The translations under genes and the position numbers were made by a program. Positions 1 through 62,542 of a stretch of 62,542 bases of DNA are shown here, piece after piece. The stretch is from Acidimicrobiaceae bacterium (GTDB lineage: Bacteria > Actinomycetota > Acidimicrobiia > Acidimicrobiales > Acidimicrobiaceae). Position 1 is the stretch's first letter; every line of letters begins with the position of its first letter. The DNA lies in assembly GCA_013044385.1 (NCBI GenBank), contig JABEUN010000043.1, positions 1-62,542 of the forward strand, in the 5' to 3' direction. The notes below the pieces were generated by a model, which was not told the origin of the DNA, did no database searches, and saw only the letters and a program-made list of their open reading frames with translations.

Positions 1-244
1 ACATCGGCCTCAGAGAGGACGATCATGGCCCAAACAGTACAGACACTCACCGAAATTTCGAAGCTATATCCCGAAAAGGGGATCATACTTTTGTGACTTG
101 GGGCGGTACGACACCTTAAAAGCATCGCTCGACTGGCCATCGGAGAGTAATGAACTTTCCGCTGTTAATTCCCAGAAATTAATCCCATACATCACTTTTG
201 GTAAATGAGAGGTTCAGGGTTATCGATGACGGACACACTCCAAT
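1..244. other. window edge, possible 3' end of an upstream gene
   Basis: No complete gene is visible. Two plus-strand frames are open from the window edge: frame 3 to a TAA at 117-119 and frame 1 to a TGA at 94-96. The frame-1 ORF contains an ATG at 25 preceded by AGAGGA, but that would give only 23 residues. Either frame could be the tail of a gene starting outside the window. I cannot choose between them. The rest, up to the malic enzyme stop at 245, shows no clear hairpin. Confidence 0.25.
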
Positions 245-1669
245 TCAAGAGGAACTTATGGATCCCGTGGCTAATACAGTTTCGAAATGGCCAGTCGCGT
301 CTCGTCTGATGGCATCTGCAATGGCCTTTGAGACGGTCGGGTTGAAAACGGTGGGAATTATGTAGGCGGTAGAAAGTTCCGATGGTTCGACTATTCCGGC
401 CAGAGCGTGAGCGGCGGCCACTTCCATCCGCGAGGTTATGGTCTTGGCACCGATGTCAAGTAGGCCCCTGAAAAACCCTGGGAAGACGAGAACGTTGTTG
501 ATCTGGTTGGGCTCATCACTTCTGCCTGTAGCGACTATCGCGGCGTATTTTCGAGCAATTACTGGCTCGATCTCGGGGTCTGGATTCGCCAGAGCGAAAA
601 CTATAGGATCCTTTGCCATTGACTTGATGTGATCCTCTGTGAGTATGTCCTTGCCGGAAACGCCAATGACTACATCTGCCCCCCGCATTGCAGCGGTTAA
701 GTCACCTTTGATACGTCCATGGTTGGTCTGATTAGCAATTCGGAGTCGTTGTTCGTCAAGGTTGGAGTCACCTGGGTCCAAAACGCCTGATTTATCGACC
801 GCTAGGAGATCGCCAACCCCTTCTGCAAGCAGAAGTGCCGAGATCGCAACTCCAGCGGCTCCGATCCCGATTACGACCACTCTTGCATCGGCTAGAGTCT
901 TGCCAACAACTTTAAGTGAATTTAGAAGAGCAGCTAACACGACGATTGCAGTACCGTGTTGGTCATCGTGGAAGACCGGAATATCGAGGGACTCCCTTAG
1001 TCGACGCTCAACTTCGAAGCATCTCGGCGCAGATATATCTTCCAGATTGATGCCGCCAAAAACCGGAGCGATCATCTCGACCGCCCTTACGATCTCATCT
1101 ACGTCCTGACTAGCGAGGCAGATAGGCCAAGCGTCAATGTCGGCGAACCGTTTGAAAAGTACTGCTTTGCCTTCCATTACCGGAAGTGCCGCCGCCGGAC
1201 CGAGGTTCCCAAGTCCGAGGACGGCTGAACCATCGGTTACAACTGCTACTGAATTGCGTTTGATGGTGAGGTTGCGTGCAGCTGAGGGATCCTTTGCGAT
1301 TGCAAGAGAGACTCGCGCAACCCCCGGAGTGTAGGCCATTGAGAGATCTTCACGCGTCTTGAGTGGAACTTTAGATACGGTTCCCAACACTCCGCCAAGA
1401 TGCAGAAGAAGCGTTCGATCGCTCATGGCTCTCACGTTTGCACCGTCGATCAGATCCACTATTTCCCGGAGTTTGGTGGAATGCTCTTCGTCGGCAGCGT
1501 TGGCGGTTATGTCGACTACGAGGGTGACGGGCCCAGGTTCAATCATGTCTAGTGCGGTGATGGCTCCACCGGCGTCGCTGATGGCAGCGGTAACAACGCC
1601 GACGAGCCGAGCATTTGCCAACGCGACGCGCAAGGTGACAGAAAACGATGCACTTGGATAGCCCGCCAA
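245..1669 (-). CDS. NAD(P)-dependent malic enzyme with N-terminal ACT-like domain
   Basis: Predicted to decarboxylate malate to pyruvate with reduction of NAD(P), a cytosolic link between the TCA cycle and pyruvate. Residues 1-80 look like an ACT-type regulatory domain. The malic domain follows, with YTPGVA (Tyr113), the catalytic Lys in MEGK (Lys168), acidic metal ligands in NLED (Glu210, Asp211) and FHDDQHGTA (235-241), and the dinucleotide loop GIGAAG (268-273). The length (474 residues) suits the short bacterial class. The start is a TTG placed 7 nt after a strong AGGAGGT. It lies 285 nt downstream of metX on the same strand and probably has its own promoter. The cofactor (NAD or NADP) cannot be read from sequence. 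Confidence 0.93.
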   Translation of the reverse strand: MAGYPSASFSVTLRVALANARLVGVVTAAISDAGGAITALDMIEPGPVTLVVDITANAADEEHSTKLREIVDLIDGANVRAMSDRTLLLHLGGVLGTVSKVPLKTREDLSMAYTPGVARVSLAIAKDPSAARNLTIKRNSVAVVTDGSAVLGLGNLGPAAALPVMEGKAVLFKRFADIDAWPICLASQDVDEIVRAVEMIAPVFGGINLEDISAPRCFEVERRLRESLDIPVFHDDQHGTAIVVLAALLNSLKVVGKTLADARVVVIGIGAAGVAISALLLAEGVGDLLAVDKSGVLDPGDSNLDEQRLRIANQTNHGRIKGDLTAAMRGADVVIGVSGKDILTEDHIKSMAKDPIVFALANPDPEIEPVIARKYAAIVATGRSDEPNQINNVLVFPGFFRGLLDIGAKTITSRMEVAAAHALAGIVEPSELSTAYIIPTVFNPTVSKAIADAIRRDATGHFETVLATGSISSS

Positions 1670-1954
1670 AGTACTTACCTCCTGTGGGATTCAACCCGAC
1701 GCGGGCTCAACTGGTCGAGTCAGATAGCGGGTCTATCCAACCCGAGGCCGTCTCCCCTGAGCGCGTTAAAGGTTCCTGTTCCGCAACACGTTAGGTCATT
1801 TCCTGGTCGCTAACCAAACTGACAGGCTGTTTGGAATCGCCCTACTGGTGAGAGGTCGCAAGCGCTGGTTGAAATGACCAAAGCCAGGTCCATTCGGTAA
1901 CTCGGAGATAGAGCTTGCTAGAGCCCAGCAAGACTTACGGTTGACTCGGCAGGT

Positions 1955-3136
1955 CTAACTACAAAGTGATCTGGCGATAATTTTGCCGACCTTTTCGTAC
2001 TCCACGAGGAAGCCGTCGTGGCCAATATCTGTTTCAACGACTTCGACCTCGGGCCGCGAGGGCAGGAGATCGGCAAGACTCTGCTGATGAGGAAGCGGAA
2101 AAAGTCGGTCTGAAGATATTCCCACTACGGTTACTTGTGATTTCACTCCGGCGAGTGCTGCTTTGGGGCCACCCCGTCCCCTGCCGATGTCGTGGTGGTT
2201 CATGCTCTGAGAAAGAACGATGTATGAGTTGGCATCGAACCTGGCCGCCAATTTCTTCCCATGGTGGTCAAGGTAGGACTCGACTGCGTAGAGGCCACCG
2301 TTGCGGGGATCTCGATCATCCTGTGGCTTGCGTCCGAATCGACGCTCCAACTCCTCTGATCCCCGGTAGCTGAGTTGCCCGAGCCCACGGGCGATGGCGA
2401 GACCTTCAGCGGGGGCCACTCCGAAACGTTGATAGTCTCCCCCGAAGTAGTTCGGGTCGTTCTTGATCGCCCGAATCTGTAGTGAGCTCAAGGCAATCTG
2501 TTCTGGTGACGCAGAGCATCCGACCGCTAGAACCACCGCCGTATCAACCATGTTCGGTTCCATACACAGCCATTCGATGGACCGCATGCCTCCCATCGAT
2601 CCGCCTATGACTGCCGCCCAAGCGCGAATTCCTAGCATCTGGGCGAGCCGAAGTTCTGCTCTGACTTGATCTCTGACCGTGATAAGCGGGAACCTCGATC
2701 CGTAAGGGAGGCCGTCAGGCGCAGTTGAGGACGGACCGGTGCTTCCTCTGCAGCCGCCGAGGACATTTGGACATATGACGAAGTAGCGATCGGTATCTAT
2801 AGGTCTGCCTGGCCCAATCAACTCCTGCCACCAACCGCGTTCTATCTCATCACTGTTACCGTTCGTGGCGTGGGAGTCACCGGTGAGTGCATGAAGAATT
2901 AGCACGGCGTTCGATGCAGAAGGATTGAATGTTCCCCAAGTCTCAAAGGCCAGTCTGATCGAACCTAAGGTCAGGCCACCTTCGGTGCGAAATTCATCTA
3001 CGCCGAAGATTTCGATGACTTGTGCTGCATCTCTGAGAGGAGGGGCGACCGCCCCTCCTCTCAGAATCGGCTCAGCCGTGCTTTGCTGCACGGAATCCAG
3101 CATCCAAGTCGGCGAGTATGTCATCGAGGGTCTCAA
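1955..3136 (-). CDS. metX: homoserine O-acetyltransferase MetX
   Basis: Transfers acetyl from acetyl-CoA to homoserine, the activation step that feeds MetY in methionine synthesis. It is an alpha/beta hydrolase-fold enzyme: nucleophile Ser180 in GGSMGG, Asp in ISSDRLFP and His in GHDGFLVE near the C-terminus, plus family motifs LTGDSH, NVLGGCRGSTGPSS and SRFPLITVRDQV. The start is uncertain. The longest frame begins at a TTG and overlaps metY by 65 nt; ATG at 3124 or 3103 and GTG at 3091 are alternatives, none with a strong ribosome site. No start codon exists between the palindrome at 3033-3064 and the conserved core, so the palindrome is translated (residues about 25-35). Probably translationally coupled to metY. 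Confidence 0.95.
   Translation of the reverse strand: MRPSMTYSPTWMLDSVQQSTAEPILRGGAVAPPLRDAAQVIEIFGVDEFRTEGGLTLGSIRLAFETWGTFNPSASNAVLILHALTGDSHATNGNSDEIERGWWQELIGPGRPIDTDRYFVICPNVLGGCRGSTGPSSTAPDGLPYGSRFPLITVRDQVRAELRLAQMLGIRAWAAVIGGSMGGMRSIEWLCMEPNMVDTAVVLAVGCSASPEQIALSSLQIRAIKNDPNYFGGDYQRFGVAPAEGLAIARGLGQLSYRGSEELERRFGRKPQDDRDPRNGGLYAVESYLDHHGKKLAARFDANSYIVLSQSMNHHDIGRGRGGPKAALAGVKSQVTVVGISSDRLFPLPHQQSLADLLPSRPEVEVVETDIGHDGFLVEYEKVGKIIARSLCS
3033..3064. repeat. perfect 32-bp inverted repeat inside metX
   Basis: Two 15-nt arms, CTGAGAGGAGGGGCG and its exact complement, flank a 2-nt centre. It begins 8 nt after the metY stop and lies in frame in the metX N-terminus, where it encodes a peptide that is itself nearly palindromic (LRGGAVAPPLR). 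The transcript could fold into a very stable hairpin between metY and the body of metX. No U-run follows, so it is not a classical terminator. It could set the metY/metX ratio, protect the metY mRNA end, or be a small inserted palindromic element. Confidence 0.8.
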
Positions 3137-4370
3137 TTCCTATGCAGAGCCTGATCAGGTCGTCCGTTACACCGGTGTCTGCCTTCTCGACCGTTGAGAG
3201 CTGGGAATGCGTCGTTGAGGCAGGATGGATGGCCAAGCTCCTAACGTCGCCGACGTTGGCGAGATGACTGAACAGCTCGAGGCCCTCTATGAAACTCCGT
3301 CCGGCATCGCCGCCTCCTTTGATTCCGAATCCAATGATCGCTCCTGTACCCTTTGGAAGGTATTTCAACTGGCGATCGTGCCACTTGCTGGAGGGGAGGC
3401 CCGCGTAGGAGACCCAGCTGACCTCGTCCCTGCTTTCCAGCCATGTTGCGACTGCTAGGGCGTTCTGTACATGGCGCTCCATCCGAAGGCTGAGTGTCTC
3501 CAACCCCTGGATAAATAGGAACGAGTTGAATGGAGTTGTAGCCGCCCCTACATCTCTCATGTACTGGAGTCTTGCCTTCAGAACATATCGTGCCTGAAAA
3601 AGCGGCTCAGGTAGCTCGGAAAAGACCAGTCCGTGGTAGCTCGGATCCGGTTCAGTGAAGTTAGCAAATCGACCGCTAGATTCGTAATTGAAAGTTCCAC
3701 CGTCGACGATAATTCCTCCAATAGATGTGCCGTGGCCTCCTATGAATTTTGTGGCCGAGTGAATTACTATGTCGGCACCATGTCTAAGTGGCTGTGCAAG
3801 GTATGGAGTTGCGAGGGTATTGTCGACCACCAGTGGAATTCCATTTTCGTGTGCCACCTTCGATACCGCTTCCAGATCGAGAATGTCTCCACGAGGGTTA
3901 CCTATTGTCTCGGCGAAGAATGCTCTTGTGTTGGGTCGAATCGCAGAGCGCCACTCCTCTAGGTTCTCTGCATCTTTTACAAATGTGGTAGTAATGCCGA
4001 GCTTTGGCAGCGTGTTCTGTAGGAGGTTGTAGGTTCCCCCATAAAGCGATGAGGAGGCAACGATGTGTCCTCCGTTCTCGGCAAGGTTCAAGAGGGCAAT
4101 TGTCTCGGCAGCTTGCCCGCTCGCAGTCGCAAGTGCCGCAACGCCACCCTCGAGCGCCGCGATTCTCTCCTCGAAAACCGCCTGAGTTGGATTCATGATC
4201 CTGGTGTAGATATTCCCCAACTCTTCCAATCCGAACAGTGCTGCAGCATGCGCAGTGTCCCTAAAGACGTAGCTGGAGGTCTGATAGATCGGAACCGCGC
4301 GGGCTCCTGTGGTCGGATCGGGTACTGCTCCGGCGTGCACTTGACGTGTTTCGAATCCCCACTGGGACAT
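3072..4370 (-). CDS. metY: O-acetylhomoserine sulfhydrylase MetY
   Basis: PLP enzyme of the Cys/Met metabolism family that makes homocysteine from O-acetylhomoserine and sulfide. The PLP lysine is Lys208 in HSATKFIGGHG, with Tyr56 (YTRIMNPT), Asp183 (VVDNTLATP) and the GQAAE loop at 85-89 visible. At 432 residues it is of the longer MetY type rather than the 380-400-residue MetB/MetC type. The ATG start is preceded by GGAG at a 6-nt spacing. It is the first gene of a metY-metX unit and has an unusually long upstream region that may hold a regulatory RNA. Confidence 0.95.
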   Translation of the reverse strand: MSQWGFETRQVHAGAVPDPTTGARAVPIYQTSSYVFRDTAHAAALFGLEELGNIYTRIMNPTQAVFEERIAALEGGVAALATASGQAAETIALLNLAENGGHIVASSSLYGGTYNLLQNTLPKLGITTTFVKDAENLEEWRSAIRPNTRAFFAETIGNPRGDILDLEAVSKVAHENGIPLVVDNTLATPYLAQPLRHGADIVIHSATKFIGGHGTSIGGIIVDGGTFNYESSGRFANFTEPDPSYHGLVFSELPEPLFQARYVLKARLQYMRDVGAATTPFNSFLFIQGLETLSLRMERHVQNALAVATWLESRDEVSWVSYAGLPSSKWHDRQLKYLPKGTGAIIGFGIKGGGDAGRSFIEGLELFSHLANVGDVRSLAIHPASTTHSQLSTVEKADTGVTDDLIRLCIGIETLDDILADLDAGFRAAKHG

Positions 4371-4537
4371 AGATAGCTCCTTGTTTGTGTTTTGAACCGC
4401 GGCTCTGCCGCGGTACTGCGGTGCCTGATTTCATTGACTGTTGCCTCCTGAATTGCCCATGATTGGGTTTCAGGTGACCGGCCGAACTCAACCCAAATGT
4501 GTTCAGGATGGTGCCGGCTGCAGAATTGCGGAGGGGA

Positions 4538-4870
4538 CTAGCCCCGGCGCATGTCGTCTGCGGCGGTCGTCGGTCGTGGCTCGCTGCACATTCGTTGCCG
4601 GCGCCAAGCGCGAGCAATCATCGGCCGTAGCGTTGTTGTGCTCGAATGCCCATCGCTTATGGTTGCACCGCTTTGGGGCAGATCTACGAGGGACTTTTCA
4701 CTGCTTTGACAAGTGCTGTTCAAAAGCAAGCCGGAGCTTGACGGCAATACTGACTTCTTCTTGACCGTTTCGAAGCGAGCCAATGTCTCTAGGCAGAGGA
4801 CTGGATGCGAAAAGGTGGCGCCTTCCAACCCTGACCTGAGTTCGTCTTCGGAGTTGATGTGCTTTACCAT
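4538..4870 (-). CDS. small hypothetical ORF in metY leader (doubtful)
   Basis: A 110-residue frame whose ATG at 4870 has a good ribosome site (GGGAGG, about 4 nt away). The first 40 residues look protein-like (MVKHINSEDELRSGLEGA, then a hydrophobic stretch and lysines). The C-terminal half is Ser/Thr/Arg-rich and unlike a folded protein, so it may be a frameshifted or non-functional gene. No family recognised. If transcribed, it lies between the structured element at 4956-5007 and metY. Confidence 0.25.
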   Translation of the reverse strand: MVKHINSEDELRSGLEGATFSHPVLCLETLARFETVKKKSVLPSSSGLLLNSTCQSSEKSLVDLPQSGATISDGHSSTTTLRPMIARAWRRQRMCSEPRPTTAADDMRRG

Positions 4871-4955
4871 AGAGCCTCCCAAATAGTCTGGGAAACCCCT
4901 TCGACGACGGCCGAGGTTTCCCGCCTTGTCGATCTGATCCGATCGACCTGCTCTT

Positions 4956-5007
4956 CCTCCGGTGGCACCGTCTTGCGGGAGCGGTTGCCATTTCGCCATG
5001 CCGGAGG
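4956..5007 (-). promoter_or_regulatory. candidate structured leader RNA, SAM-riboswitch-like core
   Basis: On the metY strand, CCTCCGG (5007-5001) pairs perfectly with CCGGAGG (4962-4956). Inside is a second stem, TGGC.ACCG with CGGT.GCCA, carrying the strings GGCAACC and GGTGCC. In S-box and SAM-IV RNAs GGCAACC and GGUGC form the ligand-binding core, and metY is a classical SAM-riboswitch target in actinobacteria. However, the kink-turn/pseudoknot half of the S-box is not evident and the distance to metY (about 590 nt) is long. It may be a degenerate or variant element, or a chance match. Confidence 0.3.
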
Positions 5008-5307
5008 GCTTAGGACGAAATTCTTGAGCGCTTTCGATGCTAATCCGGATGTAGTTTGAGTCCGGTCAGTCTGGGATGAAAAACTGGCCTAGATTAGTTC
5101 GATTCTCTGGCGATTGCTGGCGGCTGCGGGCAGGTCAAATGTGAGACTTAGTGCGGGCCGAGGTTGCAACTTTCCGGCGATAATTAAGCAGGTGTTAGGT
5201 CCACATGTAGTTGCTCAGTTTGCGGTGAGGGTAATCTTCCAAAGGTCACCATATGTCTGTACGAGTTGACCACACGGTGGCGGGATTAGCTAGATAGCAT
5301 CAACTGA

Positions 5308-5817
5308 GTGAAACTGGTTCTACTTCGACACGCCAAAGCGGGGTCCCGCTCGAGCTTCGATGGAAACGATATTGATCGTCCGATAACTGCCAGCGGTCGC
5401 CGTCAGGCCGAGCTACTTTGCGAAGTAGAGGAGTTAAAAGATGGCACCTATCTAGTCTCGAGTCCTTACACGAGGTGTATCCAGACCCTTGAACCACTTT
5501 CGAACCTTCTGTCAGTTGATATAGAGCTGGATCGTCGCCTAGTTGAGGGCTCTGAGTCCATCAAAATGGAGCAGTGGCTATCTGATATGTCCGAAAGATC
5601 AGATACCGTGATCGCTTGCTCGCATGGAGATGTCATTCCGCACTTGGTGGAGCTCATAGCAGCTCGTAGCGGCATTGAATTGTTCTCACTTTTGTGCGCG
5701 AAAGGTTCTTTTTGGTGTGCCGAGCTCGACGGTGCAGTAGCAACTTCGCTGTTGTATGTGGATCCTGGTTCGATATATCAGCGATATCTACCCGGTCTTC
5801 CTAAGGATGTGGACTGA
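5308..5817 (+). CDS. SixA-like histidine phosphatase
   Basis: Member of the histidine phosphatase superfamily, compact SixA class (169 residues). The phospho-accepting His8 lies in LRHAKAG at the very N-terminus and the second catalytic His in ACSHGD (His106), with Arg56 (SSPYTR) and Glu80 (RLVEG) in the usual places. SixA removes phosphate from phosphohistidine proteins; the substrate here is unknown. The start is GTG; the conserved LVLLRHA begins within three residues of it, which fixes the start. It lies about 120 nt before the large c-di-GMP protein on the same strand, so a signalling connection is possible but not shown. Confidence 0.85.
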   Translation: MKLVLLRHAKAGSRSSFDGNDIDRPITASGRRQAELLCEVEELKDGTYLVSSPYTRCIQTLEPLSNLLSVDIELDRRLVEGSESIKMEQWLSDMSERSDTVIACSHGDVIPHLVELIAARSGIELFSLLCAKGSFWCAELDGAVATSLLYVDPGSIYQRYLPGLPKDVD

Positions 5818-5940
5818 TTGTGCCGATTAATCCACCAGATTGTTCCAGCCCATTGAGCGGTGTCAGTGGATACCGTATGAGCGTACGGGATTTGAGGTTG
5901 CATTGGCGGCGTGGCCTGGCGTTTCGGGTGTCGGGACTGA

Positions 5941-8900
5941 GTGGGTTTATCCATGAGCAGTAGGCGACCGAGCTCCTCCCCGGGAGCTCCGGTTGACCGA
6001 CTCGGCAGCATTGTGGATCCCGAACGGGTCAAGTTGCTGAGTTTTGTGTCAAAAGTGGCTGTACGTGCGTGCCAGAGCCACGGAATCGGTCCGCTGATCA
6101 TATTCTTCTACGACCCCGAAATGGACTATTTTCGCCCGCTTGGCGCATTCGACCCTGACGGTAGTACTGTCGATGGACTTGATGATGCCATCTACTGCGT
6201 GGTCCGTGGCAGAGAGATCCCTCCGCTTTTTACCTTGAATTCTGCTGCACCGGTTTCACATTTGCAGCTCCCAGAATCTCTGGGGAGATCGTTGACTTCG
6301 GCTGGGATAATTAATTTGCCCCTTCTTGTACCTCTCCATTCAGGTACTGAGCTATTCGGTTTTGTGGTTGCTGATACGATCCGGGCCCAAGGTGACCGAG
6401 CAGATTACACCTCTGATGCACTTGTGGCCCTCGCCAAGTCTCTGTCGGAGTACCTTGAGACTCTGGTACCACTGGTGGAGTTAAGCCGTTCCGAATCGAT
6501 GCTTCGACTCCTAGATAGGGTCAGTTCTGCCCTGATTGCCGAAGTAGGCGTTGAAGAGGTGATACAGCTGGCAATTGAGGGAGTGAGCAGTCTTTTTGGT
6601 TCGGGCGAAGTGCGATACGTTACGAGAGTTTCGCCAGGTGGAGATACCACGAAGGTCATTGCCAGCAGTACAGGGAATCCTGGGAGGCACGGGATCAGAA
6701 CGGTAAATGAGGGTGCCAGTGGCTACGTATTTTCTACCGGAAGTTCGGCCCTCATTGGCGATAGAGATGCTAAGGAGTTCTGGCCCAAGTACCCAAGTTT
6801 GGAACCGTTTTTCGCATCGCCCAAGCTAAGCGCTCTCTCGTCGATGGCCGCGCCGGTATTCAACGAAATGGGTCGGGTTGTCGCAGTGATTGGTGCCACT
6901 AACGATAAACCCGGCATGTTTAGTCACGCGGATCTGCGAATTCTTGAGAGTCTTTGTGCGAAACTTTCGAGCGTTATTCAGCGTGAGGAACTGTTTACCA
7001 TATATCGTCGCAGAGTTGGTGAGCTGGAACTGCTTAGACGTCTTTCGATAGGAACGTCCGGTACAAGATCATACGTCCGACTCGCAAGAGAGGTCGGCAG
7101 CATATTGCGCAGCGATCTGCACGTGCTTGGTGGGTTTCTTGCCGTCGCAGACGGGCGGGGATGGTCTGATCCGATTGTCCTGCCGCTAGTCGACAACCAG
7201 GTTGATCTCGAACTGCCATACTACGACCCCTCCGACGGGTTTTCTTGGAAACACGGTGAACCCCTTCCGATCATCTCAGGTAACGACACAATCGGATATC
7301 TGTTCGTTCAGATGGCCGAGGGTCCCGACGCGAACGCTGAGTGGCTCCGATTAATGCAGACCGTTTCTCACCAGCTAGGGGCGGCCCTTGCAAACGTGAT
7401 GGCTTACAACTCGAGCCTTTCGGCTGCCGAAGAAGCTGGAACAGCGGCGGCTAAGGCCCACCGTGAAGCCGAGAAGATTAGGGCCATAACGGACACCGTC
7501 AGAGACGTCATTATCGTCTTCTCTGCCCAAGGGAACGTAGAGTTTGTCACGCCATCTGTAACTGAGATCTCCGGATACTCTCCTGAGGAGGTAACCGAGA
7601 TGGGCCTCAAACTCATCGAGACCGCGTCGAGGAGGCGCATATTTATTGAACTCAGACGAATGATCGCTGACTTCCAGAGCGGAAGGGAGACTGTTGGGGC
7701 TGACCACAGTATCGAGCTCGAGGTCTATTCAGCGGGAGGGAGTCTTGTACTTCTCGAGGTCAAACTTTCTCTTTTGCACGGAACGCTGGGCCAGGTCGAG
7801 GGTTTCGTAGCGTCTGCCCGAGATGTTTCCGCCCGGAAAGAGCTGGAGGAGTCGCTCAGGTACTCTGCGTATCACGATCCATTGACAGGGCTTCCCAACC
7901 GCAGGATGATCGAGCAGCGGCTAACTGAAGCGCTGTCAATTAGGGGTCAAACCGCTTCTGAGGTGGCAATCCTATTTGTCGATTTGGATGGTTTCAAACG
8001 TATAAATGACACAATGGGACATGAGGCTGGTGATCAGGTACTTCTTGAGGTGACCCAGCGTATCGTTGCGTGCGTGCGTCCTTACGACACCGTCGGCCGC
8101 CTTGGAGGCGACGAATTCGTTGTCCTCCTGGAAGGCGTTGTGGATCGAAATCTTCCCGCGGCAATTGCCAGGAGAGTCACCGAGTCGCTCGAAGGCAACA
8201 TCTACATCTCTGAGAGGCAGTTGCTAATCTCCGCAAGTATTGGAGTCGCTGTATCTTCACCTTCCACCTCTGATGCATCTGAGTTATTGAGGAGGGCAGA
8301 TGCAGCAATGTACGGCGCAAAGCGCTCCGGCGGTTCCATCTCCGTTGGTGAACAGGACCAGCATCTCTCGAATGACCGATCCCTCCTGCTCGCTCCACAG
8401 TTACTGCTTGCGTTAGACAACTCGGAGCTAGAGCTCCATTTCCAGCCAATCGTTCAAATCCGAACTGGAGAGATCGTCGGATACGAAGGGCTGCTTAGGT
8501 GGTATCACGAGTCATTGGGATGGGTGCCGCCGGCGGATTTCGTGCCCTCAGGAGAGGCGGCTGGCCTCGCGGGAGCACTTGCGAGGGTGGTCTTGAATGA
8601 GGCCATCTCGATGATCAGAAAGCTCTCGGCGATCGGTTCAGATGCTTGGGTCTCGATAAACTACTCTCCTCGTCAGTTTGTTTCAAAACGGCTCGAGGAT
8701 CTTCTAGCCGTGCTGACAGTCGCAGGTAGGGAGGTCTCGTCTCGACTCGTCGTGGAGATCACCGAAACTAGCGCACTTTATTGGGACGACGACGTAGCTA
8801 AATGGGTCAACAAGCTGGATTCTTTGGGAGTTCGGTTTGCGCTCGATGACTTTGGATCCGGTTTTTCGTCCCTTTCGAATTTGCGAGATTTGCCGGTGCA

Positions 8901-9162
8901 AATTGTCAAGGTCGATCGAAAGTTCGTCCAAGGTGCCCCTGAGGCTCGTATGGACGGCGCAATCGTTGGGGCAGTACTCATGATGGCACGTTCCAAAGGT
9001 GCCATGATTATCGGTGAGGGAGTGGAGACGCCCGACCAGTTGGCCCTGCTGAGGACAATGGGTGTGGACATGGCTCAGGGATACCTGATCTCTCGGGCTA
9101 GAACGGTAAGTGATGTCCTTTTGTACCACGAATCGCTGTATGGAGTATGGCAGGCCTCTTGA
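5941..9162 (+). CDS. GAF-PAS-GGDEF-EAL signalling protein (c-di-GMP turnover)
   Basis: Large cytosolic sensor protein of 1073 residues with no clear membrane segment. Order: GAF-like regions within about 20-500 (clearest at about 170-345), a short helical linker, PAS at about 515-640, GGDEF at about 645-805 and EAL at about 820-1070. The diguanylate cyclase motif is intact (GGDEF, 722-726) and has an RPYD inhibitory I-site exactly five residues before it. In the EAL domain the signature is EGL (849-851), but other metal and catalytic residues look present: NYSPRQF, EITET, DDFGSG, VKVDRKF, GEGVET and AQGY. It may therefore make or degrade c-di-GMP depending on the sensed signal. Start GTG at 5941 or ATG at 5953. 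Confidence 0.93.
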   Translation: MGLSMSSRRPSSSPGAPVDRLGSIVDPERVKLLSFVSKVAVRACQSHGIGPLIIFFYDPEMDYFRPLGAFDPDGSTVDGLDDAIYCVVRGREIPPLFTLNSAAPVSHLQLPESLGRSLTSAGIINLPLLVPLHSGTELFGFVVADTIRAQGDRADYTSDALVALAKSLSEYLETLVPLVELSRSESMLRLLDRVSSALIAEVGVEEVIQLAIEGVSSLFGSGEVRYVTRVSPGGDTTKVIASSTGNPGRHGIRTVNEGASGYVFSTGSSALIGDRDAKEFWPKYPSLEPFFASPKLSALSSMAAPVFNEMGRVVAVIGATNDKPGMFSHADLRILESLCAKLSSVIQREELFTIYRRRVGELELLRRLSIGTSGTRSYVRLAREVGSILRSDLHVLGGFLAVADGRGWSDPIVLPLVDNQVDLELPYYDPSDGFSWKHGEPLPIISGNDTIGYLFVQMAEGPDANAEWLRLMQTVSHQLGAALANVMAYNSSLSAAEEAGTAAAKAHREAEKIRAITDTVRDVIIVFSAQGNVEFVTPSVTEISGYSPEEVTEMGLKLIETASRRRIFIELRRMIADFQSGRETVGADHSIELEVYSAGGSLVLLEVKLSLLHGTLGQVEGFVASARDVSARKELEESLRYSAYHDPLTGLPNRRMIEQRLTEALSIRGQTASEVAILFVDLDGFKRINDTMGHEAGDQVLLEVTQRIVACVRPYDTVGRLGGDEFVVLLEGVVDRNLPAAIARRVTESLEGNIYISERQLLISASIGVAVSSPSTSDASELLRRADAAMYGAKRSGGSISVGEQDQHLSNDRSLLLAPQLLLALDNSELELHFQPIVQIRTGEIVGYEGLLRWYHESLGWVPPADFVPSGEAAGLAGALARVVLNEAISMIRKLSAIGSDAWVSINYSPRQFVSKRLEDLLAVLTVAGREVSSRLVVEITETSALYWDDDVAKWVNKLDSLGVRFALDDFGSGFSSLSNLRDLPVQIVKVDRKFVQGAPEARMDGAIVGAVLMMARSKGAMIIGEGVETPDQLALLRTMGVDMAQGYLISRARTVSDVLLYHESLYGVWQAS

Positions 9163-9170
9163 TCTGTCGC

Positions 9171-9196
9171 CGAGTGGACTTAAGGTTTCCCACTCG
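9171..9196. terminator. hairpin after the GGDEF-EAL gene
   Basis: CGAGTGG (9171-9177) pairs with CCACTCG (9190-9196) around a 12-nt loop, just after the GGDEF-EAL stop and overlapping the end of the convergent DUF1003 gene. No U-run follows. It might act as a bidirectional end signal, but the stem is modest. Confidence 0.3.
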
Positions 9197-9722
9197 ACTC
9201 AGGGTCGGGACTAACCGAAGGACCCGACTCCACTTTCGACTGCTCCACCTGTTCTAAGAGACTGTTTCTCAGGTGTGTGATATCAGCGAGCATCCGCTCG
9301 ATGGCGTCATCTTGTGCTGCAAGGTGGAGCTGAATCTGCATAGATTCATGGAGTATCGCTTCGGCATCTTGATAGGTCTGTACTGCCCTCTTGTCTGAAG
9401 CTGCACCCAATACCTGTTGTCCAACCATGATGACGAACATCAGTAGCAGCTGGACTATGTTCCCCAAAAACAGGAGAAATGGGTACGGGTACGGATCAAA
9501 GGTGATGATCTTCAGAGATGACAGCACCATCCATGCAGCCATGATGAGGCTGGCAACGTAGACAGCGGTCATTGTGCCGACTGCCTTAGTGACGGCCGCC
9601 CCAATTCTGCCGTTCAAGCCAATCCGCTCGTCGGTGGTTAGTGGAGGTTTGCTCTTTTTGTGCTGCTCTACGTAAGGATGTGGTTCGTGCTTGAAGATTG
9701 CCATTCCCTCAACCGTAGCCAA
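9180..9722 (-). CDS. DUF1003 family membrane protein
   Basis: A 180-residue inner-membrane protein with two hydrophobic segments (about 50-70 and 80-105) separated by the typical DUF1003 loop DPYPYPFLLFLGN. Ahead is a soluble N-terminus and behind a helical, acidic C-terminal tail (about 115-165) that could form a coiled coil. The function of the family is unknown. Last gene of the minus-strand run that starts near 14.7 kb; 71 nt separate it from the acyl-CoA synthetase. Confidence 0.85.
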   Translation of the reverse strand: MATVEGMAIFKHEPHPYVEQHKKSKPPLTTDERIGLNGRIGAAVTKAVGTMTAVYVASLIMAAWMVLSSLKIITFDPYPYPFLLFLGNIVQLLLMFVIMVGQQVLGAASDKRAVQTYQDAEAILHESMQIQLHLAAQDDAIERMLADITHLRNSLLEQVEQSKVESGPSVSPDPESSGKP

Positions 9723-9793
9723 GATGTCGACCTCTGGAGCCGCAGTACGGAAGATATGCTCCAGGCGTTCAGACCGATCTCAGAAGAGAAGTT

Positions 9794-11440
9794 TTAGGCA
9801 GTCGGGGTCGATGCGTGCTCACCTAGGCCAAGTTCACCGATGGCGGCTTCACGCATCAAGTATTTCTGGATCTTGCCCGTTACTGTCATCGGGAATGAGT
9901 CGGTGATTTTTACATAACGCGGCACTTTGTAGTGAGCAATCGAGCCCTTGCAGAATTTCACGATGTCGTCGGCTGTGACGCTCGAGCCTTCCCTTATCCT
10001 GATCCAGGCCATCACCTCTTCACCGAACTTGGGGTCGGGAACGCCGATTACCGATACGTCTACTACGTCGGGGTGATTAAAGATGAACTCCTCGATCTCG
10101 CGCGGGTAGATGTTCTCACCACCGCGAATGATCATGTCCTTGATCCTGCCAACTACGTTGACGTATCCGTCGGAATCCATGATTGCAAGGTCACCAGTGT
10201 GCATCCAACGCGCTGGGTCGATGGCCTGCGCAGTCTTCTCGGGGTCGTTCCAGTATCCAAGCATCACTGAGTAGCCACGAGTGCAGAACTCGCCGACCTC
10301 ACCTCGTTCGACTATGTGCCCGGACGCGTCTGTGATCTTTACTTCGACGTGGGGGTGTACTGCACCTACGGTCGAGACCCTCTTGTCGATGGGATCGTCA
10401 AGCTTGGTCTGCATTGAGACAGGTGACGTCTCAGTCATCCCATAGCAGATGGTCACCTGGTCCATGTGCATCTGTGACTGCACCTTCTTCATCACCTCCA
10501 CTGGGCAAGGTGAACCGGCCATAATTCCAGTTCTAAGGGAGGTGAGGTCAAAGTTCGAAAATTCCGGCAATGCGAGTTCTGCAATGAACATCGTTGGAAC
10601 TCCGTAGAGGGAGGTGCACTTCTCCTGCTCAACAGCTCTTAGCGTAGCAACGGGATCGAAGCTCGCGGATGGGACGATGGCTGTAGCGCCATGGGATGTC
10701 ACTGCGAGATTCCCCATGACCATGCCGAAGCAGTGGTAGTAGGGGACTGGTATACAGACTCTATCTCGCTCTGTGTAGCCGCAGCCCTCGCCGACGAAGA
10801 AGCCGTTGTTGAGCAAGTTGAAGTGGGATAGCGTTGCGCCCTTGGGAAATCCGGTCGTTCCGGAGGTGTACTGGATATTGATGGGGTCATCAAAGTCGAG
10901 AAGCGATTGCCGCTTGTCAACTTGGTCCTGGCTCACCTTCTGTGATTCCGTTGCCAGCCACTCTCGGTAACCGTCGGTATCAGTGAATAGTACCTTCTCA
11001 AGTTTTGGCACCTTTGATCGAACCATATCGACCATCTCTGCATAGTTAGCGCCTTTGTGCTCGACCAGAGTGAGAAGTAACTTTGTTCCTGACTGTTTCA
11101 GTACGAATTCAAGCTCGCTCGCTCGGTATGCAGGATTGATGTTGACCAGGATTATTCCGAGTCGGGCGGTGGCGTACTGGATCTGCGCCCACTCAACGGT
11201 GTTGGGGCTCCAAATTCCGACTCGGTCCCCGCGTTCGATTCCGGTGGAGATTAACGCTTTGGCAAGTAGGTCTACAGAATCGTCGAACTGCGCATAGGTG
11301 AACCTCGATGACTGATGCAGGAATACAAATGCCTCCCTATCTGGGAATTTCTGGGCCGTCCTTCGAAGATTGGATCCGATTGTCTCGCCCAGCAGCGGGC
11401 GATCCGTGCTGCCCTGTGAGTATGAAGTGACCACCACCAC
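9794..11440 (-). CDS. AMP-dependent fatty acyl-CoA synthetase (FadD-like)
   Basis: Activates a carboxylic acid, probably a fatty acid, to its CoA thioester through an acyl-adenylate. All adenylate-forming motifs are visible: the P-loop [11 protein letters not shown] (191-201), YGMTETSP, the hinge [21 protein letters not shown], and the catalytic Lys in TGKIQKY near the C-terminus. Length (548 residues) suits medium/long-chain synthetases. GTG start with no strong ribosome site. It follows the TIGR01777 protein by 54 nt on the same strand. Substrate chain length cannot be told from sequence. Confidence 0.93.
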
Positions 11441-11494
11441 AAGCTATGCGGTCGGCGAGTACGAGTCAATCAATATATCGTTTCCATGAAGCAA

Positions 11495-12403
11495 CTAATC
11501 TCCCTCGCGGACGAGACTTTCGAGTGCACCGGAGATATCTGGAAACGCGAATTTGAATCCGGAACTCAACAGGACTTCTGGCCTTACCCTCTGACCAGCG
11601 GTGATCATCTCATCCGTCACGCCTGCCCCAAGGGCGAGGGAGAGCGCAATCTTCGGAACAGAGAGCAAAGTCGGACGTTTGGTTGCCTTTCCAAGTGCTT
11701 TGGTGAACTCGGCATTTGTGCAAGGACTCGGCGAAGTCAGGTTGACTGGTCCAGCTATCTCCGAGTTGAGGAGAAAGATGATTGCTTCAACTTCATCACG
11801 GAGATGGATCCAGCTGAGATACTGGTCGCCACTTGCAAGCTTTCCTCCGAGTCCTAGCTTGAAGATGGGGAGTTGCCTTGCAAGTGCGCCCCCCTTGGTG
11901 GAGAGCACTACCCCAGTTCTGAGATTTATGACTCTAGTTTCAGTCGAGTCAGCATCATTTGCAGCGGCCTCGTTCTTCTGGCATACCTCTGCTAGGAATC
12001 CCTTTCCCATTGACGATTTCTCGTCGAGTAGCTCAGATCCTCTGTTGCCGTAAAAGCCGATCGCAGAACCGTTGATGAATACCCTGGGAGGGATCTCCAT
12101 CTTCCGGATTTCTTTGACTATCGCCCGGTTCCCGTTGATGCGAGAATCCTGGATCTTCCTTTTCGTCTCTGAGGTCCATCGTCCGGATCCAACGGGCTCT
12201 CCGGCCAGGTTGATCACGGCGTCCACTTGGCCAATCTGGCTCAGATCCAGTTTCGATGACTCTGGGTTCCAAGTAAGATTCGACGGATTACCCGAAGCTT
12301 CCGCGCTGTGCCGGACTCGCACTACTGAGTGTCCGAGGTTCGAAAGATTCGACGCTAGCTGCCGACCTATTAGCCCGTTCGACCCGGCCAGGACTATCTT
12401 CAT
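11495..12403 (-). CDS. TIGR01777 family NAD-dependent epimerase-like protein
   Basis: Extended SDR-type Rossmann protein of the TIGR01777 (YfcH) family. The dinucleotide loop GSNGLIGRQL lies at residues 8-17, followed by NLAGEPVG, the strand-end motif INGSAIGFYGNRG with the active-site-like Tyr, and a C-terminal domain ending in the family-typical RPEVLLSSGFKFAFPD. Its substrate is not established. Placed between an SDR and an acyl-CoA synthetase on the minus strand with short gaps, it probably shares their transcript. Confidence 0.88.
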   Translation of the reverse strand: MKIVLAGSNGLIGRQLASNLSNLGHSVVRVRHSAEASGNPSNLTWNPESSKLDLSQIGQVDAVINLAGEPVGSGRWTSETKRKIQDSRINGNRAIVKEIRKMEIPPRVFINGSAIGFYGNRGSELLDEKSSMGKGFLAEVCQKNEAAANDADSTETRVINLRTGVVLSTKGGALARQLPIFKLGLGGKLASGDQYLSWIHLRDEVEAIIFLLNSEIAGPVNLTSPSPCTNAEFTKALGKATKRPTLLSVPKIALSLALGAGVTDEMITAGQRVRPEVLLSSGFKFAFPDISGALESLVREGD

Positions 12404-12511
12404 TCGATTCCCTCTCGGTTGTTTTCCTTACCGGAGGTGTAACGCCCAAATGGGTCGGATAATTGCCGATTTCGGTTCGAAGACCTGCCTGTTACGGACC
12501 GGTGGCGCAGT

Positions 12512-13339
12512 TTAGATAGGTCCAGATGGTTTCATAAGTGAGTATGGGTCACTATTTATATTTAAGTTGGCACCAGTAATAAATGAACTGTCTGGATGCA
12601 GCAGAAAGCTAACCATTCTTGCGGCCGCCTTTATCACCTGGTCCGTTAAGTGGCCCGAGTCCGCTGGAGGCAAAGTGGCGATGTCGCGGCCCGTCGATCC
12701 AGGTGGTTTCATTTTCGTAGGTCCCGGTGAGACCGTGTTGATCCTGATCCCGAAGCGAGCGTTACTGGCGGCGGCGGCCATAGCAAGGTTGGTGACAGCA
12801 GATTTAGCTGCTGCGACGAACTCGTGGTTCGGGGAGACGTCAAAATCGGCCGTCGTCGATGTGCAGAAGACGATGGAACCGCCGGACTTACGCATGGGTT
12901 GGAGGCACGCTCTGAGAGTTGCCGAACTTGCCGATACATTGACTCGTAGAGTCTCTTCGAACTCCTGAACTGACGTGACTTCGCCGCGCCTTGGGTAGAG
13001 AGTTCCTATGCAATTGGCCAGTCCATCTATCCTGCCGAGCCTCTCGATAGCGCTCGCAATCTCTGCTTCAAGTCGTTCCGGAACCGACGCATCTGCAAAG
13101 GCCACGTTGGATAGCCGATTTTGAAGGCTGACTGGAACTGTAGATTCCCTACGTACAATGGCCGAAACGGTGGCACCCTGGTCTAGTAGCTGTTCGCAGA
13201 GTGCTGAACCCACTGATCCTGCTCCATCTAGGACCACAAATGCGGAACCTTCTAAACTACGGGGTAGCACCGACTCGCGGATGCTCGAAACCGTTGATAA
13301 ATTACTCACACCTATATGATCGCCGATCTGAAGGGCCAT
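12512..13339 (-). CDS. short-chain dehydrogenase-like protein lacking the catalytic Tyr
   Basis: Classical SDR fold of 275 residues: glycine loop DGAGSVG near residue 39, NCIG, and the NTVSPGPT strand late in the protein. The usual YxxxK active site is altered: in the stretch HEFVAAAKSAV the Lys is kept but the Tyr position is Val, with Phe one residue earlier. The upstream Ser (CTSTT) is present. It may be a non-catalytic SDR or use another chemistry. It starts 35 nt after the stop of the alpha/beta hydrolase and is probably co-transcribed with it. Confidence 0.85.
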   Translation of the reverse strand: MALQIGDHIGVSNLSTVSSIRESVLPRSLEGSAFVVLDGAGSVGSALCEQLLDQGATVSAIVRRESTVPVSLQNRLSNVAFADASVPERLEAEIASAIERLGRIDGLANCIGTLYPRRGEVTSVQEFEETLRVNVSASSATLRACLQPMRKSGGSIVFCTSTTADFDVSPNHEFVAAAKSAVTNLAMAAAASNARFGIRINTVSPGPTKMKPPGSTGRDIATLPPADSGHLTDQVIKAAARMVSFLLHPDSSFITGANLNINSDPYSLMKPSGPI

Positions 13340-13374
13340 GACAAGTGTGAATTATCTGCCCTCCTTCGTGGTAG

Positions 13375-14343
13375 TCAACAGTTGTCGTCACGTCTTGACA
13401 TGTGAAGTTCCGCCAAGATGGCGTGGAAGTTTGGTGCAACCTCAGCCATCAGGTCGACACAGAGTTCAGCGACTGCTCGTGGATGACTCAGGTGTGCTCC
13501 GTGGCCCGACCCGACTATGCAGGTAGACCTTAGATCATTGATCGTCTTCTCCATGTGTAGCTGACCGAGCCGGTGTCTGAATGAACCGAACTGTCCCAGA
13601 GACGATGTAGTTGGGTGCGTGACCGCCCTAGTTGAGAATGCGGATTCGAACCCAGCAAGGGAGGCGCCCTCTTTTATCATTGTGAAACCTTCGAGTCGTC
13701 TCGAAGCCTGGGTGCTGGAGGGGAGCCTTCGCCAATTCTCCTCGCCGATCATCCTTCGCATGAAGGCTTCAGCCCGGCGCTCGACATGGGCGGGATCGAG
13801 TTCCGCAAAAAACTCCTTCGGCTTGGCAAGCCAGGAAGGCCACCAAGGTTCGGCCGGAAGAGGCGCTTCAAAGATCACAAGGCCGAGGAGATTGGCTGGT
13901 GCTGACTTCGCCGCCATCATAAGGGCGATTGTTCCACCCATGGAGTGTCCGAACACTACGGTGGGCCTCTCTCTGACGAGTAGCTTCAAGTCCTCGACGT
14001 GATTTCGCCCGGATACATCCTCTGCATCCACACTTCCGGACTTCTCCAATGAGCCGGCATATCCGCGGCGGTCATATATGGTCACGGGGAATGGGGCAAG
14101 CGCCTTAGCGAGCCTCCTCATCGATGACGCCCTGTCCATTGCCCCGTGTACCAGAACGAACCCGGGCACGTCTTGGTCCGCCTCCCTTAGTCGGGTTATG
14201 GCAAGACCATTGAGACGGTCTTTGGCAAGGTCGGAGGCAGTTGGAGATACGACTTGTCGATGGGTTGACCTGTTCTCGTTGGATTGGACTCCGCTATGGT
14301 CGGACGGTTTGGTGTTGTAACTCTTTGGCGGTTGTGCAGCCAT
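13375..14343 (-). CDS. alpha/beta hydrolase
   Basis: Serine hydrolase of the alpha/beta fold. The nucleophile elbow is GHSMGG, the oxyanion strand is VLVHGAM-like, and the His is in GSGHGAHLSHP near the end; Pro-rich LPAEPWWPSW forms part of the lid. The frame extends up to 14385, but the ATG at 14343 is preferred because AGAAGGA lies about 7 nt before it. The N-terminus (MAAQPPKSYNTK) is likely disordered. Closest roles would be esterase or C-C hydrolase; the substrate is unknown. Confidence 0.88.
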   Translation of the reverse strand: MAAQPPKSYNTKPSDHSGVQSNENRSTHRQVVSPTASDLAKDRLNGLAITRLREADQDVPGFVLVHGAMDRASSMRRLAKALAPFPVTIYDRRGYAGSLEKSGSVDAEDVSGRNHVEDLKLLVRERPTVVFGHSMGGTIALMMAAKSAPANLLGLVIFEAPLPAEPWWPSWLAKPKEFFAELDPAHVERRAEAFMRRMIGEENWRRLPSSTQASRRLEGFTMIKEGASLAGFESAFSTRAVTHPTTSSLGQFGSFRHRLGQLHMEKTINDLRSTCIVGSGHGAHLSHPRAVAELCVDLMAEVAPNFHAILAELHMSRRDDNC

Positions 14344-14445
14344 GCCGTTTCCTTCTGACCTCTGGATCCATAAATTGTCCACCATTACAGTAGACTTGGA
14401 TTTCCTCGCAGATCGGTCAGAAACTGTTGTATGGAGAATGCAAGC

Positions 14446-14676
14446 TCAAGATGCTTGGCTTACAGGTCCGAACGGCTCCCCGGAATCTAAGTAACATTCG
14501 AGGTGGAAGTGGTCCACCCGCCTCCAAGTTGAACCTTCGTAGACATTTGCAATTACCTGAAATGCTGGTGCCTTTGCAACGAACTTGATGGCATCGCTGC
14601 ACGTCACGCATACCAGACCTAAGCCAGGTGCTATCTTTCTGGCGACCGCCCTCGAACTCGTCAATGCAGATTTCAT
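14446..14676 (-). CDS. small CxxC/HxxC protein, actinobacterial hypothetical
   Basis: The frame is open to 14769, but the ATG at 14676 has a strong ribosome site (GGGAGG, 5 nt spacing), giving 76 residues. It contains CVTC followed some 35 residues later by HFHLEC, which together could hold a zinc ion, then YLDSGEPFG at the end. The pattern QVIANVYEGSTWRRVDHFH resembles a family of short actinobacterial hypothetical proteins that I remember only by pattern. Function unknown; possibly a DNA- or protein-binding zinc ribbon. Confidence 0.65.
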   Translation of the reverse strand: MKSALTSSRAVARKIAPGLGLVCVTCSDAIKFVAKAPAFQVIANVYEGSTWRRVDHFHLECYLDSGEPFGPVSQAS

Positions 14677-15004
14677 GCCATCCTCCCGCGTTTCAATTAT
14701 CGACACCTTTGACGCCCACTTGAGCAGGTGTTGAGCTTTTAGGTTCTGTTGGGACTGCAATGCGGACATGGGTTGGTTCAGTGGCGTTCGCTTGTGTGGT
14801 CTAAGTGCCAGGTCAGCCTGTTTGGAATTTGGTCGTGGCTTATGTAGTGCGAAAAGAAGCGGGTAGATGAGTGCTTTGTCAGGCCCTCTTGCAAGTTTGA
14901 GGATCGCTAGTCGTTTTCAGCGTCTTGTTCGCGTACAGTGCGGCGGAGCGTTGGAGTGAAGATCGATTTCAGAAGGTTGAGTTCGCGGCTGTAGCATCGT
15001 AATT

Positions 15005-18000
15005 GTGTCGGAGAATCAAGAGATCAAAGGTGAGCCATTCGGTCCAAATGACTGGCTCGTGGAAGATATGGCCGCTCGCTACATCGAGAATCCGGCCTCA
15101 GTGTCGCCAGAGTGGAGGGCGTTCTTTTCTGAGCGCTCGAAAAAGGTGCCATCTGTTCAAGTTGGGTTGACCGAAACAGATGTGGACAGTTTTGCTCCAG
15201 AGGTGGTAAAAGAGTCCGGGATTGCAAGAGATTGGCATCCTATGGCCCAGGGCGTCACTAGTCACCTTCCTTCGGAAGTCGTACCCTCCACGGCTAACGT
15301 GGAACCGACCCATATCCAATCCGAGCCCGACTCCCAGGTTCGTTCTGAGGTGTCCACATCTGTTGCTTCGGGGGTGGATACCGGTGCAGTACCAGAGGTT
15401 GAAGCTGCGCGGATCGGTCCTCAAGAGACTTCGAAGCCCGTCGACGCTAAACCCCCTACACCTGCGTTCGGTGGGGTGGCAAAACCTATAAGAGGGGCCG
15501 CTGCGAGGGTTGTGCAAAATATGGAGAGCTCTCTCACGGTTCCAACGGCCACCTCGGTGAGGTCAGTTCCAGCCAAGCTCCTCGAAGTAAATCGGACCAT
15601 TCTCAACAATCAGCTCGCCAGAGTCGGTGGAGGTAAGGTCAGCTTCACTCACATAATCTCCTACGCAATTGTCAAGGCTTTGAACAAGGTGCCGCAGATG
15701 AATAGGGGATTCTCATCTGATGTCGATGGGAAAGGCGCCCCAGGGATCATCGAATACTCGAATGTGAATTTGGGAGTTGCAGTAGACGTAGAGCGGGCGG
15801 ATGGTTCGAGGTCCCTTTTCGTCGCGGTTGTCAAAGAAGTCGACACTATGGATTTCGCTGGATTTGTGTCTGCTTACGATTCAGTGGTTGACAGAGTGCG
15901 TCGAGGGAAGATGACAATCGATGACATAGTCGGCTCGACAATCACCGTGACCAATCCGGGGACGCTAGGCACCGAGCATTCTGTCCCACGGCTTATGTCA
16001 GGCCAAGGGGCGATTATCGGGGTGGGGGCACTCGGCTATCCAGTTGGATTCGAGGCTGCCGATCCAAAACTTCTGGCCTCACTCGGAATCTCCAAGACCA
16101 TAACGCTTACCTCTACCTACGACCACAGAATCATCCAGGGAGCCGAGTCGGGCGTCTTTCTCCGGACTCTTCATCAACTACTCATAGGTGATGACGGCTT
16201 TTATGACGAGATCTTCGAATCGATTGGAATTCCCTACACGCCTGCGAGGTGGCTCCGCGACGAAAATCCGACAGTGGATCAAGCCGGTGATAGTTCTGCG
16301 CTAATCAAGCAGGTTCACGTCCACACCCTGATCAACAATTACCGAGTCAGGGGCCACCTCATGGCGGTCCTTGATCCGCTCGGACTCCAAAAGCGGTCCA
16401 TGCCGGTCGAATTAGATCCAGCTACTTACCACCTGAGCGTGTGGGACTTGGATCGTAATTTCTTCACTGACGGACTCGCGGGACAAGAACAGATGACTCT
16501 GGGTCGAATTCTCGGTGTCTTGCGTGATGCGTACTGCCGGACAATTGGGGTTGAATACATGCATATTCAAGAACCCGAGGAGAAGGCTTGGATCCAGCAG
16601 CAATTCGAAGGTGTCCGTGACGCATTGTCCGAAGCGGAGATGGATTATCTTCTCGATCGCCTGAACCGAGCCGAGGCATTTGAGAGGTTCTTGCATACTC
16701 GATATATCGGCCAAAAGCGATTTGGCTTAGAGGGAGCAGAATCAGCAATCGCCTTCATCGACGAGGTGCTCAATCAGGCATCCGACGGCGGGCTACCCGA
16801 AGCGGTGATTGGAATGGCTCACCGGGGAAGACTCAATGTTCTCGCGAATATTGTCGGAAAGTCATACAGAGAGATATTCAAGGAATTCGAGGGCAATCTT
16901 GACCCCAACACAGTCCAGGGCTCTGGTGACGTTAAGTACCACAAGGGATTCGCCGGCACGTTTGTTGGACGACGGAACAACGAGATACAGGTAACGCTTT
17001 CCGCGAACCCTTCGCACTTGGAGGCCGTGGATCCGGTGGTCGAAGGGATAGTCAGAGCTAAGCAGGACCTCTACAGGAATCCCGGAGAGTTTCCGGTGCT
17101 TTCGCTCCTAATACATGGGGATGCTGCGTTCGCTGGACAGGGAGTGGTTGCCGAGACTCTGAATATGAGTCAACTCCGGGGATATAGGACCGGAGGAACT
17201 GTGCATCTGGTCATAAACAATCAGGTTGGATTTACCACCAACCCGAGTGAATCCAGATCATCGGTATATGCAACTGATGTTGCCAAGATGGTTCAAGCTC
17301 CGATCTTTCACGTCAATGGCGACGATCCTGAGGCGGTTATCCGGGTTGCGCGAACCGCTTTTGCATATCGCCAGCGCTTCCACAAAGACGCCGTAGTAGA
17401 TATGCTTTGCTATAGGCGCTTCGGTCACAATGAAGGCGATGAGCCGAGCTATACGCAGCCTCAGATGTACGAAGTGATCGAAGGAAAGCCATCGGTCAGA
17501 AAGATCTACACCGAAACCCTGGTTAGGCGGGGTGACAAGACGCCGGCCGAAGCCGAGAAGGCCCTCGAAGGCTTCCTCGATATCCTGCAGGCGGCGCTTG
17601 ATGAAACTCGCTCTTCTGTAGCTCCCAACCCAACGACGCTTCCTCCTGCGCCGGTGGCCAACGTACCCCTTGAGGTCGTTGAGACCAAGGCCGATATGGA
17701 GTCAATTGAGTACCTTGCCGCGCTACTTCACGGCGCGCCGGATGGGTTCACCATCCACCCCAAGCTTGAGAAGCAACTCAAGACTAGGGATCAGCAGTTC
17801 AAGGCGGGCGAAGTCGACTGGGCCCTGGCTGAAGCCCTGAGCATGGGTGAGATCCTCTTGGACGGTCACGATGTTCGATTCTCCGGTCAGGACAGTCGAA
17901 GGGGGACGTTCTCCCATCGCCATGCGGCTCTCATCGATTACAACACCGGTGAAAGCTACGTACCACTAGCCGAACTAAGCGAGTACGAGGGGCCCCTGCT

Positions 18001-18901
18001 TCGAGCCGACCGAGGAGGTCGGTTCATGATTTACGACTCCCTCCTATCGGAATATGCAGCACTTGGTTTCGAATACGGGTACTCATTGATCCAGAAGACG
18101 GCACTTGTTGTCTGGGAGGCACAGTTTGGTGATTTTGCCAATGGGGCGCAAATTATCATCGACCAGTTCCTAGCCGCAGCATCAGACAAGTGGGGGCAAC
18201 ATTCTGGACTCGTCTTACTTTTGCCGCACGGCTATGAGGGGCAGGGTCCAGAACACTCGTCGGCCCGGATCGAGCGATTTTTGACGCTAGCAGCTTCAGA
18301 TAACCTAACTGTGGCGAATGCAACTACGGCTGCGCAGTACTTCCATCTACTTAGGAGCCAGGTGGGCCGAGCATCAAGGCGTCCTTTGGTTGTGTTTACA
18401 CCGAAATCACTCCTCCGTTCCAAGCTCTCCCGGTCGCCGCTCTCAGACTTCACTTCTGGGAGTTTCATGCCCGTCTTGGACGATCCCCGCTGGGCTAATA
18501 ATGCTTCAGGAAAGTCAGAAGTGAATCGGCTCATACTGTGTTCTGGCAAAGTGGCCTATGACGCAATGGCGCGAAGGGATCTGGTAGATCAGGGCAAGAT
18601 GACTGGCGAGAAAGTGGCGGTCGTCAGGATCGAGCAGCTCTATCCGTGGCCTGACGATCAGTTGCTTGTGGTTATGGATAGTTATTCGGCGCTGAAGGAG
18701 GTGGTGTGGCTGCAGGAGGAACCCGAGAACATGGGTCCGTGGAACTTCGTCCACCATCAACTGCACCGGATCCTTAGGGAGAGGGCTCCGCTCAGACACA
18801 TCAGCCGGGTAGCTTCTGGGTCACCTGCTGCTGGATCTGCCGCAATGCACGCATTGGAGTTGGAGGATCTCATGGTTAGGTCTGTAGACCGGCTGGTCTG
18901 A
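15005..18901 (+). CDS. kgd: multifunctional 2-oxoglutarate decarboxylase/dehydrogenase E1-E2 (Kgd/OdhA)
   Basis: Actinobacterial fused enzyme of 1298 residues handling 2-oxoglutarate in the TCA cycle. The N-terminal segment (about 12-45, NDWLVEDMAARYI) is the E1o-type tail; about 60-160 is a low-complexity Ser/Pro/Glu linker with no lipoyl motif; about 165-400 is the E2-type succinyltransferase domain with His374 in TYDHRI; and the rest is the ThDP-dependent E1 (HGDAAFAGQG at 704-713, then NNQVGFTT for the diphosphate/Mg site). The lack of a lipoyl domain is normal for this family, which borrows it from another E2. GTG start. Monocistronic by context, with a hairpin after the stop. Confidence 0.96.
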   Translation: MSENQEIKGEPFGPNDWLVEDMAARYIENPASVSPEWRAFFSERSKKVPSVQVGLTETDVDSFAPEVVKESGIARDWHPMAQGVTSHLPSEVVPSTANVEPTHIQSEPDSQVRSEVSTSVASGVDTGAVPEVEAARIGPQETSKPVDAKPPTPAFGGVAKPIRGAAARVVQNMESSLTVPTATSVRSVPAKLLEVNRTILNNQLARVGGGKVSFTHIISYAIVKALNKVPQMNRGFSSDVDGKGAPGIIEYSNVNLGVAVDVERADGSRSLFVAVVKEVDTMDFAGFVSAYDSVVDRVRRGKMTIDDIVGSTITVTNPGTLGTEHSVPRLMSGQGAIIGVGALGYPVGFEAADPKLLASLGISKTITLTSTYDHRIIQGAESGVFLRTLHQLLIGDDGFYDEIFESIGIPYTPARWLRDENPTVDQAGDSSALIKQVHVHTLINNYRVRGHLMAVLDPLGLQKRSMPVELDPATYHLSVWDLDRNFFTDGLAGQEQMTLGRILGVLRDAYCRTIGVEYMHIQEPEEKAWIQQQFEGVRDALSEAEMDYLLDRLNRAEAFERFLHTRYIGQKRFGLEGAESAIAFIDEVLNQASDGGLPEAVIGMAHRGRLNVLANIVGKSYREIFKEFEGNLDPNTVQGSGDVKYHKGFAGTFVGRRNNEIQVTLSANPSHLEAVDPVVEGIVRAKQDLYRNPGEFPVLSLLIHGDAAFAGQGVVAETLNMSQLRGYRTGGTVHLVINNQVGFTTNPSESRSSVYATDVAKMVQAPIFHVNGDDPEAVIRVARTAFAYRQRFHKDAVVDMLCYRRFGHNEGDEPSYTQPQMYEVIEGKPSVRKIYTETLVRRGDKTPAEAEKALEGFLDILQAALDETRSSVAPNPTTLPPAPVANVPLEVVETKADMESIEYLAALLHGAPDGFTIHPKLEKQLKTRDQQFKAGEVDWALAEALSMGEILLDGHDVRFSGQDSRRGTFSHRHAALIDYNTGESYVPLAELSEYEGPLLRADRGGRFMIYDSLLSEYAALGFEYGYSLIQKTALVVWEAQFGDFANGAQIIIDQFLAAASDKWGQHSGLVLLLPHGYEGQGPEHSSARIERFLTLAASDNLTVANATTAAQYFHLLRSQVGRASRRPLVVFTPKSLLRSKLSRSPLSDFTSGSFMPVLDDPRWANNASGKSEVNRLILCSGKVAYDAMARRDLVDQGKMTGEKVAVVRIEQLYPWPDDQLLVVMDSYSALKEVVWLQEEPENMGPWNFVHHQLHRILRERAPLRHISRVASGSPAAGSAAMHALELEDLMVRSVDRLV

Positions 18902-18920
18902 TCTGTTTGTCGAATAGACC

Positions 18921-18943
18921 CCGGGGCTGGCTGACAGCCCCGG
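18921..18943 (+). terminator. hairpin after kgd
   Basis: CCGGGGCTG and CAGCCCCGG form a perfect 9-bp stem with a 5-nt loop, 20 nt after the kgd stop and before the end of the convergent HAD gene. Only a weak T-rich stretch (GGTTCATT) follows. Likely a transcription end for kgd. Confidence 0.55.
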
Positions 18944-18953
18944 TTCATTACTC

Positions 18954-19580
18954 CTAGGCTGGGCTCAATTTGGGCCGATCTCCAAGCATCTGCCATAACT
19001 CCTCGAGTGCAGATTCGGGATTGGCGACCTTGATTGTGTGGATTCCTAGAGCCCTTGCAGTCTTTAGATTTACGCCTAGGTCATCGAGAAAGACAGTTCG
19101 TTCTGCTTCAGTCCCTAGTAGGTCCAGCGTGTGATGGTATATCCGTTCTTCAGGTTTTCGCATTCCCACCTTTGAGGATTCAACTACTACATCGAACATG
19201 TCTACCACGTTGGAAAGCCAGTCCAGGTTTGACGCGATACTGAAATTGTTCGTCAGTAGGGCTAGCTTGTAGCGGCCCTTCAACCATGTGAGGGCGTCGA
19301 CCATGGATTGATTCAGACTGTTAGAAGAACCACCTATCAAAGCGCGCGGATCGACGGCGAAGCCGGAGTTCTTTGCCTCCTGTTCGAACTGCAACACGAA
19401 GGTGTCAAGGTCGATTTCGGATCTCTCGAACCTGGCCCAGGCATTGTCGTGATGATTTTGCATGTTCAGTTTGGCGATTGACCCTTCGGGAATACCGTTC
19501 TGAATCTCAAGTGCCCTGAAATTACCTATCGGGGAGGTGATTATCACTCCACCGAAATCAAAAATGACTGCCTCGATCAC
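18954..19580 (-). CDS. HAD-family hydrolase (subfamily IA)
   Basis: A 208-residue phosphatase-like protein of the haloacid dehalogenase superfamily. Motif I is FDFGGV (7-12), with the nucleophile Asp and a Gly at the usual second Asp position, as in the epoxide-hydrolase-N-like group; motif II is LLTNN, motif III the Lys in SSKVGMRKPE and motif IV FLDDLGVN. A helical cap lies at about 20-90. Because the second Asp of motif I is missing, a classical phosphatase role is uncertain. It runs divergently from the FabZ-like gene with about 70 bp between. Confidence 0.85.
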   Translation of the reverse strand: MIEAVIFDFGGVIITSPIGNFRALEIQNGIPEGSIAKLNMQNHHDNAWARFERSEIDLDTFVLQFEQEAKNSGFAVDPRALIGGSSNSLNQSMVDALTWLKGRYKLALLTNNFSIASNLDWLSNVVDMFDVVVESSKVGMRKPEERIYHHTLDLLGTEAERTVFLDDLGVNLKTARALGIHTIKVANPESALEELWQMLGDRPKLSPA

Positions 19581-19653
19581 CTAGGAAATGTTAGTAGCAC
19601 CGACCTGTTCGTAGCGGTATCGTCTAAAGCACAGCGAGCCTAGGGTATCCGGT

Positions 19654-20070
19654 ATGGACCCTAGAGATTTGATACCACACCGCGAGCCGTTCCTGTTTGT
19701 CGACCAAATAGTCGAGATGGACCCCCCTAAGTCGGCCCGTGGCATATGGACCCCTCCGGTTGATTGGCCGATTTTCGGTGGCCACTTCCCCGGAAGGCCG
19801 ACCATGCCTGGGGTGGTGATCGTCGAAGCGCTTGCTCAGTTAGGAGCTTGTGTCGTACTCTCTTCCGACTCATACGACGGAAGCCTGCCGCTGTTTGGGG
19901 GTATTGACCGGGCTCGATTCCGGAGACAGGTGCTTCCCGGCGACCAACTTGATCTTGAGGTCGAGATCCTTTCTCTCTCGTCCTGGGCGGGAAGAGCAAG
20001 GGGTAGCGCTTTTGTGGATGGCAAGGTCGCTGCAGACGTGGGATTCTTCTTCGTCAGTGCTGGTCGATGA
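19654..20070 (+). CDS. FabZ-like 3-hydroxyacyl-ACP dehydratase
   Basis: Single hot-dog domain of 138 residues. The N-terminus has the IPHREPFLFVD motif and the centre has GGHFPGRPTMPGVVIVEALAQ, with the catalytic His and Glu of FabZ. Predicted to dehydrate 3-hydroxyacyl-ACP in fatty acid elongation. It is not in a fatty-acid gene cluster here, so a role in a specialised acyl chain or polyketide-like pathway is possible. It lies 46 nt before the exonuclease III gene on the same strand. Confidence 0.9.
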   Translation: MDPRDLIPHREPFLFVDQIVEMDPPKSARGIWTPPVDWPIFGGHFPGRPTMPGVVIVEALAQLGACVVLSSDSYDGSLPLFGGIDRARFRRQVLPGDQLDLEVEILSLSSWAGRARGSAFVDGKVAADVGFFFVSAGR

Positions 20071-20116
20071 CACTCTTGCTTGCCTTGACCGAGGGTGACC
20101 CTGGCGGATCTCGGCC

Positions 20117-20887
20117 ATGAGGGTGGTGACTTGGAACGTAAATTCACTTCGAGCGCGAATGGATCGGTTGGCGAGCTGGCTGAAGTATGCCGATCCTGAC
20201 ATCGTATGTCTACAGGAGACCAAGGTGCAGGATTCCGGCTTCCCGTACGAAGAGATTGCGGCTATGGGATATCACTCGGTTCACTACGGGGTCTCGCAAT
20301 GGAATGGGGTAGCAATACTCTCAAAGCGCGTTCCAGAGGAAGTCCAAATCGGTTTTTTAGAGCCGTGGGATGCGCAGGAGGCACGGATAGTCACTGCGCG
20401 GATCGACGGCATTAGCATTTCTTCGGTTTACGTACCTAATGGCAGGTCGCTGGAGGATGCACATTACATCTTTAAACTCGAATGGCTGAAGAGGTTGGAA
20501 CTTGAGATATCAGCGCGTCTCAGCCGCGGTGAATCTGTTCTGATTGCAGGTGACTTCAACGTTGCACCTCAGGATCTCGATGTTTGGGATCCCGAAGAGT
20601 TCGTGGGTGCTACACATGTCAGCCCCGCCGAACGAAGGGCCCTTGAGGCCATCTATCAGGTCGGACTTCTCGATGTCTTTCGGAGGATCTATCCGGATCA
20701 GAGGATCTATACCTGGTGGGATTTCAGGCGCGGAGCATTTCATAAGGGCCAAGGGTTGAGGATTGACCTTGTATTAGCTGATCTGGACCTTGCTGCACGT
20801 GCTGTTTGGGGATTGATGGATCGAGAGGCTAGAAAAGGGGAGAAGCCTTCGGATCATGCTCCGGTGATCATTGACTTCCAAAGCTAG
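20117..20887 (+). CDS. xth: exodeoxyribonuclease III
   Basis: Metal-dependent EEP-fold nuclease of base excision repair, 256 residues. Motifs in order: VTWNVNSLRAR (4-14), CLQETKV with the metal Glu, YVPNG, AGDFNVAP with the catalytic Asp/Asn, TWWDFRRGAF, IDLVLAD and SDHAPV with the catalytic His. It would cut at abasic sites and resect 3' ends. The family has both strict AP endonucleases and 3'-5' exonucleases; this length and motif set fit the XthA type. Confidence 0.95.
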   Translation: MRVVTWNVNSLRARMDRLASWLKYADPDIVCLQETKVQDSGFPYEEIAAMGYHSVHYGVSQWNGVAILSKRVPEEVQIGFLEPWDAQEARIVTARIDGISISSVYVPNGRSLEDAHYIFKLEWLKRLELEISARLSRGESVLIAGDFNVAPQDLDVWDPEEFVGATHVSPAERRALEAIYQVGLLDVFRRIYPDQRIYTWWDFRRGAFHKGQGLRIDLVLADLDLAARAVWGLMDREARKGEKPSDHAPVIIDFQS

Positions 20888-20944
20888 AAAGCAAAATTTT
20901 ATTCCAGTTACTGCCGGGGCAGTGAAATCTTCAGGAGATAGCAG

Positions 20945-21661
20945 TTGACCGAATCTAAAAAGATGACCTGGGTCGAGGTTCTGACGGCCATACGTGCAAG
21001 TCGCGAAGGCAAAGAGCCGAAGGAGCTGCACCGGCTTGCAGACGTAACCAGGAGGCTCATCCTGGCAATGACTTCGAACCGGATTCCCGACCAGGACGTC
21101 ACTAGGGCACTCACGTTGGTTGAGGAGGCAGTTGTCATATTAGAACAACAGCCGAGGCAGAGGCTGTTTGCGGGATTCGCTGAATCGGCAAACTCGGGTG
21201 ACAACACATCGTTCTTTGACAGGAGTCCGGTGCAGGGTGCTTCAAACCCGCTCGCTCCGCCTCTGAGGCTTGAGCATCAAGTAGATGATGAGGGTCGGGT
21301 AACAATAGTTGGCACTGCTACTTTTTCCGCTGCGTACGAGGGACCTCCGGGTTGTGTGCATGGCGGCTTCATTGCGGCAGCGTTTGATGAGGTTCTGGGT
21401 TCGGCCCAGTCACTCTCGGGTAATCCTGGCATGACCGCAAATCTGAGCATCAACTATAAGAGACCGACTCCTCTTTTCGAGGAGATCGTCTTCGAGGCCG
21501 AGCTGCTAAGGGTCGAAGGCAGGAAGATCTTTACTAGCGGGCGAAGTCTACATAACGGAAGGGTGACCGCCGAGGGTACGGGCCTCTTTATTTCCGTCGA
21601 TTTTTCCAGACTCGCCGACCTTGCGATGAAGAGAATTGAGCGTGTTGAGGGTGACGCCTAG
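20945..21661 (+). CDS. PaaI-type hot-dog thioesterase
   Basis: A 238-residue protein with a helical N-terminal part (about 1-70) and a hot-dog thioesterase domain from about 95. The signature HGGFIAAAFDEVLG is the catalytic loop of PaaI-like acyl-CoA thioesterases, followed by the core strand TANLSINYKRPTP. The start TTG is supported by AGGAG 7 nt before it; ATG at 20963 is a weaker option. Substrate unknown; cytosolic hydrolysis of an acyl-CoA is the likely reaction. Confidence 0.88.
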   Translation: MTESKKMTWVEVLTAIRASREGKEPKELHRLADVTRRLILAMTSNRIPDQDVTRALTLVEEAVVILEQQPRQRLFAGFAESANSGDNTSFFDRSPVQGASNPLAPPLRLEHQVDDEGRVTIVGTATFSAAYEGPPGCVHGGFIAAAFDEVLGSAQSLSGNPGMTANLSINYKRPTPLFEEIVFEAELLRVEGRKIFTSGRSLHNGRVTAEGTGLFISVDFSRLADLAMKRIERVEGDA

Positions 21662-21757
21662 GAGGGTCTATTAAGGAAGCCTCACATACGTCTCAGGGGA
21701 TGCTAAAGGTGGATGCCGATAATAGAAGGTGAGACCTAGTCCTATCGGAGTTGAAGT

Positions 21758-22105
21758 GTGAACTATATGGATTCCTCTGCATCTGGAGCAGCACTGCATA
21801 GGCGTATGGGGCAAAGTACGAAGGCTGTATTTGCAGCGGGCCTATCGGTACTTGGCTTGGCCAGCGTTGCAGCGTGGGCGGAGTTTCCAGGTAAATCAGC
21901 CGGCAGTTCTTCCGTCGCCACACCGGTGACCACCACCACGTTTCCGGCCAGCCTATCGCCTTTGCCAGTAGACTCCTCTGCTGCCAAAGCGGCTGCTCAG
22001 GCCGCGACAGCCCAGACCTCGCAGACTGTCGTTGTTCAGCAGGCACCAATCGTGCAGGCCGCCCCCCCAGCCCAGTCCCCGGCCGCCACCACGAGGGTGT
22101 CGTGA
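21758..22105 (+). CDS. small membrane-anchored Thr/Pro/Ala-rich protein of a redox module
   Basis: A 115-residue protein: a short cytosolic N-terminus, one hydrophobic segment (about 22-42, ending in AWAEF, possibly a signal anchor), then a low-complexity extracytoplasmic tail rich in Thr, Ala, Gln and Pro with the motif VVVQQAPIVQ. No domain recognised. GTG start with CGGAG 7 nt before. Its stop overlaps the next gene by 4 nt, so it belongs to the apbE unit. In related gene clusters this position often holds an FMN-binding protein, but no such domain is visible here. Confidence 0.75.
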   Translation: MNYMDSSASGAALHRRMGQSTKAVFAAGLSVLGLASVAAWAEFPGKSAGSSSVATPVTTTTFPASLSPLPVDSSAAKAAAQAATAQTSQTVVVQQAPIVQAAPPAQSPAATTRVS

Positions 22106-23091
22106 CGGTGCAGTGGCGGAGTCACTCCGTAACACGATTTTCTACGAGGGCCAATCTGGTAATGACTGCGGGTCATGATTCGGAAGAGGCCGAGGCTGTC
22201 TTTACCAAGGAACTTGAGCTTCTCGATTCTCTCATCTCCGGATATCGAGAGGACTCAGAGCTATCTATTTTGAATAGGCAGAATCGTGGACGTCCAAATT
22301 CGGTATCTCCGCAGCTATACGAGCTTATTTCCGTGGCATGTTCCGCCTCGGCATTGACCGGTGGCATGAATGATCCTCTCTTAGGCAGGAGGGTGCTGCT
22401 CCTGGAGTTGCCTGACCGTATTACAGGTCGGCCTCCTAGGGTACGAATCACTCGAAGTGGTGGTGGCTCGCTCGCCAGATCCTCCATGGGGGAGATAGTT
22501 CTGGACCCGAAATCAAAGACCGTGCAGTTCCCGAGAGATTCGCTGATCGATCTTCACTCCGTTGGCAAGGCATTCTGGGCCGACCGCCTCGCTGAAGAGT
22601 TCTCGGAGCGCTACGGCGGTGCAGTGGTAATCGACATAGGTGGTGACATCGCAGTCTTCCAACCCGAAGGGGAAGCGTCGGTCGGCATTCCGATCGAGGT
22701 GCAGGCCGGCTGGCCGGTCGGAAGTTATAGAGAGACGGTTCTGATTCAAAGTGGTGGAATTGCAACTTCAGGTGGACTCAGACCTGATACCCTCTCACCG
22801 GATACCTCTGGTAGAGGCCACATTGTAGACCCGAAGTCGGGACAGTTAGTGGCTATGCCCCCGGCAACGGCGACGGTTGCGGCGTCGAAATGTTGGATTG
22901 CAAATGCCTACTCAACGGCAATAATTGCGTCTGGACCAAAGGCTGAGATCTTCGCCAACCAGGTCGGTCAGGCTGCGTTGATAGTCAGAAGTGACGGCCT
23001 GGTGACCAGAACAAGGAGTTGGCCTGCAAAGATGGAAGGGTTCTCTGAGGAGGTCCTACGCACTCTGGATCAAGCTGGTACCCAGAGATGA
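22102..23091 (+). CDS. apbE: FAD:protein FMN transferase ApbE
   Basis: Transfers FMN from FAD onto a Thr of a target protein, using Mg. The C-terminal core has DLHSVGKAFWADRLAEE, VVIDIGGDI (FAD/Mg binding), GIATSGG and GRGHIVDPKSG, all standard ApbE motifs. At 329 residues it is of normal length but has no lipobox or signal peptide, so it may act in the cytosol or use another export route. GTG start overlapping the previous stop; the next gene starts inside its stop (ATGA). The flavin-accepting protein is not visible in the window. Confidence 0.93.
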   Translation: MTVQWRSHSVTRFSTRANLVMTAGHDSEEAEAVFTKELELLDSLISGYREDSELSILNRQNRGRPNSVSPQLYELISVACSASALTGGMNDPLLGRRVLLLELPDRITGRPPRVRITRSGGGSLARSSMGEIVLDPKSKTVQFPRDSLIDLHSVGKAFWADRLAEEFSERYGGAVVIDIGGDIAVFQPEGEASVGIPIEVQAGWPVGSYRETVLIQSGGIATSGGLRPDTLSPDTSGRGHIVDPKSGQLVAMPPATATVAASKCWIANAYSTAIIASGPKAEIFANQVGQAALIVRSDGLVTRTRSWPAKMEGFSEEVLRTLDQAGTQR

Positions 23092-24263
23092 TTGTTGCCG
23101 CAGCGTCACAACTCAGCTGGTATCTGACGAGAGGTGCTGGGTTTCTGGCACTAATTGCACTCACTGGGTCAGTACTTCTTGGAATTTTGTCTGCCCAGCG
23201 CTGGTCGCCGAACCGAGACGCAAAGGTTCGATATGCAGCTCTGCATCAGACAGTGGCGCTTTTGGGACTCGCCGGCCTTTCAGTACACATCGCAACAGCG
23301 GTGGCAGATCCATTCACTCATCTCGGAATAGCGACCGTTGTCGATCCACTGCATCGCTCTTACCGGCCCCTTTGGCTCGGTATCGGCGTGCTCGCATCTG
23401 ACATATTTATTGCCGTAATCATCACCTCCTTGTTGCGACATAGGCTTGGATTCAGGAGTTGGAAGTACGTCCATCTGTCTAGCTACCTCATCTGGGCGAT
23501 GGCTATGGTGCATGGTCTTGGAACTGGATCTGATACCCGCTTCCTCGGCTTCGACCTGGTATATATTCTCAGTCTTGCCTCCGTGATAGTCGCCCTCTGG
23601 TCGAGGGTGCTAACGAAGTTGAGTGGACCGAAGCTCGCTCGTTATGGCGTCTACGGAGCCACTGCTCTATTTCCGGCGATTCTGATAAGTTGGGCTTTGC
23701 AAGGGCCGCTTAAGCCTACGTGGGCCAGCAGTTTTACGTCGGCCAAGGTAATTCCCAAGTCCATAAATGCAACTCCGACGGCATTCGAGATGGTCAATGT
23801 CTCAATCGCAGGTTCGATATTTGGGGTTACGCAGAAGATTCCCTCTGGCGGATTTGTCATTGCGGGTGGATTCTCCTCACAACCAGCTGCAGAGTTTCAG
23901 GTCGACTATCTCGGCACGGTTAAGGCTGGAATAGTATCGACCACCCAGGTCCTCGTATACGTCGGCACAAGTGCCGATCCAAGGATGTATTCGGGTTCGG
24001 CGAGCTACTACACCCCGAACTTCGTCTCCGCTCAAGTAGCCAACGCCAAAGGCCAGAAACTGTATTTGCAGTTGGACCTAGGCATGGATAATGCGCACAA
24101 GCTCTATGGAGCCGGCTTACTGACCTCATCCCCCCAGCAGCTCCCAGTTCTTCCAGCGGCTCTTCCGCAGAAGGTCGTGACGATCGTGGAGAAGGTCCCG
24201 GTGGTCCAGCAAGTGCCCGTCTATGTTTCTGCTTCGTCGGGGTCGTCCGGTGGAGACAACTGA
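23088..24263 (+). CDS. ferric-reductase-like transmembrane haem protein
   Basis: Membrane protein of 391 residues with six hydrophobic segments in the first 210 residues. Paired histidines in two helices (LHQTVALLGLAGLSVHI and YVHLSSYLIWAMAMVHG) are the usual two-haem set of the ferric reductase/MsrQ fold. After about residue 210 comes an extracytoplasmic beta-rich domain, then a Val/Gln/Pro tail with VPVVQQVPVYV, similar to the tail of the small protein at 21758. No FAD/NAD domain is present, so another protein must supply electrons, perhaps the ferredoxin that follows or the flavoprotein made by ApbE. Confidence 0.85.
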   Translation: MIVAAASQLSWYLTRGAGFLALIALTGSVLLGILSAQRWSPNRDAKVRYAALHQTVALLGLAGLSVHIATAVADPFTHLGIATVVDPLHRSYRPLWLGIGVLASDIFIAVIITSLLRHRLGFRSWKYVHLSSYLIWAMAMVHGLGTGSDTRFLGFDLVYILSLASVIVALWSRVLTKLSGPKLARYGVYGATALFPAILISWALQGPLKPTWASSFTSAKVIPKSINATPTAFEMVNVSIAGSIFGVTQKIPSGGFVIAGGFSSQPAAEFQVDYLGTVKAGIVSTTQVLVYVGTSADPRMYSGSASYYTPNFVSAQVANAKGQKLYLQLDLGMDNAHKLYGAGLLTSSPQQLPVLPAALPQKVVTIVEKVPVVQQVPVYVSASSGSSGGDN

Positions 24264-24290
24264 TGAGACAAGGTTCTCTAGGGTCGAAGG

Positions 24291-24524
24291 GTGTGGACGA
24301 TGCTACGAGTAAGACTTGATCCGATAGCGTGCGATGGCTACGGCTACTGTGCGGAGCTACTTCCCGAGATTATCGGTCGCGATGATTGGGGTTATCCTGT
24401 ACTTGAAGTTGGCCATGAGATCACCGCAGAGATGCTATTTAGAGCTAGGCGGGCGGTGAAGATCTGCCCGAGGGTCGCACTTTCGATAATCGAATTGGAT
24501 CAGGCGGTTTCGGTGAGGAGCTGA
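24291..24524 (+). CDS. ferredoxin ([3Fe-4S]-type, P450-like)
   Basis: A 77-residue single-cluster ferredoxin. The cysteines are in CDGYGYC near the N-terminus and ICPRVAL near the C-terminus: three cysteines in the pattern CxxxxxC...CP, as in [3Fe-4S] ferredoxins that serve cytochromes P450. Start is GTG at 24291 or ATG at 24300. It lies 27 nt after the ferric-reductase-like gene and probably belongs to the same unit, giving a small electron-transfer module. Confidence 0.85.
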   Translation: MWTMLRVRLDPIACDGYGYCAELLPEIIGRDDWGYPVLEVGHEITAEMLFRARRAVKICPRVALSIIELDQAVSVRS

Positions 24525-24558
24525 TTCGGCCCATGCAAAGGTCGCGAAATTTGGAGTT

Positions 24559-26688
24559 TCAGCTACTCCGAGCCTGGAGAATTAGGGAAATCAACTCTTC
24601 TGCAAGCACTGTGGCGAGCCAGCTGCGGTCGCCAATGAGTTGTACAATACTGTCTGGATGTTCTGGAGGTTGCTCGACTAGGAGTCGAATCGAGCTGTCA
24701 CTCAGTAAAGTCTGTGGCGAAAGGCCGAGTAGTGTCGACCGCTGTCTCCTCCAGGTCTCTAGTCGTACCTTGACGAGGCTCTCCGTGTTGCTGGGACCGT
24801 CCAATCTTGTCCTGGCTTGCCGTATCGCCATCTGACCGAAGGTGGTTCCAATGGAATTTGTGGCTGTTACAGCCGCTGGAACCTGCGTCTTTAGCCGAAG
24901 TGGAGCCAGGTATCGGGACTGGGTTCGCTCGAGCAGTGACTGCCCAACCCGTCTCTGTTTGCAGTAGCTCAATTCGAGATTGTTGCGGGCACGAGTCATC
25001 GCTACGTACATGAGTCGGGCCTCTTCCTCTAAGCGGTCCGGGGTCGTTGATTGATAGTGGGGGACGGAACCCTCCTCCAAACCAACGACAAAGACCGTAC
25101 TCCACTCGAGTCCCTTGGCCTTGTGGAAGCTGCAGAGCGAGACCGAGTTACGAGTGTTGAAATGGTCCACAGAGTTGTAGATCCGATCTGAGAGCTGGGA
25201 GATATTCCCGTTAGGATCGGCTCGACGAACGCTGTGTGCGAGTGCGAGAACGAGTTCCAGTGAGCTGTCCCATTTCGACTTCACGAACTTTCCTGGATTA
25301 GAAAGTAGGGTGTCTCCCGAATTTGGATCAGGCGATATCCCAGCTTCTAGTTCATCGCAAGCGTCCGAGATCGACAGCTCAGCGCCTCTTGAATTGAGGA
25401 TGGAGACGATGGTTATCACCTCCTCCATTTCAGATAAGTTGGAGGAGTTCGGTGAATTGTGACCCACGCCATGCGAGCTGAGTTGATCGGCTATGGGGAC
25501 AAGCTGGGAGTTTGTTCGTGCAAGTACTGCAATCGAACTGGGTGGGCTCCCGGCTGATACTAGATCTCTTATCCGCCTAGCAACCATCTCCGCTTCATCA
25601 GCATCGGTTTGATACTCGGTGGTGCGAGGATAGCTTCCACCGGACCTAAATGCTACGACTTGTTGCAGCTTCGATGCCGAGCCGAGGTCCAGCGTTCCCG
25701 CCGCTTGAAGTATCTCTGGAGTGGATCGATAATTGGTAGTCAGCTGCACTACTTTGGAATTGGGGAAGTGCGCGTGGAAATTCAGGATCAGACCTGGATC
25801 TGACCCATTCCAAGCGAAGATTGACTGTCGTGGATCACCCACTACACACAGAGCCGCCTGGTCCGAAGTCATGGCCTTTAACAAGCGCAACTGTGCAGGG
25901 TTGATGTCCTGAAACTCGTCCACATAGATTTCCCGGTGTAGCCAGTTGAATGCCGACCTGAACCGGTAGTCTGACTCGAGCAGCCGTGAGGTCTCTTCAA
26001 TCAGGTCATCGAGATCATAAAGACCAGAACGTCTTTTGAGGCGCTGGTATTCGGCATAGATGAGTGCCACGGAGTGTAGTTCGATCTTCGGTGCGGACTT
26101 CTGGTTGAATGTAGGTGTGGAGTTAAGCCTCACTGCCGCAGCTGCTGATGTCATGTAGTTTTCGGGATCCAAGTCGACCGCTCTCGCCCACTCGATCTCT
26201 GCCGCAATCGCGCGAAGACTCCGGTAGGAGCCGTGACTGTCTGGTACCTTGCCCGAGCGTATTAGATCGAGAGTTGCAGCCTTCAGCAGGCCAAGTTTGC
26301 TGTCGGTGACTTTCGGTGGGCGGACTTGTCGATCATCTGACCAGTTCTTGAGTACCGAAAGGGCGAAGGAGTGGAATGTCGCGCATTCGATCTGTTCGCC
26401 ATCGAGTGATCGATTTAGTCTGTCACGGAGCTCTTGGGCTGCGTTTCTTGTGAATGTAATTGCTACCACTCGAGGCGAGGGGACGATGCCATTTTCAACT
26501 CGGTGGGCGATCCTTGCGGCCATGACACGGGTCTTGCCGGATCCTGCACCTGCAATAATGCATAACCGGAGCGAAGGATCCACAACCGCATTTAGTTGCT
26601 CTTCGCTGAGCCCTGACACTAGTTTAGGGGAGCGGATTTCGATGGACATTTCTATCAGATCGTAGGTTGACGATGTGACAACGTCCAC
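24559..26688 (-). CDS. UvrD2-like superfamily 1 DNA helicase with HRDC tail
   Basis: ATP-dependent 3'-5' DNA helicase, 709 residues. Walker A is GAGSGKT (47-53), motif II YVDEFQD at about 263-269, motif III GDPRQSIFAWNGS, and later HKAKGLEW and YVAMTRARNNL. The last 75 residues (LETWRRQRSTLLGL...) match an HRDC domain, as in mycobacterial UvrD2. UvrD2 also carries a four-cysteine motif before the HRDC; only one Cys (SYCKQRR) is left here. The first codon is GTG at 26688, only 9 nt after the stop of the extended radical SAM frame. Confidence 0.92.
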   Translation of the reverse strand: MDVVTSSTYDLIEMSIEIRSPKLVSGLSEEQLNAVVDPSLRLCIIAGAGSGKTRVMAARIAHRVENGIVPSPRVVAITFTRNAAQELRDRLNRSLDGEQIECATFHSFALSVLKNWSDDRQVRPPKVTDSKLGLLKAATLDLIRSGKVPDSHGSYRSLRAIAAEIEWARAVDLDPENYMTSAAAAVRLNSTPTFNQKSAPKIELHSVALIYAEYQRLKRRSGLYDLDDLIEETSRLLESDYRFRSAFNWLHREIYVDEFQDINPAQLRLLKAMTSDQAALCVVGDPRQSIFAWNGSDPGLILNFHAHFPNSKVVQLTTNYRSTPEILQAAGTLDLGSASKLQQVVAFRSGGSYPRTTEYQTDADEAEMVARRIRDLVSAGSPPSSIAVLARTNSQLVPIADQLSSHGVGHNSPNSSNLSEMEEVITIVSILNSRGAELSISDACDELEAGISPDPNSGDTLLSNPGKFVKSKWDSSLELVLALAHSVRRADPNGNISQLSDRIYNSVDHFNTRNSVSLCSFHKAKGLEWSTVFVVGLEEGSVPHYQSTTPDRLEEEARLMYVAMTRARNNLELSYCKQRRVGQSLLERTQSRYLAPLRLKTQVPAAVTATNSIGTTFGQMAIRQARTRLDGPSNTESLVKVRLETWRRQRSTLLGLSPQTLLSDSSIRLLVEQPPEHPDSIVQLIGDRSWLATVLAEELISLILQARSS

Positions 26689-26697
26689 CGCTCGGTA

Positions 26698-28200
26698 CTA
26701 CTCACTGCCCAGTAGGTGCTGTAAGGGATCCAACTGGTCCCGACGTGGTTCGCTTCAACAGAACCAGGGTTCAGCTAGTTTCGTAGAACTCAGTATCGTT
26801 GTCCCACGAGTAATAGCTGGTGGTACCTGGTCTATGAATTGGTACGCGATGTGCCGAATCGCGTGCAAGGTCTCTACATTGGACTGCTTGGCATAGGTCG
26901 CCTCCTCGGCCAGAGATGCCACTTTGATTGCAAGCTCGTCGATGCGCCGGTCGGAATGTTGCCATTGATACCCCATTGTGGTCGGGTCATAATCAAGGAT
27001 TTCGAAGTCTCTGTTTTCGGAGGACAGAAGAAGTGATCCGGGTGGCAAAAGGAGCCTTATCCCAAACTGGACCGGTTCTACAACCTCTTCGAGTCCGAAG
27101 TGGTAGCAGTAGTCGACGATGTCAGCGAGATCTCGATTCGTGGTCCATGGGGTGAATGGCAGGAACGATGGGTGGAGGGTGATGCCAAGTTTCTGCACGA
27201 TCTCGGTGGCTTCGTATGCCTGCTCAGCGGTGTGACCCTTGTCGAGCCTGCTAAGAACCTCGTCATTCAGAGATTCGACTGCCGAGGTGATCATCGAACA
27301 TCCTGAAGCGGCCATCTTCTCGATGAGGACGGGGTATTTCAAGATGTGTTCCACCTTGATAGTCGCATCAAAGCTGATCTCCTCGGAGGACAACGCGCCA
27401 AGCCCTTCGATTATTTTGGACGCATGAATCGGAGCATTCAGAAAGTCAGGGTCTCCGAAGGTTATATGAGTAGCACCTTGATCGAGAAGGCCCCGAATAT
27501 CGGTGAGGATGGTTTCGACCGGGTTGATTTGAATGCGGCCGTGGTAGGCGGTTGGGACGGGGCAGTGGAGGCAGGAGTGCCTGCAACCACGAGTACTCTC
27601 CACGTGTCCGACGAGTTTGTGGGCTCCATCAACGACTATTCCGGGATAGGCCGAAATAGGTGGGAGAGATGTCCGCTCGATGACCATATTTGTGGAGTGC
27701 CTTGACGGACGATTGGACGTGGCGCGGTGGTTGGACGGTAGTCCCGCGGCGAGCCACTCTTCTATAAGTGGGAGATACTCCCCGGTCATCGCAGCATCAA
27801 GATGCGGTATTGAGTCAGTTAGAACGATATCGGAGTAGAGGCCAAATGCCGCAATCTTGGCCACCTGATTCGCCTTTGAAATAGCCTTCACCAGTCTTTT
27901 TGCCATGGTTGCAGCTGTGAGCATGGGAGTGGAGAGGAGAAACAGGTCGGTATCGGCGAAAGCCTTTGTAAGGTCAGCGTAAGATCCTTCTGGCCAACCT
28001 AGGTCGTTGGAGGCCTGATGAAGCTGACGGTCCATGTCATCGGGAAGTGAGAGGTCCAGCACAGATACTCGGTGCCCCAAACTTTTAACGAGATTTTGAA
28101 CTTCAGCGACTGACTGCGGTTGCCGGCCCAGCTCGTAACTGGAGATGACAAGTACCTTCATCGGAGTACTAGTTTTGGTGTTATCAGTCACAGGCTTCAA
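26698..28200 (-). CDS. radical SAM protein with Cys-Sec-Ser-Glu-Pro tail, predicted selenoprotein
   Basis: The N-terminal 150 residues resemble a B12-binding-like Rossmann domain (start region VLVISSYELG). The radical SAM domain follows, with the 4Fe-4S cysteines in CRHSCLHC (Cys206, 210, 213). The first in-frame stop is TGA at 26757-26755, after the codons for PWFC. If TGA is read as Sec, the protein continues S-E-P and ends at TAG (26698), 500 residues in all. A family recalled as the CUAEP/CCAEP-tail radical SAM proteins ends in Cys-Sec-Ala-Glu-Pro or Cys-Cys-Ala-Glu-Pro, which fits closely. A hairpin at 26725-26741 is placed as a SECIS. The true start may be ATG at 28161. It overlaps the ATP-grasp gene. 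Sec is an inference; without it the CDS is 26755-28200. Confidence 0.8.
26725..26741 (-). promoter_or_regulatory. candidate bacterial SECIS hairpin
   Basis: On the coding strand GGGACCAGTTGGATCCC folds as GGGA/TCCC plus CC/GG with one bulged A, closed by an AGUU loop. It begins 14 nt and ends 30 nt after the TGA at 26757-26755. Bacterial SECIS elements are short hairpins with a G (often GU) early in a small apical loop, at about this distance, bound by SelB. Position and loop both fit. SECIS sequences are variable, so the match is supportive only. Confidence 0.6.
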
Positions 28201-29461
28201 CCCTGGCCATGGCGGTATTCGAGTCGTCGATGACAGGTTGTATGAGAGCTCTCGCTTCTCTTAACGCTCCCAGTACGGCTGACCTCCCTGGGCCCCTAGC
28301 GAAGACGAATCCAAGATAACGGTCCGCAAGCGGCACCGGGCGCAGGTAAGTTCCGACCGGTGTTGTCACATCGATCTCGGTTATGAACCTGACTCCCACC
28401 GCCTCCTGGACCCCTTGGACGCCGCGCAGAAAGCCCGTCATCGGGGTCGATAGCATCAATACTCCAGAGGCGCTCTTTTCTCGACCGCTCGGACCTTCAA
28501 GCTGTATGCCGAGTTGCGAGGCTAGGATCATCTCCTCAAGAGAACGACCGTTAGAGAAACGTACCGATCTTGAACATTTGCCACCAATACTCCGCGCTGC
28601 GATTTCGATAATGAATATCTCGCCGGAATTCCCGATCCTAACCTCGGCGTGGAAAGCCCCTGCGACCAAGTCCAAGTGACTTACTGCTTCGCTAACTGCT
28701 CCGTTTATCCGAGATGCCTGATCGTTGGTTAATTCTGCGGGCATGAGGTAGATCGACTCTTCGAAGTACGGGCCCTGCATCGGTTCTGGCTTGTCGAAGA
28801 TCACGAGTACGTGTGGTCCCAAAGCGTCTACGTACCCATCGACGGCGTATTCGGTTCCTGAGATGTACTGTTCGACCAGTATCTCTTTGGCAGTGGGATC
28901 GAAAAGTCTGTGCGCCTCGAGCAGGAGCTCCAACGAGGGAGCCACGTCTTGGTCCGAGTTGATTAAAATTACGCCTCTTGAACCTGAAAGCCGAGTTGGC
29001 TTGATTATCACCGGGAAGCCCCCGAGTTCGGCTGCTGAATTGCGTATGTGCTGCAGATCGACTTGCTCGATGTCCAGGATTACGAAGTCGGGTTGACGGA
29101 CTGATGAAGACTTGGAGAGAACCTCTCTCATCTTTGCCTTGTCGGTCGTCGTTTCTAGCGCAGCTAGAGGTATGGACCTCAGACCAGCGCTTTCGGCGGC
29201 TAGTGATGCAAGCTTAGAACCCTGATCGTCGACGCTTAGGATGGTTCCCGCCCGAAACTCCATGGCTGCGCGAGCTACTTGATTGACGGACTCATTCGAG
29301 TCAGAGAGATCACTCAGATGTACGGTTAGGGTTGGCTGGTTTACGACTGTCGGATCGGCATCTGTAATCACGAGAGTTTCGATTCCGAGCCGATCTGCTG
29401 CGATCATGAACTCGTTAGATCGATAACTGGCTTTGGGAAGTATTAGAGCGAGTCGATCCAT
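28184..29461 (-). CDS. ATP-grasp domain protein (carboxylate-amine ligase type)
   Basis: A 425-residue ATP-grasp enzyme. An N-terminal preATP-grasp Rossmann part (1-110) precedes the ATP-binding core: GFPVIIKPTRLSGSRGV, ILVEQYISGTEYAVDGYV and, near the end, FIIEIAARSIGGKCS with the Mg-binding acidic residue and Asn/Arg cluster region. Such enzymes join a carboxylate to an amine using ATP, as in amino acid ligases or peptide tailoring. Its stop overlaps the radical SAM gene by 17 nt, so the two are translated as a pair. The substrate is unknown. It diverges from the Nfu-type gene with a 47-bp promoter region. Confidence 0.88.
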   Translation of the reverse strand: MDRLALILPKASYRSNEFMIAADRLGIETLVITDADPTVVNQPTLTVHLSDLSDSNESVNQVARAAMEFRAGTILSVDDQGSKLASLAAESAGLRSIPLAALETTTDKAKMREVLSKSSSVRQPDFVILDIEQVDLQHIRNSAAELGGFPVIIKPTRLSGSRGVILINSDQDVAPSLELLLEAHRLFDPTAKEILVEQYISGTEYAVDGYVDALGPHVLVIFDKPEPMQGPYFEESIYLMPAELTNDQASRINGAVSEAVSHLDLVAGAFHAEVRIGNSGEIFIIEIAARSIGGKCSRSVRFSNGRSLEEMILASQLGIQLEGPSGREKSASGVLMLSTPMTGFLRGVQGVQEAVGVRFITEIDVTTPVGTYLRPVPLADRYLGFVFARGPGRSAVLGALREARALIQPVIDDSNTAMARVEACD

Positions 29462-29508
29462 GGAACTAGGCTAGTAGCAAAGCCGAACGGTTGAATGGTG
29501 GTGAGTAG

Positions 29509-30147
29509 GTGTCAGAGCTAAGTGAGTCAGACGTCCGGTTCAAGGTTAGCCCGGAGGCAGCTGAGGTCGTCAAAGGCGCTCTAAGGGACGAAGACGATTC
29601 GGAGTTCCTAGCGCTTTGGGTCGATATCAGTGGAGTCACAGGTGGAAACTTCGATTACGACGTGTACTTCGAGAGACTGAGTGACGCAGGGGCAGGTGAT
29701 TTCACATCTGAGTCTGAAGGCGTGGCGATTGTAATTCCTGAGGGTTCAATTGACAGGCTTATCGGTGCTAGCTTGGACGTCTCCGCTGACGGAGGTCTCG
29801 TGATCACCAATCCTAACTCGCCGTTGCCAGTCGGTGGTGACGTGCCTGATTTCGGTCCCGAGGCCCTTTCTTCGGATATCGCGCGACAGGTGCAGGCGAT
29901 CCTTCAAGAGGAGATCAATCCTTCGATTGCATCTCACGGCGGACGGGCTGACTTGGTGGGTGTTGTCGAGGACGTGGTTTATGTCGTTCTCTCTGGTGGA
30001 TGTCAAGGGTGTGGAATGGCCAGTGTTACCCTTTCGCAGGGTATCGAAGTGTCTATCAAGGAGGCTATTCCCTCGATAGTTGCAGTGCGGGATGTGACGG
30101 ACCACATGTCAGGTTCCAATCCCTATTACGCTGCGGCGAAGAAGTAA
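29509..30147 (+). CDS. Fe-S biogenesis protein, NfuA-like (A-type-like plus NifU domain)
   Basis: A 212-residue protein in two parts: residues 1-105 resemble an A-type (IscA/HesB) scaffold but without its three cysteines, as in NfuA; residues 118-200 are a NifU C-terminal domain with the cluster motif GGCQGCGM (Cys165, Cys168). It should assemble or deliver [4Fe-4S] clusters. GTG start at 29509. It is divergent from the ATP-grasp/radical SAM unit, and could supply clusters to the radical SAM protein, although Nfu proteins serve many targets. Confidence 0.88.
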   Translation: MSELSESDVRFKVSPEAAEVVKGALRDEDDSEFLALWVDISGVTGGNFDYDVYFERLSDAGAGDFTSESEGVAIVIPEGSIDRLIGASLDVSADGGLVITNPNSPLPVGGDVPDFGPEALSSDIARQVQAILQEEINPSIASHGGRADLVGVVEDVVYVVLSGGCQGCGMASVTLSQGIEVSIKEAIPSIVAVRDVTDHMSGSNPYYAAAKK

Positions 30148-30181
30148 CCGAATAACGCCTTCGAGATTTCGATGGATATAT

Positions 30182-30217
30182 GGCAAAGGGAGAGGGTATT
30201 TGCCCTCTCCCTTTGCC
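30182..30217. terminator. perfect 15-bp hairpin between nfu-type gene and yceI
   Basis: GGCAAAGGGAGAGGG and its exact complement flank a 6-nt loop in the 113-bp gap between two convergent genes. Being symmetrical it could end transcription in both directions. No U-run follows on either strand, a feature shared with other hairpins in this window. Confidence 0.7.
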
Positions 30218-30260
30218 GCGGTATGTCGGATGTTTTACGTCCGTTACCAAAATGGTTCAA

Positions 30261-30818
30261 CTAAGCGAGTACGAGCTCGACGTCTATTTCGAACTTGACC
30301 TCATCGCCTACTATCAGACCTCCGGTCTCCATCGCGGCATTCCACTCCAATCCGAACTGCTTCCTTGAGATTGTCCCGGTTGCAGTTAGACCAGCGCGGA
30401 CGCCACCGTAGGCATCAGGTCCCGTGCTGTCGAATTCGAGATTGAAGGTCACTGGCTTGGTGACGCCGTGAATGGTGAGATTCCCGGTCAGTTTGAAGTC
30501 GGAGCCGGACGGCTCGATGGCCGTAGATGCGAATGTGATCTCTGGGTATGTCTCTACCTCAAGAAAGTCAGCAGACCTGACGTGATTGTCGCGATTCGAG
30601 TCGCGTGTGTCGATCGAAGTAGCTTTGATGGTGGCATTGACGGTGGAAGCGGTTAATTCTTCTGCTATAACCACCTGTCCTGCGAAGTCGGTGAAAAATC
30701 CCCTCACCTTCGAGACCATCATGTGACGGACCGAAAATCCCACCTGTGAGTGGGTCGGGTCTATATTCCATGTTCCGACCTTCAAGCCCAAATCGGTCGC
30801 AGTCTTTGCTGACATCAT
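30261..30818 (-). CDS. YceI family lipid-binding-like protein
   Basis: A 185-residue YceI-domain protein: TWNIDPTHSQVGFSVRHMMVSKVRG at the N-terminus, then the family motifs DTRDSNRDNHVRSADFLEVETYPE and NLTIHGVTKPV. YceI proteins are lipocalin-like barrels that bind isoprenoid or other lipophilic molecules. No signal peptide is visible, so it is probably cytosolic, as in many actinobacteria. It diverges from a MarR regulator with about 100 bp between, an arrangement that suggests MarR control. Confidence 0.92.
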   Translation of the reverse strand: MMSAKTATDLGLKVGTWNIDPTHSQVGFSVRHMMVSKVRGFFTDFAGQVVIAEELTASTVNATIKATSIDTRDSNRDNHVRSADFLEVETYPEITFASTAIEPSGSDFKLTGNLTIHGVTKPVTFNLEFDSTGPDAYGGVRAGLTATGTISRKQFGLEWNAAMETGGLIVGDEVKFEIDVELVLA

Positions 30819-30918
30819 TTCCTCCTACTATCTGGTTAACTTGTTTGACCGTAGTCACCTACACTATGTAAAACTAGTTGCATTTTCAATTATTCCCGAC
30901 GTGCGTGGAAGGTTTCGA
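30819..30918. promoter_or_regulatory. divergent yceI/marR promoter region
   Basis: The AT-rich gap between the divergent genes contains the palindrome AACTAGTT within TGTAAAACTAGTTGCA. MarR-family operators are often AT-rich inverted repeats in such shared promoters. This one is short, and no clear -35/-10 pair could be assigned. Confidence 0.35.
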
Positions 30919-31386
30919 ATGTCCGACGTCAAATGGCTTGCAGAGCATGAGGAGGTGGCGTGGCGTCGGATACTCGAGTTCCATTCGAGGCTGCTAGCTC
31001 GATTGGACTGCGAGCTGTCGGAGAAGAATGGATTGACGATGGACGAGTACGAGGTACTTGTCATCCTTTCGGAGGCGAATGGAGAGCAGGTCAGAATGGC
31101 CCAGATCGCGGAAGCGGCCCTGATCTCACGAAGTGGCGCAACCCGACGGGTGGACCATATGGCTTCGGCAGGCTTGGTAGAGAAAAACATCTGTCTCGAG
31201 GATCGGCGAGGTGTCACTGTTCAGTTGACGCCTCTTGGGTGGGAGAGGATCAGGGACGCAGCGCCCGCCCATCTTGCAAGTGTTCGTAAGTATGTTTTCG
31301 ACAACATAGCGCCGGAAGAGTTGGCAAAGTTCTCGGCCCATCTAGCTACATTTATCGAGCGGCTGGAAGAGGCAGAGCCAAAGTAG
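30919..31386 (+). CDS. MarR family transcriptional regulator
   Basis: Winged-helix dimeric regulator. The frame opens at 30841, but ATG at 30919 is the likely start: GGAAGG precedes it by 6 nt and the family N-terminal helix begins right after, giving 155 residues. The recognition region reads QIAEAALISRSGATRRVDHMASAGLVEKN and the wing has EDRRGVTVQLTPLG. MarR proteins usually repress their own and a divergent gene until a small phenolic or oxidant ligand binds; yceI is the obvious neighbouring target. Confidence 0.92.
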   Translation: MSDVKWLAEHEEVAWRRILEFHSRLLARLDCELSEKNGLTMDEYEVLVILSEANGEQVRMAQIAEAALISRSGATRRVDHMASAGLVEKNICLEDRRGVTVQLTPLGWERIRDAAPAHLASVRKYVFDNIAPEELAKFSAHLATFIERLEEAEPK

Positions 31387-31430
31387 TCGTAATAGAAGTA
31401 GGGCAGCAGTCTCACGCCGTCAAACTCTGA

Positions 31431-33272
31431 TCAGCCTGGTGCAACCGTCGTAGACGTTGTTGAGGTGGTAGTAGTGGTGGTCGTAGCTGGAAGCGTGGTG
31501 GACGTGGTTGTCGATCCTACGACGCTGGTCGTGGTGGTAGATCGAGCCACGGGTACCGTCGTCGTTGTCTCGCCAGGGTACGTGGTGGTGGTCACCTGAG
31601 CAAGCGTGGTCGACGTTGTCGACGATGTAGACGTTGTGGTAGTCGTAGTGACAGGTGTCAGTGGTCCTACAGGTGGATGTGCAAGGACCTCGGAAGCATT
31701 GGCTACTGCAGGGTGAATCCTTCCTGATGGGCCAGATCCGAAGGCGGAGAGAATGTTCTGGGTGATTGTAACTACAGGGGCGATCGGACAACCTTGAAGG
31801 ACCGGTACGCAGACCGACGTGGAAAGCGCTGCGACCCACAGATTGGTACCCGTCGCAAACACTCCGGCTCCTGAAGCGGCAACGTAGTAGGTCATGTCTG
31901 AGAAGTACGGTACATTCCTACACAGCACTGGAGAATGTGCGAGTATTTGCACGCCAGCTGGAGTTGGGTACTGCGGATCGTACGCGTCGAACTCACTTCC
32001 GACAAGATTCGGGATTCTGGAGAGGTACGAGAGGTTCGAATTGGCAAATACCCAGCTCGAGGGGTCGGTTATCACCATCGGATAGTGGACTGGGTTGCAT
32101 TGGTACTGTATGCCAATCAAGGATGACTCGGGCTGCGCATCTGGAAAGCTGGGCCAATTTGCCGTAACTAGGGCATTGTTCTTTCCGAACAATGGATCCA
32201 AGTATGGGTTTCGGTAGTTCACTTCGATTCGATATGGTCCAAGTGGAGAGGATTCGAATCGAATACGCCGGAAGATTGCGTTTGCACCTAAGAACATCAG
32301 GTTGGTCCCGCTATGTAGTGCCGAAGTGAGCGCCGCGCGCATACCAGGGGAGTAGTACTCGTCATGGCCGAGCGACAAGATGGCGGAATGGTTTAGTACC
32401 GAGCCTGGGTACTCTTGGAGATCAACGTCCGTAACGTAGCTTACATTCAATCCCATGCGTTCTACGAGGCTTACCAGTGGCAGTTCATTTCCAATGAAGT
32501 CCGCTGCGCCTTGTCCAAACGTGTAGGCGTATGGCCTGTCGAATGAAACCTTGGTAGCCCTTGAGCTGGCTCCAGTCGGTCCTAAGTACAGGCTGTAACC
32601 CCCGTAAGTGTTGTACGCCTCCCACGTGGTGACGGAGTTGATGACCAGGTAGGCCGAGTTCGAATTTACCTGCTTAATCGTGATCGGAATGTAACTCTGC
32701 TGGTGCCCCGTCCCGGTGAGCAGCAGGAGGTAATCACCGGGGAACCAATTCTGGTTTGTGTGAATTGTAAGCGATGGTCGCCAACTGCACTCGACAGTGT
32801 TATTTGCTGGTGTGACGGGGCATGAAGGCTGATTTAATCCCTTGATAGTAGGGGATTGCCAGACCATCCTGGCAAGGTCGCCGCCGTACCAGCCCATGCG
32901 GTATGCCGTCACATTGAAGTTCGGTTCGATCGTGGAAACATAGATTTTGAAGCTGCCGCCTGCAAATATGCTCACCGTCGATGCATATCCGCTGATTGAG
33001 TTGCGGATCTGGGGTCCTGAGATTCTCCAACTAGTGGTGCCTGGCCTAAGATTCTCGGCTCTTATTGCAGCTGAAAGTGCTGGGCCCGGTCCGAGGCTGG
33101 AGTTTTCGATTGTAGTCGTCGTTATCGATCCGGGTTGAACTGTCGTAGTGGTTGTGGGGTTTAGGTTGGCTGAGCCCGTTCGATTTGCTGCAATGGCAAG
33201 GCCGATGCCGGAGATTCCCATTAGGAAACCTATGACTACGAGTATTCTTTTCCCGCTGAACCAGTTCAGCAT
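31431..33272 (-). CDS. membrane-anchored N,N-dimethylformamidase beta-subunit-like protein with Thr-rich tail
   Basis: A 613-residue surface protein: short basic N-terminus, one membrane helix or signal anchor (about 9-29), a Thr-rich linker, a large domain from about 65 to 545, then a Thr/Ser tail (about 555-613) of TTTT and TST repeats. The domain resembles the C-terminal part of the N,N-dimethylformamidase large subunit (YRMGWYGG, SWRPSLTIHTNQNWFPGDYLL, LGHDEYYSPGMR, LMFLGANA). Some members are amidases, but others are uncharacterised, so activity is unsure. The tail is typical of wall-spanning or glycosylated regions in this window. Confidence 0.75.
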   Translation of the reverse strand: MLNWFSGKRILVVIGFLMGISGIGLAIAANRTGSANLNPTTTTTVQPGSITTTTIENSSLGPGPALSAAIRAENLRPGTTSWRISGPQIRNSISGYASTVSIFAGGSFKIYVSTIEPNFNVTAYRMGWYGGDLARMVWQSPTIKGLNQPSCPVTPANNTVECSWRPSLTIHTNQNWFPGDYLLLLTGTGHQQSYIPITIKQVNSNSAYLVINSVTTWEAYNTYGGYSLYLGPTGASSRATKVSFDRPYAYTFGQGAADFIGNELPLVSLVERMGLNVSYVTDVDLQEYPGSVLNHSAILSLGHDEYYSPGMRAALTSALHSGTNLMFLGANAIFRRIRFESSPLGPYRIEVNYRNPYLDPLFGKNNALVTANWPSFPDAQPESSLIGIQYQCNPVHYPMVITDPSSWVFANSNLSYLSRIPNLVGSEFDAYDPQYPTPAGVQILAHSPVLCRNVPYFSDMTYYVAASGAGVFATGTNLWVAALSTSVCVPVLQGCPIAPVVTITQNILSAFGSGPSGRIHPAVANASEVLAHPPVGPLTPVTTTTTTSTSSTTSTTLAQVTTTTYPGETTTTVPVARSTTTTSVVGSTTTSTTLPATTTTTTTSTTSTTVAPG

Positions 33273-33644
33273 GCGTGATCCATCGGAGAAGCAAGGTCTG
33301 CACGGGGTGCCACCGCTGCTACTTTTACTGTTTGGGAGATCGCAATAGCCCAGACAGAAGCCGATGCGCCGAATTTAAGTCCGCTATTTGGACTCTTGGG
33401 AAGCTCGCAGTGGTGCCCACAGGCTTTCGGTTTTGACCTACGGCAGAGCGGTATTTCATTCGCAATTACTACCGGGAATATCGCAGCTGGCGAGTTGAGT
33501 GTTGCTACTGCTGGACGCTTTTCATTTCGGATCCCAGATGTCTCCACGGGCGGTCAAGCTAATAGGTATATCATTGTTGGCGACTCCAGACCCAGACTGT
33601 GCACAGCTTTCTAATGGAATCCCACTCGGTGTGGTATTGCGAAT
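33273..33644. other. 372-bp gap without a supported gene
   Basis: Lies between the dimethylformamidase-like gene and the tyrosine phosphatase, both on the minus strand. A minus-strand frame (33266-33547, 93 residues) ends by overlapping the start of the dimethylformamidase-like gene and contains a hydrophobic stretch (ASVWAIAISQTVKVAAVAP). It has no good ribosome site and no recognisable domain. The gap probably holds the promoter of the surface protein. Confidence 0.35.
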
Positions 33645-34418
33645 TCACGCGATGAGCCTACTTCTTAGATCAGATATTTCGGATGAAGGTACGCCTGCGA
33701 ACTTCGCATATCCTTCGAAGTTGCCGAACTCCTCTCGGATCCAGTTGATGGTCCCCTCCATTGCCGAAGATGGCGCCGAAAGGATTATGGGCGGCAAACT
33801 GAGCAGCATGGCAGCGAGGTCGGGGTGTTCGGCACCCAACCACTCAAGTGTTCTGTCCATGGCTTGCTGAGACTCGGCATAATCCGAGACTATGTTCTGG
33901 TCGTCCACCCCTAGCAGTCCGAGGGTCACCGCTGCTACCAGTCCTGTTCTATCTTTGCCAACTGCGCAGTGAAACACCGCTGGCAGAGAGGTTTGATTGG
34001 CGAGGATCGAGATAACTTTGGCGAAGTTCCCTGGAGAGGTGGTGAGGATCTCTTTGTATCGGTCCACTAGGTAATTCGGATTACCAACTGCCTTTTGGTT
34101 GTCGGCAGAGATATCGGCAAGCGAGACGTGGTTGTAGTTAACGCTGTACCTCTCTACTGGGAATCGACCTCGGGTGTCTGCTTCGTCGTCTGTACGAAGA
34201 TCGATAACTGTCCGAATTGATAACTTGTGTAGCTGACCTAAGTCGGAATCGGAAAGTCGCCAGAGGTCGTCAGACCGGAACAGGAGATTTTCACGTACGG
34301 TCCCACCATTCATAGTAGGGTACCCGCCAAGGTCTCTGAAATTGAAGACCCCGTCCATTTTGAGAGCTTTCGGCCCCTTGGAGTTGGTTCCAATCATTGC
34401 CTGCAGATCGTTGTGCAT
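33645..34418 (-). CDS. protein-tyrosine phosphatase (Y_phosphatase3-like)
   Basis: A 257-residue phosphatase. The N-terminus has FNFRDLGGYPT, and the active-site loop is HCAVGKDRTG (150-159), with Cys151 nucleophile and Arg157; this matches the CX5R tyrosine/lipid phosphatase group found in actinobacteria and the MptpB type. Cytosolic; no signal peptide. It is divergent from pilA with about 150 bp between. Substrates could be phosphotyrosine or phosphoinositides. Confidence 0.9.
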   Translation of the reverse strand: MHNDLQAMIGTNSKGPKALKMDGVFNFRDLGGYPTMNGGTVRENLLFRSDDLWRLSDSDLGQLHKLSIRTVIDLRTDDEADTRGRFPVERYSVNYNHVSLADISADNQKAVGNPNYLVDRYKEILTTSPGNFAKVISILANQTSLPAVFHCAVGKDRTGLVAAVTLGLLGVDDQNIVSDYAESQQAMDRTLEWLGAEHPDLAAMLLSLPPIILSAPSSAMEGTINWIREEFGNFEGYAKFAGVPSSEISDLRSRLIA

Positions 34419-34535
34419 CCAACCAACCCTACCGCCCGTTTCGATGGGCTAATTGATCTTCAGAAGATATTCAAGTTTCACGCTCCGCGGTACGAAACAT
34501 CAATTACGGGTGCGTACATCACAAAGGGTGACGTT

Positions 34536-34564
34536 CTCGGTTTCTATCCACTCGAGTAACCGAG
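34536..34564 (+). promoter_or_regulatory. hairpin covering the pilA ribosome site
   Basis: CTCGGTT (34536-34542) pairs with AACCGAG (34558-34564). T34534-A34566 and T34535-G34565 can extend the stem into GAGGAG, the pilA ribosome-binding site 6 nt before ATG. This could lower or regulate pilA translation. The loop is 15 nt and unremarkable. No c-di-GMP riboswitch was recognised in the leader. Confidence 0.35.
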
Positions 34565-34572
34565 GAGATTAC

Positions 34573-35121
34573 ATGCTGGACAGATTGAAAAGGCGGATTG
34601 AACTCCGCGACGATAAGGGATTTACCCTGATCGAACTCATGGTGGTTGTATTGATCATCGGCATCCTGATGGCGATCGCAATCCCGACATTCCTTGGAGC
34701 CCAGAAATCAGCGCAGGACAGGGCGGCGCAATCGAATATTCGGAACGCACTGACCAACGAGATCGCATACTTCTCGAGCAATCAGACGTTTGTGGCAGGT
34801 GGTACGACGTTCCCCGACCAGAACATGACTACTAAGACTGGAACCTTCTCACAGACGGCTGGCACCGTCTTTGTGACCTTGGCCCCGACGGCGCAAACCT
34901 CTGGGCAAGCGGCCGGTGTATGTCTTGCATCCTACTCGGCATCTGGAAACGTATACGGAGTCTATGAACTGAGTGGAGCCCCTACCGGTGACGGTACCTA
35001 CTACTACAAGGCCTCTGCAACCACTGCGGATCCTTGCACAGGATTCACAACGGCAAGTCCACCTGCTACTCTCGTTACCACTGGTGACGGATGGTATGCA
35101 CAAGGTACCAATCCCTGGTAA
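34573..35121 (+). CDS. pilA: type IV prepilin (major pilin-like)
   Basis: The frame opens at 34453, but ATG at 34573 is the start: GAGGAG precedes it by 6 nt and the class III signal begins soon after (RRIELRDDKGFTLIEL). Cleavage between Gly16 and Phe17 by PilD would give mature F with Glu at +5, followed by a helix of about 25 residues. The globular part is Thr/Ser/Gly-rich and has two cysteines (VCLAS and DPCTGF) near the C-terminus, which may form a disulfide. Its own strong terminator hairpin follows, fitting a highly expressed structural gene. Confidence 0.93.
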   Translation: MLDRLKRRIELRDDKGFTLIELMVVVLIIGILMAIAIPTFLGAQKSAQDRAAQSNIRNALTNEIAYFSSNQTFVAGGTTFPDQNMTTKTGTFSQTAGTVFVTLAPTAQTSGQAAGVCLASYSASGNVYGVYELSGAPTGDGTYYYKASATTADPCTGFTTASPPATLVTTGDGWYAQGTNPW

Positions 35122-35196
35122 TCGTTGACTGAACACGGTAATCTGTTCAGCTGGATTCGACTGAACTGATTGTTTGTAAATGGTTGATCGAATGGA

Positions 35197-35232
35197 ATAT
35201 GAGCCCCGGCGAGTTTTCGCCGGGGCTCATAT
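35197..35232 (+). terminator. perfect 16-bp hairpin after pilA
   Basis: ATATGAGCCCCGGCGA and its exact complement close on a GTTT loop, 75 nt after the pilA stop. AATTTG follows rather than a U-run. Position and strength suggest the end of the pilA message, separating it from pilD and the assembly genes. Confidence 0.75.
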
Positions 35233-35320
35233 AATTTGCATGTTGATCTGACCACAGCCCCCTCAATTCTGAGTTGAAATTATTGGTTCAGGTGGTCATG
35301 TTCAATGTCGATACTTCGAC

Positions 35321-36088
35321 GTGTACGTGATGGGTTTCGCACTTGTTCTCTTGCTTGGAGTGGTATTCGGTTCGTTCGCGAATGTAATTATTCACAGGGT
35401 ACCCGCGGGTGTTTCGATCTCTACTCCGAGGTCCAGCTGCCCGAATTGTGGTGTGCAAATTGCAGCGAAAGATAATGTACCACTCATTTCGTGGATCCTT
35501 CTTCGCGGTAAATGTCGCTTCTGTGCGGTACCTATTTCGATCCGATATCCGTTGGTCGAAATTGGACTGGGTGCCATTTTCTTATTCAGCGCTTTGACAA
35601 TAGGATTTTCAGCTGCTCTTCCGGGCATCCTAGTAACAGATCTTGTTGGTCTTGCCGCCGCTGCTATTGATCTTGAGAGTCGGCGCATTCCGAATCGACT
35701 TACTCTTTGGGGAGGCGTCGGTGTTGCCACAGCATTTGTCGCAGCCTCGCTCCTGACTGGTCATGTGCTTATGCTTTACTATTCATTTATCGGTGGCGCT
35801 ATCGGATTTGGATTTCCGTTTTTGATCGCAGTTCTCAGTCGTGGAGGCATGGGAATGGGTGATGCCAAGTTGTCGCTGGTTCTCGGTCTGGCCGTCGGGA
35901 TTCTCGGACCCAAGTACCTTTTCTACTTCTTTCTTCTGACATTCGGCTTCGGGTCTCTATTTGGGGTCGGGATGATGGTGGCGCGGAAGTTGTCACGAAA
36001 GGACTCCCTTGCATTTGGCCCATTCCTATACGCAGGGTTCCTGTCGGTTCAGCTTGTATGGCACCTTTTAGCGTCTGGCAGAGCCTAA
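35321..36088 (+). CDS. pilD: prepilin peptidase PilD
   Basis: Bifunctional aspartic prepilin peptidase and N-methyltransferase of the inner membrane, 255 residues. The N-terminal domain has two zinc CxxC pairs (CPNC 40-43, CRFC 65-68), as in the proteobacterial form. The catalytic aspartates are Asp117 (AIDLESRRIPN) and Asp181 (GMGMGDAKL). About seven to eight hydrophobic segments. GTG start at 35321, or ATG at 35330 (MGFALVL). It would process PilA encoded just upstream. Confidence 0.95.
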   Translation: MYVMGFALVLLLGVVFGSFANVIIHRVPAGVSISTPRSSCPNCGVQIAAKDNVPLISWILLRGKCRFCAVPISIRYPLVEIGLGAIFLFSALTIGFSAALPGILVTDLVGLAAAAIDLESRRIPNRLTLWGGVGVATAFVAASLLTGHVLMLYYSFIGGAIGFGFPFLIAVLSRGGMGMGDAKLSLVLGLAVGILGPKYLFYFFLLTFGFGSLFGVGMMVARKLSRKDSLAFGPFLYAGFLSVQLVWHLLASGRA

Positions 36089-36167
36089 AGGTTTTCACCA
36101 AAAGGATCGATTCAATTAGAAGGACAGCGGTCGCTGTATCTTTCGCATATGGTTCGAGGAGTCGCTC

Positions 36168-37940
36168 GTGGCGAACCGGGTAGTTGGAATTGACATCGGA
36201 AGCTACGCCGTAAAGGTGGTGGAGATTGAGGGCGACAAGTCGACTCAACGCATTACTGCCTTAGCCCAGGCGGTCCTTCCCGACGGCGCGAGCCAACTGG
36301 GAGAAGTGGCCAATGCCGATGCTGTAGCTCAGACTCTGAGGACAGTTCTCAAGAAAGCCGGCGTTGTATCGAAGGTTGCCGTCGTAGGAGTGTCAGGTAC
36401 GAGGGTAGTCATAAGGACGTCACAGCTTCCTGCAATGGCGTCGAACGAATTGGATGCTGCGGTCTCGTATGAGGCAATCGAGCTCCTTCCGATTCCCGAG
36501 AAGGATTTGGTCAGCTCCTACGTAATTCAGGGCTCTCAGACCGGTGGAGGCGGCGAGTCGTACTCCGAAGTCTTAATAGCCGGAGCTTATTCGAAGGTTA
36601 TTGAAGCCGCTACGAAGGCGATTCAGAAGGCCGGTCTCAAGGTGCAGGCGGTTGACGTCGGTGCCTTGGCAACTCAAAAGGCAATCAGTTGGTTGAACCG
36701 GATTGAACCTGGCCGGACTGATGACGAGAAGGTAGTTGCCTCAAGCCAGGTGGTTGTGGACGTAGGTTCGCAGCTCACCGAGATAAGTTTTGTAGATTCC
36801 GGGAAGGTCAAATTCGTTAGGACAATTGTCCGAGGTTCAGAGAATATTACTGCAGCGATCAAAGCCGCTGGAGATGGCACCTGGGAGGAAGCCGAACTTG
36901 CGAAGCGGGAGTATTCGGTTTCTGAGCTGGACTCCCACTTTGATTCTGGGATAGAGGATGCGATCAAGACCGCTGTCTCACACCTGGTCGGCGAGATAAC
37001 CTCCACGATCGATTTCTATCAACTCCAGTCCGGTAGTTCAAATATCGAGAAAGTCTGGTTGGTAGGAAGTGGATCTAGGGCGAACGGCATAGCTGAGGCG
37101 CTGCACGAGCGTACTGGATTTGAAGTAGCTCATCCCGCAATGGTCGCAGCGGTGAAAGAGAGTGTCGGCGAGCTCAGCCTGCAAGACGAGAGCATCGTTG
37201 ATTATGGTTTTCTGACGGCATTGGGGCTTGCCCTACATGGAATGTTCGACATTCAGTCGTCCATCGATCTGAGCATGAAGAGGCTCGCCGCCTCGAGGAA
37301 GGAGCGTGTAAAGGACGTTTATGGTGGCGTGGGAGTGCTTTTGGTTGCCGCCGGTCTATCTTCATTTTGGTATCTTGGCGAGAGGCAAGTTTCGCAACTA
37401 ACCAATTCTGTTGTTTCAGGTCAGGCAGCGGTGTCTGCGCTTCAAGCCCAGCTGGTTACACTTGCACCAATTTCCAAAATGCAGAGCACTCTGAAGGCGG
37501 ATGAGGGCTACTTAGCACAGACAATGCAAGATGACGTAGCTTGGGACAAGGTCATAGCATCCATCGGCAATGCGACCCCAACTGATAGCTGGATGAATTC
37601 ACTTCAACTAACTACCGCCACCCCCGCACAGGCAGTCAGCGCGACTGCATCTGCTGGTCCGTCACCTATCGCTGTAACGATCAGTTTCAATAGTTGTTCT
37701 CAGCAATCGCCTATCGATTGGATCAATTCAGCAGCGTCGATTAGCGGTGTCGGATCGACCTGGGTGTCGTCCTCAAATGTGAATCCGATAGTGGAGGGTG
37801 GCACGGGCTGTCCAGGCTTTCCTGCCACTGGTATTAATACAAAGCAGATTGGATTAGGTACTTTCTCGTCCTCGACGACGTTGAATCCGCAACTCTACGC
37901 GGTTCCAGTATCCAACTATTTGGGCGGAGGAACTCAATGA
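36168..37940 (+). CDS. pilM: PilM-PilN fusion, type IV pilus inner-membrane assembly protein
   Basis: A single 590-residue frame holding two usually separate proteins. Residues 1-350 are PilM, an actin-like ATPase fold (VVGIDIGSYAVKVVEI at the start, then VVVDVGSQLTEIS and VWLVGSGSRANG). Residues about 375-590 look like PilN: a short cytosolic basic stretch (KRLAASRKERV), one membrane helix (about 385-400) and a periplasmic-type coiled coil (about 405-440), then a Ser/Thr/Gly-rich domain. PilM normally binds the N-terminus of PilN, so the fusion fits. GTG start after GAGGAG. It overlaps pilO by 4 nt. Confidence 0.88.
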   Translation: MANRVVGIDIGSYAVKVVEIEGDKSTQRITALAQAVLPDGASQLGEVANADAVAQTLRTVLKKAGVVSKVAVVGVSGTRVVIRTSQLPAMASNELDAAVSYEAIELLPIPEKDLVSSYVIQGSQTGGGGESYSEVLIAGAYSKVIEAATKAIQKAGLKVQAVDVGALATQKAISWLNRIEPGRTDDEKVVASSQVVVDVGSQLTEISFVDSGKVKFVRTIVRGSENITAAIKAAGDGTWEEAELAKREYSVSELDSHFDSGIEDAIKTAVSHLVGEITSTIDFYQLQSGSSNIEKVWLVGSGSRANGIAEALHERTGFEVAHPAMVAAVKESVGELSLQDESIVDYGFLTALGLALHGMFDIQSSIDLSMKRLAASRKERVKDVYGGVGVLLVAAGLSSFWYLGERQVSQLTNSVVSGQAAVSALQAQLVTLAPISKMQSTLKADEGYLAQTMQDDVAWDKVIASIGNATPTDSWMNSLQLTTATPAQAVSATASAGPSPIAVTISFNSCSQQSPIDWINSAASISGVGSTWVSSSNVNPIVEGGTGCPGFPATGINTKQIGLGTFSSSTTLNPQLYAVPVSNYLGGGTQ

Positions 37941-38518
37941 AGGCTGATCGGAAAACTATAAGAATCCTTGCAATGGTCCTCGCCGTAATTGCGGTGTCAG
38001 CAGGCTGGTACCTTGCTCTTTATAGCCCGCAGAAGTCGAAGATTTCAGCACTGAATGCGCAGGCTGCGTCTATTGCATCTCAAAGGTCTACCTTGGCTGC
38101 TCAAGTGAGCCAGCTCAACTACGCAAAGAGGAATGTTTCATCGCTGAAAGCTCAGTTGGCTCGGGTCAGCTCGGCACTTCCGGCGACTCCGCAACTCTCA
38201 CAATTTCTAACGAACCTACAAACGGCTGCCTCAAGTGCGGGTGTCTCCGAGGTTACAGTCTCACCTACGGCACCAGCGGCCATTTCTCAGGCGGTTCCGG
38301 GAGTTCCGGCGGGCGTTACCTCTTTGGCAGTTACATTCAGCGTGGATGGTCAATACTCCGCTTTGCTCGGGTTTTTGCATAACCTGGACGGGCTTCCCCG
38401 ACTGATTCTTGTCAAGTCCGTGTCTCTTGGCACTAAGTCATCCAACAGTGCAAGTAGTGGTACTAGCAGTCCATTACTTAGCGCGCAGATCCAGGCCTCC
38501 ATCTTCGAGGCACAGTAG
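37937..38518 (+). CDS. pilO: PilO-like type IV pilus assembly protein
   Basis: A 193-residue bitopic protein: basic N-terminus, one membrane helix (about 8-28), coiled coil (about 35-75), then a ferredoxin-like PilO domain (about 85-192) with FLTNLQTAASSAGV and the FLHNLDGLPRLI motif. It dimerises with PilN in the alignment complex. The ATG overlaps the pilMN stop (ATGA). The identification is from position and fold pattern. Confidence 0.85.
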   Translation: MKADRKTIRILAMVLAVIAVSAGWYLALYSPQKSKISALNAQAASIASQRSTLAAQVSQLNYAKRNVSSLKAQLARVSSALPATPQLSQFLTNLQTAASSAGVSEVTVSPTAPAAISQAVPGVPAGVTSLAVTFSVDGQYSALLGFLHNLDGLPRLILVKSVSLGTKSSNSASSGTSSPLLSAQIQASIFEAQ

Positions 38519-38562
38519 AGATATATGAGAGTCGCGTTGCTCGCTAGGAGTGGTAGGTAGCC

Positions 38563-38949
38563 ATGTTTCTTGAACAGTCAGATCTTGATGATGCGTCGGT
38601 CCCCGGCGCTTCGTCTGACGCCCATTCGCTGTCCGACGATGCAGTTATAAGTGATCCTGACTCGCATGAGCCAAAGCGGAAGGCCAAGAAATTGCTATTA
38701 CTGGGCCTTTTCGTTGTAGTCGCAGTAGCGGGCATCTTCTATTTGAGATCGTCCTTGACTTCGAAATCTCAGGCGGCGAACTTGCCAGTCCCGCGTATTC
38801 ATATCCTCGTCAAAGGTACGCCTCCTGTGGGTGTTGCAAAGCAAGTTCCCACGTCGGTTGTCGTGACCCGAAATCCATTTGTACCTGCGTCTGGTTTTGC
38901 GTCTTCTACTACGTCCAGTAGTACCTCGGGGGTACCGCCGGCAGGATGA
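38563..38949 (+). CDS. bitopic protein in the pilP position
   Basis: A 128-residue protein: acidic N-terminus (about 1-38), basic PKRKAKK, one membrane helix (about 43-62), then an extracytoplasmic tail ending in a Ser/Thr/Gly low-complexity stretch. VVTRNPFVPASGF recalls the short NPF-type segment near the start of the PilP/GspC homology region, but no full PilP domain is present. It closes the pilMN-pilO unit, 44 nt after pilO. It could be a reduced PilP-like or a lineage-specific pilus protein. Confidence 0.7.
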   Translation: MFLEQSDLDDASVPGASSDAHSLSDDAVISDPDSHEPKRKAKKLLLLGLFVVVAVAGIFYLRSSLTSKSQAANLPVPRIHILVKGTPPVGVAKQVPTSVVVTRNPFVPASGFASSTTSSSTSGVPPAG

Positions 38950-39179
38950 TGCAAAATGGCTGAAAAGCCGTTAGATGCGCCCTGTCTGTAATGGTAGCGA
39001 AGTGGCTCCTGGAACTTCGCAATTGGTGTGCCTGGACCACTTTGTTCCATCGATCGAGGGTGTAGGTTGCCAGGGGAGGGCGGCTTGGCAACGTCCCACG
39101 GTCTTGGATCGAAGATCGGTTAATTTTCAAGTGCTAGTGCACAATAGGTGTTTAGCTTGGGCTCAATTAGGCTCGGAGG

Positions 39180-40334
39180 ATGCTTAGATTTCTAACCGCC
39201 GGCGAGTCACACGGCAAGGCTCTGGTGGTAATTGTCGAAGGTCTACCCGCTGGCCTGGAGATTACCGAAGACGAGATTCAAGGCGAACTTGCCAGGCGCA
39301 GACTCGGATTTGGACGAGGGCCTAGGATGCGGTTCGAGGCAGATTCGATCACGTTGCTTGCTGGGATTCGTCATGGAAGGACGATTGGGTCGCCAGTTGC
39401 GATTGAGATCGGAAATTCTGAGTGGGATAGAAAATGGTCTGAGGAGATGTCTCCGCACCCAGGGCAGCCATCCAAAATTTTGACCCAACCTCGACCGGGT
39501 CACGCCGATCTCGCAGGAATGATTAAGTATGGACTTAGTGATGCCCGCGATGTTCTGGAGCGGGCCTCCGCCCGAGAAACTGCTGCACGTGTGGTTGCGG
39601 GTTGCCTATCGAAGGCGCTCTTATCCGAGATCGGGGTCGGCATCCTCTCTCATGTGACTCAGATTGGATCAGTTGAGATAAAGGCTACAGATTCACTTCC
39701 GACCTTAGAAGATCTCCGAAAAATTGACGCGTCGTCTGTTAGGTGTTGGCTCCCTGAGTTTGAAGAACTTATGGTTGCGGAAATCAAGGCGGCTGCGAAG
39801 ATAGGTGATTCGCTTGGCGGTGCAGCTGAAGTTGTTGCATTTGGTGTCCCCGTTGGCTTAGGTAGCCATGTGCATTGGGACAGAAAGATCGATGGTCTGC
39901 TTGGTCAGGCGTTAATGAGCATTCAGGCCGTCAAGGCGGTTTCAATTGGGGACGGTGTCGACATCGCCTATAGAAGGGGATCAGAAGCCCATGATGCGAT
40001 CCATTGGGATGCTGATGATCAATCGTACTATCGTAGGACACATCGTTCAGGAGGAGTAGAGGGCGGCATCACAACGGGTAGCCCATTGAGGGCTAAAGCT
40101 TGGATGAAGCCGCTGGCAACACTAAATCGTCCCGTAATTGCGACAGTCGATACTGAAACCAAGGAGTCTGTCGTTTCCTTCAAGGAGAGAACGGACGTTA
40201 CCGCTGTTCCAGCCATGGGCGTTGTAGCTGAATCGATGGTCGCGTTTGTGCTGCTATCGGAGGCGTTACGAAAGTTCGGTGGAGATTCGGTAGTCGAGTT
40301 TTCTAGGAACTTCAAAGCTGCAAGTGTTGGGTAG
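39180..40334 (+). CDS. aroC: chorismate synthase
   Basis: FMN-dependent enzyme making chorismate from EPSP. Motifs GESHGKAL (8-15), RRRLGFGRGPRM, TRPRPGHADLAGMIKYG-like region, RASARETAARV, and later GDGVDIAYRRGSEAHD and GGVEGGITTG are all standard. The length (384 residues) fits the actinobacterial form. The ATG follows GGAGG by almost no space, but the family N-terminus MLRFLTAGESHG fixes the start. The pil-aro order is shared with other actinobacterial type IV pilus loci. Confidence 0.96.
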   Translation: MLRFLTAGESHGKALVVIVEGLPAGLEITEDEIQGELARRRLGFGRGPRMRFEADSITLLAGIRHGRTIGSPVAIEIGNSEWDRKWSEEMSPHPGQPSKILTQPRPGHADLAGMIKYGLSDARDVLERASARETAARVVAGCLSKALLSEIGVGILSHVTQIGSVEIKATDSLPTLEDLRKIDASSVRCWLPEFEELMVAEIKAAAKIGDSLGGAAEVVAFGVPVGLGSHVHWDRKIDGLLGQALMSIQAVKAVSIGDGVDIAYRRGSEAHDAIHWDADDQSYYRRTHRSGGVEGGITTGSPLRAKAWMKPLATLNRPVIATVDTETKESVVSFKERTDVTAVPAMGVVAESMVAFVLLSEALRKFGGDSVVEFSRNFKAASVG

Positions 40335-40491
40335 CGCACTTAGTTAGCTACGTCTGCGAACTCGCAAATGAGCGGTAAAGACGTCTTAGCGTTACGTAAG
40401 TTGTTCTAGAAACTTTAAATGTTACCTGAGCGAAACCTTTTCGAGGGTTTCCCTATCGGGGGTCTATTGGTGCCCAGAGAGAGGATTTGGG

Positions 40492-41529
40492 TTGGGTATT
40501 AGGCGTGTACAAGTTGAATTGGAGGAGCGCAGCTATCCCATATTGATCGGTGGAGGTGCTCTTTCGGAGTTACCCGGTCTAATTGGCCCGAAGGTTTCTA
40601 AAGTGGCCGTTGTCACTCAGGCCTCAATCCCTCTGTCACTGGATATTCACCAACCCGTCAAAGTAATTACGGTTCCCGACGGTGAGGTTGCAAAAAGTTT
40701 TGTGACCTTAGAGCGTGTTATTAGTGAGTTTGTGGAGTTTGGACTTTCTCGGGCTGACCTGGTTATTGGATTTGGAGGGGGAGTTGTAACGGATCTCGCT
40801 GGCTTTGCTGCATCTATCTATCATCGCGGAGTGACATTGGTGAATGTACCAACAACTCTTCTAGGGATGGTCGACGCCGCAATCGGTGGCAAGACGGCCA
40901 TCAATATTCGAGAGGGAAAGAATCTCGTTGGAAGTTTCCATCAGCCCCGAGCTGTCATTTGTGACACGAGCCTGCTGGAGACTCTACCTCCTGAGGAGAT
41001 TCTGTGTGGTCGGGGAGAGATGGCGAAGTACGCATTTTTGGGTGCCGACAATCTTCTGCAACTTCCGCTTGATGCGCAGGTAGAGGTATGCGCAGCCATC
41101 AAAGCGCAGTTCGTTTCGAGTGATGAAACGGAAGGGGGAGGAAGAGCGTTACTCAATTATGGCCATACGCTTGCTCACGCTCTGGAAGCACAAGGAGATC
41201 TGGTCGGCGGTGAGCAGAGGATCAAGCACGGACAGGCCGTTGCCATTGGCCTTATTTTTGCCGCCCGCCTCGCGCTGTCTTTGGGGCGGATCGATGAATC
41301 ACGACTCGATGAGCATCTTGCTGTCGTGCGCTCGTTCGGTTTAGATAGCAAACTGCCCGGCTGGGCCGATCCAGACTCACTCATTGAACTGATGAGGAGA
41401 GATAAAAAGGCTATCGATGGCCTTACCTTCGTGTTGGACGGTCAAGGTGGGCTCGAGGTTGTGCAGAGTATCGATCCGGGACTGATCAGATCCGAGCTGG
41501 AACTCATGGCTAGGGACAAGCGCTCCTAG
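40492..41529 (+). CDS. aroB: 3-dehydroquinate synthase
   Basis: Second step of the shikimate pathway: DAHP to 3-dehydroquinate, needing NAD and a divalent metal. Motifs: VPDGEVAKS, GFGGGVVTDLAGFAASIYHRG, the substrate loop GGKTAINIREGKNLVGSFHQP, metal ligand Glu in GRGEMAKY and His in NYGHTLAHALE and KHGQAVAIG. 345 residues. TTG start at 40492 with GAGAGGA before it. Shikimate kinase (aroK), often placed between aroC and aroB, is not present in the 157-bp gap. Confidence 0.96.
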   Translation: MGIRRVQVELEERSYPILIGGGALSELPGLIGPKVSKVAVVTQASIPLSLDIHQPVKVITVPDGEVAKSFVTLERVISEFVEFGLSRADLVIGFGGGVVTDLAGFAASIYHRGVTLVNVPTTLLGMVDAAIGGKTAINIREGKNLVGSFHQPRAVICDTSLLETLPPEEILCGRGEMAKYAFLGADNLLQLPLDAQVEVCAAIKAQFVSSDETEGGGRALLNYGHTLAHALEAQGDLVGGEQRIKHGQAVAIGLIFAARLALSLGRIDESRLDEHLAVVRSFGLDSKLPGWADPDSLIELMRRDKKAIDGLTFVLDGQGGLEVVQSIDPGLIRSELELMARDKRS

Positions 41530-41696
41530 AGTTTTCGGTGCGCCGAGGTGCTCATGTTCTCTTTAGTCGTGTGATGGTAGGCATATGCGGAGGCGAAACG
41601 CTTAGGGTGATCCGCTTAGAGGTTGAGTTCGCTCGCACTTGTGGCGGCGGTTGTCACCTGAACCAGTTGCCAATTGGGTTGTTGAAAGGTTGAATT

Positions 41697-42344
41697 GTGT
41701 CATTAGGTCCAGACGGGATTCTCAGGACTCCGAAGGAGCAGCAGGCAGCGAATAGCAGGAAAAAGAGATGGGTCATCTTGGCGGTACTTGCGCTCGTTGT
41801 GATTGCGGTTCTGACCGATCTGCCCCGTGGAGTAACGCTCGCTGATCGTCAGGCGAACTTGCAACTAGTTCGGACTACGATCGTCACGGACATGCAGGTA
41901 TGCAATGCGAGTCTTTCGGATTCGCTGACCGCGTTGTCGGGGATACTTTCTGGAACGTCGAACCAGGTAGCTACGGCTAAGCAGATCATGGTTAGAGCCG
42001 AGTCGACTTGCACGGTTATAGACAACCCAGACCTGTATGATCTGGCCACTCTTGCGCCACCCACGGCACTTGAGAATCTGTCGGTAAACATCTCTAAGGC
42101 GACGAACAACTATGTTGAGTGGGCCTACCCAAATGCAGCCGCTGTGATAGTCGATGCCCAGGATCTGCTTAAGAATCCAAAAGATGCAAAGGCAATCGCC
42201 GACCTTCGCGTAAGGGTGCGGAATATGCAATCCGAAGAGCAGGCGGCGAATCTAGTGCTTTCAACTGCTGCAGAGGACCTGAAGATGACAATCCAACCAT
42301 TGAATTTCGATGGAATAAATCAGCTTCCGGCATCTCTCAGGTAA
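41697..42344 (+). CDS. unknown single-pass membrane protein
   Basis: A 215-residue protein: about 22 cytosolic residues, a membrane helix (about 25-43), and an extracytoplasmic helical domain of about 165 residues with two cysteines (VCNASL and STCTVIDN) that could pair. The helices are amphipathic and coiled-coil-prone (IADLRVRVRNMQSEEQAANLV). No family recognised. GTG start. It lies 167 nt after aroB and is convergent with nusB; no functional hint from context. Confidence 0.75.
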   Translation: MSLGPDGILRTPKEQQAANSRKKRWVILAVLALVVIAVLTDLPRGVTLADRQANLQLVRTTIVTDMQVCNASLSDSLTALSGILSGTSNQVATAKQIMVRAESTCTVIDNPDLYDLATLAPPTALENLSVNISKATNNYVEWAYPNAAAVIVDAQDLLKNPKDAKAIADLRVRVRNMQSEEQAANLVLSTAAEDLKMTIQPLNFDGINQLPASLR

Positions 42345-42498
42345 GTTCGTCGGTCGGGTGGCCCGGCACAATCCTTGATGGTCATGATTTATTCTTAGAT
42401 GCTTGTGCACCAATGGATCGCCGGCAGGCTCTGCTTCAGAGTTGACCAGTCCTAATTAGAAAGAGCATCGTAAGGGGAACCGGTCAAATGTGGAATAA

Positions 42499-42924
42499 TC
42501 AGGCTTCGTCTGACCGATTCTGTAGAACTTCCGCATCTGCACCCCTCTTTATGGTCGCTAAAATTCCGTTCACGAATTTTGACGAGGAGTCTGTCGAGAA
42601 TCTTTTCGCGAGTTCGACTGCTTCGGAGATGATGACTGCATGTGGGGTTTCCGAGTCGGATAACAGCTCACAAGTTGCCAGCCTAAGGATACAGAGGTCG
42701 ATAACTGGCATCCGGTCGAGTTCCCAACCTCTTGCCGCTGCATCGATTAGTCGGTCGCCAGTTTCGCGTTTGGCCTCCTCCAACTTCAGGAGGTCAACGA
42801 CGAACTCCTCTTCTCTTACTGGGAGCTGTTCGAGTAGAGCGCTACTTGTTAGGCCCTTCATCTCGGCTTCATAGATCAAGGAGAGAGCCCTTTCCCTGAA
42901 CAGCCTTCGGTCCTCTGGTGCCAT
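42499..42924 (-). CDS. nusB: transcription antitermination factor NusB
   Basis: All-helical RNA-binding protein of 141 residues. The family core is visible: RERALSLIYEAEM at the N-terminus, GWELDRMPVIDLCILRLATCELL in the middle, and VIISEAVELAKRFSTDSSSKFVNGILA at the end. With NusE it binds boxA RNA for rRNA antitermination. Its ATG overlaps the efp stop (TGATG), a coupled pair common in bacteria. Confidence 0.95.
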   Translation of the reverse strand: MAPEDRRLFRERALSLIYEAEMKGLTSSALLEQLPVREEEFVVDLLKLEEAKRETGDRLIDAAARGWELDRMPVIDLCILRLATCELLSDSETPHAVIISEAVELAKRFSTDSSSKFVNGILATIKRGADAEVLQNRSDEA

Positions 42925-43490
42925 CAGGCTCTGGTCAAGTATTCGCCAGACCTTGTATCAACCTTTATCTTCTCTCCTATGTTCACGAAGAGCGGAACTT
43001 GAACGACAATGCCTGTCTCAAGCGTGGCAGGCTTTCTCGCGCCCGATACTCGATCTCCCTGAATGCCAGGTTCTGTTTCAGTGACTGTCAACTCGACAGC
43101 AGCTGGAAGCTCAGTAGCAACTACTTCACCCTCGTAGGTGCTGAGAGACACGATGTCCCCTTCTTTGAGAAAGTTGACAGCTGTGCCGAGTACGGTATCC
43201 TCCACCTGGAGTTGGTCATAGGTGGCCGTATCCATAAAGACGACTTGGGTTCCGTCACGATAGAGGAACTGCATGTCGCTCTTATCGATGATCGCCTGGT
43301 CGAGTTTCTCGTCGGCTCGATACGTTCTCTCGATTACTGCGCCGGTTCTGAGGTTCTTCAGTTTCGTTCTAACGAACGCTCCACCTTTCCCAGGCTTCAC
43401 ATGCTGGAACTCGACGATGCCATATAGGCCGTCAGGTAGATCTAACGTCATTCCGTTCTTGAAGTCGTTGGTGGAAGTAGAAACTGACAA
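42924..43490 (-). CDS. efp: elongation factor P
   Basis: Rescues ribosomes stalled at proline runs. The frame opens at 43559, but TTG at 43490, after GGAG at 6 nt, gives the normal 188 residues beginning [13 protein letters not shown]. Domain I has the tip loop [12 protein letters not shown] with the Lys that is modified in some bacteria; domains II and III follow, with [10 protein letters not shown] and the PGIQGDR...KPATLETG region typical of the C-terminal signature. Forms an operon with nusB. Confidence 0.95.
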
Positions 43491-43669
43491 TCTGAACTCC
43501 GGATCGATAAATTGCGGTCTGCAAATGCGCTGATGAATCTTAGTCGGAGGACTGGACACTCCTATCTGACGAGCTGGTCAATCAGGAGGGTGAGGCCGTG
43601 CTCACTAGCTTTGTCGAGGCTTGGGTCTATGTGCTGGCCACCTTGCAATTCAGATCTTCTGTGCACTGT

Positions 43670-44746
43670 TCAGACGATCCAGTCATAGCCGAATTGAGTA
43701 ATGCAACCTGGTTCGGACCCGACGTGAATCATGTCTTCGATCCGAATCCCGAACTCGCCTTCTAGATAAAGCCCGGGTTCGGCGGTGACCACTTCTCCCA
43801 TCATTAAAGTAAGGCGGTTCCCGCTTCCAAGTATCGGAGTCTCGTGGATTTCAAGACCCACTCCGTGTCCGACTGAATGGATAAATTTATTAGCCAGATT
43901 TAGGTCGGCCAGATAGTTGCGGGCCGCAGCATCCACCTCTTCGGCTCTTCTGCCAGCAACTATGGATTCAATTGCTTTTCTCTGTGCGTGAATCACGCTT
44001 TCGTGAATTTCCGACTGCCTTAGAGTTGGTTGTCCAACTACAAAGGTGCGAGTCATGTCGGAATGGTAGCCGCGATAGGTAGCACCGAAATCGATGACGA
44101 CAACGTCGCCTTTTGCAATCGTGCGTTCTGTGGGCTGCGCATGGGGGAGTGCTGAATTCGGTCCAGCCCCGACGATCGTATCGAAAGAGGGTCTTTCAGA
44201 GCCAAGTCGAGCCATTTCGGCCTCCAACAGCTGAGCGAAACTGCGCTCGGTCGGTTGGCTAGACAGCAAACCCAAAGTTGCCGTGAGGGCTTCGTCGGCT
44301 ATGTGAGCCGCGGATGTAAGAGCTTCGATCTCTTCTGCGTCTTTTATTCGGCGAATCTGTTCAATAAGGTCGGTTGACGGAATCAACTGAACAGACGGTC
44401 CAATCAGCTCTTGGAGTTCGAGGGCGAACGCCCAGACGGCATTACGACTCTCAATTGCGACCCTCTCACGGCCAGCTGAGAGTCTTGAGATTTCGTTCAT
44501 CTGTTCCGACGAGTTCCCAACGAAGACGGAAATGTCGGAATTTCCCGCGTTTTTCAATTGCCTGCGGGACTGAGAGTCGTACCGTCCGTCAGTAAGGAAA
44601 GTGACAAAATCTCGAGAAATGTACACAATCCCGGCTGAGCCTGAAAAGCCGGTTAAGTATCTAACATTTGGCAAGTGAGATGTCACAAGTGCGTCTAGAT
44701 CCGACTCCATGAGACGTTTGACCAGCTTGGAGATTCGCGCATGCAT
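43670..44746 (-). CDS. Xaa-Pro aminopeptidase / M24B peptidase
   Basis: Creatinase-fold metallopeptidase, about 358 residues from ATG at 44746 (longer in-frame extension to 44962 is unlikely: it is not conserved-looking and overlaps the ctaB promoter). The N-terminal domain begins HARISKLVKRL; the catalytic domain has two-metal ligands in VVIDFGATYRGYHSDMTRTF, SVGHGVGLEIHE, EPGLYLEGEFGIRIED. It releases N-terminal residues before proline, and in many bacteria lies next to efp as here. Confidence 0.93.
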   Translation of the reverse strand: MHARISKLVKRLMESDLDALVTSHLPNVRYLTGFSGSAGIVYISRDFVTFLTDGRYDSQSRRQLKNAGNSDISVFVGNSSEQMNEISRLSAGRERVAIESRNAVWAFALELQELIGPSVQLIPSTDLIEQIRRIKDAEEIEALTSAAHIADEALTATLGLLSSQPTERSFAQLLEAEMARLGSERPSFDTIVGAGPNSALPHAQPTERTIAKGDVVVIDFGATYRGYHSDMTRTFVVGQPTLRQSEIHESVIHAQRKAIESIVAGRRAEEVDAAARNYLADLNLANKFIHSVGHGVGLEIHETPILGSGNRLTLMMGEVVTAEPGLYLEGEFGIRIEDMIHVGSEPGCITQFGYDWIV

Positions 44747-44936
44747 ATGATTGGACCCACTTCCTAAGGATTTGGCTGAAATTACGTCCTGGTAGTTGCT
44801 AGGGTAACTTACTTGAATATGGCTTTTCCTTCTCATTAATGTTTTGATCAAGATAAAGTAAAGAAACGGAAAGATGTACGTAGGAGAGCGCCCGACGTTT
44901 GCGGCGGGTGTGCTGTGTGAGGAACAAAAGGCTGGA

Positions 44937-45842
44937 ATGAACTCTGTTATAACGGCGGCCAAGCCGATTTCGGTAGGTCGATCACTTAGGGCCTACGTGG
45001 CACTTACCAAACCGCGCATAATCGAACTCTTACTGATCACAACGGTACCAGCGATGGTTGTGGCTCAGCAAGGTGTGCCGTCGCTGCTTAAGATCGTGTA
45101 CACGGTGGTCGGTGGGACTCTCGCCGCCGGCGGTGCGAATGCAGTGAATATGTGGTTTGACCGGGATATCGACGCAGTGATGAAGAGGACCCAAAATAGA
45201 CCTCTCGTAACTGGCGACGTGTCTCCTCAGAGTGCGCTAGTTTTCGCTATAGGTTTGGAATTCGTGGCCTTTGCGATGCTCTGGTCCGCGGTAAACCTTC
45301 TAAGCGCACTGTTGGCGCTTTCTGCGGCTCTCTTTTATGTCTTCATCTACACAATGTGGCTAAAGCGCAATTCCTCCCAGAACATAGTCATAGGAGGCGC
45401 CGCCGGGGCGGTGCCGGCCCTCGTAGGTTGGGCGGCTGTGACCGACAGGCTGTCGCTGGCGCCGGTATTGATGTTCGCGATCATCTTCCTATGGACTCCC
45501 CCCCACTTTTGGGCTCTCGCCTTCAGATACAAGGATGACTACTCAAAGGCAAATGTGCCAATGCTTCCGTCGGTAGCCAGTTTTAAAAATACTTCTAATC
45601 AGATCTTGGCCTATTCAGTCGTTCTTACCGTCGTGACTTTGCTACTCGGCCCAGTTGCTCACTTGGGTGCGATATACGATGTTTCGGCGTTGGTTCTCGG
45701 ACTCGGGTTCATCTTCTACGCGGCGGCGCTGAGACGTTCTGGGTCGCCAAAGACGGCGATGAGGGTGTTTTCCTATTCGATCTCGTATCTGACGCTCTTA
45801 TTCGTAGCTATGGGGGTTGACGTCATTGTACGACACCCGTAG
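44937..45842 (+). CDS. ctaB: haem O synthase (protohaem IX farnesyltransferase) CtaB
   Basis: UbiA-superfamily membrane prenyltransferase that attaches farnesyl to haem B. The first Asp-rich motif is NMWFDRDIDAVMKRTQNRPL and the second region is FRYKDDYSKANVPMLP; about nine hydrophobic segments. The frame opens at 44874, but ATG at 44937 gives the usual N-terminus (MNSVITAAKP, then LTKPRI). Needed for the a-type haems of the oxidase encoded 2 kb downstream. The thioredoxin-like gene starts inside its end. Confidence 0.95.
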   Translation: MNSVITAAKPISVGRSLRAYVALTKPRIIELLLITTVPAMVVAQQGVPSLLKIVYTVVGGTLAAGGANAVNMWFDRDIDAVMKRTQNRPLVTGDVSPQSALVFAIGLEFVAFAMLWSAVNLLSALLALSAALFYVFIYTMWLKRNSSQNIVIGGAAGAVPALVGWAAVTDRLSLAPVLMFAIIFLWTPPHFWALAFRYKDDYSKANVPMLPSVASFKNTSNQILAYSVVLTVVTLLLGPVAHLGAIYDVSALVLGLGFIFYAAALRRSGSPKTAMRVFSYSISYLTLLFVAMGVDVIVRHP

Positions 45843-46464
45843 CAGTGACCGCTTGGATGCCAAGAAAGGTTCGGGTATTGCGACCGGGGTGGGGAGCAAG
45901 TACTCGCCAACCAAGCTGATTGTGACCATGGGCGCTGTATCGATTGCAGTCATCCTCGTGACGTATGCGGTTCTTGTGTCTCTCAATGCAAATCGAGCAA
46001 GTCAAGCGGCCAAGACGACTCAGACAGCAGCTCCGATGATCGGTAGGCAGGCTCCAAAATTTACGCTGCAGGCGTTGGTGGGATCCGGAAAGGTCCAACT
46101 TGCGAGTATGCAGGGTAGGCCGTTGATTTTGAACTTCTTTGCTTCTTGGTGCGCTCCTTGCAAGGCGGAACTGCCATTCTTTGCTTCGACGGCTCGTACA
46201 ACTACGAGCGGAGTCACTTTTTTGGGCATCGACGAAAACGATTCAATTGGTTCTGCTCGACTCCTGGTTGCTAAAGACCACGTTGGATACAAGCTTGCTT
46301 TTGACCCAGGTGGGTCGCTGTCAGGCCCATATGATCTCTACGGTTTTCCGACGACCATGGCCGTAGCAGCAGACGGTCGAGTTGTGGCCGAAGTGGCGGG
46401 GCAGATTTCCCAGTCACAACTGGACCAGCTTGTTCGAGATGCAAAAGCCGGAAAACAAATATGA
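45817..46464 (+). CDS. membrane-anchored thioredoxin-like protein (TlpA/ResA type)
   Basis: A 215-residue protein: short N-terminus, membrane helix (about 34-55), linker, and a redoxin domain from about 74 (GRQAPKFTLQAL). The active site is FFASWCAPCKAELPFF, and the cis-proline region is GFPTTMAV. Located outside the membrane, it would reduce cysteines, for instance in apo-cytochromes or the Cu-A site of subunit II. TTG start at 45817 or 45826, overlapping ctaB by about 20 nt, which supports a role in oxidase maturation. Confidence 0.9.
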   Translation: MTSLYDTRSSDRLDAKKGSGIATGVGSKYSPTKLIVTMGAVSIAVILVTYAVLVSLNANRASQAAKTTQTAAPMIGRQAPKFTLQALVGSGKVQLASMQGRPLILNFFASWCAPCKAELPFFASTARTTTSGVTFLGIDENDSIGSARLLVAKDHVGYKLAFDPGGSLSGPYDLYGFPTTMAVAADGRVVAEVAGQISQSQLDQLVRDAKAGKQI

Positions 46465-46705
46465 GCGAGCTGCTAGCTATCGCCATCTTTGGAGATGCTT
46501 TCTGTAGGTGTGGATTTGATCTGGAAGCGGTTTCCAGGTTGATCTCGTGAGTTGAGAAACAGAATTCGGACGGCCGATCTATGCGGGTCGTTAGCCGGTA
46601 GTGGGGCTGTCCGATTGCTCGAGTGACTTGGGATTCATCCCCTCATTCGAGATTGGGAGGGTGAGGAAGAGATTCTTCGCCTATTGGTAATAGTAGGGAT
46701 AAGTT

Positions 46706-47410
46706 ATGCCACGAAGGGGGGTTAGCTTGTCGAAAGGTGCAAGAGCGGGAATTGTGCTGATTTCGTTTGCGGCAGCAATCGGTCTGATTCTGTTCGGAAT
46801 ATTCGGATATCTGCGCTCTTCCCCAGACGTTGTTACAGCTACTCAGTCGACATCCCAACCCAATACAGTCAACTTGGTTATGCAGGTGGATGGCGCCGTT
46901 GGCGTCGGAGCCCATCCGAACTGGGTTGGTTATTGGGTCCAGGATGCGAACGGAGTCTGGCATCAGACAACGCTTGTTAAGGTTCCAGTTAACACAAATG
47001 TACATGTGACGGTCTATGAGTATGACTCGGGCGGTGCCCTGAGGAATCCAGAGTGGGCCAAGGTGTCAGGTGTGTCAGGTGGGCAGGTCAACTTGAACGG
47101 CACAGAGGATGCAATTGTCAATCCAAATTCGCCGGGAAATGGGATTGCTCACACGTTTGTAATTCCCGGACTGAACGTGACGGTGCCACTTTACGGAGTG
47201 AATGGTTCTGTGAAGAACTTTTGCCAGACCGGTCCGTGCAATTTAAGCGAGGCCCACACGACTACTAGTTTCGCTTTCTTCTCAGGGAGCAGTGTTCATT
47301 CGTATCACTGGCAGTGTTTTGTGCCATGTGGACTTGGATACCTCGAAGGGAATGGCGGACCTATGCAGTCGCTGGGGAATATGGCGGGATTTTTCGAGGT
47401 GGTCAAGTAG
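46706..47410 (+). CDS. membrane-anchored cupredoxin-like protein leading the oxidase operon (AcoP-like?)
   Basis: A 234-residue protein: N-terminal membrane helix (about 14-36) and an extracytoplasmic beta-rich domain. Likely copper ligands are His149 (GIAHTF), Cys204 and Cys208 (HWQCFVPCG) and Met220 or Met226; CxxxCG resembles the Cu-A loop of subunit II, but the following His is absent. A second cysteine pair, NFCQTGPC (173, 178), may be a disulfide. Its stop abuts the ATG of subunit II. In Acidithiobacillus iron oxidisers a cupredoxin, AcoP, is encoded just before coxB, so an electron carrier to the oxidase is plausible here. Confidence 0.75.
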   Translation: MPRRGVSLSKGARAGIVLISFAAAIGLILFGIFGYLRSSPDVVTATQSTSQPNTVNLVMQVDGAVGVGAHPNWVGYWVQDANGVWHQTTLVKVPVNTNVHVTVYEYDSGGALRNPEWAKVSGVSGGQVNLNGTEDAIVNPNSPGNGIAHTFVIPGLNVTVPLYGVNGSVKNFCQTGPCNLSEAHTTTSFAFFSGSSVHSYHWQCFVPCGLGYLEGNGGPMQSLGNMAGFFEVVK

Positions 47411-48316
47411 ATGGCAAAGACCATGAATTTTCCGACCTATTCCTCCGAGGAGGGCAAGAAGCACGCTCGGAACATTGTTGCCATATGGTTTGTGGTTGCA
47501 GTTATTGCTGACTTGATCGTATGGTTCGTCTATGGACCGCATATGCCGCCAGGTACTATGACAGATCAAGCCCGAGGTGCTCAGTTCGACATCAAAGTCG
47601 TGAGCGTGATGGCTGTACCTGTCTTGCTTTTCCTGTGGACTTTTGGCTTCTATGCCGTTGCAAAGTTCAGAGGTGGCAAGGATCGTGCAGAAGGCTATTA
47701 CATCAAGGGCAACGTAAAGACGCAGGCCGCGTGGTACATCATTACTGCGAGTCTGGTTCTTTTCCTGGCAGGGTTTGGAACGTATGAGTTGGTTCTTCCT
47801 GCCGGCGCAGGTGGCGGTGAGGGCCCAAGTCCAATCTGGCGTCCTTCAACGAACAAGCTTCTGCAGGTTCAGGTGATTGCTCAGCAATGGAGGTTTACGT
47901 ATAGGTGGCCACAGTTTGGCGGGATGGAGACAACCTCGATCAACCTGCCAATCAATACGGAGATCCAGTTCAACGTCACTTCTTTGGACGTGATCCATGA
48001 CTTCTGGGCCTATCAGCTAGGCGTCAAGGCCGATGCCAACCCTGATTCGAACAACGTTGCGTTCGCAAAGACCTTGGAGACGGGCCGATTTACGGTTCGT
48101 TGCGATGAGCTGTGCGGAATCTGGCACGGCGCGATGTTCAACTACGGTCACGTAGTTTCGCAGTCGCAGTTCCTCTCATGGGCACAGAGTATGGAGGCAC
48201 AGAATGCTTCAGTAACGAAGCTTCTCCCTAAGTACGCCACGACCTATACGCCTTCCTATCTGGGTGCAGGCGGCGGATATTATCCGGCCGGCGATCCAAA
48301 TGGAACTTTGAACTAG
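47411..48316 (+). CDS. ctaC: cytochrome c oxidase subunit II
   Basis: A 301-residue subunit with three hydrophobic segments (about 22-41, 62-83, 107-127), one more than the usual two, then the cupredoxin domain from about 148. The Cu-A ligands are complete: His196 (VIHDFW), Cys231, Glu233, Cys235, His239 and Met242 in the CDELCGIWHGAM loop. The C-terminal tail is Gly/Tyr-rich. No lipobox at the N-terminus. The start follows directly on the stop of the cupredoxin-like gene. It accepts electrons at the outer face and passes them to subunit I. Confidence 0.95.
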   Translation: MAKTMNFPTYSSEEGKKHARNIVAIWFVVAVIADLIVWFVYGPHMPPGTMTDQARGAQFDIKVVSVMAVPVLLFLWTFGFYAVAKFRGGKDRAEGYYIKGNVKTQAAWYIITASLVLFLAGFGTYELVLPAGAGGGEGPSPIWRPSTNKLLQVQVIAQQWRFTYRWPQFGGMETTSINLPINTEIQFNVTSLDVIHDFWAYQLGVKADANPDSNNVAFAKTLETGRFTVRCDELCGIWHGAMFNYGHVVSQSQFLSWAQSMEAQNASVTKLLPKYATTYTPSYLGAGGGYYPAGDPNGTLN

Positions 48317-48393
48317 CGAATGAACGGATTTCAGCTGAAGCCAAGCCAAGCTGATCTGACGTTCTCTTCTGCTCTAATCTTTGGAGGGATTTA

Positions 48394-50334
48394 GTGGCAA
48401 TTGATATGTCTCAAACGACCGGTGTCGGTCGTGGAGGCTCGAGTGAGGGTGGGGGGTTGAAAAAGGGACCCAAGCTGAACGCGTTTACTGGCGTTTTAGT
48501 TGGTGCCCTTGGATACCTCTTCGGTCACTGGATGGGCAACGCAATCGCTGGTGGGTACCAGCAAGTTGTGGGTTCCGGACAGAATGACACCGCCATACTC
48601 TTGGGCTTCATTTTTGGAACTATAGGCTTCTTCTTGGGCCTCGGTATCTTGAACTACCCGTTGCAGAAAATGACTGGTATCGAGCCACCGACTGATGAGC
48701 CCGAGCAGGCACAGGGCATGATGAAGTACTTCCGGTACACCTTGGACAACAAGGTGGTTGGAATTCAGTACCTCTTCGGAATGCTCGTGTACTTCTTTAC
48801 GGCTGGTCTGCTCGCGATGGCGATCCGTACACAGCTGCTTTCGCCCACCAATCACATCTGGGGTCCAGCGACCTATCTTGAGGTGGTTGGCGAGCACGGA
48901 ACCATGATGATGATGATGATGACCTCGGTCGTGATGGGTCCATTTGGTAACTTTCTAGTGCCGCTTATGATCGGTTCGAAGAGAGTTGCCTTCCCAAGGC
49001 TTGAGGCCGCAGCATTCTGGTTTACGCCAGCTGCTTACATCATCTTGCTCTCTGCGCTTTGGCAGGGCGGATTCCAGTCCGGATGGACTGGCTATGCACC
49101 GCTCTCCATCCAGCAGGGTGTTGGGCAGGATGCCTATCTGTTCAGCTTCGGTCTCCTCGGCTTCTCGATGATCTGTTCGGCGTTGAATATGACCGCTACG
49201 ATCATTAATTACCGGGCTCCCGGTATGCGCTGGAGTCGACTACCGATGCTGGCGTGGGGAATGATCACGGTTGCATTCACCATGTTGTTGTCTGTTCCGG
49301 TACTGATTGTGGGACTCTACGTGATGGCCCTTGACAGGTCTGCACAGACATCCATGCTCTATGCGGGGCACGGAGGAAGTTCATTCCTCTGGGAGAATCT
49401 CTTCTGGTTCTTCGGGCATCCCGAGGTGTATTTGCTGGCGTTACCTGGATTCGGTGTCGTTACCGAGATCCTGCCAGTATTTGCAAGGAAGCCTCTGTTC
49501 GCATATAAGACTTCGGTTGCTGGAATGATCGGTGTTGCCGTACTGAGCTTCTTTGTTTGGCAGCATCACCTGTTCCAGAGTGGAATGAATCCAGACATGC
49601 GTCCGCTCTTCATGCTCACCACTGAGTTGATCTCGATTCCTACGGGTTTCTTGTACTTGGTCGGTATGGGTACGATGTGGAGATCTCGCATGAGGTTCGA
49701 CGTCCCGATGCTGTTCGTAATGGCGGTGTTCTTCAACTTCCTGTTCGGTGGCATTACCGGGGTGTACGTCTCTGACGTGCCGATCAACGTGACTGTGCAT
49801 GGAAGCTACTTCGTTATGGCGCACTTCCATTACACGATCATGGGTCAGTTGATGTTCTCAGTAATGGCTGCGATCTACTACTACACGCCTCTTTACTTCG
49901 GGATCAAACTCAGTGAGAAGCTTGGCAAGATTCATTTCTGGACAATGTTCATAGCGTTCAACTCAACCTTCCTTCCGCTCTTCGCGTTAGGTCTGTTGGG
50001 TATGCCAAGGCGTGTATTCGAATACGCACAGAGGCTTCAGCACTTGAATCAATGGGTGTCTGTCTCTGCCTTTATACTCGGTCTATCGTTGGCCTTCTTC
50101 GCCGTGACCTTCGTGTGGCAGCTTGCTGTCAGTAAGCCGAAGAGTCCCCCGAATCCGTGGGAGTCGAGGGGACTGGAGTGGCAGGTTGGATATCCGGTGC
50201 CTCATGGCAACTTCGCCAAGATCCCGGTGATCCTAGCTGGTCCATACGAGTACGGTGATCCGAATGCACTACCTGTAGCTGAGCTTTCAGCAGTTGGAGC
50301 GCATAGCGCGTCCGTTTCAGGGGGTGATGAGTAA
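48394..50334 (+). CDS. ctaD: cytochrome c oxidase subunit I
   Basis: Haem-copper oxidase catalytic subunit, 646 residues. Haem and copper ligands: His168 (GEHGT), His342 and the cross-linking Tyr346 (GHPEVY), His391/392 (QHHLFQSGM), His477 and His479 (AHFHY). It has two extra hydrophobic segments in a 110-residue N-terminal extension. At the K-channel position the usual IKIF is FLYL (Leu420), and the Asp after His of HDTYY is Gly (VHGSYF). The six-Met run after GEHGT is striking. GTG start after GGAGGG. It overlaps the subunit III start by 1 nt. Confidence 0.96.
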   Translation: MAIDMSQTTGVGRGGSSEGGGLKKGPKLNAFTGVLVGALGYLFGHWMGNAIAGGYQQVVGSGQNDTAILLGFIFGTIGFFLGLGILNYPLQKMTGIEPPTDEPEQAQGMMKYFRYTLDNKVVGIQYLFGMLVYFFTAGLLAMAIRTQLLSPTNHIWGPATYLEVVGEHGTMMMMMMTSVVMGPFGNFLVPLMIGSKRVAFPRLEAAAFWFTPAAYIILLSALWQGGFQSGWTGYAPLSIQQGVGQDAYLFSFGLLGFSMICSALNMTATIINYRAPGMRWSRLPMLAWGMITVAFTMLLSVPVLIVGLYVMALDRSAQTSMLYAGHGGSSFLWENLFWFFGHPEVYLLALPGFGVVTEILPVFARKPLFAYKTSVAGMIGVAVLSFFVWQHHLFQSGMNPDMRPLFMLTTELISIPTGFLYLVGMGTMWRSRMRFDVPMLFVMAVFFNFLFGGITGVYVSDVPINVTVHGSYFVMAHFHYTIMGQLMFSVMAAIYYYTPLYFGIKLSEKLGKIHFWTMFIAFNSTFLPLFALGLLGMPRRVFEYAQRLQHLNQWVSVSAFILGLSLAFFAVTFVWQLAVSKPKSPPNPWESRGLEWQVGYPVPHGNFAKIPVILAGPYEYGDPNALPVAELSAVGAHSASVSGGDE

Positions 50335-50984
50335 TGAGTAACGCAGTTGACGATCAGACGACAGTGGATGAGGAGCAGTATTACCATGATGCACAGTTAG
50401 GTGCTATCTGGTCTGCTTCAAGAACCCTCATCGCGGTCATATCTACGCTGTTTGGCGGACTTCTGTTTGCCTACTTCTACCTGAGGTCTCTGAATTCTCA
50501 CGGACTTTGGGATCCCAATAACCTGAAGGCGTCGTTCCTTATGGGTACGGTGATCACGGTATTTGTGGTAGCCAGCGCTGTCATTGTCCAAGTTGCCAAC
50601 AGGCGGCTCCGTAAGGGCCTCACTTTTGACTGGCAGGTTGGTAGCGGTGTTGCCCTGGGTCTCGGTGTTTTGGCTGGTCTCTTCCAGATTTGGGAGATGA
50701 CCAGGCTTCCATTCCTCCCGGGACAATCCGGCTATGCGGGAATCTATGTGGCCAGCGGTCCGGTTTATGCCATAGTTGTGCTTGGTAGCATGTACTGGCT
50801 TGAAACACTTCTGGCCCGTTCGATTAGATCCCGTAAGGCAGCTATGCAGGACGGCGGAATAGGCGTCTCTAAGCAGCCAAGTGCTGAGAATTTCAGAGCT
50901 TCTCTGGATGGCTTCACCGTTTACTGGACCTACTTCTCGGCTATCAGTATTGTGCTCTGGTACCTCCTGTATGTCCTTAAGTAG
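50334..50984 (+). CDS. ctaE: cytochrome c oxidase subunit III
   Basis: A 216-residue subunit with five hydrophobic segments, like the shortened subunit III of many bacteria. The N-terminal YYHDAQLGAIWSASRT precedes FGGLLFAYFYLRS, and the conserved Glu is in FQIWEMTRLPF. It stabilises the oxidase and its D-channel. ATG within TAATG shared with the subunit I stop. Last clear core subunit; a 40-residue membrane ORF follows. Confidence 0.9.
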   Translation: MSNAVDDQTTVDEEQYYHDAQLGAIWSASRTLIAVISTLFGGLLFAYFYLRSLNSHGLWDPNNLKASFLMGTVITVFVVASAVIVQVANRRLRKGLTFDWQVGSGVALGLGVLAGLFQIWEMTRLPFLPGQSGYAGIYVASGPVYAIVVLGSMYWLETLLARSIRSRKAAMQDGGIGVSKQPSAENFRASLDGFTVYWTYFSAISIVLWYLLYVLK

Positions 50985-51014
50985 GACGTAAAGGATTTTA
51001 TTGAGATCGTCTCA

Positions 51015-51043
51015 TCGGAGCGGAAGAGAACCTTCCGCTCCGA
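51015..51043 (+). terminator. 12-bp hairpin after subunit III
   Basis: TCGGAGCGGAAG and its exact complement flank a 5-nt loop, 30 nt after the ctaE stop. No U-run follows. It may end most oxidase transcripts or set the level of the small downstream ORF. Confidence 0.55.
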
Positions 51044-51118
51044 GAGATCCATTACTAGCTAGCGGGTTGTGTGTGCAGCCCGTATAGTAAGTGTCCTGTT
51101 CCGGTGAGGAGGTGTCAG

Positions 51119-51241
51119 TTGTTCGGTGTTGTAACTCCGTCAAATACGCCAGCTGGAGGTGTACTCACCTTCGTAATTCCAGTTGGAGTGTTCGTATTTG
51201 CAGTATTCATGGGTTTCCTGCAGAGAAAGCGCATCAATTAG
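51119..51241 (+). CDS. 40-residue single-pass membrane protein after the oxidase genes
   Basis: TTG start preceded by an excellent ribosome site (GAGGAGGTG, about 5 nt). The product is 40 residues: a short polar N-terminus (FGVVTPSNTPAGG), one hydrophobic helix (VLTFVIPVGVFVFAVFMGF) and a basic end (LQRKRIN). Size and topology resemble small accessory oxidase subunits (CtaF/CcoQ types), but no motif proves it. A strong intrinsic terminator lies 24 nt after its stop, supporting real transcription. Confidence 0.65.
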   Translation: MFGVVTPSNTPAGGVLTFVIPVGVFVFAVFMGFLQRKRIN

Positions 51242-51264
51242 AGTTAGCGCTTAGTTGAGCTTTG

Positions 51265-51304
51265 AAGGGGAGTGTCCGGTCTGTCCGGAGGCTCCCCTTT
51301 TTCG
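51265..51304 (+). terminator. intrinsic terminator of the oxidase region
   Basis: AAGGGGAG pairs with CTCCCCTT, with an inner TCCGG/CCGGA stem and small loop, followed by TTTTTCG. This is the clearest classical rho-independent terminator in the window. Confidence 0.85.
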
Positions 51305-51406
51305 TTCTGTTTCCGGTTAACTATGTGACAGCTCACAAGTATTGTGAGGCTAGAAATATCGGGCTCGCCCCTGCTACGTGAACTTTGCGTTTGAGAGGTG
51401 CCGATA

Positions 51407-52240
51407 TTGTCTGGTGAAGGTGTATTGCCACTGGCTGTAGTTAGAGAGCGACTGCTCCAGGCGATTGAGAAGCTGGCTGGTTCAGACGAGTACGAGCGTT
51501 TCTTGACCTACTGCTCCAGGTTCCCTGCTTATTCGCCGAGGAATTTGTTGCTCCTGTATTCCCAGGCTTCGGCTCGTGGTTTTGAGCCGACCCGTGTGAT
51601 GGGTTTCAATGCATGGAAGGCTCTCGGTCGCCATGTGAAGCGTGGAGAGTCGGGTCTGAGAATTTGTGCACCTGTCCTGAAAAGGGATTATGAATTCGAT
51701 AAGGATGAAGTGCGTATGAGTTGCTTTCGAATGATCTCCGTCTTTGATGTGAGCCAGACTGATGGTGCCGAGATTCTCGAGCCCTTGAAGCCTGAGTTGC
51801 TGAGTGGGCAGAATAATTCGGAGTGCTTTGAATTCGTTTCAGAGGTCTTGGGTGCAATGGGCTTTGCTTTGGAGATCGTGAAGCTGGAAGGATGCAATGG
51901 TCGGACGGACTTCGTACGTAGAACCGTTTCAATTGGTGCCGGTCTTCCGGAACTACAAAAGTTCAAGACGATTCTTCATGAGTTCGCTCATGCCAAGTTG
52001 CATGAGGGATTCGTGGGAGATGTTACTTTGGCTGAGCTGGAAGCCGAGTCGTTCGCCTTCATGGTGTTTGGTTCTCTGGGTCTTGACTCCGGTCCATTTT
52101 CGATTCCGTACTTGGTGCGCTGGTGCCAAGGCGTAGTCGGTGAGGATCTGTTGGGGGCAACGTTGCGTTCAATGAATACTGCAAGGGAATTCATGCTGCT
52201 TTTGGAGGAGTGGAATGTGCAGTCCAAGATGCCGGCTTGA
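51407..52240 (+). CDS. ArdC-like protein: ssDNA-binding-type N-domain plus zincin peptidase motif
   Basis: About 277 residues. The N-terminal part (to about residue 95; YERFLTYCSRFPAYSPRNLLLLY, then GFNAWKALGRHVKRGESGLRI) matches the ArdC/DUF1738 domain of plasmid antirestriction proteins. The C-terminal part has HEFAHAKLH with a downstream ELEAESFAFMVFG, the zinc site of ImmA/IrrE-like peptidases. TTG at 51407 fits the ribosome site GAGAGG best (8 nt); GTG at 51398 is the alternative. Such proteins usually travel with plasmids or integrative elements, yet no transfer gene is nearby. Confidence 0.85.
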   Translation: MSGEGVLPLAVVRERLLQAIEKLAGSDEYERFLTYCSRFPAYSPRNLLLLYSQASARGFEPTRVMGFNAWKALGRHVKRGESGLRICAPVLKRDYEFDKDEVRMSCFRMISVFDVSQTDGAEILEPLKPELLSGQNNSECFEFVSEVLGAMGFALEIVKLEGCNGRTDFVRRTVSIGAGLPELQKFKTILHEFAHAKLHEGFVGDVTLAELEAESFAFMVFGSLGLDSGPFSIPYLVRWCQGVVGEDLLGATLRSMNTAREFMLLLEEWNVQSKMPA

Positions 52241-52694
52241 GGTGCGCGTTGAGATGCTTTGGAACAGCTGCTTAGGTACGCTGAAGATACCGGATGTGTC
52301 ACACCGTTTCGGTCGCCTTGGTGGCCCAAGTAAATCGAGCTAGGCGTTCGTTTGTCCGATTGATGTTGTTGGCGGTCGAAGTCCTTCCTGTTTCGCTCTA
52401 CTTCCGGGTAGGAGCATTCATTAGAGCGTGCTTACTTGGTTGTCTTGCTTAATTTTGGTACGGGTTTGGTCCAGTTTGAGCCATTGCAGTGCAAATGGTC
52501 AGATTGTGAGGTTGGATTCTTTGCAGATCGTGACTGTGAACAGAGACGATTGTTAGAGTCCGTTCCGATGTCCAGTGCGACGGTTGAGAATCGGTTTTGA
52601 TCTGGCGTCAGTGGTGAATTCTTGGGTCGATGGTTGTGTTGCAGGGGTCACTCGCTCCGGAAGCTGTGGGATGGATTAGGGCTAACCTTCTGGT
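52241..52694. other. 454-bp gap without recognisable gene
   Basis: No frame of useful length or ribosome site was found. No tRNA-like cloverleaf and no strong hairpin was noticed. It separates the ArdC-like gene from mscS. It could be remnants of a decayed element that brought the ArdC-like gene. Confidence 0.4.
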
Positions 52695-53591
52695 ATGGCA
52701 ACCGCGGGTCCATTCCAAAACGAACTGAATGTCCTCTTCGATTGGTCCAAGTCGAACGGGCTTGAAATCGTGATGGTTGTAACCGGATCCATCTTGCTGG
52801 CAAGGTTTATCAAGTTCGTGTCTTCTCGATCAGAGGCCAGACTTTCTGCGGCTGCAGCTATCCAGACGACTGACGATTTGGTTCGTTCTGAACGTTCCAA
52901 GTATGTCCATGCCATGGTGCAGGCGGTTGGCTGGGGTTTCACTTCGCTTGTGTATTTCGTGGCGTTAGTCATGGTGGTGTTAAGGCTCGGTATTCCCATC
53001 ACATCTCTTGTTGCGCCGGCGACTGTTGTAGGAGTAGGGCTTGGATTTGGTGCCCAGAAGCTCGTTCAGGATCTTCTTGCCGGCTTTTTCGTATTCGCTG
53101 AGCGTCAATATGGTGTTGGTGACGTGATCCGTATGTCCGCTCCAGGTACTTTGACCGGCGTTTCTGGGACAGTGGAGGAGTTGACGCTCAGAATGACCAA
53201 GATCCGGACCCTGACCGGCGAGTTGATATTTGTTCCCAACGGAGCCGTGGGACAGGTGGCAAATCTGTCAAAGGACTGGTCGCAGGTGGTACTTGATGTT
53301 CAGGTCCCGATCGAGTCTGATAAATCTACCGCCATCGAACTCATGAAGTCGATCTGTCTCGAGTTCGGTGAGGATGAAAATTGGAAGCAATTCCTCCTTG
53401 GTGCACCTGTGGTGACGGGCATTGAGGCGATCCTAATTGGGTATTTTCAGTTGCGGGTTTTAGTGAGGACGCTTCCAGCGAGGCAGTGGGAGGTGGCTCG
53501 CGAGCTCAGACTTCGATTGCTTGAAGGCCTAGATAACGCTAACCTGCTCGCAGGTTCCGATAAGTCGCCTATAGTTCAGCAGGTGATTTGA
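52695..53591 (+). CDS. small-conductance mechanosensitive channel (MscS family)
   Basis: A 298-residue channel subunit. Hydrophobic segments lie at about 24-40, 75-97 and 100-125; the pore helix has the Gly/Ala pattern VGVGLGFGAQKLVQDLLAGFF, then FAERQYGVGDVI opens the beta domain, with VEELTLRMTKIRTLTGELIFVPNG as the typical beta signature. It would release solutes at hypo-osmotic shock. GTG/ATG choice is clear (ATG). The next gene starts 1 nt after its stop, suggesting coupling. Confidence 0.95.
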   Translation: MATAGPFQNELNVLFDWSKSNGLEIVMVVTGSILLARFIKFVSSRSEARLSAAAAIQTTDDLVRSERSKYVHAMVQAVGWGFTSLVYFVALVMVVLRLGIPITSLVAPATVVGVGLGFGAQKLVQDLLAGFFVFAERQYGVGDVIRMSAPGTLTGVSGTVEELTLRMTKIRTLTGELIFVPNGAVGQVANLSKDWSQVVLDVQVPIESDKSTAIELMKSICLEFGEDENWKQFLLGAPVVTGIEAILIGYFQLRVLVRTLPARQWEVARELRLRLLEGLDNANLLAGSDKSPIVQQVI

Positions 53592-53592
53592 G

Positions 53593-53946
53593 GTGGCACT
53601 TCGTGACGTTAGAAAGTCAACTTGGCTCTTGGCCGCAACTTTTGTGATCGTCGCTGTTTTGTACGCTCGTGACAGGCCTGAGCCTACTCCACCAACGGTT
53701 TATGTTCCTGCTGTGATTGTGACTACAACGACCTCTACGATCCCTCCAACAACGGTGGTGAGGCCTAAAGTAACCACTACGACGACAACTTCAAGTACGA
53801 CTACTACTACGACGATCCCTGGCGGAACTACGACTACCACAGTTGGCGGGTCAGGTGGATCCACTACGAGTACAACTACTTCAGCTACTACGTCCACCGT
53901 AATTTCTTCTGCCACCACCACTTCGACAACGTCGGCGTTGGGTTAA
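53593..53946 (+). CDS. small membrane-anchored Thr-rich protein
   Basis: A 117-residue protein: basic N-terminus, one hydrophobic segment (about 10-24), then a Pro/Val patch and about 70 residues of TTT, TST and SATT repeats with GGTTTTT inserts. No domain. The composition resembles the tail of the dimethylformamidase-like protein, and such stretches are usually extracytoplasmic and often O-glycosylated in actinobacteria. GTG start 1 nt after mscS; probably translated with it. Confidence 0.7.
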   Translation: MALRDVRKSTWLLAATFVIVAVLYARDRPEPTPPTVYVPAVIVTTTTSTIPPTTVVRPKVTTTTTTSSTTTTTTIPGGTTTTTVGGSGGSTTSTTTSATTSTVISSATTTSTTSALG

Positions 53947-53976
53947 TACGGCCAGTTCGCAAGTGGCCGGTGTTGG

Positions 53977-54804
53977 TTATTGATCTAAAAGTTCAATCGA
54001 ACCTGAGCAGATGTCAGTGATGAAGCGTCCTACGCCATGCAGTGCGTTGGAAGGTACCACCACGTCGCTGATGCGTATTAGCTCCTCGTGAGCATTCTCA
54101 ACGGCGGCTCCAACTTTTGCCATAGATACCATCTCTATGTCGTTCAAGTGGTCTCCGACTGCGGCTACTCGGTCGGCTGGTATTCCAAGGTGTTCGGCCG
54201 CCCTGCTGAGGCCCACGGACTTATTGATCCCGACGGGAAGTAGCTCGACCCAGTCGACCGAACCATAGGTTATTGAGAAGTTGTGGTGATTTATCTCGGC
54301 CAGAATTGCACCCAACTTCTTCTGGTCGAGCGATCGTGATTTCATGACCAGTTTGGTGACGCCAAGCGCTACGTGGGAGTGATCTATCTGGGCGACTGGT
54401 CTGTCGAAGCTTAAACCTGCAACTTCCCGAACAAAGAATTCCTGTTCGGGAAGGAAGGACACGAGTTGCTCACGTGCAAATCTGATATCTGGCACTTCTA
54501 TTCTGAGCTTTTGGATGACGTCCATAAGCGGTTCAGCATCCATGGTGTCGTGCCATATTTGTGATTCTGTTCGGAGATCCCAGCCAACGGCTCCGTTGGC
54601 ACAGACGGCGATTGGACCTAGACCGGAAATGCTCGAGATTTTTGAGGTGGATCTTGGGGACCGCGCAGTGGCCGCAATGATCGCTATTCCTGATCTAATT
54701 CCTTCTGATATGGCATCTATGTTCTCTTTAGAAACTGTGGAAGTGTTTCCCAGAAGCGTTCCGTCCAAGTCGGTGGCCATCAGGGCACGGTATCTCACTG
54801 GCAT
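53977..54804 (-). CDS. Cof-type HAD phosphatase (subfamily IIB)
   Basis: Sugar-phosphate phosphatase-like protein of 275 residues. Motif I is ATDLDGTLLG (10-19), motif II AATARSP, the motif III Lys is in the GINKSVGL stretch, and motif IV GDHLNDIEM. The IIB cap lies at about 85-195. Cytosolic. Members hydrolyse varied phosphate esters; the substrate is unknown. It is downstream of a lipoprotein gene but 48 nt away, on the same strand. Confidence 0.9.
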   Translation of the reverse strand: MPVRYRALMATDLDGTLLGNTSTVSKENIDAISEGIRSGIAIIAATARSPRSTSKISSISGLGPIAVCANGAVGWDLRTESQIWHDTMDAEPLMDVIQKLRIEVPDIRFAREQLVSFLPEQEFFVREVAGLSFDRPVAQIDHSHVALGVTKLVMKSRSLDQKKLGAILAEINHHNFSITYGSVDWVELLPVGINKSVGLSRAAEHLGIPADRVAAVGDHLNDIEMVSMAKVGAAVENAHEELIRISDVVVPSNALHGVGRFITDICSGSIELLDQ

Positions 54805-54852
54805 CGAATCCCCTGTCGGTCTGACTTTGATTTAACCCCCCGTGTACGTGAT

Positions 54853-55257
54853 TTATGGCAAGGTTGACGAGGGAGGTACGAATTCGTTAAGTTGATTGGC
54901 TCCAGCGGCGCATTGTGCCTTAAGGGCTACTATGAGGAGCCGTTCTGGAACCCTGCTGCTTTCCGAGAGTGTTATCTGGAGAGCCTGATATTGGCCGTTA
55001 GAACCAGCTGCAATCGCGGCAAACGGCAATGCTTGTCGGAGCAACTCTAGAGCCTGACCTTGGAGTCTAGGGCCGGTCGTTCCAGTCGCCTGAACGGAAC
55101 TTTCGTAGAGGTGGATCGACTTGTTGACTAGGGCACACGCAGAGGCGGCGTTCTTGCCGGCCGACGCCCCGCATGATGTGAGCAGTAGGCCACTAAGGGG
55201 GACAGCAAAGAATAGGCCCACAATCTTTGCCCGGTTCAATCTCAGTACGCCTTTCAT
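54853..55257 (-). CDS. predicted lipoprotein, unknown
   Basis: A 134-residue secreted lipoprotein. Signal peptide about 1-28 with lipobox LLTSC (Cys at about 29), then an Ala/Ser-rich N-terminus and a helical domain with two more cysteines (SACALV and AQCAAG). No family recognised. Its ATG overlaps the stop of the preceding 187-residue gene by 4 nt, so they form a pair. Confidence 0.75.
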   Translation of the reverse strand: MKGVLRLNRAKIVGLFFAVPLSGLLLTSCGASAGKNAASACALVNKSIHLYESSVQATGTTGPRLQGQALELLRQALPFAAIAAGSNGQYQALQITLSESSRVPERLLIVALKAQCAAGANQLNEFVPPSSTLP

Positions 55258-55817
55258 CTAGTACCCAGCCATTCCGATGACTTCTCAATTAGGAATGTTG
55301 AAATCTCAGTGCATTTGTCGAAGACACTGCAGAGAAGTTCTTCGCCTAAGAAGATCTTGTCCAGTCCGATGGACAACCTACCCACCACTCCGAGCTTCCG
55401 AGAAGGTACCTCTGCGACGGAGGGATAGGAGTCTACGGCAGATACTTCTATCGGAAAGTCGACGCCACCGATTGCCGAGAGATCTACCATAAGTCTCAGT
55501 AGGTCTGTACGCTCGGGAACCGGTGGAAGTGACCAGTTGAAATTCATTGGAAGTATAAAGCCGGACGGTGGGTCGGCCTCATCGCCTAATCCTTCCATGG
55601 CGTCTTCGAAGCCCAGCATCACCCTTGGATTGACCTCAAGAGTGAGGTGCAAGTCCAGGGGGCCATTGCATGAGTCTTCTGGGTGGAGATCGACCTCGAA
55701 GGTTTGTCTTAGCGAGTAAGTCTCAACGTAGTGCCGCTCGTCATGGATGTGAAGTCCGTGCTCGACGGCATGATCCTTCAGTTGGCTTACATATCCTGCA
55801 ATATCTACTACGGCCAC
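55254..55817 (-). CDS. conserved-looking hypothetical protein
   Basis: A 187-residue soluble protein with no signal peptide, membrane helix or known motif. Acidic and beta-rich; it has HIHDERHYVETYSLRQTFEVDLHPEDSC near the N-terminus and PSRKLGVVGRLSIGLDKIFLGEELL near the C-terminus. Codon use looks like that of the neighbours. It overlaps the lipoprotein gene (ATGA), suggesting a joint role. I do not recognise the family. Confidence 0.7.
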   Translation of the reverse strand: MAVVDIAGYVSQLKDHAVEHGLHIHDERHYVETYSLRQTFEVDLHPEDSCNGPLDLHLTLEVNPRVMLGFEDAMEGLGDEADPPSGFILPMNFNWSLPPVPERTDLLRLMVDLSAIGGVDFPIEVSAVDSYPSVAEVPSRKLGVVGRLSIGLDKIFLGEELLCSVFDKCTEISTFLIEKSSEWLGTR

Positions 55818-55930
55818 AAAGATAGCCTAGGCCGAGCGATTGCCCATCGGGATAGTCGATGGCTTTGTCAACTTAAAACATCTCGTCATTACGGTGGGAT
55901 CTTTGCACAGTCTGGTGCGTGGTGTAGGTT

Positions 55931-56761
55931 GTGACCGTGAACAACGACATTGATGATCTGGGACTTTTCGGTCCGGAGACCATGGTGTGGAGGTTGCATT
56001 CCTCGAAGTTTGCTCTGGTCGGAGGGATTAGGGCACTTATGGTTCAAGCGTTGGAGCCTAGGGCGATGGCGGCCGTTGAAGAGGTCGGTGGCTACCGCAA
56101 GGATCCTTTAGGCCGTCTTAATCGGACCATCTCCTTCGTCCAAAGTGTCAGTTTCGGAACTCGGGATGATGCAGACCGAGCCATAAGATCCATAAAGTCG
56201 ATTCACTCGCGCGTCAAGGGAATTGATCCACATTCTGGCAGAAGTTACGATGCGAGCGATCCTATCCAGTTAGCTTTTGTTCACAATGCTCTGGTTGAGT
56301 CGGTGGCGACCGCCCATGAGATCTTCGATTGTCGAGTGAACCGAAGCTTACTAGACCAGTATGTGTCAGAGATGCGTTTGCTCGGTCTAGCACTCGGTGC
56401 CGACGAATCGGAGCTGCCCTCTGACCTTCGGTCGCTCAAAAGGTGGATCGCAGAATTTAGCGGGCTTGAGGGTACAGATACGGCGCGGCAAGCGGTCGGG
56501 TATCTAAGGCACCCTGTCGGAGAGTTTCCCTTCTCCAACCTATGGCGTGTCGCATATGTCGGAGCAATCTACTCTCTCTCCGAATGGCAGAGAGAGGCCC
56601 TATCGATAGATCTCTCGTTGTCTGACAGATTGACTATCCGTGCGCGAGTTGGTGTGCTGCTAACAGCAGCAGAGATACTGCTTCCTTCTGCACCCCCCGT
56701 AATAGCTGCCAGGGAGCGCGCACACAGGGCATGGCGTGTCCAGCACGGACTTTCTCATTGA
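55931..56761 (+). CDS. DUF2236 / MpaB-like oxygenase family protein
   Basis: A 276-residue all-helical protein of the family named after the latex-clearing protein and MpaB oxygenase. Visible family features: PETMVWRLHSSKFALVGGIRALMVQALEP, then VSFGTRDDADRAIRSIKSIHSRVKG with the His, FVHNALVESV, and the C-terminal RLTIRARVGVL. Members bind haem b; the conserved His residues fit. Natural substrate unknown. GTG start at 55931. It diverges from the 187-residue gene. Confidence 0.85.
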   Translation: MTVNNDIDDLGLFGPETMVWRLHSSKFALVGGIRALMVQALEPRAMAAVEEVGGYRKDPLGRLNRTISFVQSVSFGTRDDADRAIRSIKSIHSRVKGIDPHSGRSYDASDPIQLAFVHNALVESVATAHEIFDCRVNRSLLDQYVSEMRLLGLALGADESELPSDLRSLKRWIAEFSGLEGTDTARQAVGYLRHPVGEFPFSNLWRVAYVGAIYSLSEWQREALSIDLSLSDRLTIRARVGVLLTAAEILLPSAPPVIAARERAHRAWRVQHGLSH

Positions 56762-56825
56762 AGTGTTGACTCGCTCTCAATTTTGACGGGCGATTTATGG
56801 TCGCTTGTTAGTTAGGGTGTAAAGC

Positions 56826-57695
56826 GTGAGCGATAGGTCCTCAGTCCACTTCCGGCGGAATGAGGTTTTCAGATCCATTGTGGAACCGGAGATTGCCGAG
56901 ATACTTTCGGTATGCCTCGAGGCAGCTATTTCGGCTTGCGCAGCAGCTAAGGCTAGTTCGGACTGGCGCATGACCGGTGGCCATCCAGGCCAGTATGGAG
57001 GAGATGTATCGGCTGACTTAGCCGCTATTGCCGTTCTCCAGGCGTCGGGCTATTCGGTCCTTTCGGAGGAGTCCGGGTTACATATGGACTCTAGGGAGCT
57101 CATTGCTGTTCTTGACCCCATAGATGGCTCAACTAACGCATCGCGTGGGCTACCTACTTGGTGTTCTTCGATAGCAGTTTTGGACGACAAGGGTCCTTTG
57201 TGTGGACTGGTGTACGCGCCCGTGATCGACCAGCTTTACTGGGCAGCTAGGAATTCCGGAGGCTACCTTGAGGATAAGCACCTAGAGGTGGAGCCGCGGC
57301 AGCTGAACAGGTCCATAGTTTTCCTAAACGGCCACTCAAGTGTGAATTTCGGCTGGGCTCAGTATCGTGCACTTGGGTCTGCGGCATTAGAGCTGTCGAT
57401 GGTAGCAGCTGGATCCGCGGATGCATTTGTTGACCTGTCATCGTTTGGGCTCGCACCGTGGGATTACTTGGCGGGCGAATTGATATGTTTGGAAGCCGGG
57501 GTCCAAGTTGTCAGACTGGAGGTCGAGGCGGAGCCTAACCAAGGGGCTGATGTGAAATCAATTGAATTCGGAAATTTCCCTGTCTTACACCTTAAGAGGG
57601 CTCGCTTGATTGCGGCGTCGTCGAGTCCGGCCCTAGACGAGCTCTTGGCGCTTACATCTAAGCTTGGTACGCTGGATGATTCAACTTCGGCATAG
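56826..57695 (+). CDS. inositol-monophosphatase family protein
   Basis: A 289-residue metal-dependent sugar-phosphate phosphatase. Metal ligands: LSEESG (Glu), DPIDGSTN (two Asp), and WDYLAGELI (Asp), all in the expected order. The family covers inositol-1-phosphatase, PAP phosphatase and histidinol-phosphate phosphatase (HisN). The exact substrate cannot be decided, since the first Lys/Gly segment is atypical. GTG start 65 nt after the MpaB-like gene; followed at once by tRNA-Val. Confidence 0.88.
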   Translation: MSDRSSVHFRRNEVFRSIVEPEIAEILSVCLEAAISACAAAKASSDWRMTGGHPGQYGGDVSADLAAIAVLQASGYSVLSEESGLHMDSRELIAVLDPIDGSTNASRGLPTWCSSIAVLDDKGPLCGLVYAPVIDQLYWAARNSGGYLEDKHLEVEPRQLNRSIVFLNGHSSVNFGWAQYRALGSAALELSMVAAGSADAFVDLSSFGLAPWDYLAGELICLEAGVQVVRLEVEAEPNQGADVKSIEFGNFPVLHLKRARLIAASSSPALDELLALTSKLGTLDDSTSA

Positions 57696-57707
57696 ACTGA
57701 CCCAGTC

Positions 57708-57783
57708 GGGCGCTTAGCTCAGTTGGTAGAGCAGCTGGCTTACAACCAGCAGGTCGTCGGTTCGAGCCCGGCAGCGCCCACCA
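57708..57783 (+). tRNA. tRNA-Val (anticodon TAC)
   Basis: Full cloverleaf: acceptor GGGCGCT with AGCGCCC, D arm, anticodon stem GCTGG/CCAGC with loop CTTACAA (anticodon TAC, reads GTA/GTG), a T arm with GGTTCGAGCCC, discriminator A and encoded CCA. No intron. tRNA 3' ends are frequent integration sites, but no repeated copy of this end was seen downstream. Confidence 0.97.
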
Positions 57784-58184
57784 GGATTGATGAGGTCGAT
57801 CACCTCTAGCCGATCTACCTCAGGCGCTCGTATGAGCAAAGCTCGATCGAGCAAGGGTCGATTCGTATCAATGGTGATCTAACTGTTGGCGTTGATTTGG
57901 TTTCTCACTTGTGACAGGAATGGCACTTGGTGTCTTTCCTGCATATCGACGAATTGGTTGGAACCTACTCTATAGATGGCACAACGCTGTTCTTGGTTTC
58001 ACAGCAGGTCAAAATTAACCAACTGCGACTTTGCGAAGTCAGCGGATCCGCCGCCTCAATCCACCGTTAGCCCCCTTTAGGGTTGGCTCTATGGCAGGAT
58101 TGGCTAGAGTTCGCCGCATATTGCAAAACGGGCTCAGACAATTGTTTGACATGATCCCGATCGATAGTCAATGAATCCCGACCG
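57784..58184. other. 401-bp gap after tRNA-Val
   Basis: No gene or structured RNA recognised. A perfect 12-bp palindrome GCTCGATCGAGC lies at 57841-57852; no integrase, direct repeat of the tRNA end, or transposase remnant was found. Confidence 0.4.
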
Positions 58185-59276
58185 TCAGGCCCTCTGTACT
58201 AGGAGTGCGTCACTCTTGCCAAAAAGTGAAAGCCGTGAGTCCTGTTCGATCAAAGTCGCCTCACCCGTGCTCAGCTCGACGATAACCCGCTGGCCGGTTG
58301 GATTGGTGAGGTTTAATTTGACCGACGCACCGAGGAAACTCTTGGAGATCAGCCTCCATTGGCCGGTGCTTGAGATCATGATCCCCAGAGCTTCCGGTCG
58401 GATTAGAACCTGGACATTGGCACCGGTGTGAAATGGGGTATTTTTTGAGTCGTAGCTGATTGGGCCTATCGAATCGACTTCGACCTTATCCTGACTCACT
58501 AATACTCCGGAGAGGCGGTTGACGTTTCCTACGAACTCTGCGACAAACTCCGTCGTGGGCTGTGAATATACACTCAAAGGAGTATCAATCTGCTCGATTT
58601 CTCCAGCCCTCATTACCGCAATTCGATCTGCGAGAGCCAGAGCCTCTTCCTGGTCATGTGTGACAAAAAACGTGGTTATCCCGAGCTCCAGTTGGATTCG
58701 CCTGATCTCGTCACGTAGCTGAGATCGTACCTTTGCGTCAAGTGCGGAGAGTGGTTCGTCCAACAGCAAAACCTCTGGTTTGATAGCTAGTGCTCGAGCG
58801 AGGGCTACTCTCTGCTGCTGACCGCCGGAGAGTTGGTGAGGGTACCTATCTGCCTGAGCGGATAGACCGATGAGGTCTAAGAGTTCAGCTGATCGCCTAG
58901 ACCTATCTGATGATGAAACTTTACGGACCTTCAGGCCAAACTCGACATTGGCCTTTGCGGTCATATTTGGAAAGAGACTGTAGCTCTGGAACACCGTTCC
59001 TATATTTCGTTTCGATGCCGGGAGTCGGGTGACGTCTTTACTTCCGATCATGACCGTTCCGCCGTCTAGGGCTTCGAGACCAGCGAGTGCCCGTAGCGCT
59101 GTTGTTTTGCCGCAGCCCGAAGGGCCAAGAAGTACGATTAGCTCGCCAGGCGAGGCACTGAGGTTCATAGACTTTAGGGCAGCGACGTCTTTGTAGTAAC
59201 GGCTTAGACCAATCAAGTCAACCGTAACACCATTTCTGGTGTTTGAGTTGGTGTTGGTGTTAGTAGCTTGAGTCAT
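58185..59276 (-). CDS. ABC transporter ATP-binding protein (PotA/FbpC-type)
   Basis: A 363-residue importer ATPase. Walker A GPSGCGKTT, Q-loop VFQSYSLFPNMT, signature LSGGQQQRVALARAL, Walker B LLLDEPLSALD and switch His in VTHDQEEAL. Residues about 270-360 form the TOBE/regulatory domain of spermidine, iron and phosphonate importers. The N-terminus is Asn/Thr-rich. Last gene of the four-gene importer unit, 48 nt after the second permease. Confidence 0.95.
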   Translation of the reverse strand: MTQATNTNTNSNTRNGVTVDLIGLSRYYKDVAALKSMNLSASPGELIVLLGPSGCGKTTALRALAGLEALDGGTVMIGSKDVTRLPASKRNIGTVFQSYSLFPNMTAKANVEFGLKVRKVSSSDRSRRSAELLDLIGLSAQADRYPHQLSGGQQQRVALARALAIKPEVLLLDEPLSALDAKVRSQLRDEIRRIQLELGITTFFVTHDQEEALALADRIAVMRAGEIEQIDTPLSVYSQPTTEFVAEFVGNVNRLSGVLVSQDKVEVDSIGPISYDSKNTPFHTGANVQVLIRPEALGIMISSTGQWRLISKSFLGASVKLNLTNPTGQRVIVELSTGEATLIEQDSRLSLFGKSDALLVQRA

Positions 59277-59324
59277 CTGATTTTGTTCCTATCGAGGGTG
59301 GGGGTGAAAGAAAGTTTGAGGAAG

Positions 59325-60209
59325 CTAGGCAATTCCGGTGGTTTCCTCTTGGGCAATAGTTGTGGCTAATGACACGGCCCTTTTTTTCGATGAAGCGTTT
59401 CTCTGGCCGAAGATGATGATGATGACGGCTAATGGCATCCAGGTGAACAGGAGTGCTATTAGCGAAAGTGCAACTGCTTGACTCGCCGCAACCTGGCCTA
59501 CTTGGACCAGAAAGACCGGGAAAGTGGTGAAGCTTAAAAGCGAAGCGACTGCAAACTCGCCAAGGCAGAAGGCGAAGGCCAAAATAGCCGCACCCAATAG
59601 ACCAGATCGTAAGTTGGGAAGTACTACAAACCTAAGAAGTTTGCTCCATCCGGCGCCTAAGGACTGCCCAGCGTCAACCAATGTCTTTAGGTCGATCGCC
59701 TGAACCGCTGAGTCGAAGGTTCGATAGCTGTATGGGAGCGCCAGTATGACGTATTCAAGTGCGAGGATAACGGGCGTCCCCATGATGATATTCGGGAGGC
59801 CCTTGAAGGACGTGGTCACTCCAAGTGTCACAACGACCGAGGGTATGACCAGTGGCAGCAGAGAGATCGACTCAAAGACGCGCTTGAGTTTCGGGATTCG
59901 TAGGTGAATCCAGATGACCGTTGGGATTAAAAGGGCAAGGGTGAGCAGTACAGTGCCCAGTCCGATCTTGACCGATAGAAACAGCGTGCTCCAGAACTGC
60001 TGAGTGCTGAATAGCTGGGTATAGGCAGAGATTGTTATGGTGTTGTTGTTGCCCAAGAAGCTGAATCTCGCTGAAGCGAGTATCGGGATAATGAAGAAGA
60101 CCCCTACGAGTCCCAAGATTCCGTAGCGGAACGCCCTTCCTAGCTTCAAAATATTGGCGGCGCCTGGTTCTGTGCCATTTCGGCCGACGTTGGTCGTTAC
60201 CGCAACCAT
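59325..60209 (-). CDS. ABC transporter permease (second)
   Basis: A 294-residue inner-membrane permease with about six hydrophobic segments. The EAA loop is seen at DAGQSLGAGWSKLLRFVVLPNLRSGLLG, the helix that contacts the ATPase. It pairs with the permease at 60197 as a heterodimer. It overlaps that gene by 13 nt. Confidence 0.92.
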   Translation of the reverse strand: MVAVTTNVGRNGTEPGAANILKLGRAFRYGILGLVGVFFIIPILASARFSFLGNNNTITISAYTQLFSTQQFWSTLFLSVKIGLGTVLLTLALLIPTVIWIHLRIPKLKRVFESISLLPLVIPSVVVTLGVTTSFKGLPNIIMGTPVILALEYVILALPYSYRTFDSAVQAIDLKTLVDAGQSLGAGWSKLLRFVVLPNLRSGLLGAAILAFAFCLGEFAVASLLSFTTFPVFLVQVGQVAASQAVALSLIALLFTWMPLAVIIIIFGQRNASSKKRAVSLATTIAQEETTGIA

Positions 60210-61132
60210 TTGGACGCCTTCCTCTGCACGTACGCGTATAAAAATCCAGCAACCAGGACGATTGCGATCATTCCGGCACCTAACGCTTCACCTAAATTAG
60301 TCTGACCCGCTAAAACGTTTCCAGAGATTAGTGCTCCCCGCTGAATTGGAACCAGGGCAATTGTTCCGGAAGTCAGTGCTTCTGCGGTGGCGTACGCTGC
60401 GAAAGCGTCAGTAAAAAGAACGATGAATGCGGCAAGGATTGGGGGTGCGAGCAGGGGAATCCCTACCCAGCGCCAAAACTGCGCCCTCGTAGCTCCCAAA
60501 GACGAGGAGGCGTCTACCCACTCTTTTCTGAGGGCTTCGATAGGCGGAATCATGATCAGGACCATTAGGGGAATCAAAAAGTACTGATAGACGATTGTAA
60601 GTCCGAGGACCGAATAGAGGGAGAACCCGTGGTCGTACGGATTGAATCCGGCATCGGTGAGGAGCTTTGTGATCACACCAAAGTTTCCTACAGTGGCTAT
60701 GAACGAGAAGGCGAGTGGTACACCTCCGGTGTTCGCAAATACTGCGGACCCCGAAGATACCAGGGCCTTGACGATCCTGTTGGAGGATGCACAGACTGCA
60801 AGTGCTGCAAGTACTCCTACCACGGTCGCCACCACTCCCGCCGCAAAGGACAACTGGATGCTGTTTATGAATGACTTGAGGTAGACCCCATGTACCGCTT
60901 CGATGAAGTTCGACACTGTAAAGGTGCCCGCACCGTTTTGAAAAGCGGTTACCACTACCGAAATTGCCGGAACTACCAGGAAAAGCCCCAGGTAGACGAG
61001 AAATGGAATCGTACCAATTCCACTATGCCAACTTCTCCTACCCCTCCTAGGCCTCACTAAGGCTGGATTGGGGGAGTCAACCCCCCCAATCCTGCCTTGA
61101 GCTGATTCCCCAACATTGGTTGAACTGGCCAA
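60197..61132 (-). CDS. ABC transporter permease (first)
   Basis: A 311-residue permease with about six hydrophobic segments after a basic N-terminus (RPRRGRRSW). The EAA-type loop reads KEWVDASSSLGATRAQFWRWVGIPLL. PotB/FbpB-like importers have this arrangement. Stands 28 nt from the solute-binding lipoprotein gene. Confidence 0.92.
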   Translation of the reverse strand: MASSTNVGESAQGRIGGVDSPNPALVRPRRGRRSWHSGIGTIPFLVYLGLFLVVPAISVVVTAFQNGAGTFTVSNFIEAVHGVYLKSFINSIQLSFAAGVVATVVGVLAALAVCASSNRIVKALVSSGSAVFANTGGVPLAFSFIATVGNFGVITKLLTDAGFNPYDHGFSLYSVLGLTIVYQYFLIPLMVLIMIPPIEALRKEWVDASSSLGATRAQFWRWVGIPLLAPPILAAFIVLFTDAFAAYATAEALTSGTIALVPIQRGALISGNVLAGQTNLGEALGAGMIAIVLVAGFLYAYVQRKASKWLR

Positions 61133-61160
61133 CTCGCTCCTTTTAGTGCTGTTTAGTACA

Positions 61161-62312
61161 CTAACCAGCTACGTTAGGCCATTGAGTTGCGACTAGTGAC
61201 TGGGCTTGTGCAAGTTCGCCCGAAGTCGGGAAGGTCGGCTCTCCGGTTACGGCCGGCAAAAGCTTGAGATAGTTAGCGTTAACCGTTCCAGCGGCCTGCA
61301 TGGCAGGCAGAAGTATTGGCCGAGCAAAGCCCTTAACCCACAAGTTCTGTCCAGCCGAGGAGTATAGGTACTCTTCCCAGAGCCGGGCGGCAGCAGGATC
61401 TGGAGCATTCGCAGAAATTGCCTGAGCGTAGTACGAGGCGTATTTAGCATTTGAAGGTACAAATACTTTCCAATTGACTTTGCCTTTCACAGCCGCAGCG
61501 TAGGCGGCATTGAGGTAGTCCCAGTCGATGTTTACCTTGATCTGACCGCTTTCAATCACTGCGGGTGAGGACTGGACTGGAACGTAATTTCCAGCAGCAG
61601 CGAGCTGCTTGAAGTAGGTAAGCCCAGGCTGAATGTTTGATAACGAACCACCATTAGCTAGCGCTGCTGCGTATACAGCGCCGAATGCAGCTCCGGCGCT
61701 CGTCGGGTTGCCGTCTAGTGCTACTGCACCTTTGTATTGGGGCTGCAAGAGGCTGGCAAAACTGGTTGGTGGGTTAGCCCCGAAGGTTCCTGCGTTGTAA
61801 CCGATAGATATGTAGCCGCCGTAATCGAAGTACCAGGCTCCGTTGGCTGCTTTAGCGTCGGTTGGGATTTGATTCCACTCCTGAACCTGATAAGGGGCGA
61901 ATAGGTTCTTTTGCGCTCCTAAAAGAGCAAAGGAAGGTCCTACGTCAACCACGTCAGGCTCTTTTGAAGTGCCTTTCTCGGAGGTGAGCGCGGCTAACTC
62001 TTCGGCACTTGACCCATTTGGGTTTTCGCTAGTGATCGTGATCCCGTACTTTTGTTGGAAGGAGGAGATCAACTCGCCGTAGTTTGCCCAGCCGGGCGGG
62101 AGGGCGACGACGTTTAGATGCCCTTCCTTTTTTGCCGCCGCGACTAGTGCGTTAAAGCCGCCGCCGGCGGAAGCCGATGTTACGCTTGACCAATTTACCG
62201 AGGCTGCGGTCGTTGCAGATCCAGAACCGCTCGACGATGAACTTGACCCGCATGCGGCGAGAAAGAGGCTCAGAGTACCGAGGCTTGCACCTAGTACTGC
62301 TTTTCTATTCAA
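61161..62312 (-). CDS. ABC transporter solute-binding lipoprotein
   Basis: A 383-residue lipoprotein: signal peptide with lipobox LAAC (Cys at about 21), Ser/Gly/Thr-rich linker, then a periplasmic-binding-protein type II domain starting AAKKEGHLNVVALPPGW, and QPQYKGAVALDGNPTSAG in the middle. TTG start after GGGAGGG. Family members bind spermidine/putrescine, Fe(III), thiamine or 2-aminoethylphosphonate; the ligand here is not determined. First gene of the importer unit. Confidence 0.92.
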   Translation of the reverse strand: MNRKAVLGASLGTLSLFLAACGSSSSSSGSGSATTAASVNWSSVTSASAGGGFNALVAAAKKEGHLNVVALPPGWANYGELISSFQQKYGITITSENPNGSSAEELAALTSEKGTSKEPDVVDVGPSFALLGAQKNLFAPYQVQEWNQIPTDAKAANGAWYFDYGGYISIGYNAGTFGANPPTSFASLLQPQYKGAVALDGNPTSAGAAFGAVYAAALANGGSLSNIQPGLTYFKQLAAAGNYVPVQSSPAVIESGQIKVNIDWDYLNAAYAAAVKGKVNWKVFVPSNAKYASYYAQAISANAPDPAAARLWEEYLYSSAGQNLWVKGFARPILLPAMQAAGTVNANYLKLLPAVTGEPTFPTSGELAQAQSLVATQWPNVAG

Positions 62313-62372
62313 TTTTCCCTCCCAGGAATGTATCTCAAATCAACTCTCGGACTTTAAGCCTTAAGTCGGTTT

Positions 62373-62402
62373 TTTATAGATTTCTTCGATTGACTTCCAC
62401 AA
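62373..62402 (-). promoter_or_regulatory. candidate promoter of the ABC importer operon
   Basis: On the minus strand TTGTGG (62402-62397) and TATAAA (62378-62373) are separated by 18 nt, upstream of the solute-binding gene. The -10 is close to consensus, the -35 weak. No operator was recognised between it and the start. Confidence 0.4.
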
Positions 62403-62542
62403 GGTAGTCAGCCGTTGTGAACAGCAGATTCATGCAAGTTAAACCGTAGTTCCCCCTCTCCGAAGTAAGCCCTGCTCCGTCACCTGCTCTTTTGGTGCTG
62501 TAGGGTTGGAATCTTATGACTACAGGTAGCCCATTTTGTGTG

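Follow-up and report, generated by a model that had tools for sequence, protein, structure and literature searches.

An in-frame TGA near the 3′ end of a radical SAM gene from an Acidimicrobiaceae bacterium is very probably read as selenocysteine within a conserved Cys-Sec/Cys tail

The window, that is, the whole stretch of 62,542 nucleotides analyzed here, carries on its minus strand a radical SAM gene whose in-frame TGA (26757–26755) is very likely decoded as selenocysteine (Sec). Such decoding would yield a radical SAM enzyme of 487 residues that carries Cys468-Sec469-Ser-Glu-Pro in its C-terminal tail, and the read-through protein is almost certainly 19 residues longer than the one that routine annotation would give. 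The initial annotation had proposed Sec at this codon, a proposal that is supported by the TGA column in alignments, the conserved extension behind it, a hairpin, and the Sec machinery of the genome. Sec insertion itself is what we infer from these computed features, namely the frame, the column, the hairpin with its covariation among relatives, the machinery, and two other genes predicted to encode selenoproteins.

The minus-strand frame reads ...SSTKLAEPWFC, of which the last codon is TGT (26760–26758), followed by the TGA, 18 sense codons (SEPRRDQLDPLQHLLGSE), and a TAG (26700–26698); this is exactly the ...PWFC-TGA-SEP reading, over 26698–26760, that had been claimed from the letters. Relatives align from MKVLVISSYELG, which corresponds to the ATG at 28161, and the start of the gene was therefore set there; judged by this alignment, the TTG at 28200, which had been listed as the start, probably does not serve as one. 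The PF04055 match (Pfam) spans residues 188–351 of the protein. The features of the locus are collected in Table 1.

Table 1. Positions of the features discussed, numbered along the window.
Feature	Position	Strand	Remarks
Predicted radical SAM selenoprotein gene	26698..28161	−	487 codons including Sec, plus TAG; ATG 28161 to TAG 26698; PF04055; NF040546 on read-through
CxxxCxxC radical SAM [4Fe-4S] motif (C193, C197, C200)	27562..27585	−	Invariant in alignments of 16 and 59 sequences
In-frame TGA, very probably Sec; residue 469 from ATG 28161	26755..26757	−	Column Cys or TGA in all homologs
Predicted Cys-Sec-Ser-Glu-Pro tail and 15 further residues before TAG	26698..26760	−	Read from the frame
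Putative bacterial SECIS-type hairpin, GGGACC-AGUU-GG(A)UCCC	26725..26741	−	nt 17–33, loop AGUU at nt 23–26
ATP-grasp ligase, PF13535 + LAL_C2 (L-amino-acid-ligase C-terminal domain)	28184..29461	−	Directly upstream, overlapping the upstream end of the radical SAM open frame; conserved partner
Nfu/NifU-type Fe-S carrier (NfuA-like)	29509..30147	+	Divergently transcribed; conserved partner
UvrD/PcrA-like helicase	24559..26688	−	Downstream; start GTG 26688 or ATG 26649; neighbor mainly in the own family

The spacing to the downstream helicase gene had also been put forward in favor of read-through. The distances are arithmetically right (66 nt from the TGA, and 9 nt from the TAG, to the GTG at 26688), but they are not strong evidence, because the helicase may in fact start at the ATG at 26649 (MSIEIRSP...). 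That start, which fits the start of a neighboring helicase such as the one behind locus L013, leaves a gap of 48 nt after the TAG. With the helicase start uncertain between the two codons, we set aside gene order, with its 9-nt gap, as an argument.

Homology continues past the TGA. Against the NCBIfam model NF040546, the score rises from 389.3 bits for a protein ended at the TGA to 407.2 bits for the read-through protein, with the match reaching profile position 467 of 468, and the residues after the TGA align to the invariant tail in all sequences of both alignments (16/16 and 59/59). Among the 59 aligned proteins, which come from many phyla, the invariant tail positions are E464, W466, C468, C469, E471, and P472 (the display writes the TGA position as C469), and no cysteines are invariant other than C193, C197, and C200 of the radical SAM motif and the C468–C469 pair. 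Since C469, E471, and P472 are invariant, a protein stopped at the TGA would lack some of its most strongly conserved positions. Automatic annotation would end it there, as the initial annotation had warned, and would drop residues that rank among the best conserved of the family.

Over approximately 100 homologs, the TGA column holds Cys in 77 and TGA in 24 (own gene counted), and nothing else. The C-terminus alignment that had been suggested as a check thus finds Cys or Sec in every homolog read, together with a conserved extension. All 22 relatives from the order and family have Cys at this column, including the congener G002, whose tail reads WFCCAEPRSDQL as compared with WFCUSEPRRDQL in the protein studied here, in which Sec would replace a Cys shared by the congener and every family relative read. 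The initial annotation had drawn attention to Ser in place of Ala after the pair; Ser is indeed present in this tail but is not peculiar to it. The 78 other loci readable in GTDB comprise 49 with CCAEP, 22 with CUAEP, six with CCSEP, and one with CUSEP, and CCSEP is also found in the family relative G005. Because CCSEP or CUSEP tails occur elsewhere (also in L047 and L076, both of which score above the NF040546 cut-off), Ser at this position is an ordinary variant.

Downstream of the TGA lies a hairpin of the bacterial SECIS type (Table 1; the U of UGA is counted as nt 1). In the mRNA, this hairpin, starting 13 nt past the UGA, would recruit SelB carrying Sec-tRNA(UCA). The loop is AGUU or AGGU at exactly nt 23–26 in 23/23 other TGA homologs, and a stem of at least six pairs is found at the site in 21 of these 23, as compared with 5/55 Cys loci from GTDB and 1/22 Cys relatives; the Cys-form congener lacks the hairpin, as do nearly all family relatives. 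Across 22 TGA homologs, five of the six stem pairs vary on both sides with pairing kept (20 cells vs 6.6 expected), and covariation amounts to 0.457 as compared with 0.217 after shuffling, slid controls being far lower. Folded alone, the own hairpin is no more stable than shuffled sequences (z about −0.2 to −0.7), and the case for a SECIS element was therefore built on position, loop, and covariation in relatives. A covariance model trained on the 22 TGA homologs with the own sequence left out ranked the own site third in the window (9.7 bits), in the exact register 17–41, but this model is too short to be specific, and across the genome many chance sites rank higher.

The initial annotation had proposed searching the genome for selA, selB, tRNA-Sec, and selD, all of which are present. 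The tRNA-Sec gene, on contig C41, scores 69.9 bits with Rfam (gathering score 47) and is called as tRNA-SeC with anticodon UCA by ARAGORN. Contig C27 carries selA (317–370 bits) with selB beside it, the latter recognized from the translated sequence (HVDHGKSS... GTPase motif) and not by a profile, and contig C9 carries selD (344 bits). Two further genes on contig C9 are predicted to encode selenoproteins by their in-frame TGA: selD itself (50094–51029; locus L041), where the TGA falls at the GxGU site (...SHGAGUACKL), and the gene for the formate dehydrogenase alpha subunit FdhA (75099–76967; locus L146), where it lies in a classical context (...NRTUHAPSV). The UGA of the FdhA gene is followed by a hairpin of its own, with GU at nt 23–24 and a geometry much like that of the radical SAM hairpin. 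Together with the radical SAM gene, there are therefore three genes in this one genome (G000) with a TGA exactly where Sec is expected.

The ArsA-like protein encoded next to selAB is 65 to 67% identical to those of three congeners and at most 56% identical to those of other genomes, and the tetranucleotide correlation between the sel contigs and the contig of the window (about 0.84–0.93) is like that of other own contigs among themselves. Hence, identity and composition agree in assigning the sel contigs to this genome. An ArsA-like gene also lies approximately 6 kb from selA in three further genomes of the order, which suggests an old synteny; in the congener G001, the contig ends at the selAB site. 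Within the family, selA was found above cut-off in 2/24 genomes, namely the own genome and G020, in line with the Cys tails of the other members. The idea that Cys-tail genomes lack the Sec machinery holds within the family but not widely, and it was not taken as proof: in a wider set, selA was found in 19/23 Sec-tail as compared with 14/23 Cys-tail genomes, so that the link between Sec tail and selA is one-way and some of the draft genomes are incomplete.

A tree built from 101 proteins requires at least 10 changes between Sec and Cys. Sec forms occur, for example, in the cultured species Ktedonobacter racemifer (L096) and Ktedonosporobacter rubrisoli (L046). The protein studied here is sister to the Cys protein of G002 and is the sole Sec form in a clade of 16 members. 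Such a Sec form, isolated in a Cys-using clade, makes with the Cys congener a naturally occurring Sec/Cys pair in which the benefit of selenium to a radical SAM enzyme can be studied. Three Cys forms from Thermogemmatispora (L051, L053, and L061) are nested among Sec forms, and at least two of these, L051 (30.6 bits against the SECIS model) and L061, retain a sequence resembling a SECIS element after the Cys codon, as if left over from a recent replacement of Sec by Cys.

Because there is one genome of this species, with the sole Sec form in the 16-row clade, a nonsense mutation or a base-call error at the TGA is conceivable. We consider it very improbable that the TGA is a true stop, created by a recent Cys-to-stop mutation that cut off 19 residues and left the downstream homology as a fading remnant. 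A single base change (TGC or TGT to TGA) would suffice for this, the close relatives all have Cys, and the own hairpin is average in stability, yet the downstream frame keeps SEP as well as a Gln matching the conserved Gln476, and the AGUU-loop hairpin, absent from the congener, stands at the exact position seen in the TGA homologs. A stop would, moreover, remove the invariant second Cys/Sec of the tail and the Glu-Pro, in a genome that has the entire Sec machinery and two selenoprotein genes of classical type. Even less probable is a sequencing or assembly error that hides a TGC or TGT codon and an ordinary CCSEP protein; while this is a single draft genome with Cys neighbors, an error would neither make a SECIS hairpin in register nor account for the gene's presence among the few family genomes with selA (2/24 above cut-off). 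Under either alternative, the hairpin, the preserved tail, and the machinery would all be there by coincidence, and we retain Sec as the reading of the codon.

Two genes next to the radical SAM gene are conserved partners in several phyla. Within 4 kb, an ATP-grasp gene is found at 35/70 loci and Nfu/HesB-type carriers at 24/70, both occurring together at 18/70. A gene for a YggX-type Fe(II)-trafficking protein (PF04362) adjoins the radical SAM gene at nine of the 70 loci (e.g., L051, L058, L088, and L104), a further link of the family to iron, and LipA/LipB-like genes, named from their sequences, are adjacent at several Chloroflexota loci. The UvrD/PcrA-like helicase probably has no functional link to the radical SAM gene. 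The conserved ATP-grasp and Fe-S-carrier neighbors offer a tangible lead on a family already named by NCBI. Elsewhere in the window, a SAM-IV riboswitch (4917–5029, minus strand; 57.5 bits with Rfam) lies upstream of genes resembling those for O-acetylhomoserine sulfhydrylase (3072–4370) and homoserine acetyltransferase (1955–3136), which were named by eye, an arrangement of ordinary methionine control. The minus strand of 31431–33272 encodes a protein predicted to be secreted, the C-terminus of which is a long stretch of low complexity rich in Thr (TTTTT/TTST repeats).

Apart from the radical SAM motif, the radical SAM protein has no conserved thiol other than the vicinal Cys-Sec/Cys pair, which suggests that the tail is an arm for binding a substrate or metalloid or for redox chemistry. 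With moderate confidence, we regard Cys-Sec as an internal thiol/selenol pair that would sit at the active site. Its functional role is judged from gene context and distant kinship. The tail would most likely bind a thiophilic substrate, for example, a metalloid, or act as a selenosulfide redox relay; the metalloid idea is drawn by analogy from kinship to ArsL, which transfers the 3-amino-3-carboxypropyl group of SAM to arsenite. The neighboring ATP-grasp amino-acid ligase would then act on the product of the radical SAM enzyme, and the Nfu/HesB-type carriers would supply or restore the Fe-S cluster. It is possible, although somewhat unlikely, that the Cys-Sec enzyme, the ligase, and the dedicated carriers make up an as yet undescribed pathway shared across phyla: a metalloid or another thiophilic substrate would be held by the tail during transfer of a SAM-derived group at the radical SAM center, and the ligase would convert the product into a peptide-like metabolite.

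That the tail serves as a redox relay (selenosulfide/diselenide, as in the tails of thioredoxin reductases) and not as a substrate-binding pair is a real, if tentative, possibility. A vicinal Cys-Sec near the C-terminus resembles such relays in form, and the repeated interchange of Sec and Cys on the tree (at least 10 changes) is as expected of a reactive thiol/selenol. Against this, no reductase partner is conserved beside the gene, and the closest characterized relative in profile searches, ArsL (236 bits, below cut-off), has arsenite as its substrate (PMC8552651). Ligation of an auxiliary Fe-S cluster by the tail, with Nfu/HesB proteins rebuilding the cluster at each turnover as NfuA does for LipA, would accord with the carriers at 24/70 loci, YggX at 9/70, and the LipA/LipB-like genes beside several Chloroflexota loci. 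Only C468 and C469 are conserved outside CxxxCxxC, however, too few for the three or four protein ligands of a usual cluster, and the second of these is often Sec. With no other conserved thiol/selenol pair beyond the core motif, the protein is unlikely to hold an auxiliary cluster bound by three or four Cys. We favor a pair engaged in thiophilic-substrate binding or in a redox step.

The closest described family is NF040546 (rSAM_CUAEP, “CUAEP/CCAEP-tail radical SAM (seleno)protein”), which bears out the mention in the initial annotation of a radical SAM family ending in Cys-Sec- or Cys-Cys-Ala-Glu-Pro; the Cys-Sec/Cys tails of such proteins have thus already been named by NCBI. The curated cut-off of 500 bits is reached neither by the protein studied here (407.2) nor by its congener (429.8), and an E value of 1e-150 to the model is passed by 52 of the 59 aligned proteins but not by the own protein. 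Since 407 bits falls below the cut-off of 500, the protein is best called a divergent relative of the CUAEP/CCAEP-tail family and not a formal member by the NCBI cut-off. In the literature searched for CUAEP, CCAEP, and NF040546, we found no paper naming the family. Two reviews of the prokaryotic selenoproteome, as searched for radical SAM proteins, name TIGR04167 and, in the later review, also TrsS, the CUAEP family not being among the radical SAM selenoproteins named there.

NF040546 is the best-scoring family and is matched over nearly the whole length of the protein. The likeness includes the CxxxCxxC radical SAM core, the vicinal Cys-Sec/Cys followed by Glu-Pro, and the interchange of Sec and Cys at the same column; in the tail, C-U-S-E-P keeps the Cys, Sec, Glu, and Pro of C-(U/C)-A-E-P. 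The protein differs in having Ser for Ala (as do a few members), in its 18 residues after Sec, and in belonging to a mostly-Cys actinobacterial clade. The second-best family is that of ArsL (NF040542, rSAM_RCCLKC; arsinothricin biosynthesis; 236 bits), which shares the radical SAM core and, going by the family name, a motif with a Cys pair, but the protein lies below its cut-off of 450 bits and lacks an RCCLKC tail. Unlike in the ArsL context, neither arsM nor arsQ was seen among the conserved neighbor clusters examined.

The predicted structure (pLDDT 91.6) consists of an N-terminal α/β domain and a radical SAM barrel, a fold that resembles the cobalamin-type radical SAM enzymes OxsB, TsrM, MgmA, and AprD4 (Foldseek E values of 1e-15 to 1e-13); MiaB is also among the structural neighbors. 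Identity to the four cobalamin-type enzymes is approximately 15 to 16%, and although the fold neighbors include B12 enzymes, the protein has no B12-binding match in Pfam. Bacterial FdhA and SelD, both of which are encoded in the same genome, are unrelated proteins whose UGAs are not near the C-terminus, but they share with the radical SAM gene a UGA with an adjacent downstream hairpin and the predicted decoding by SelB and tRNA-Sec.
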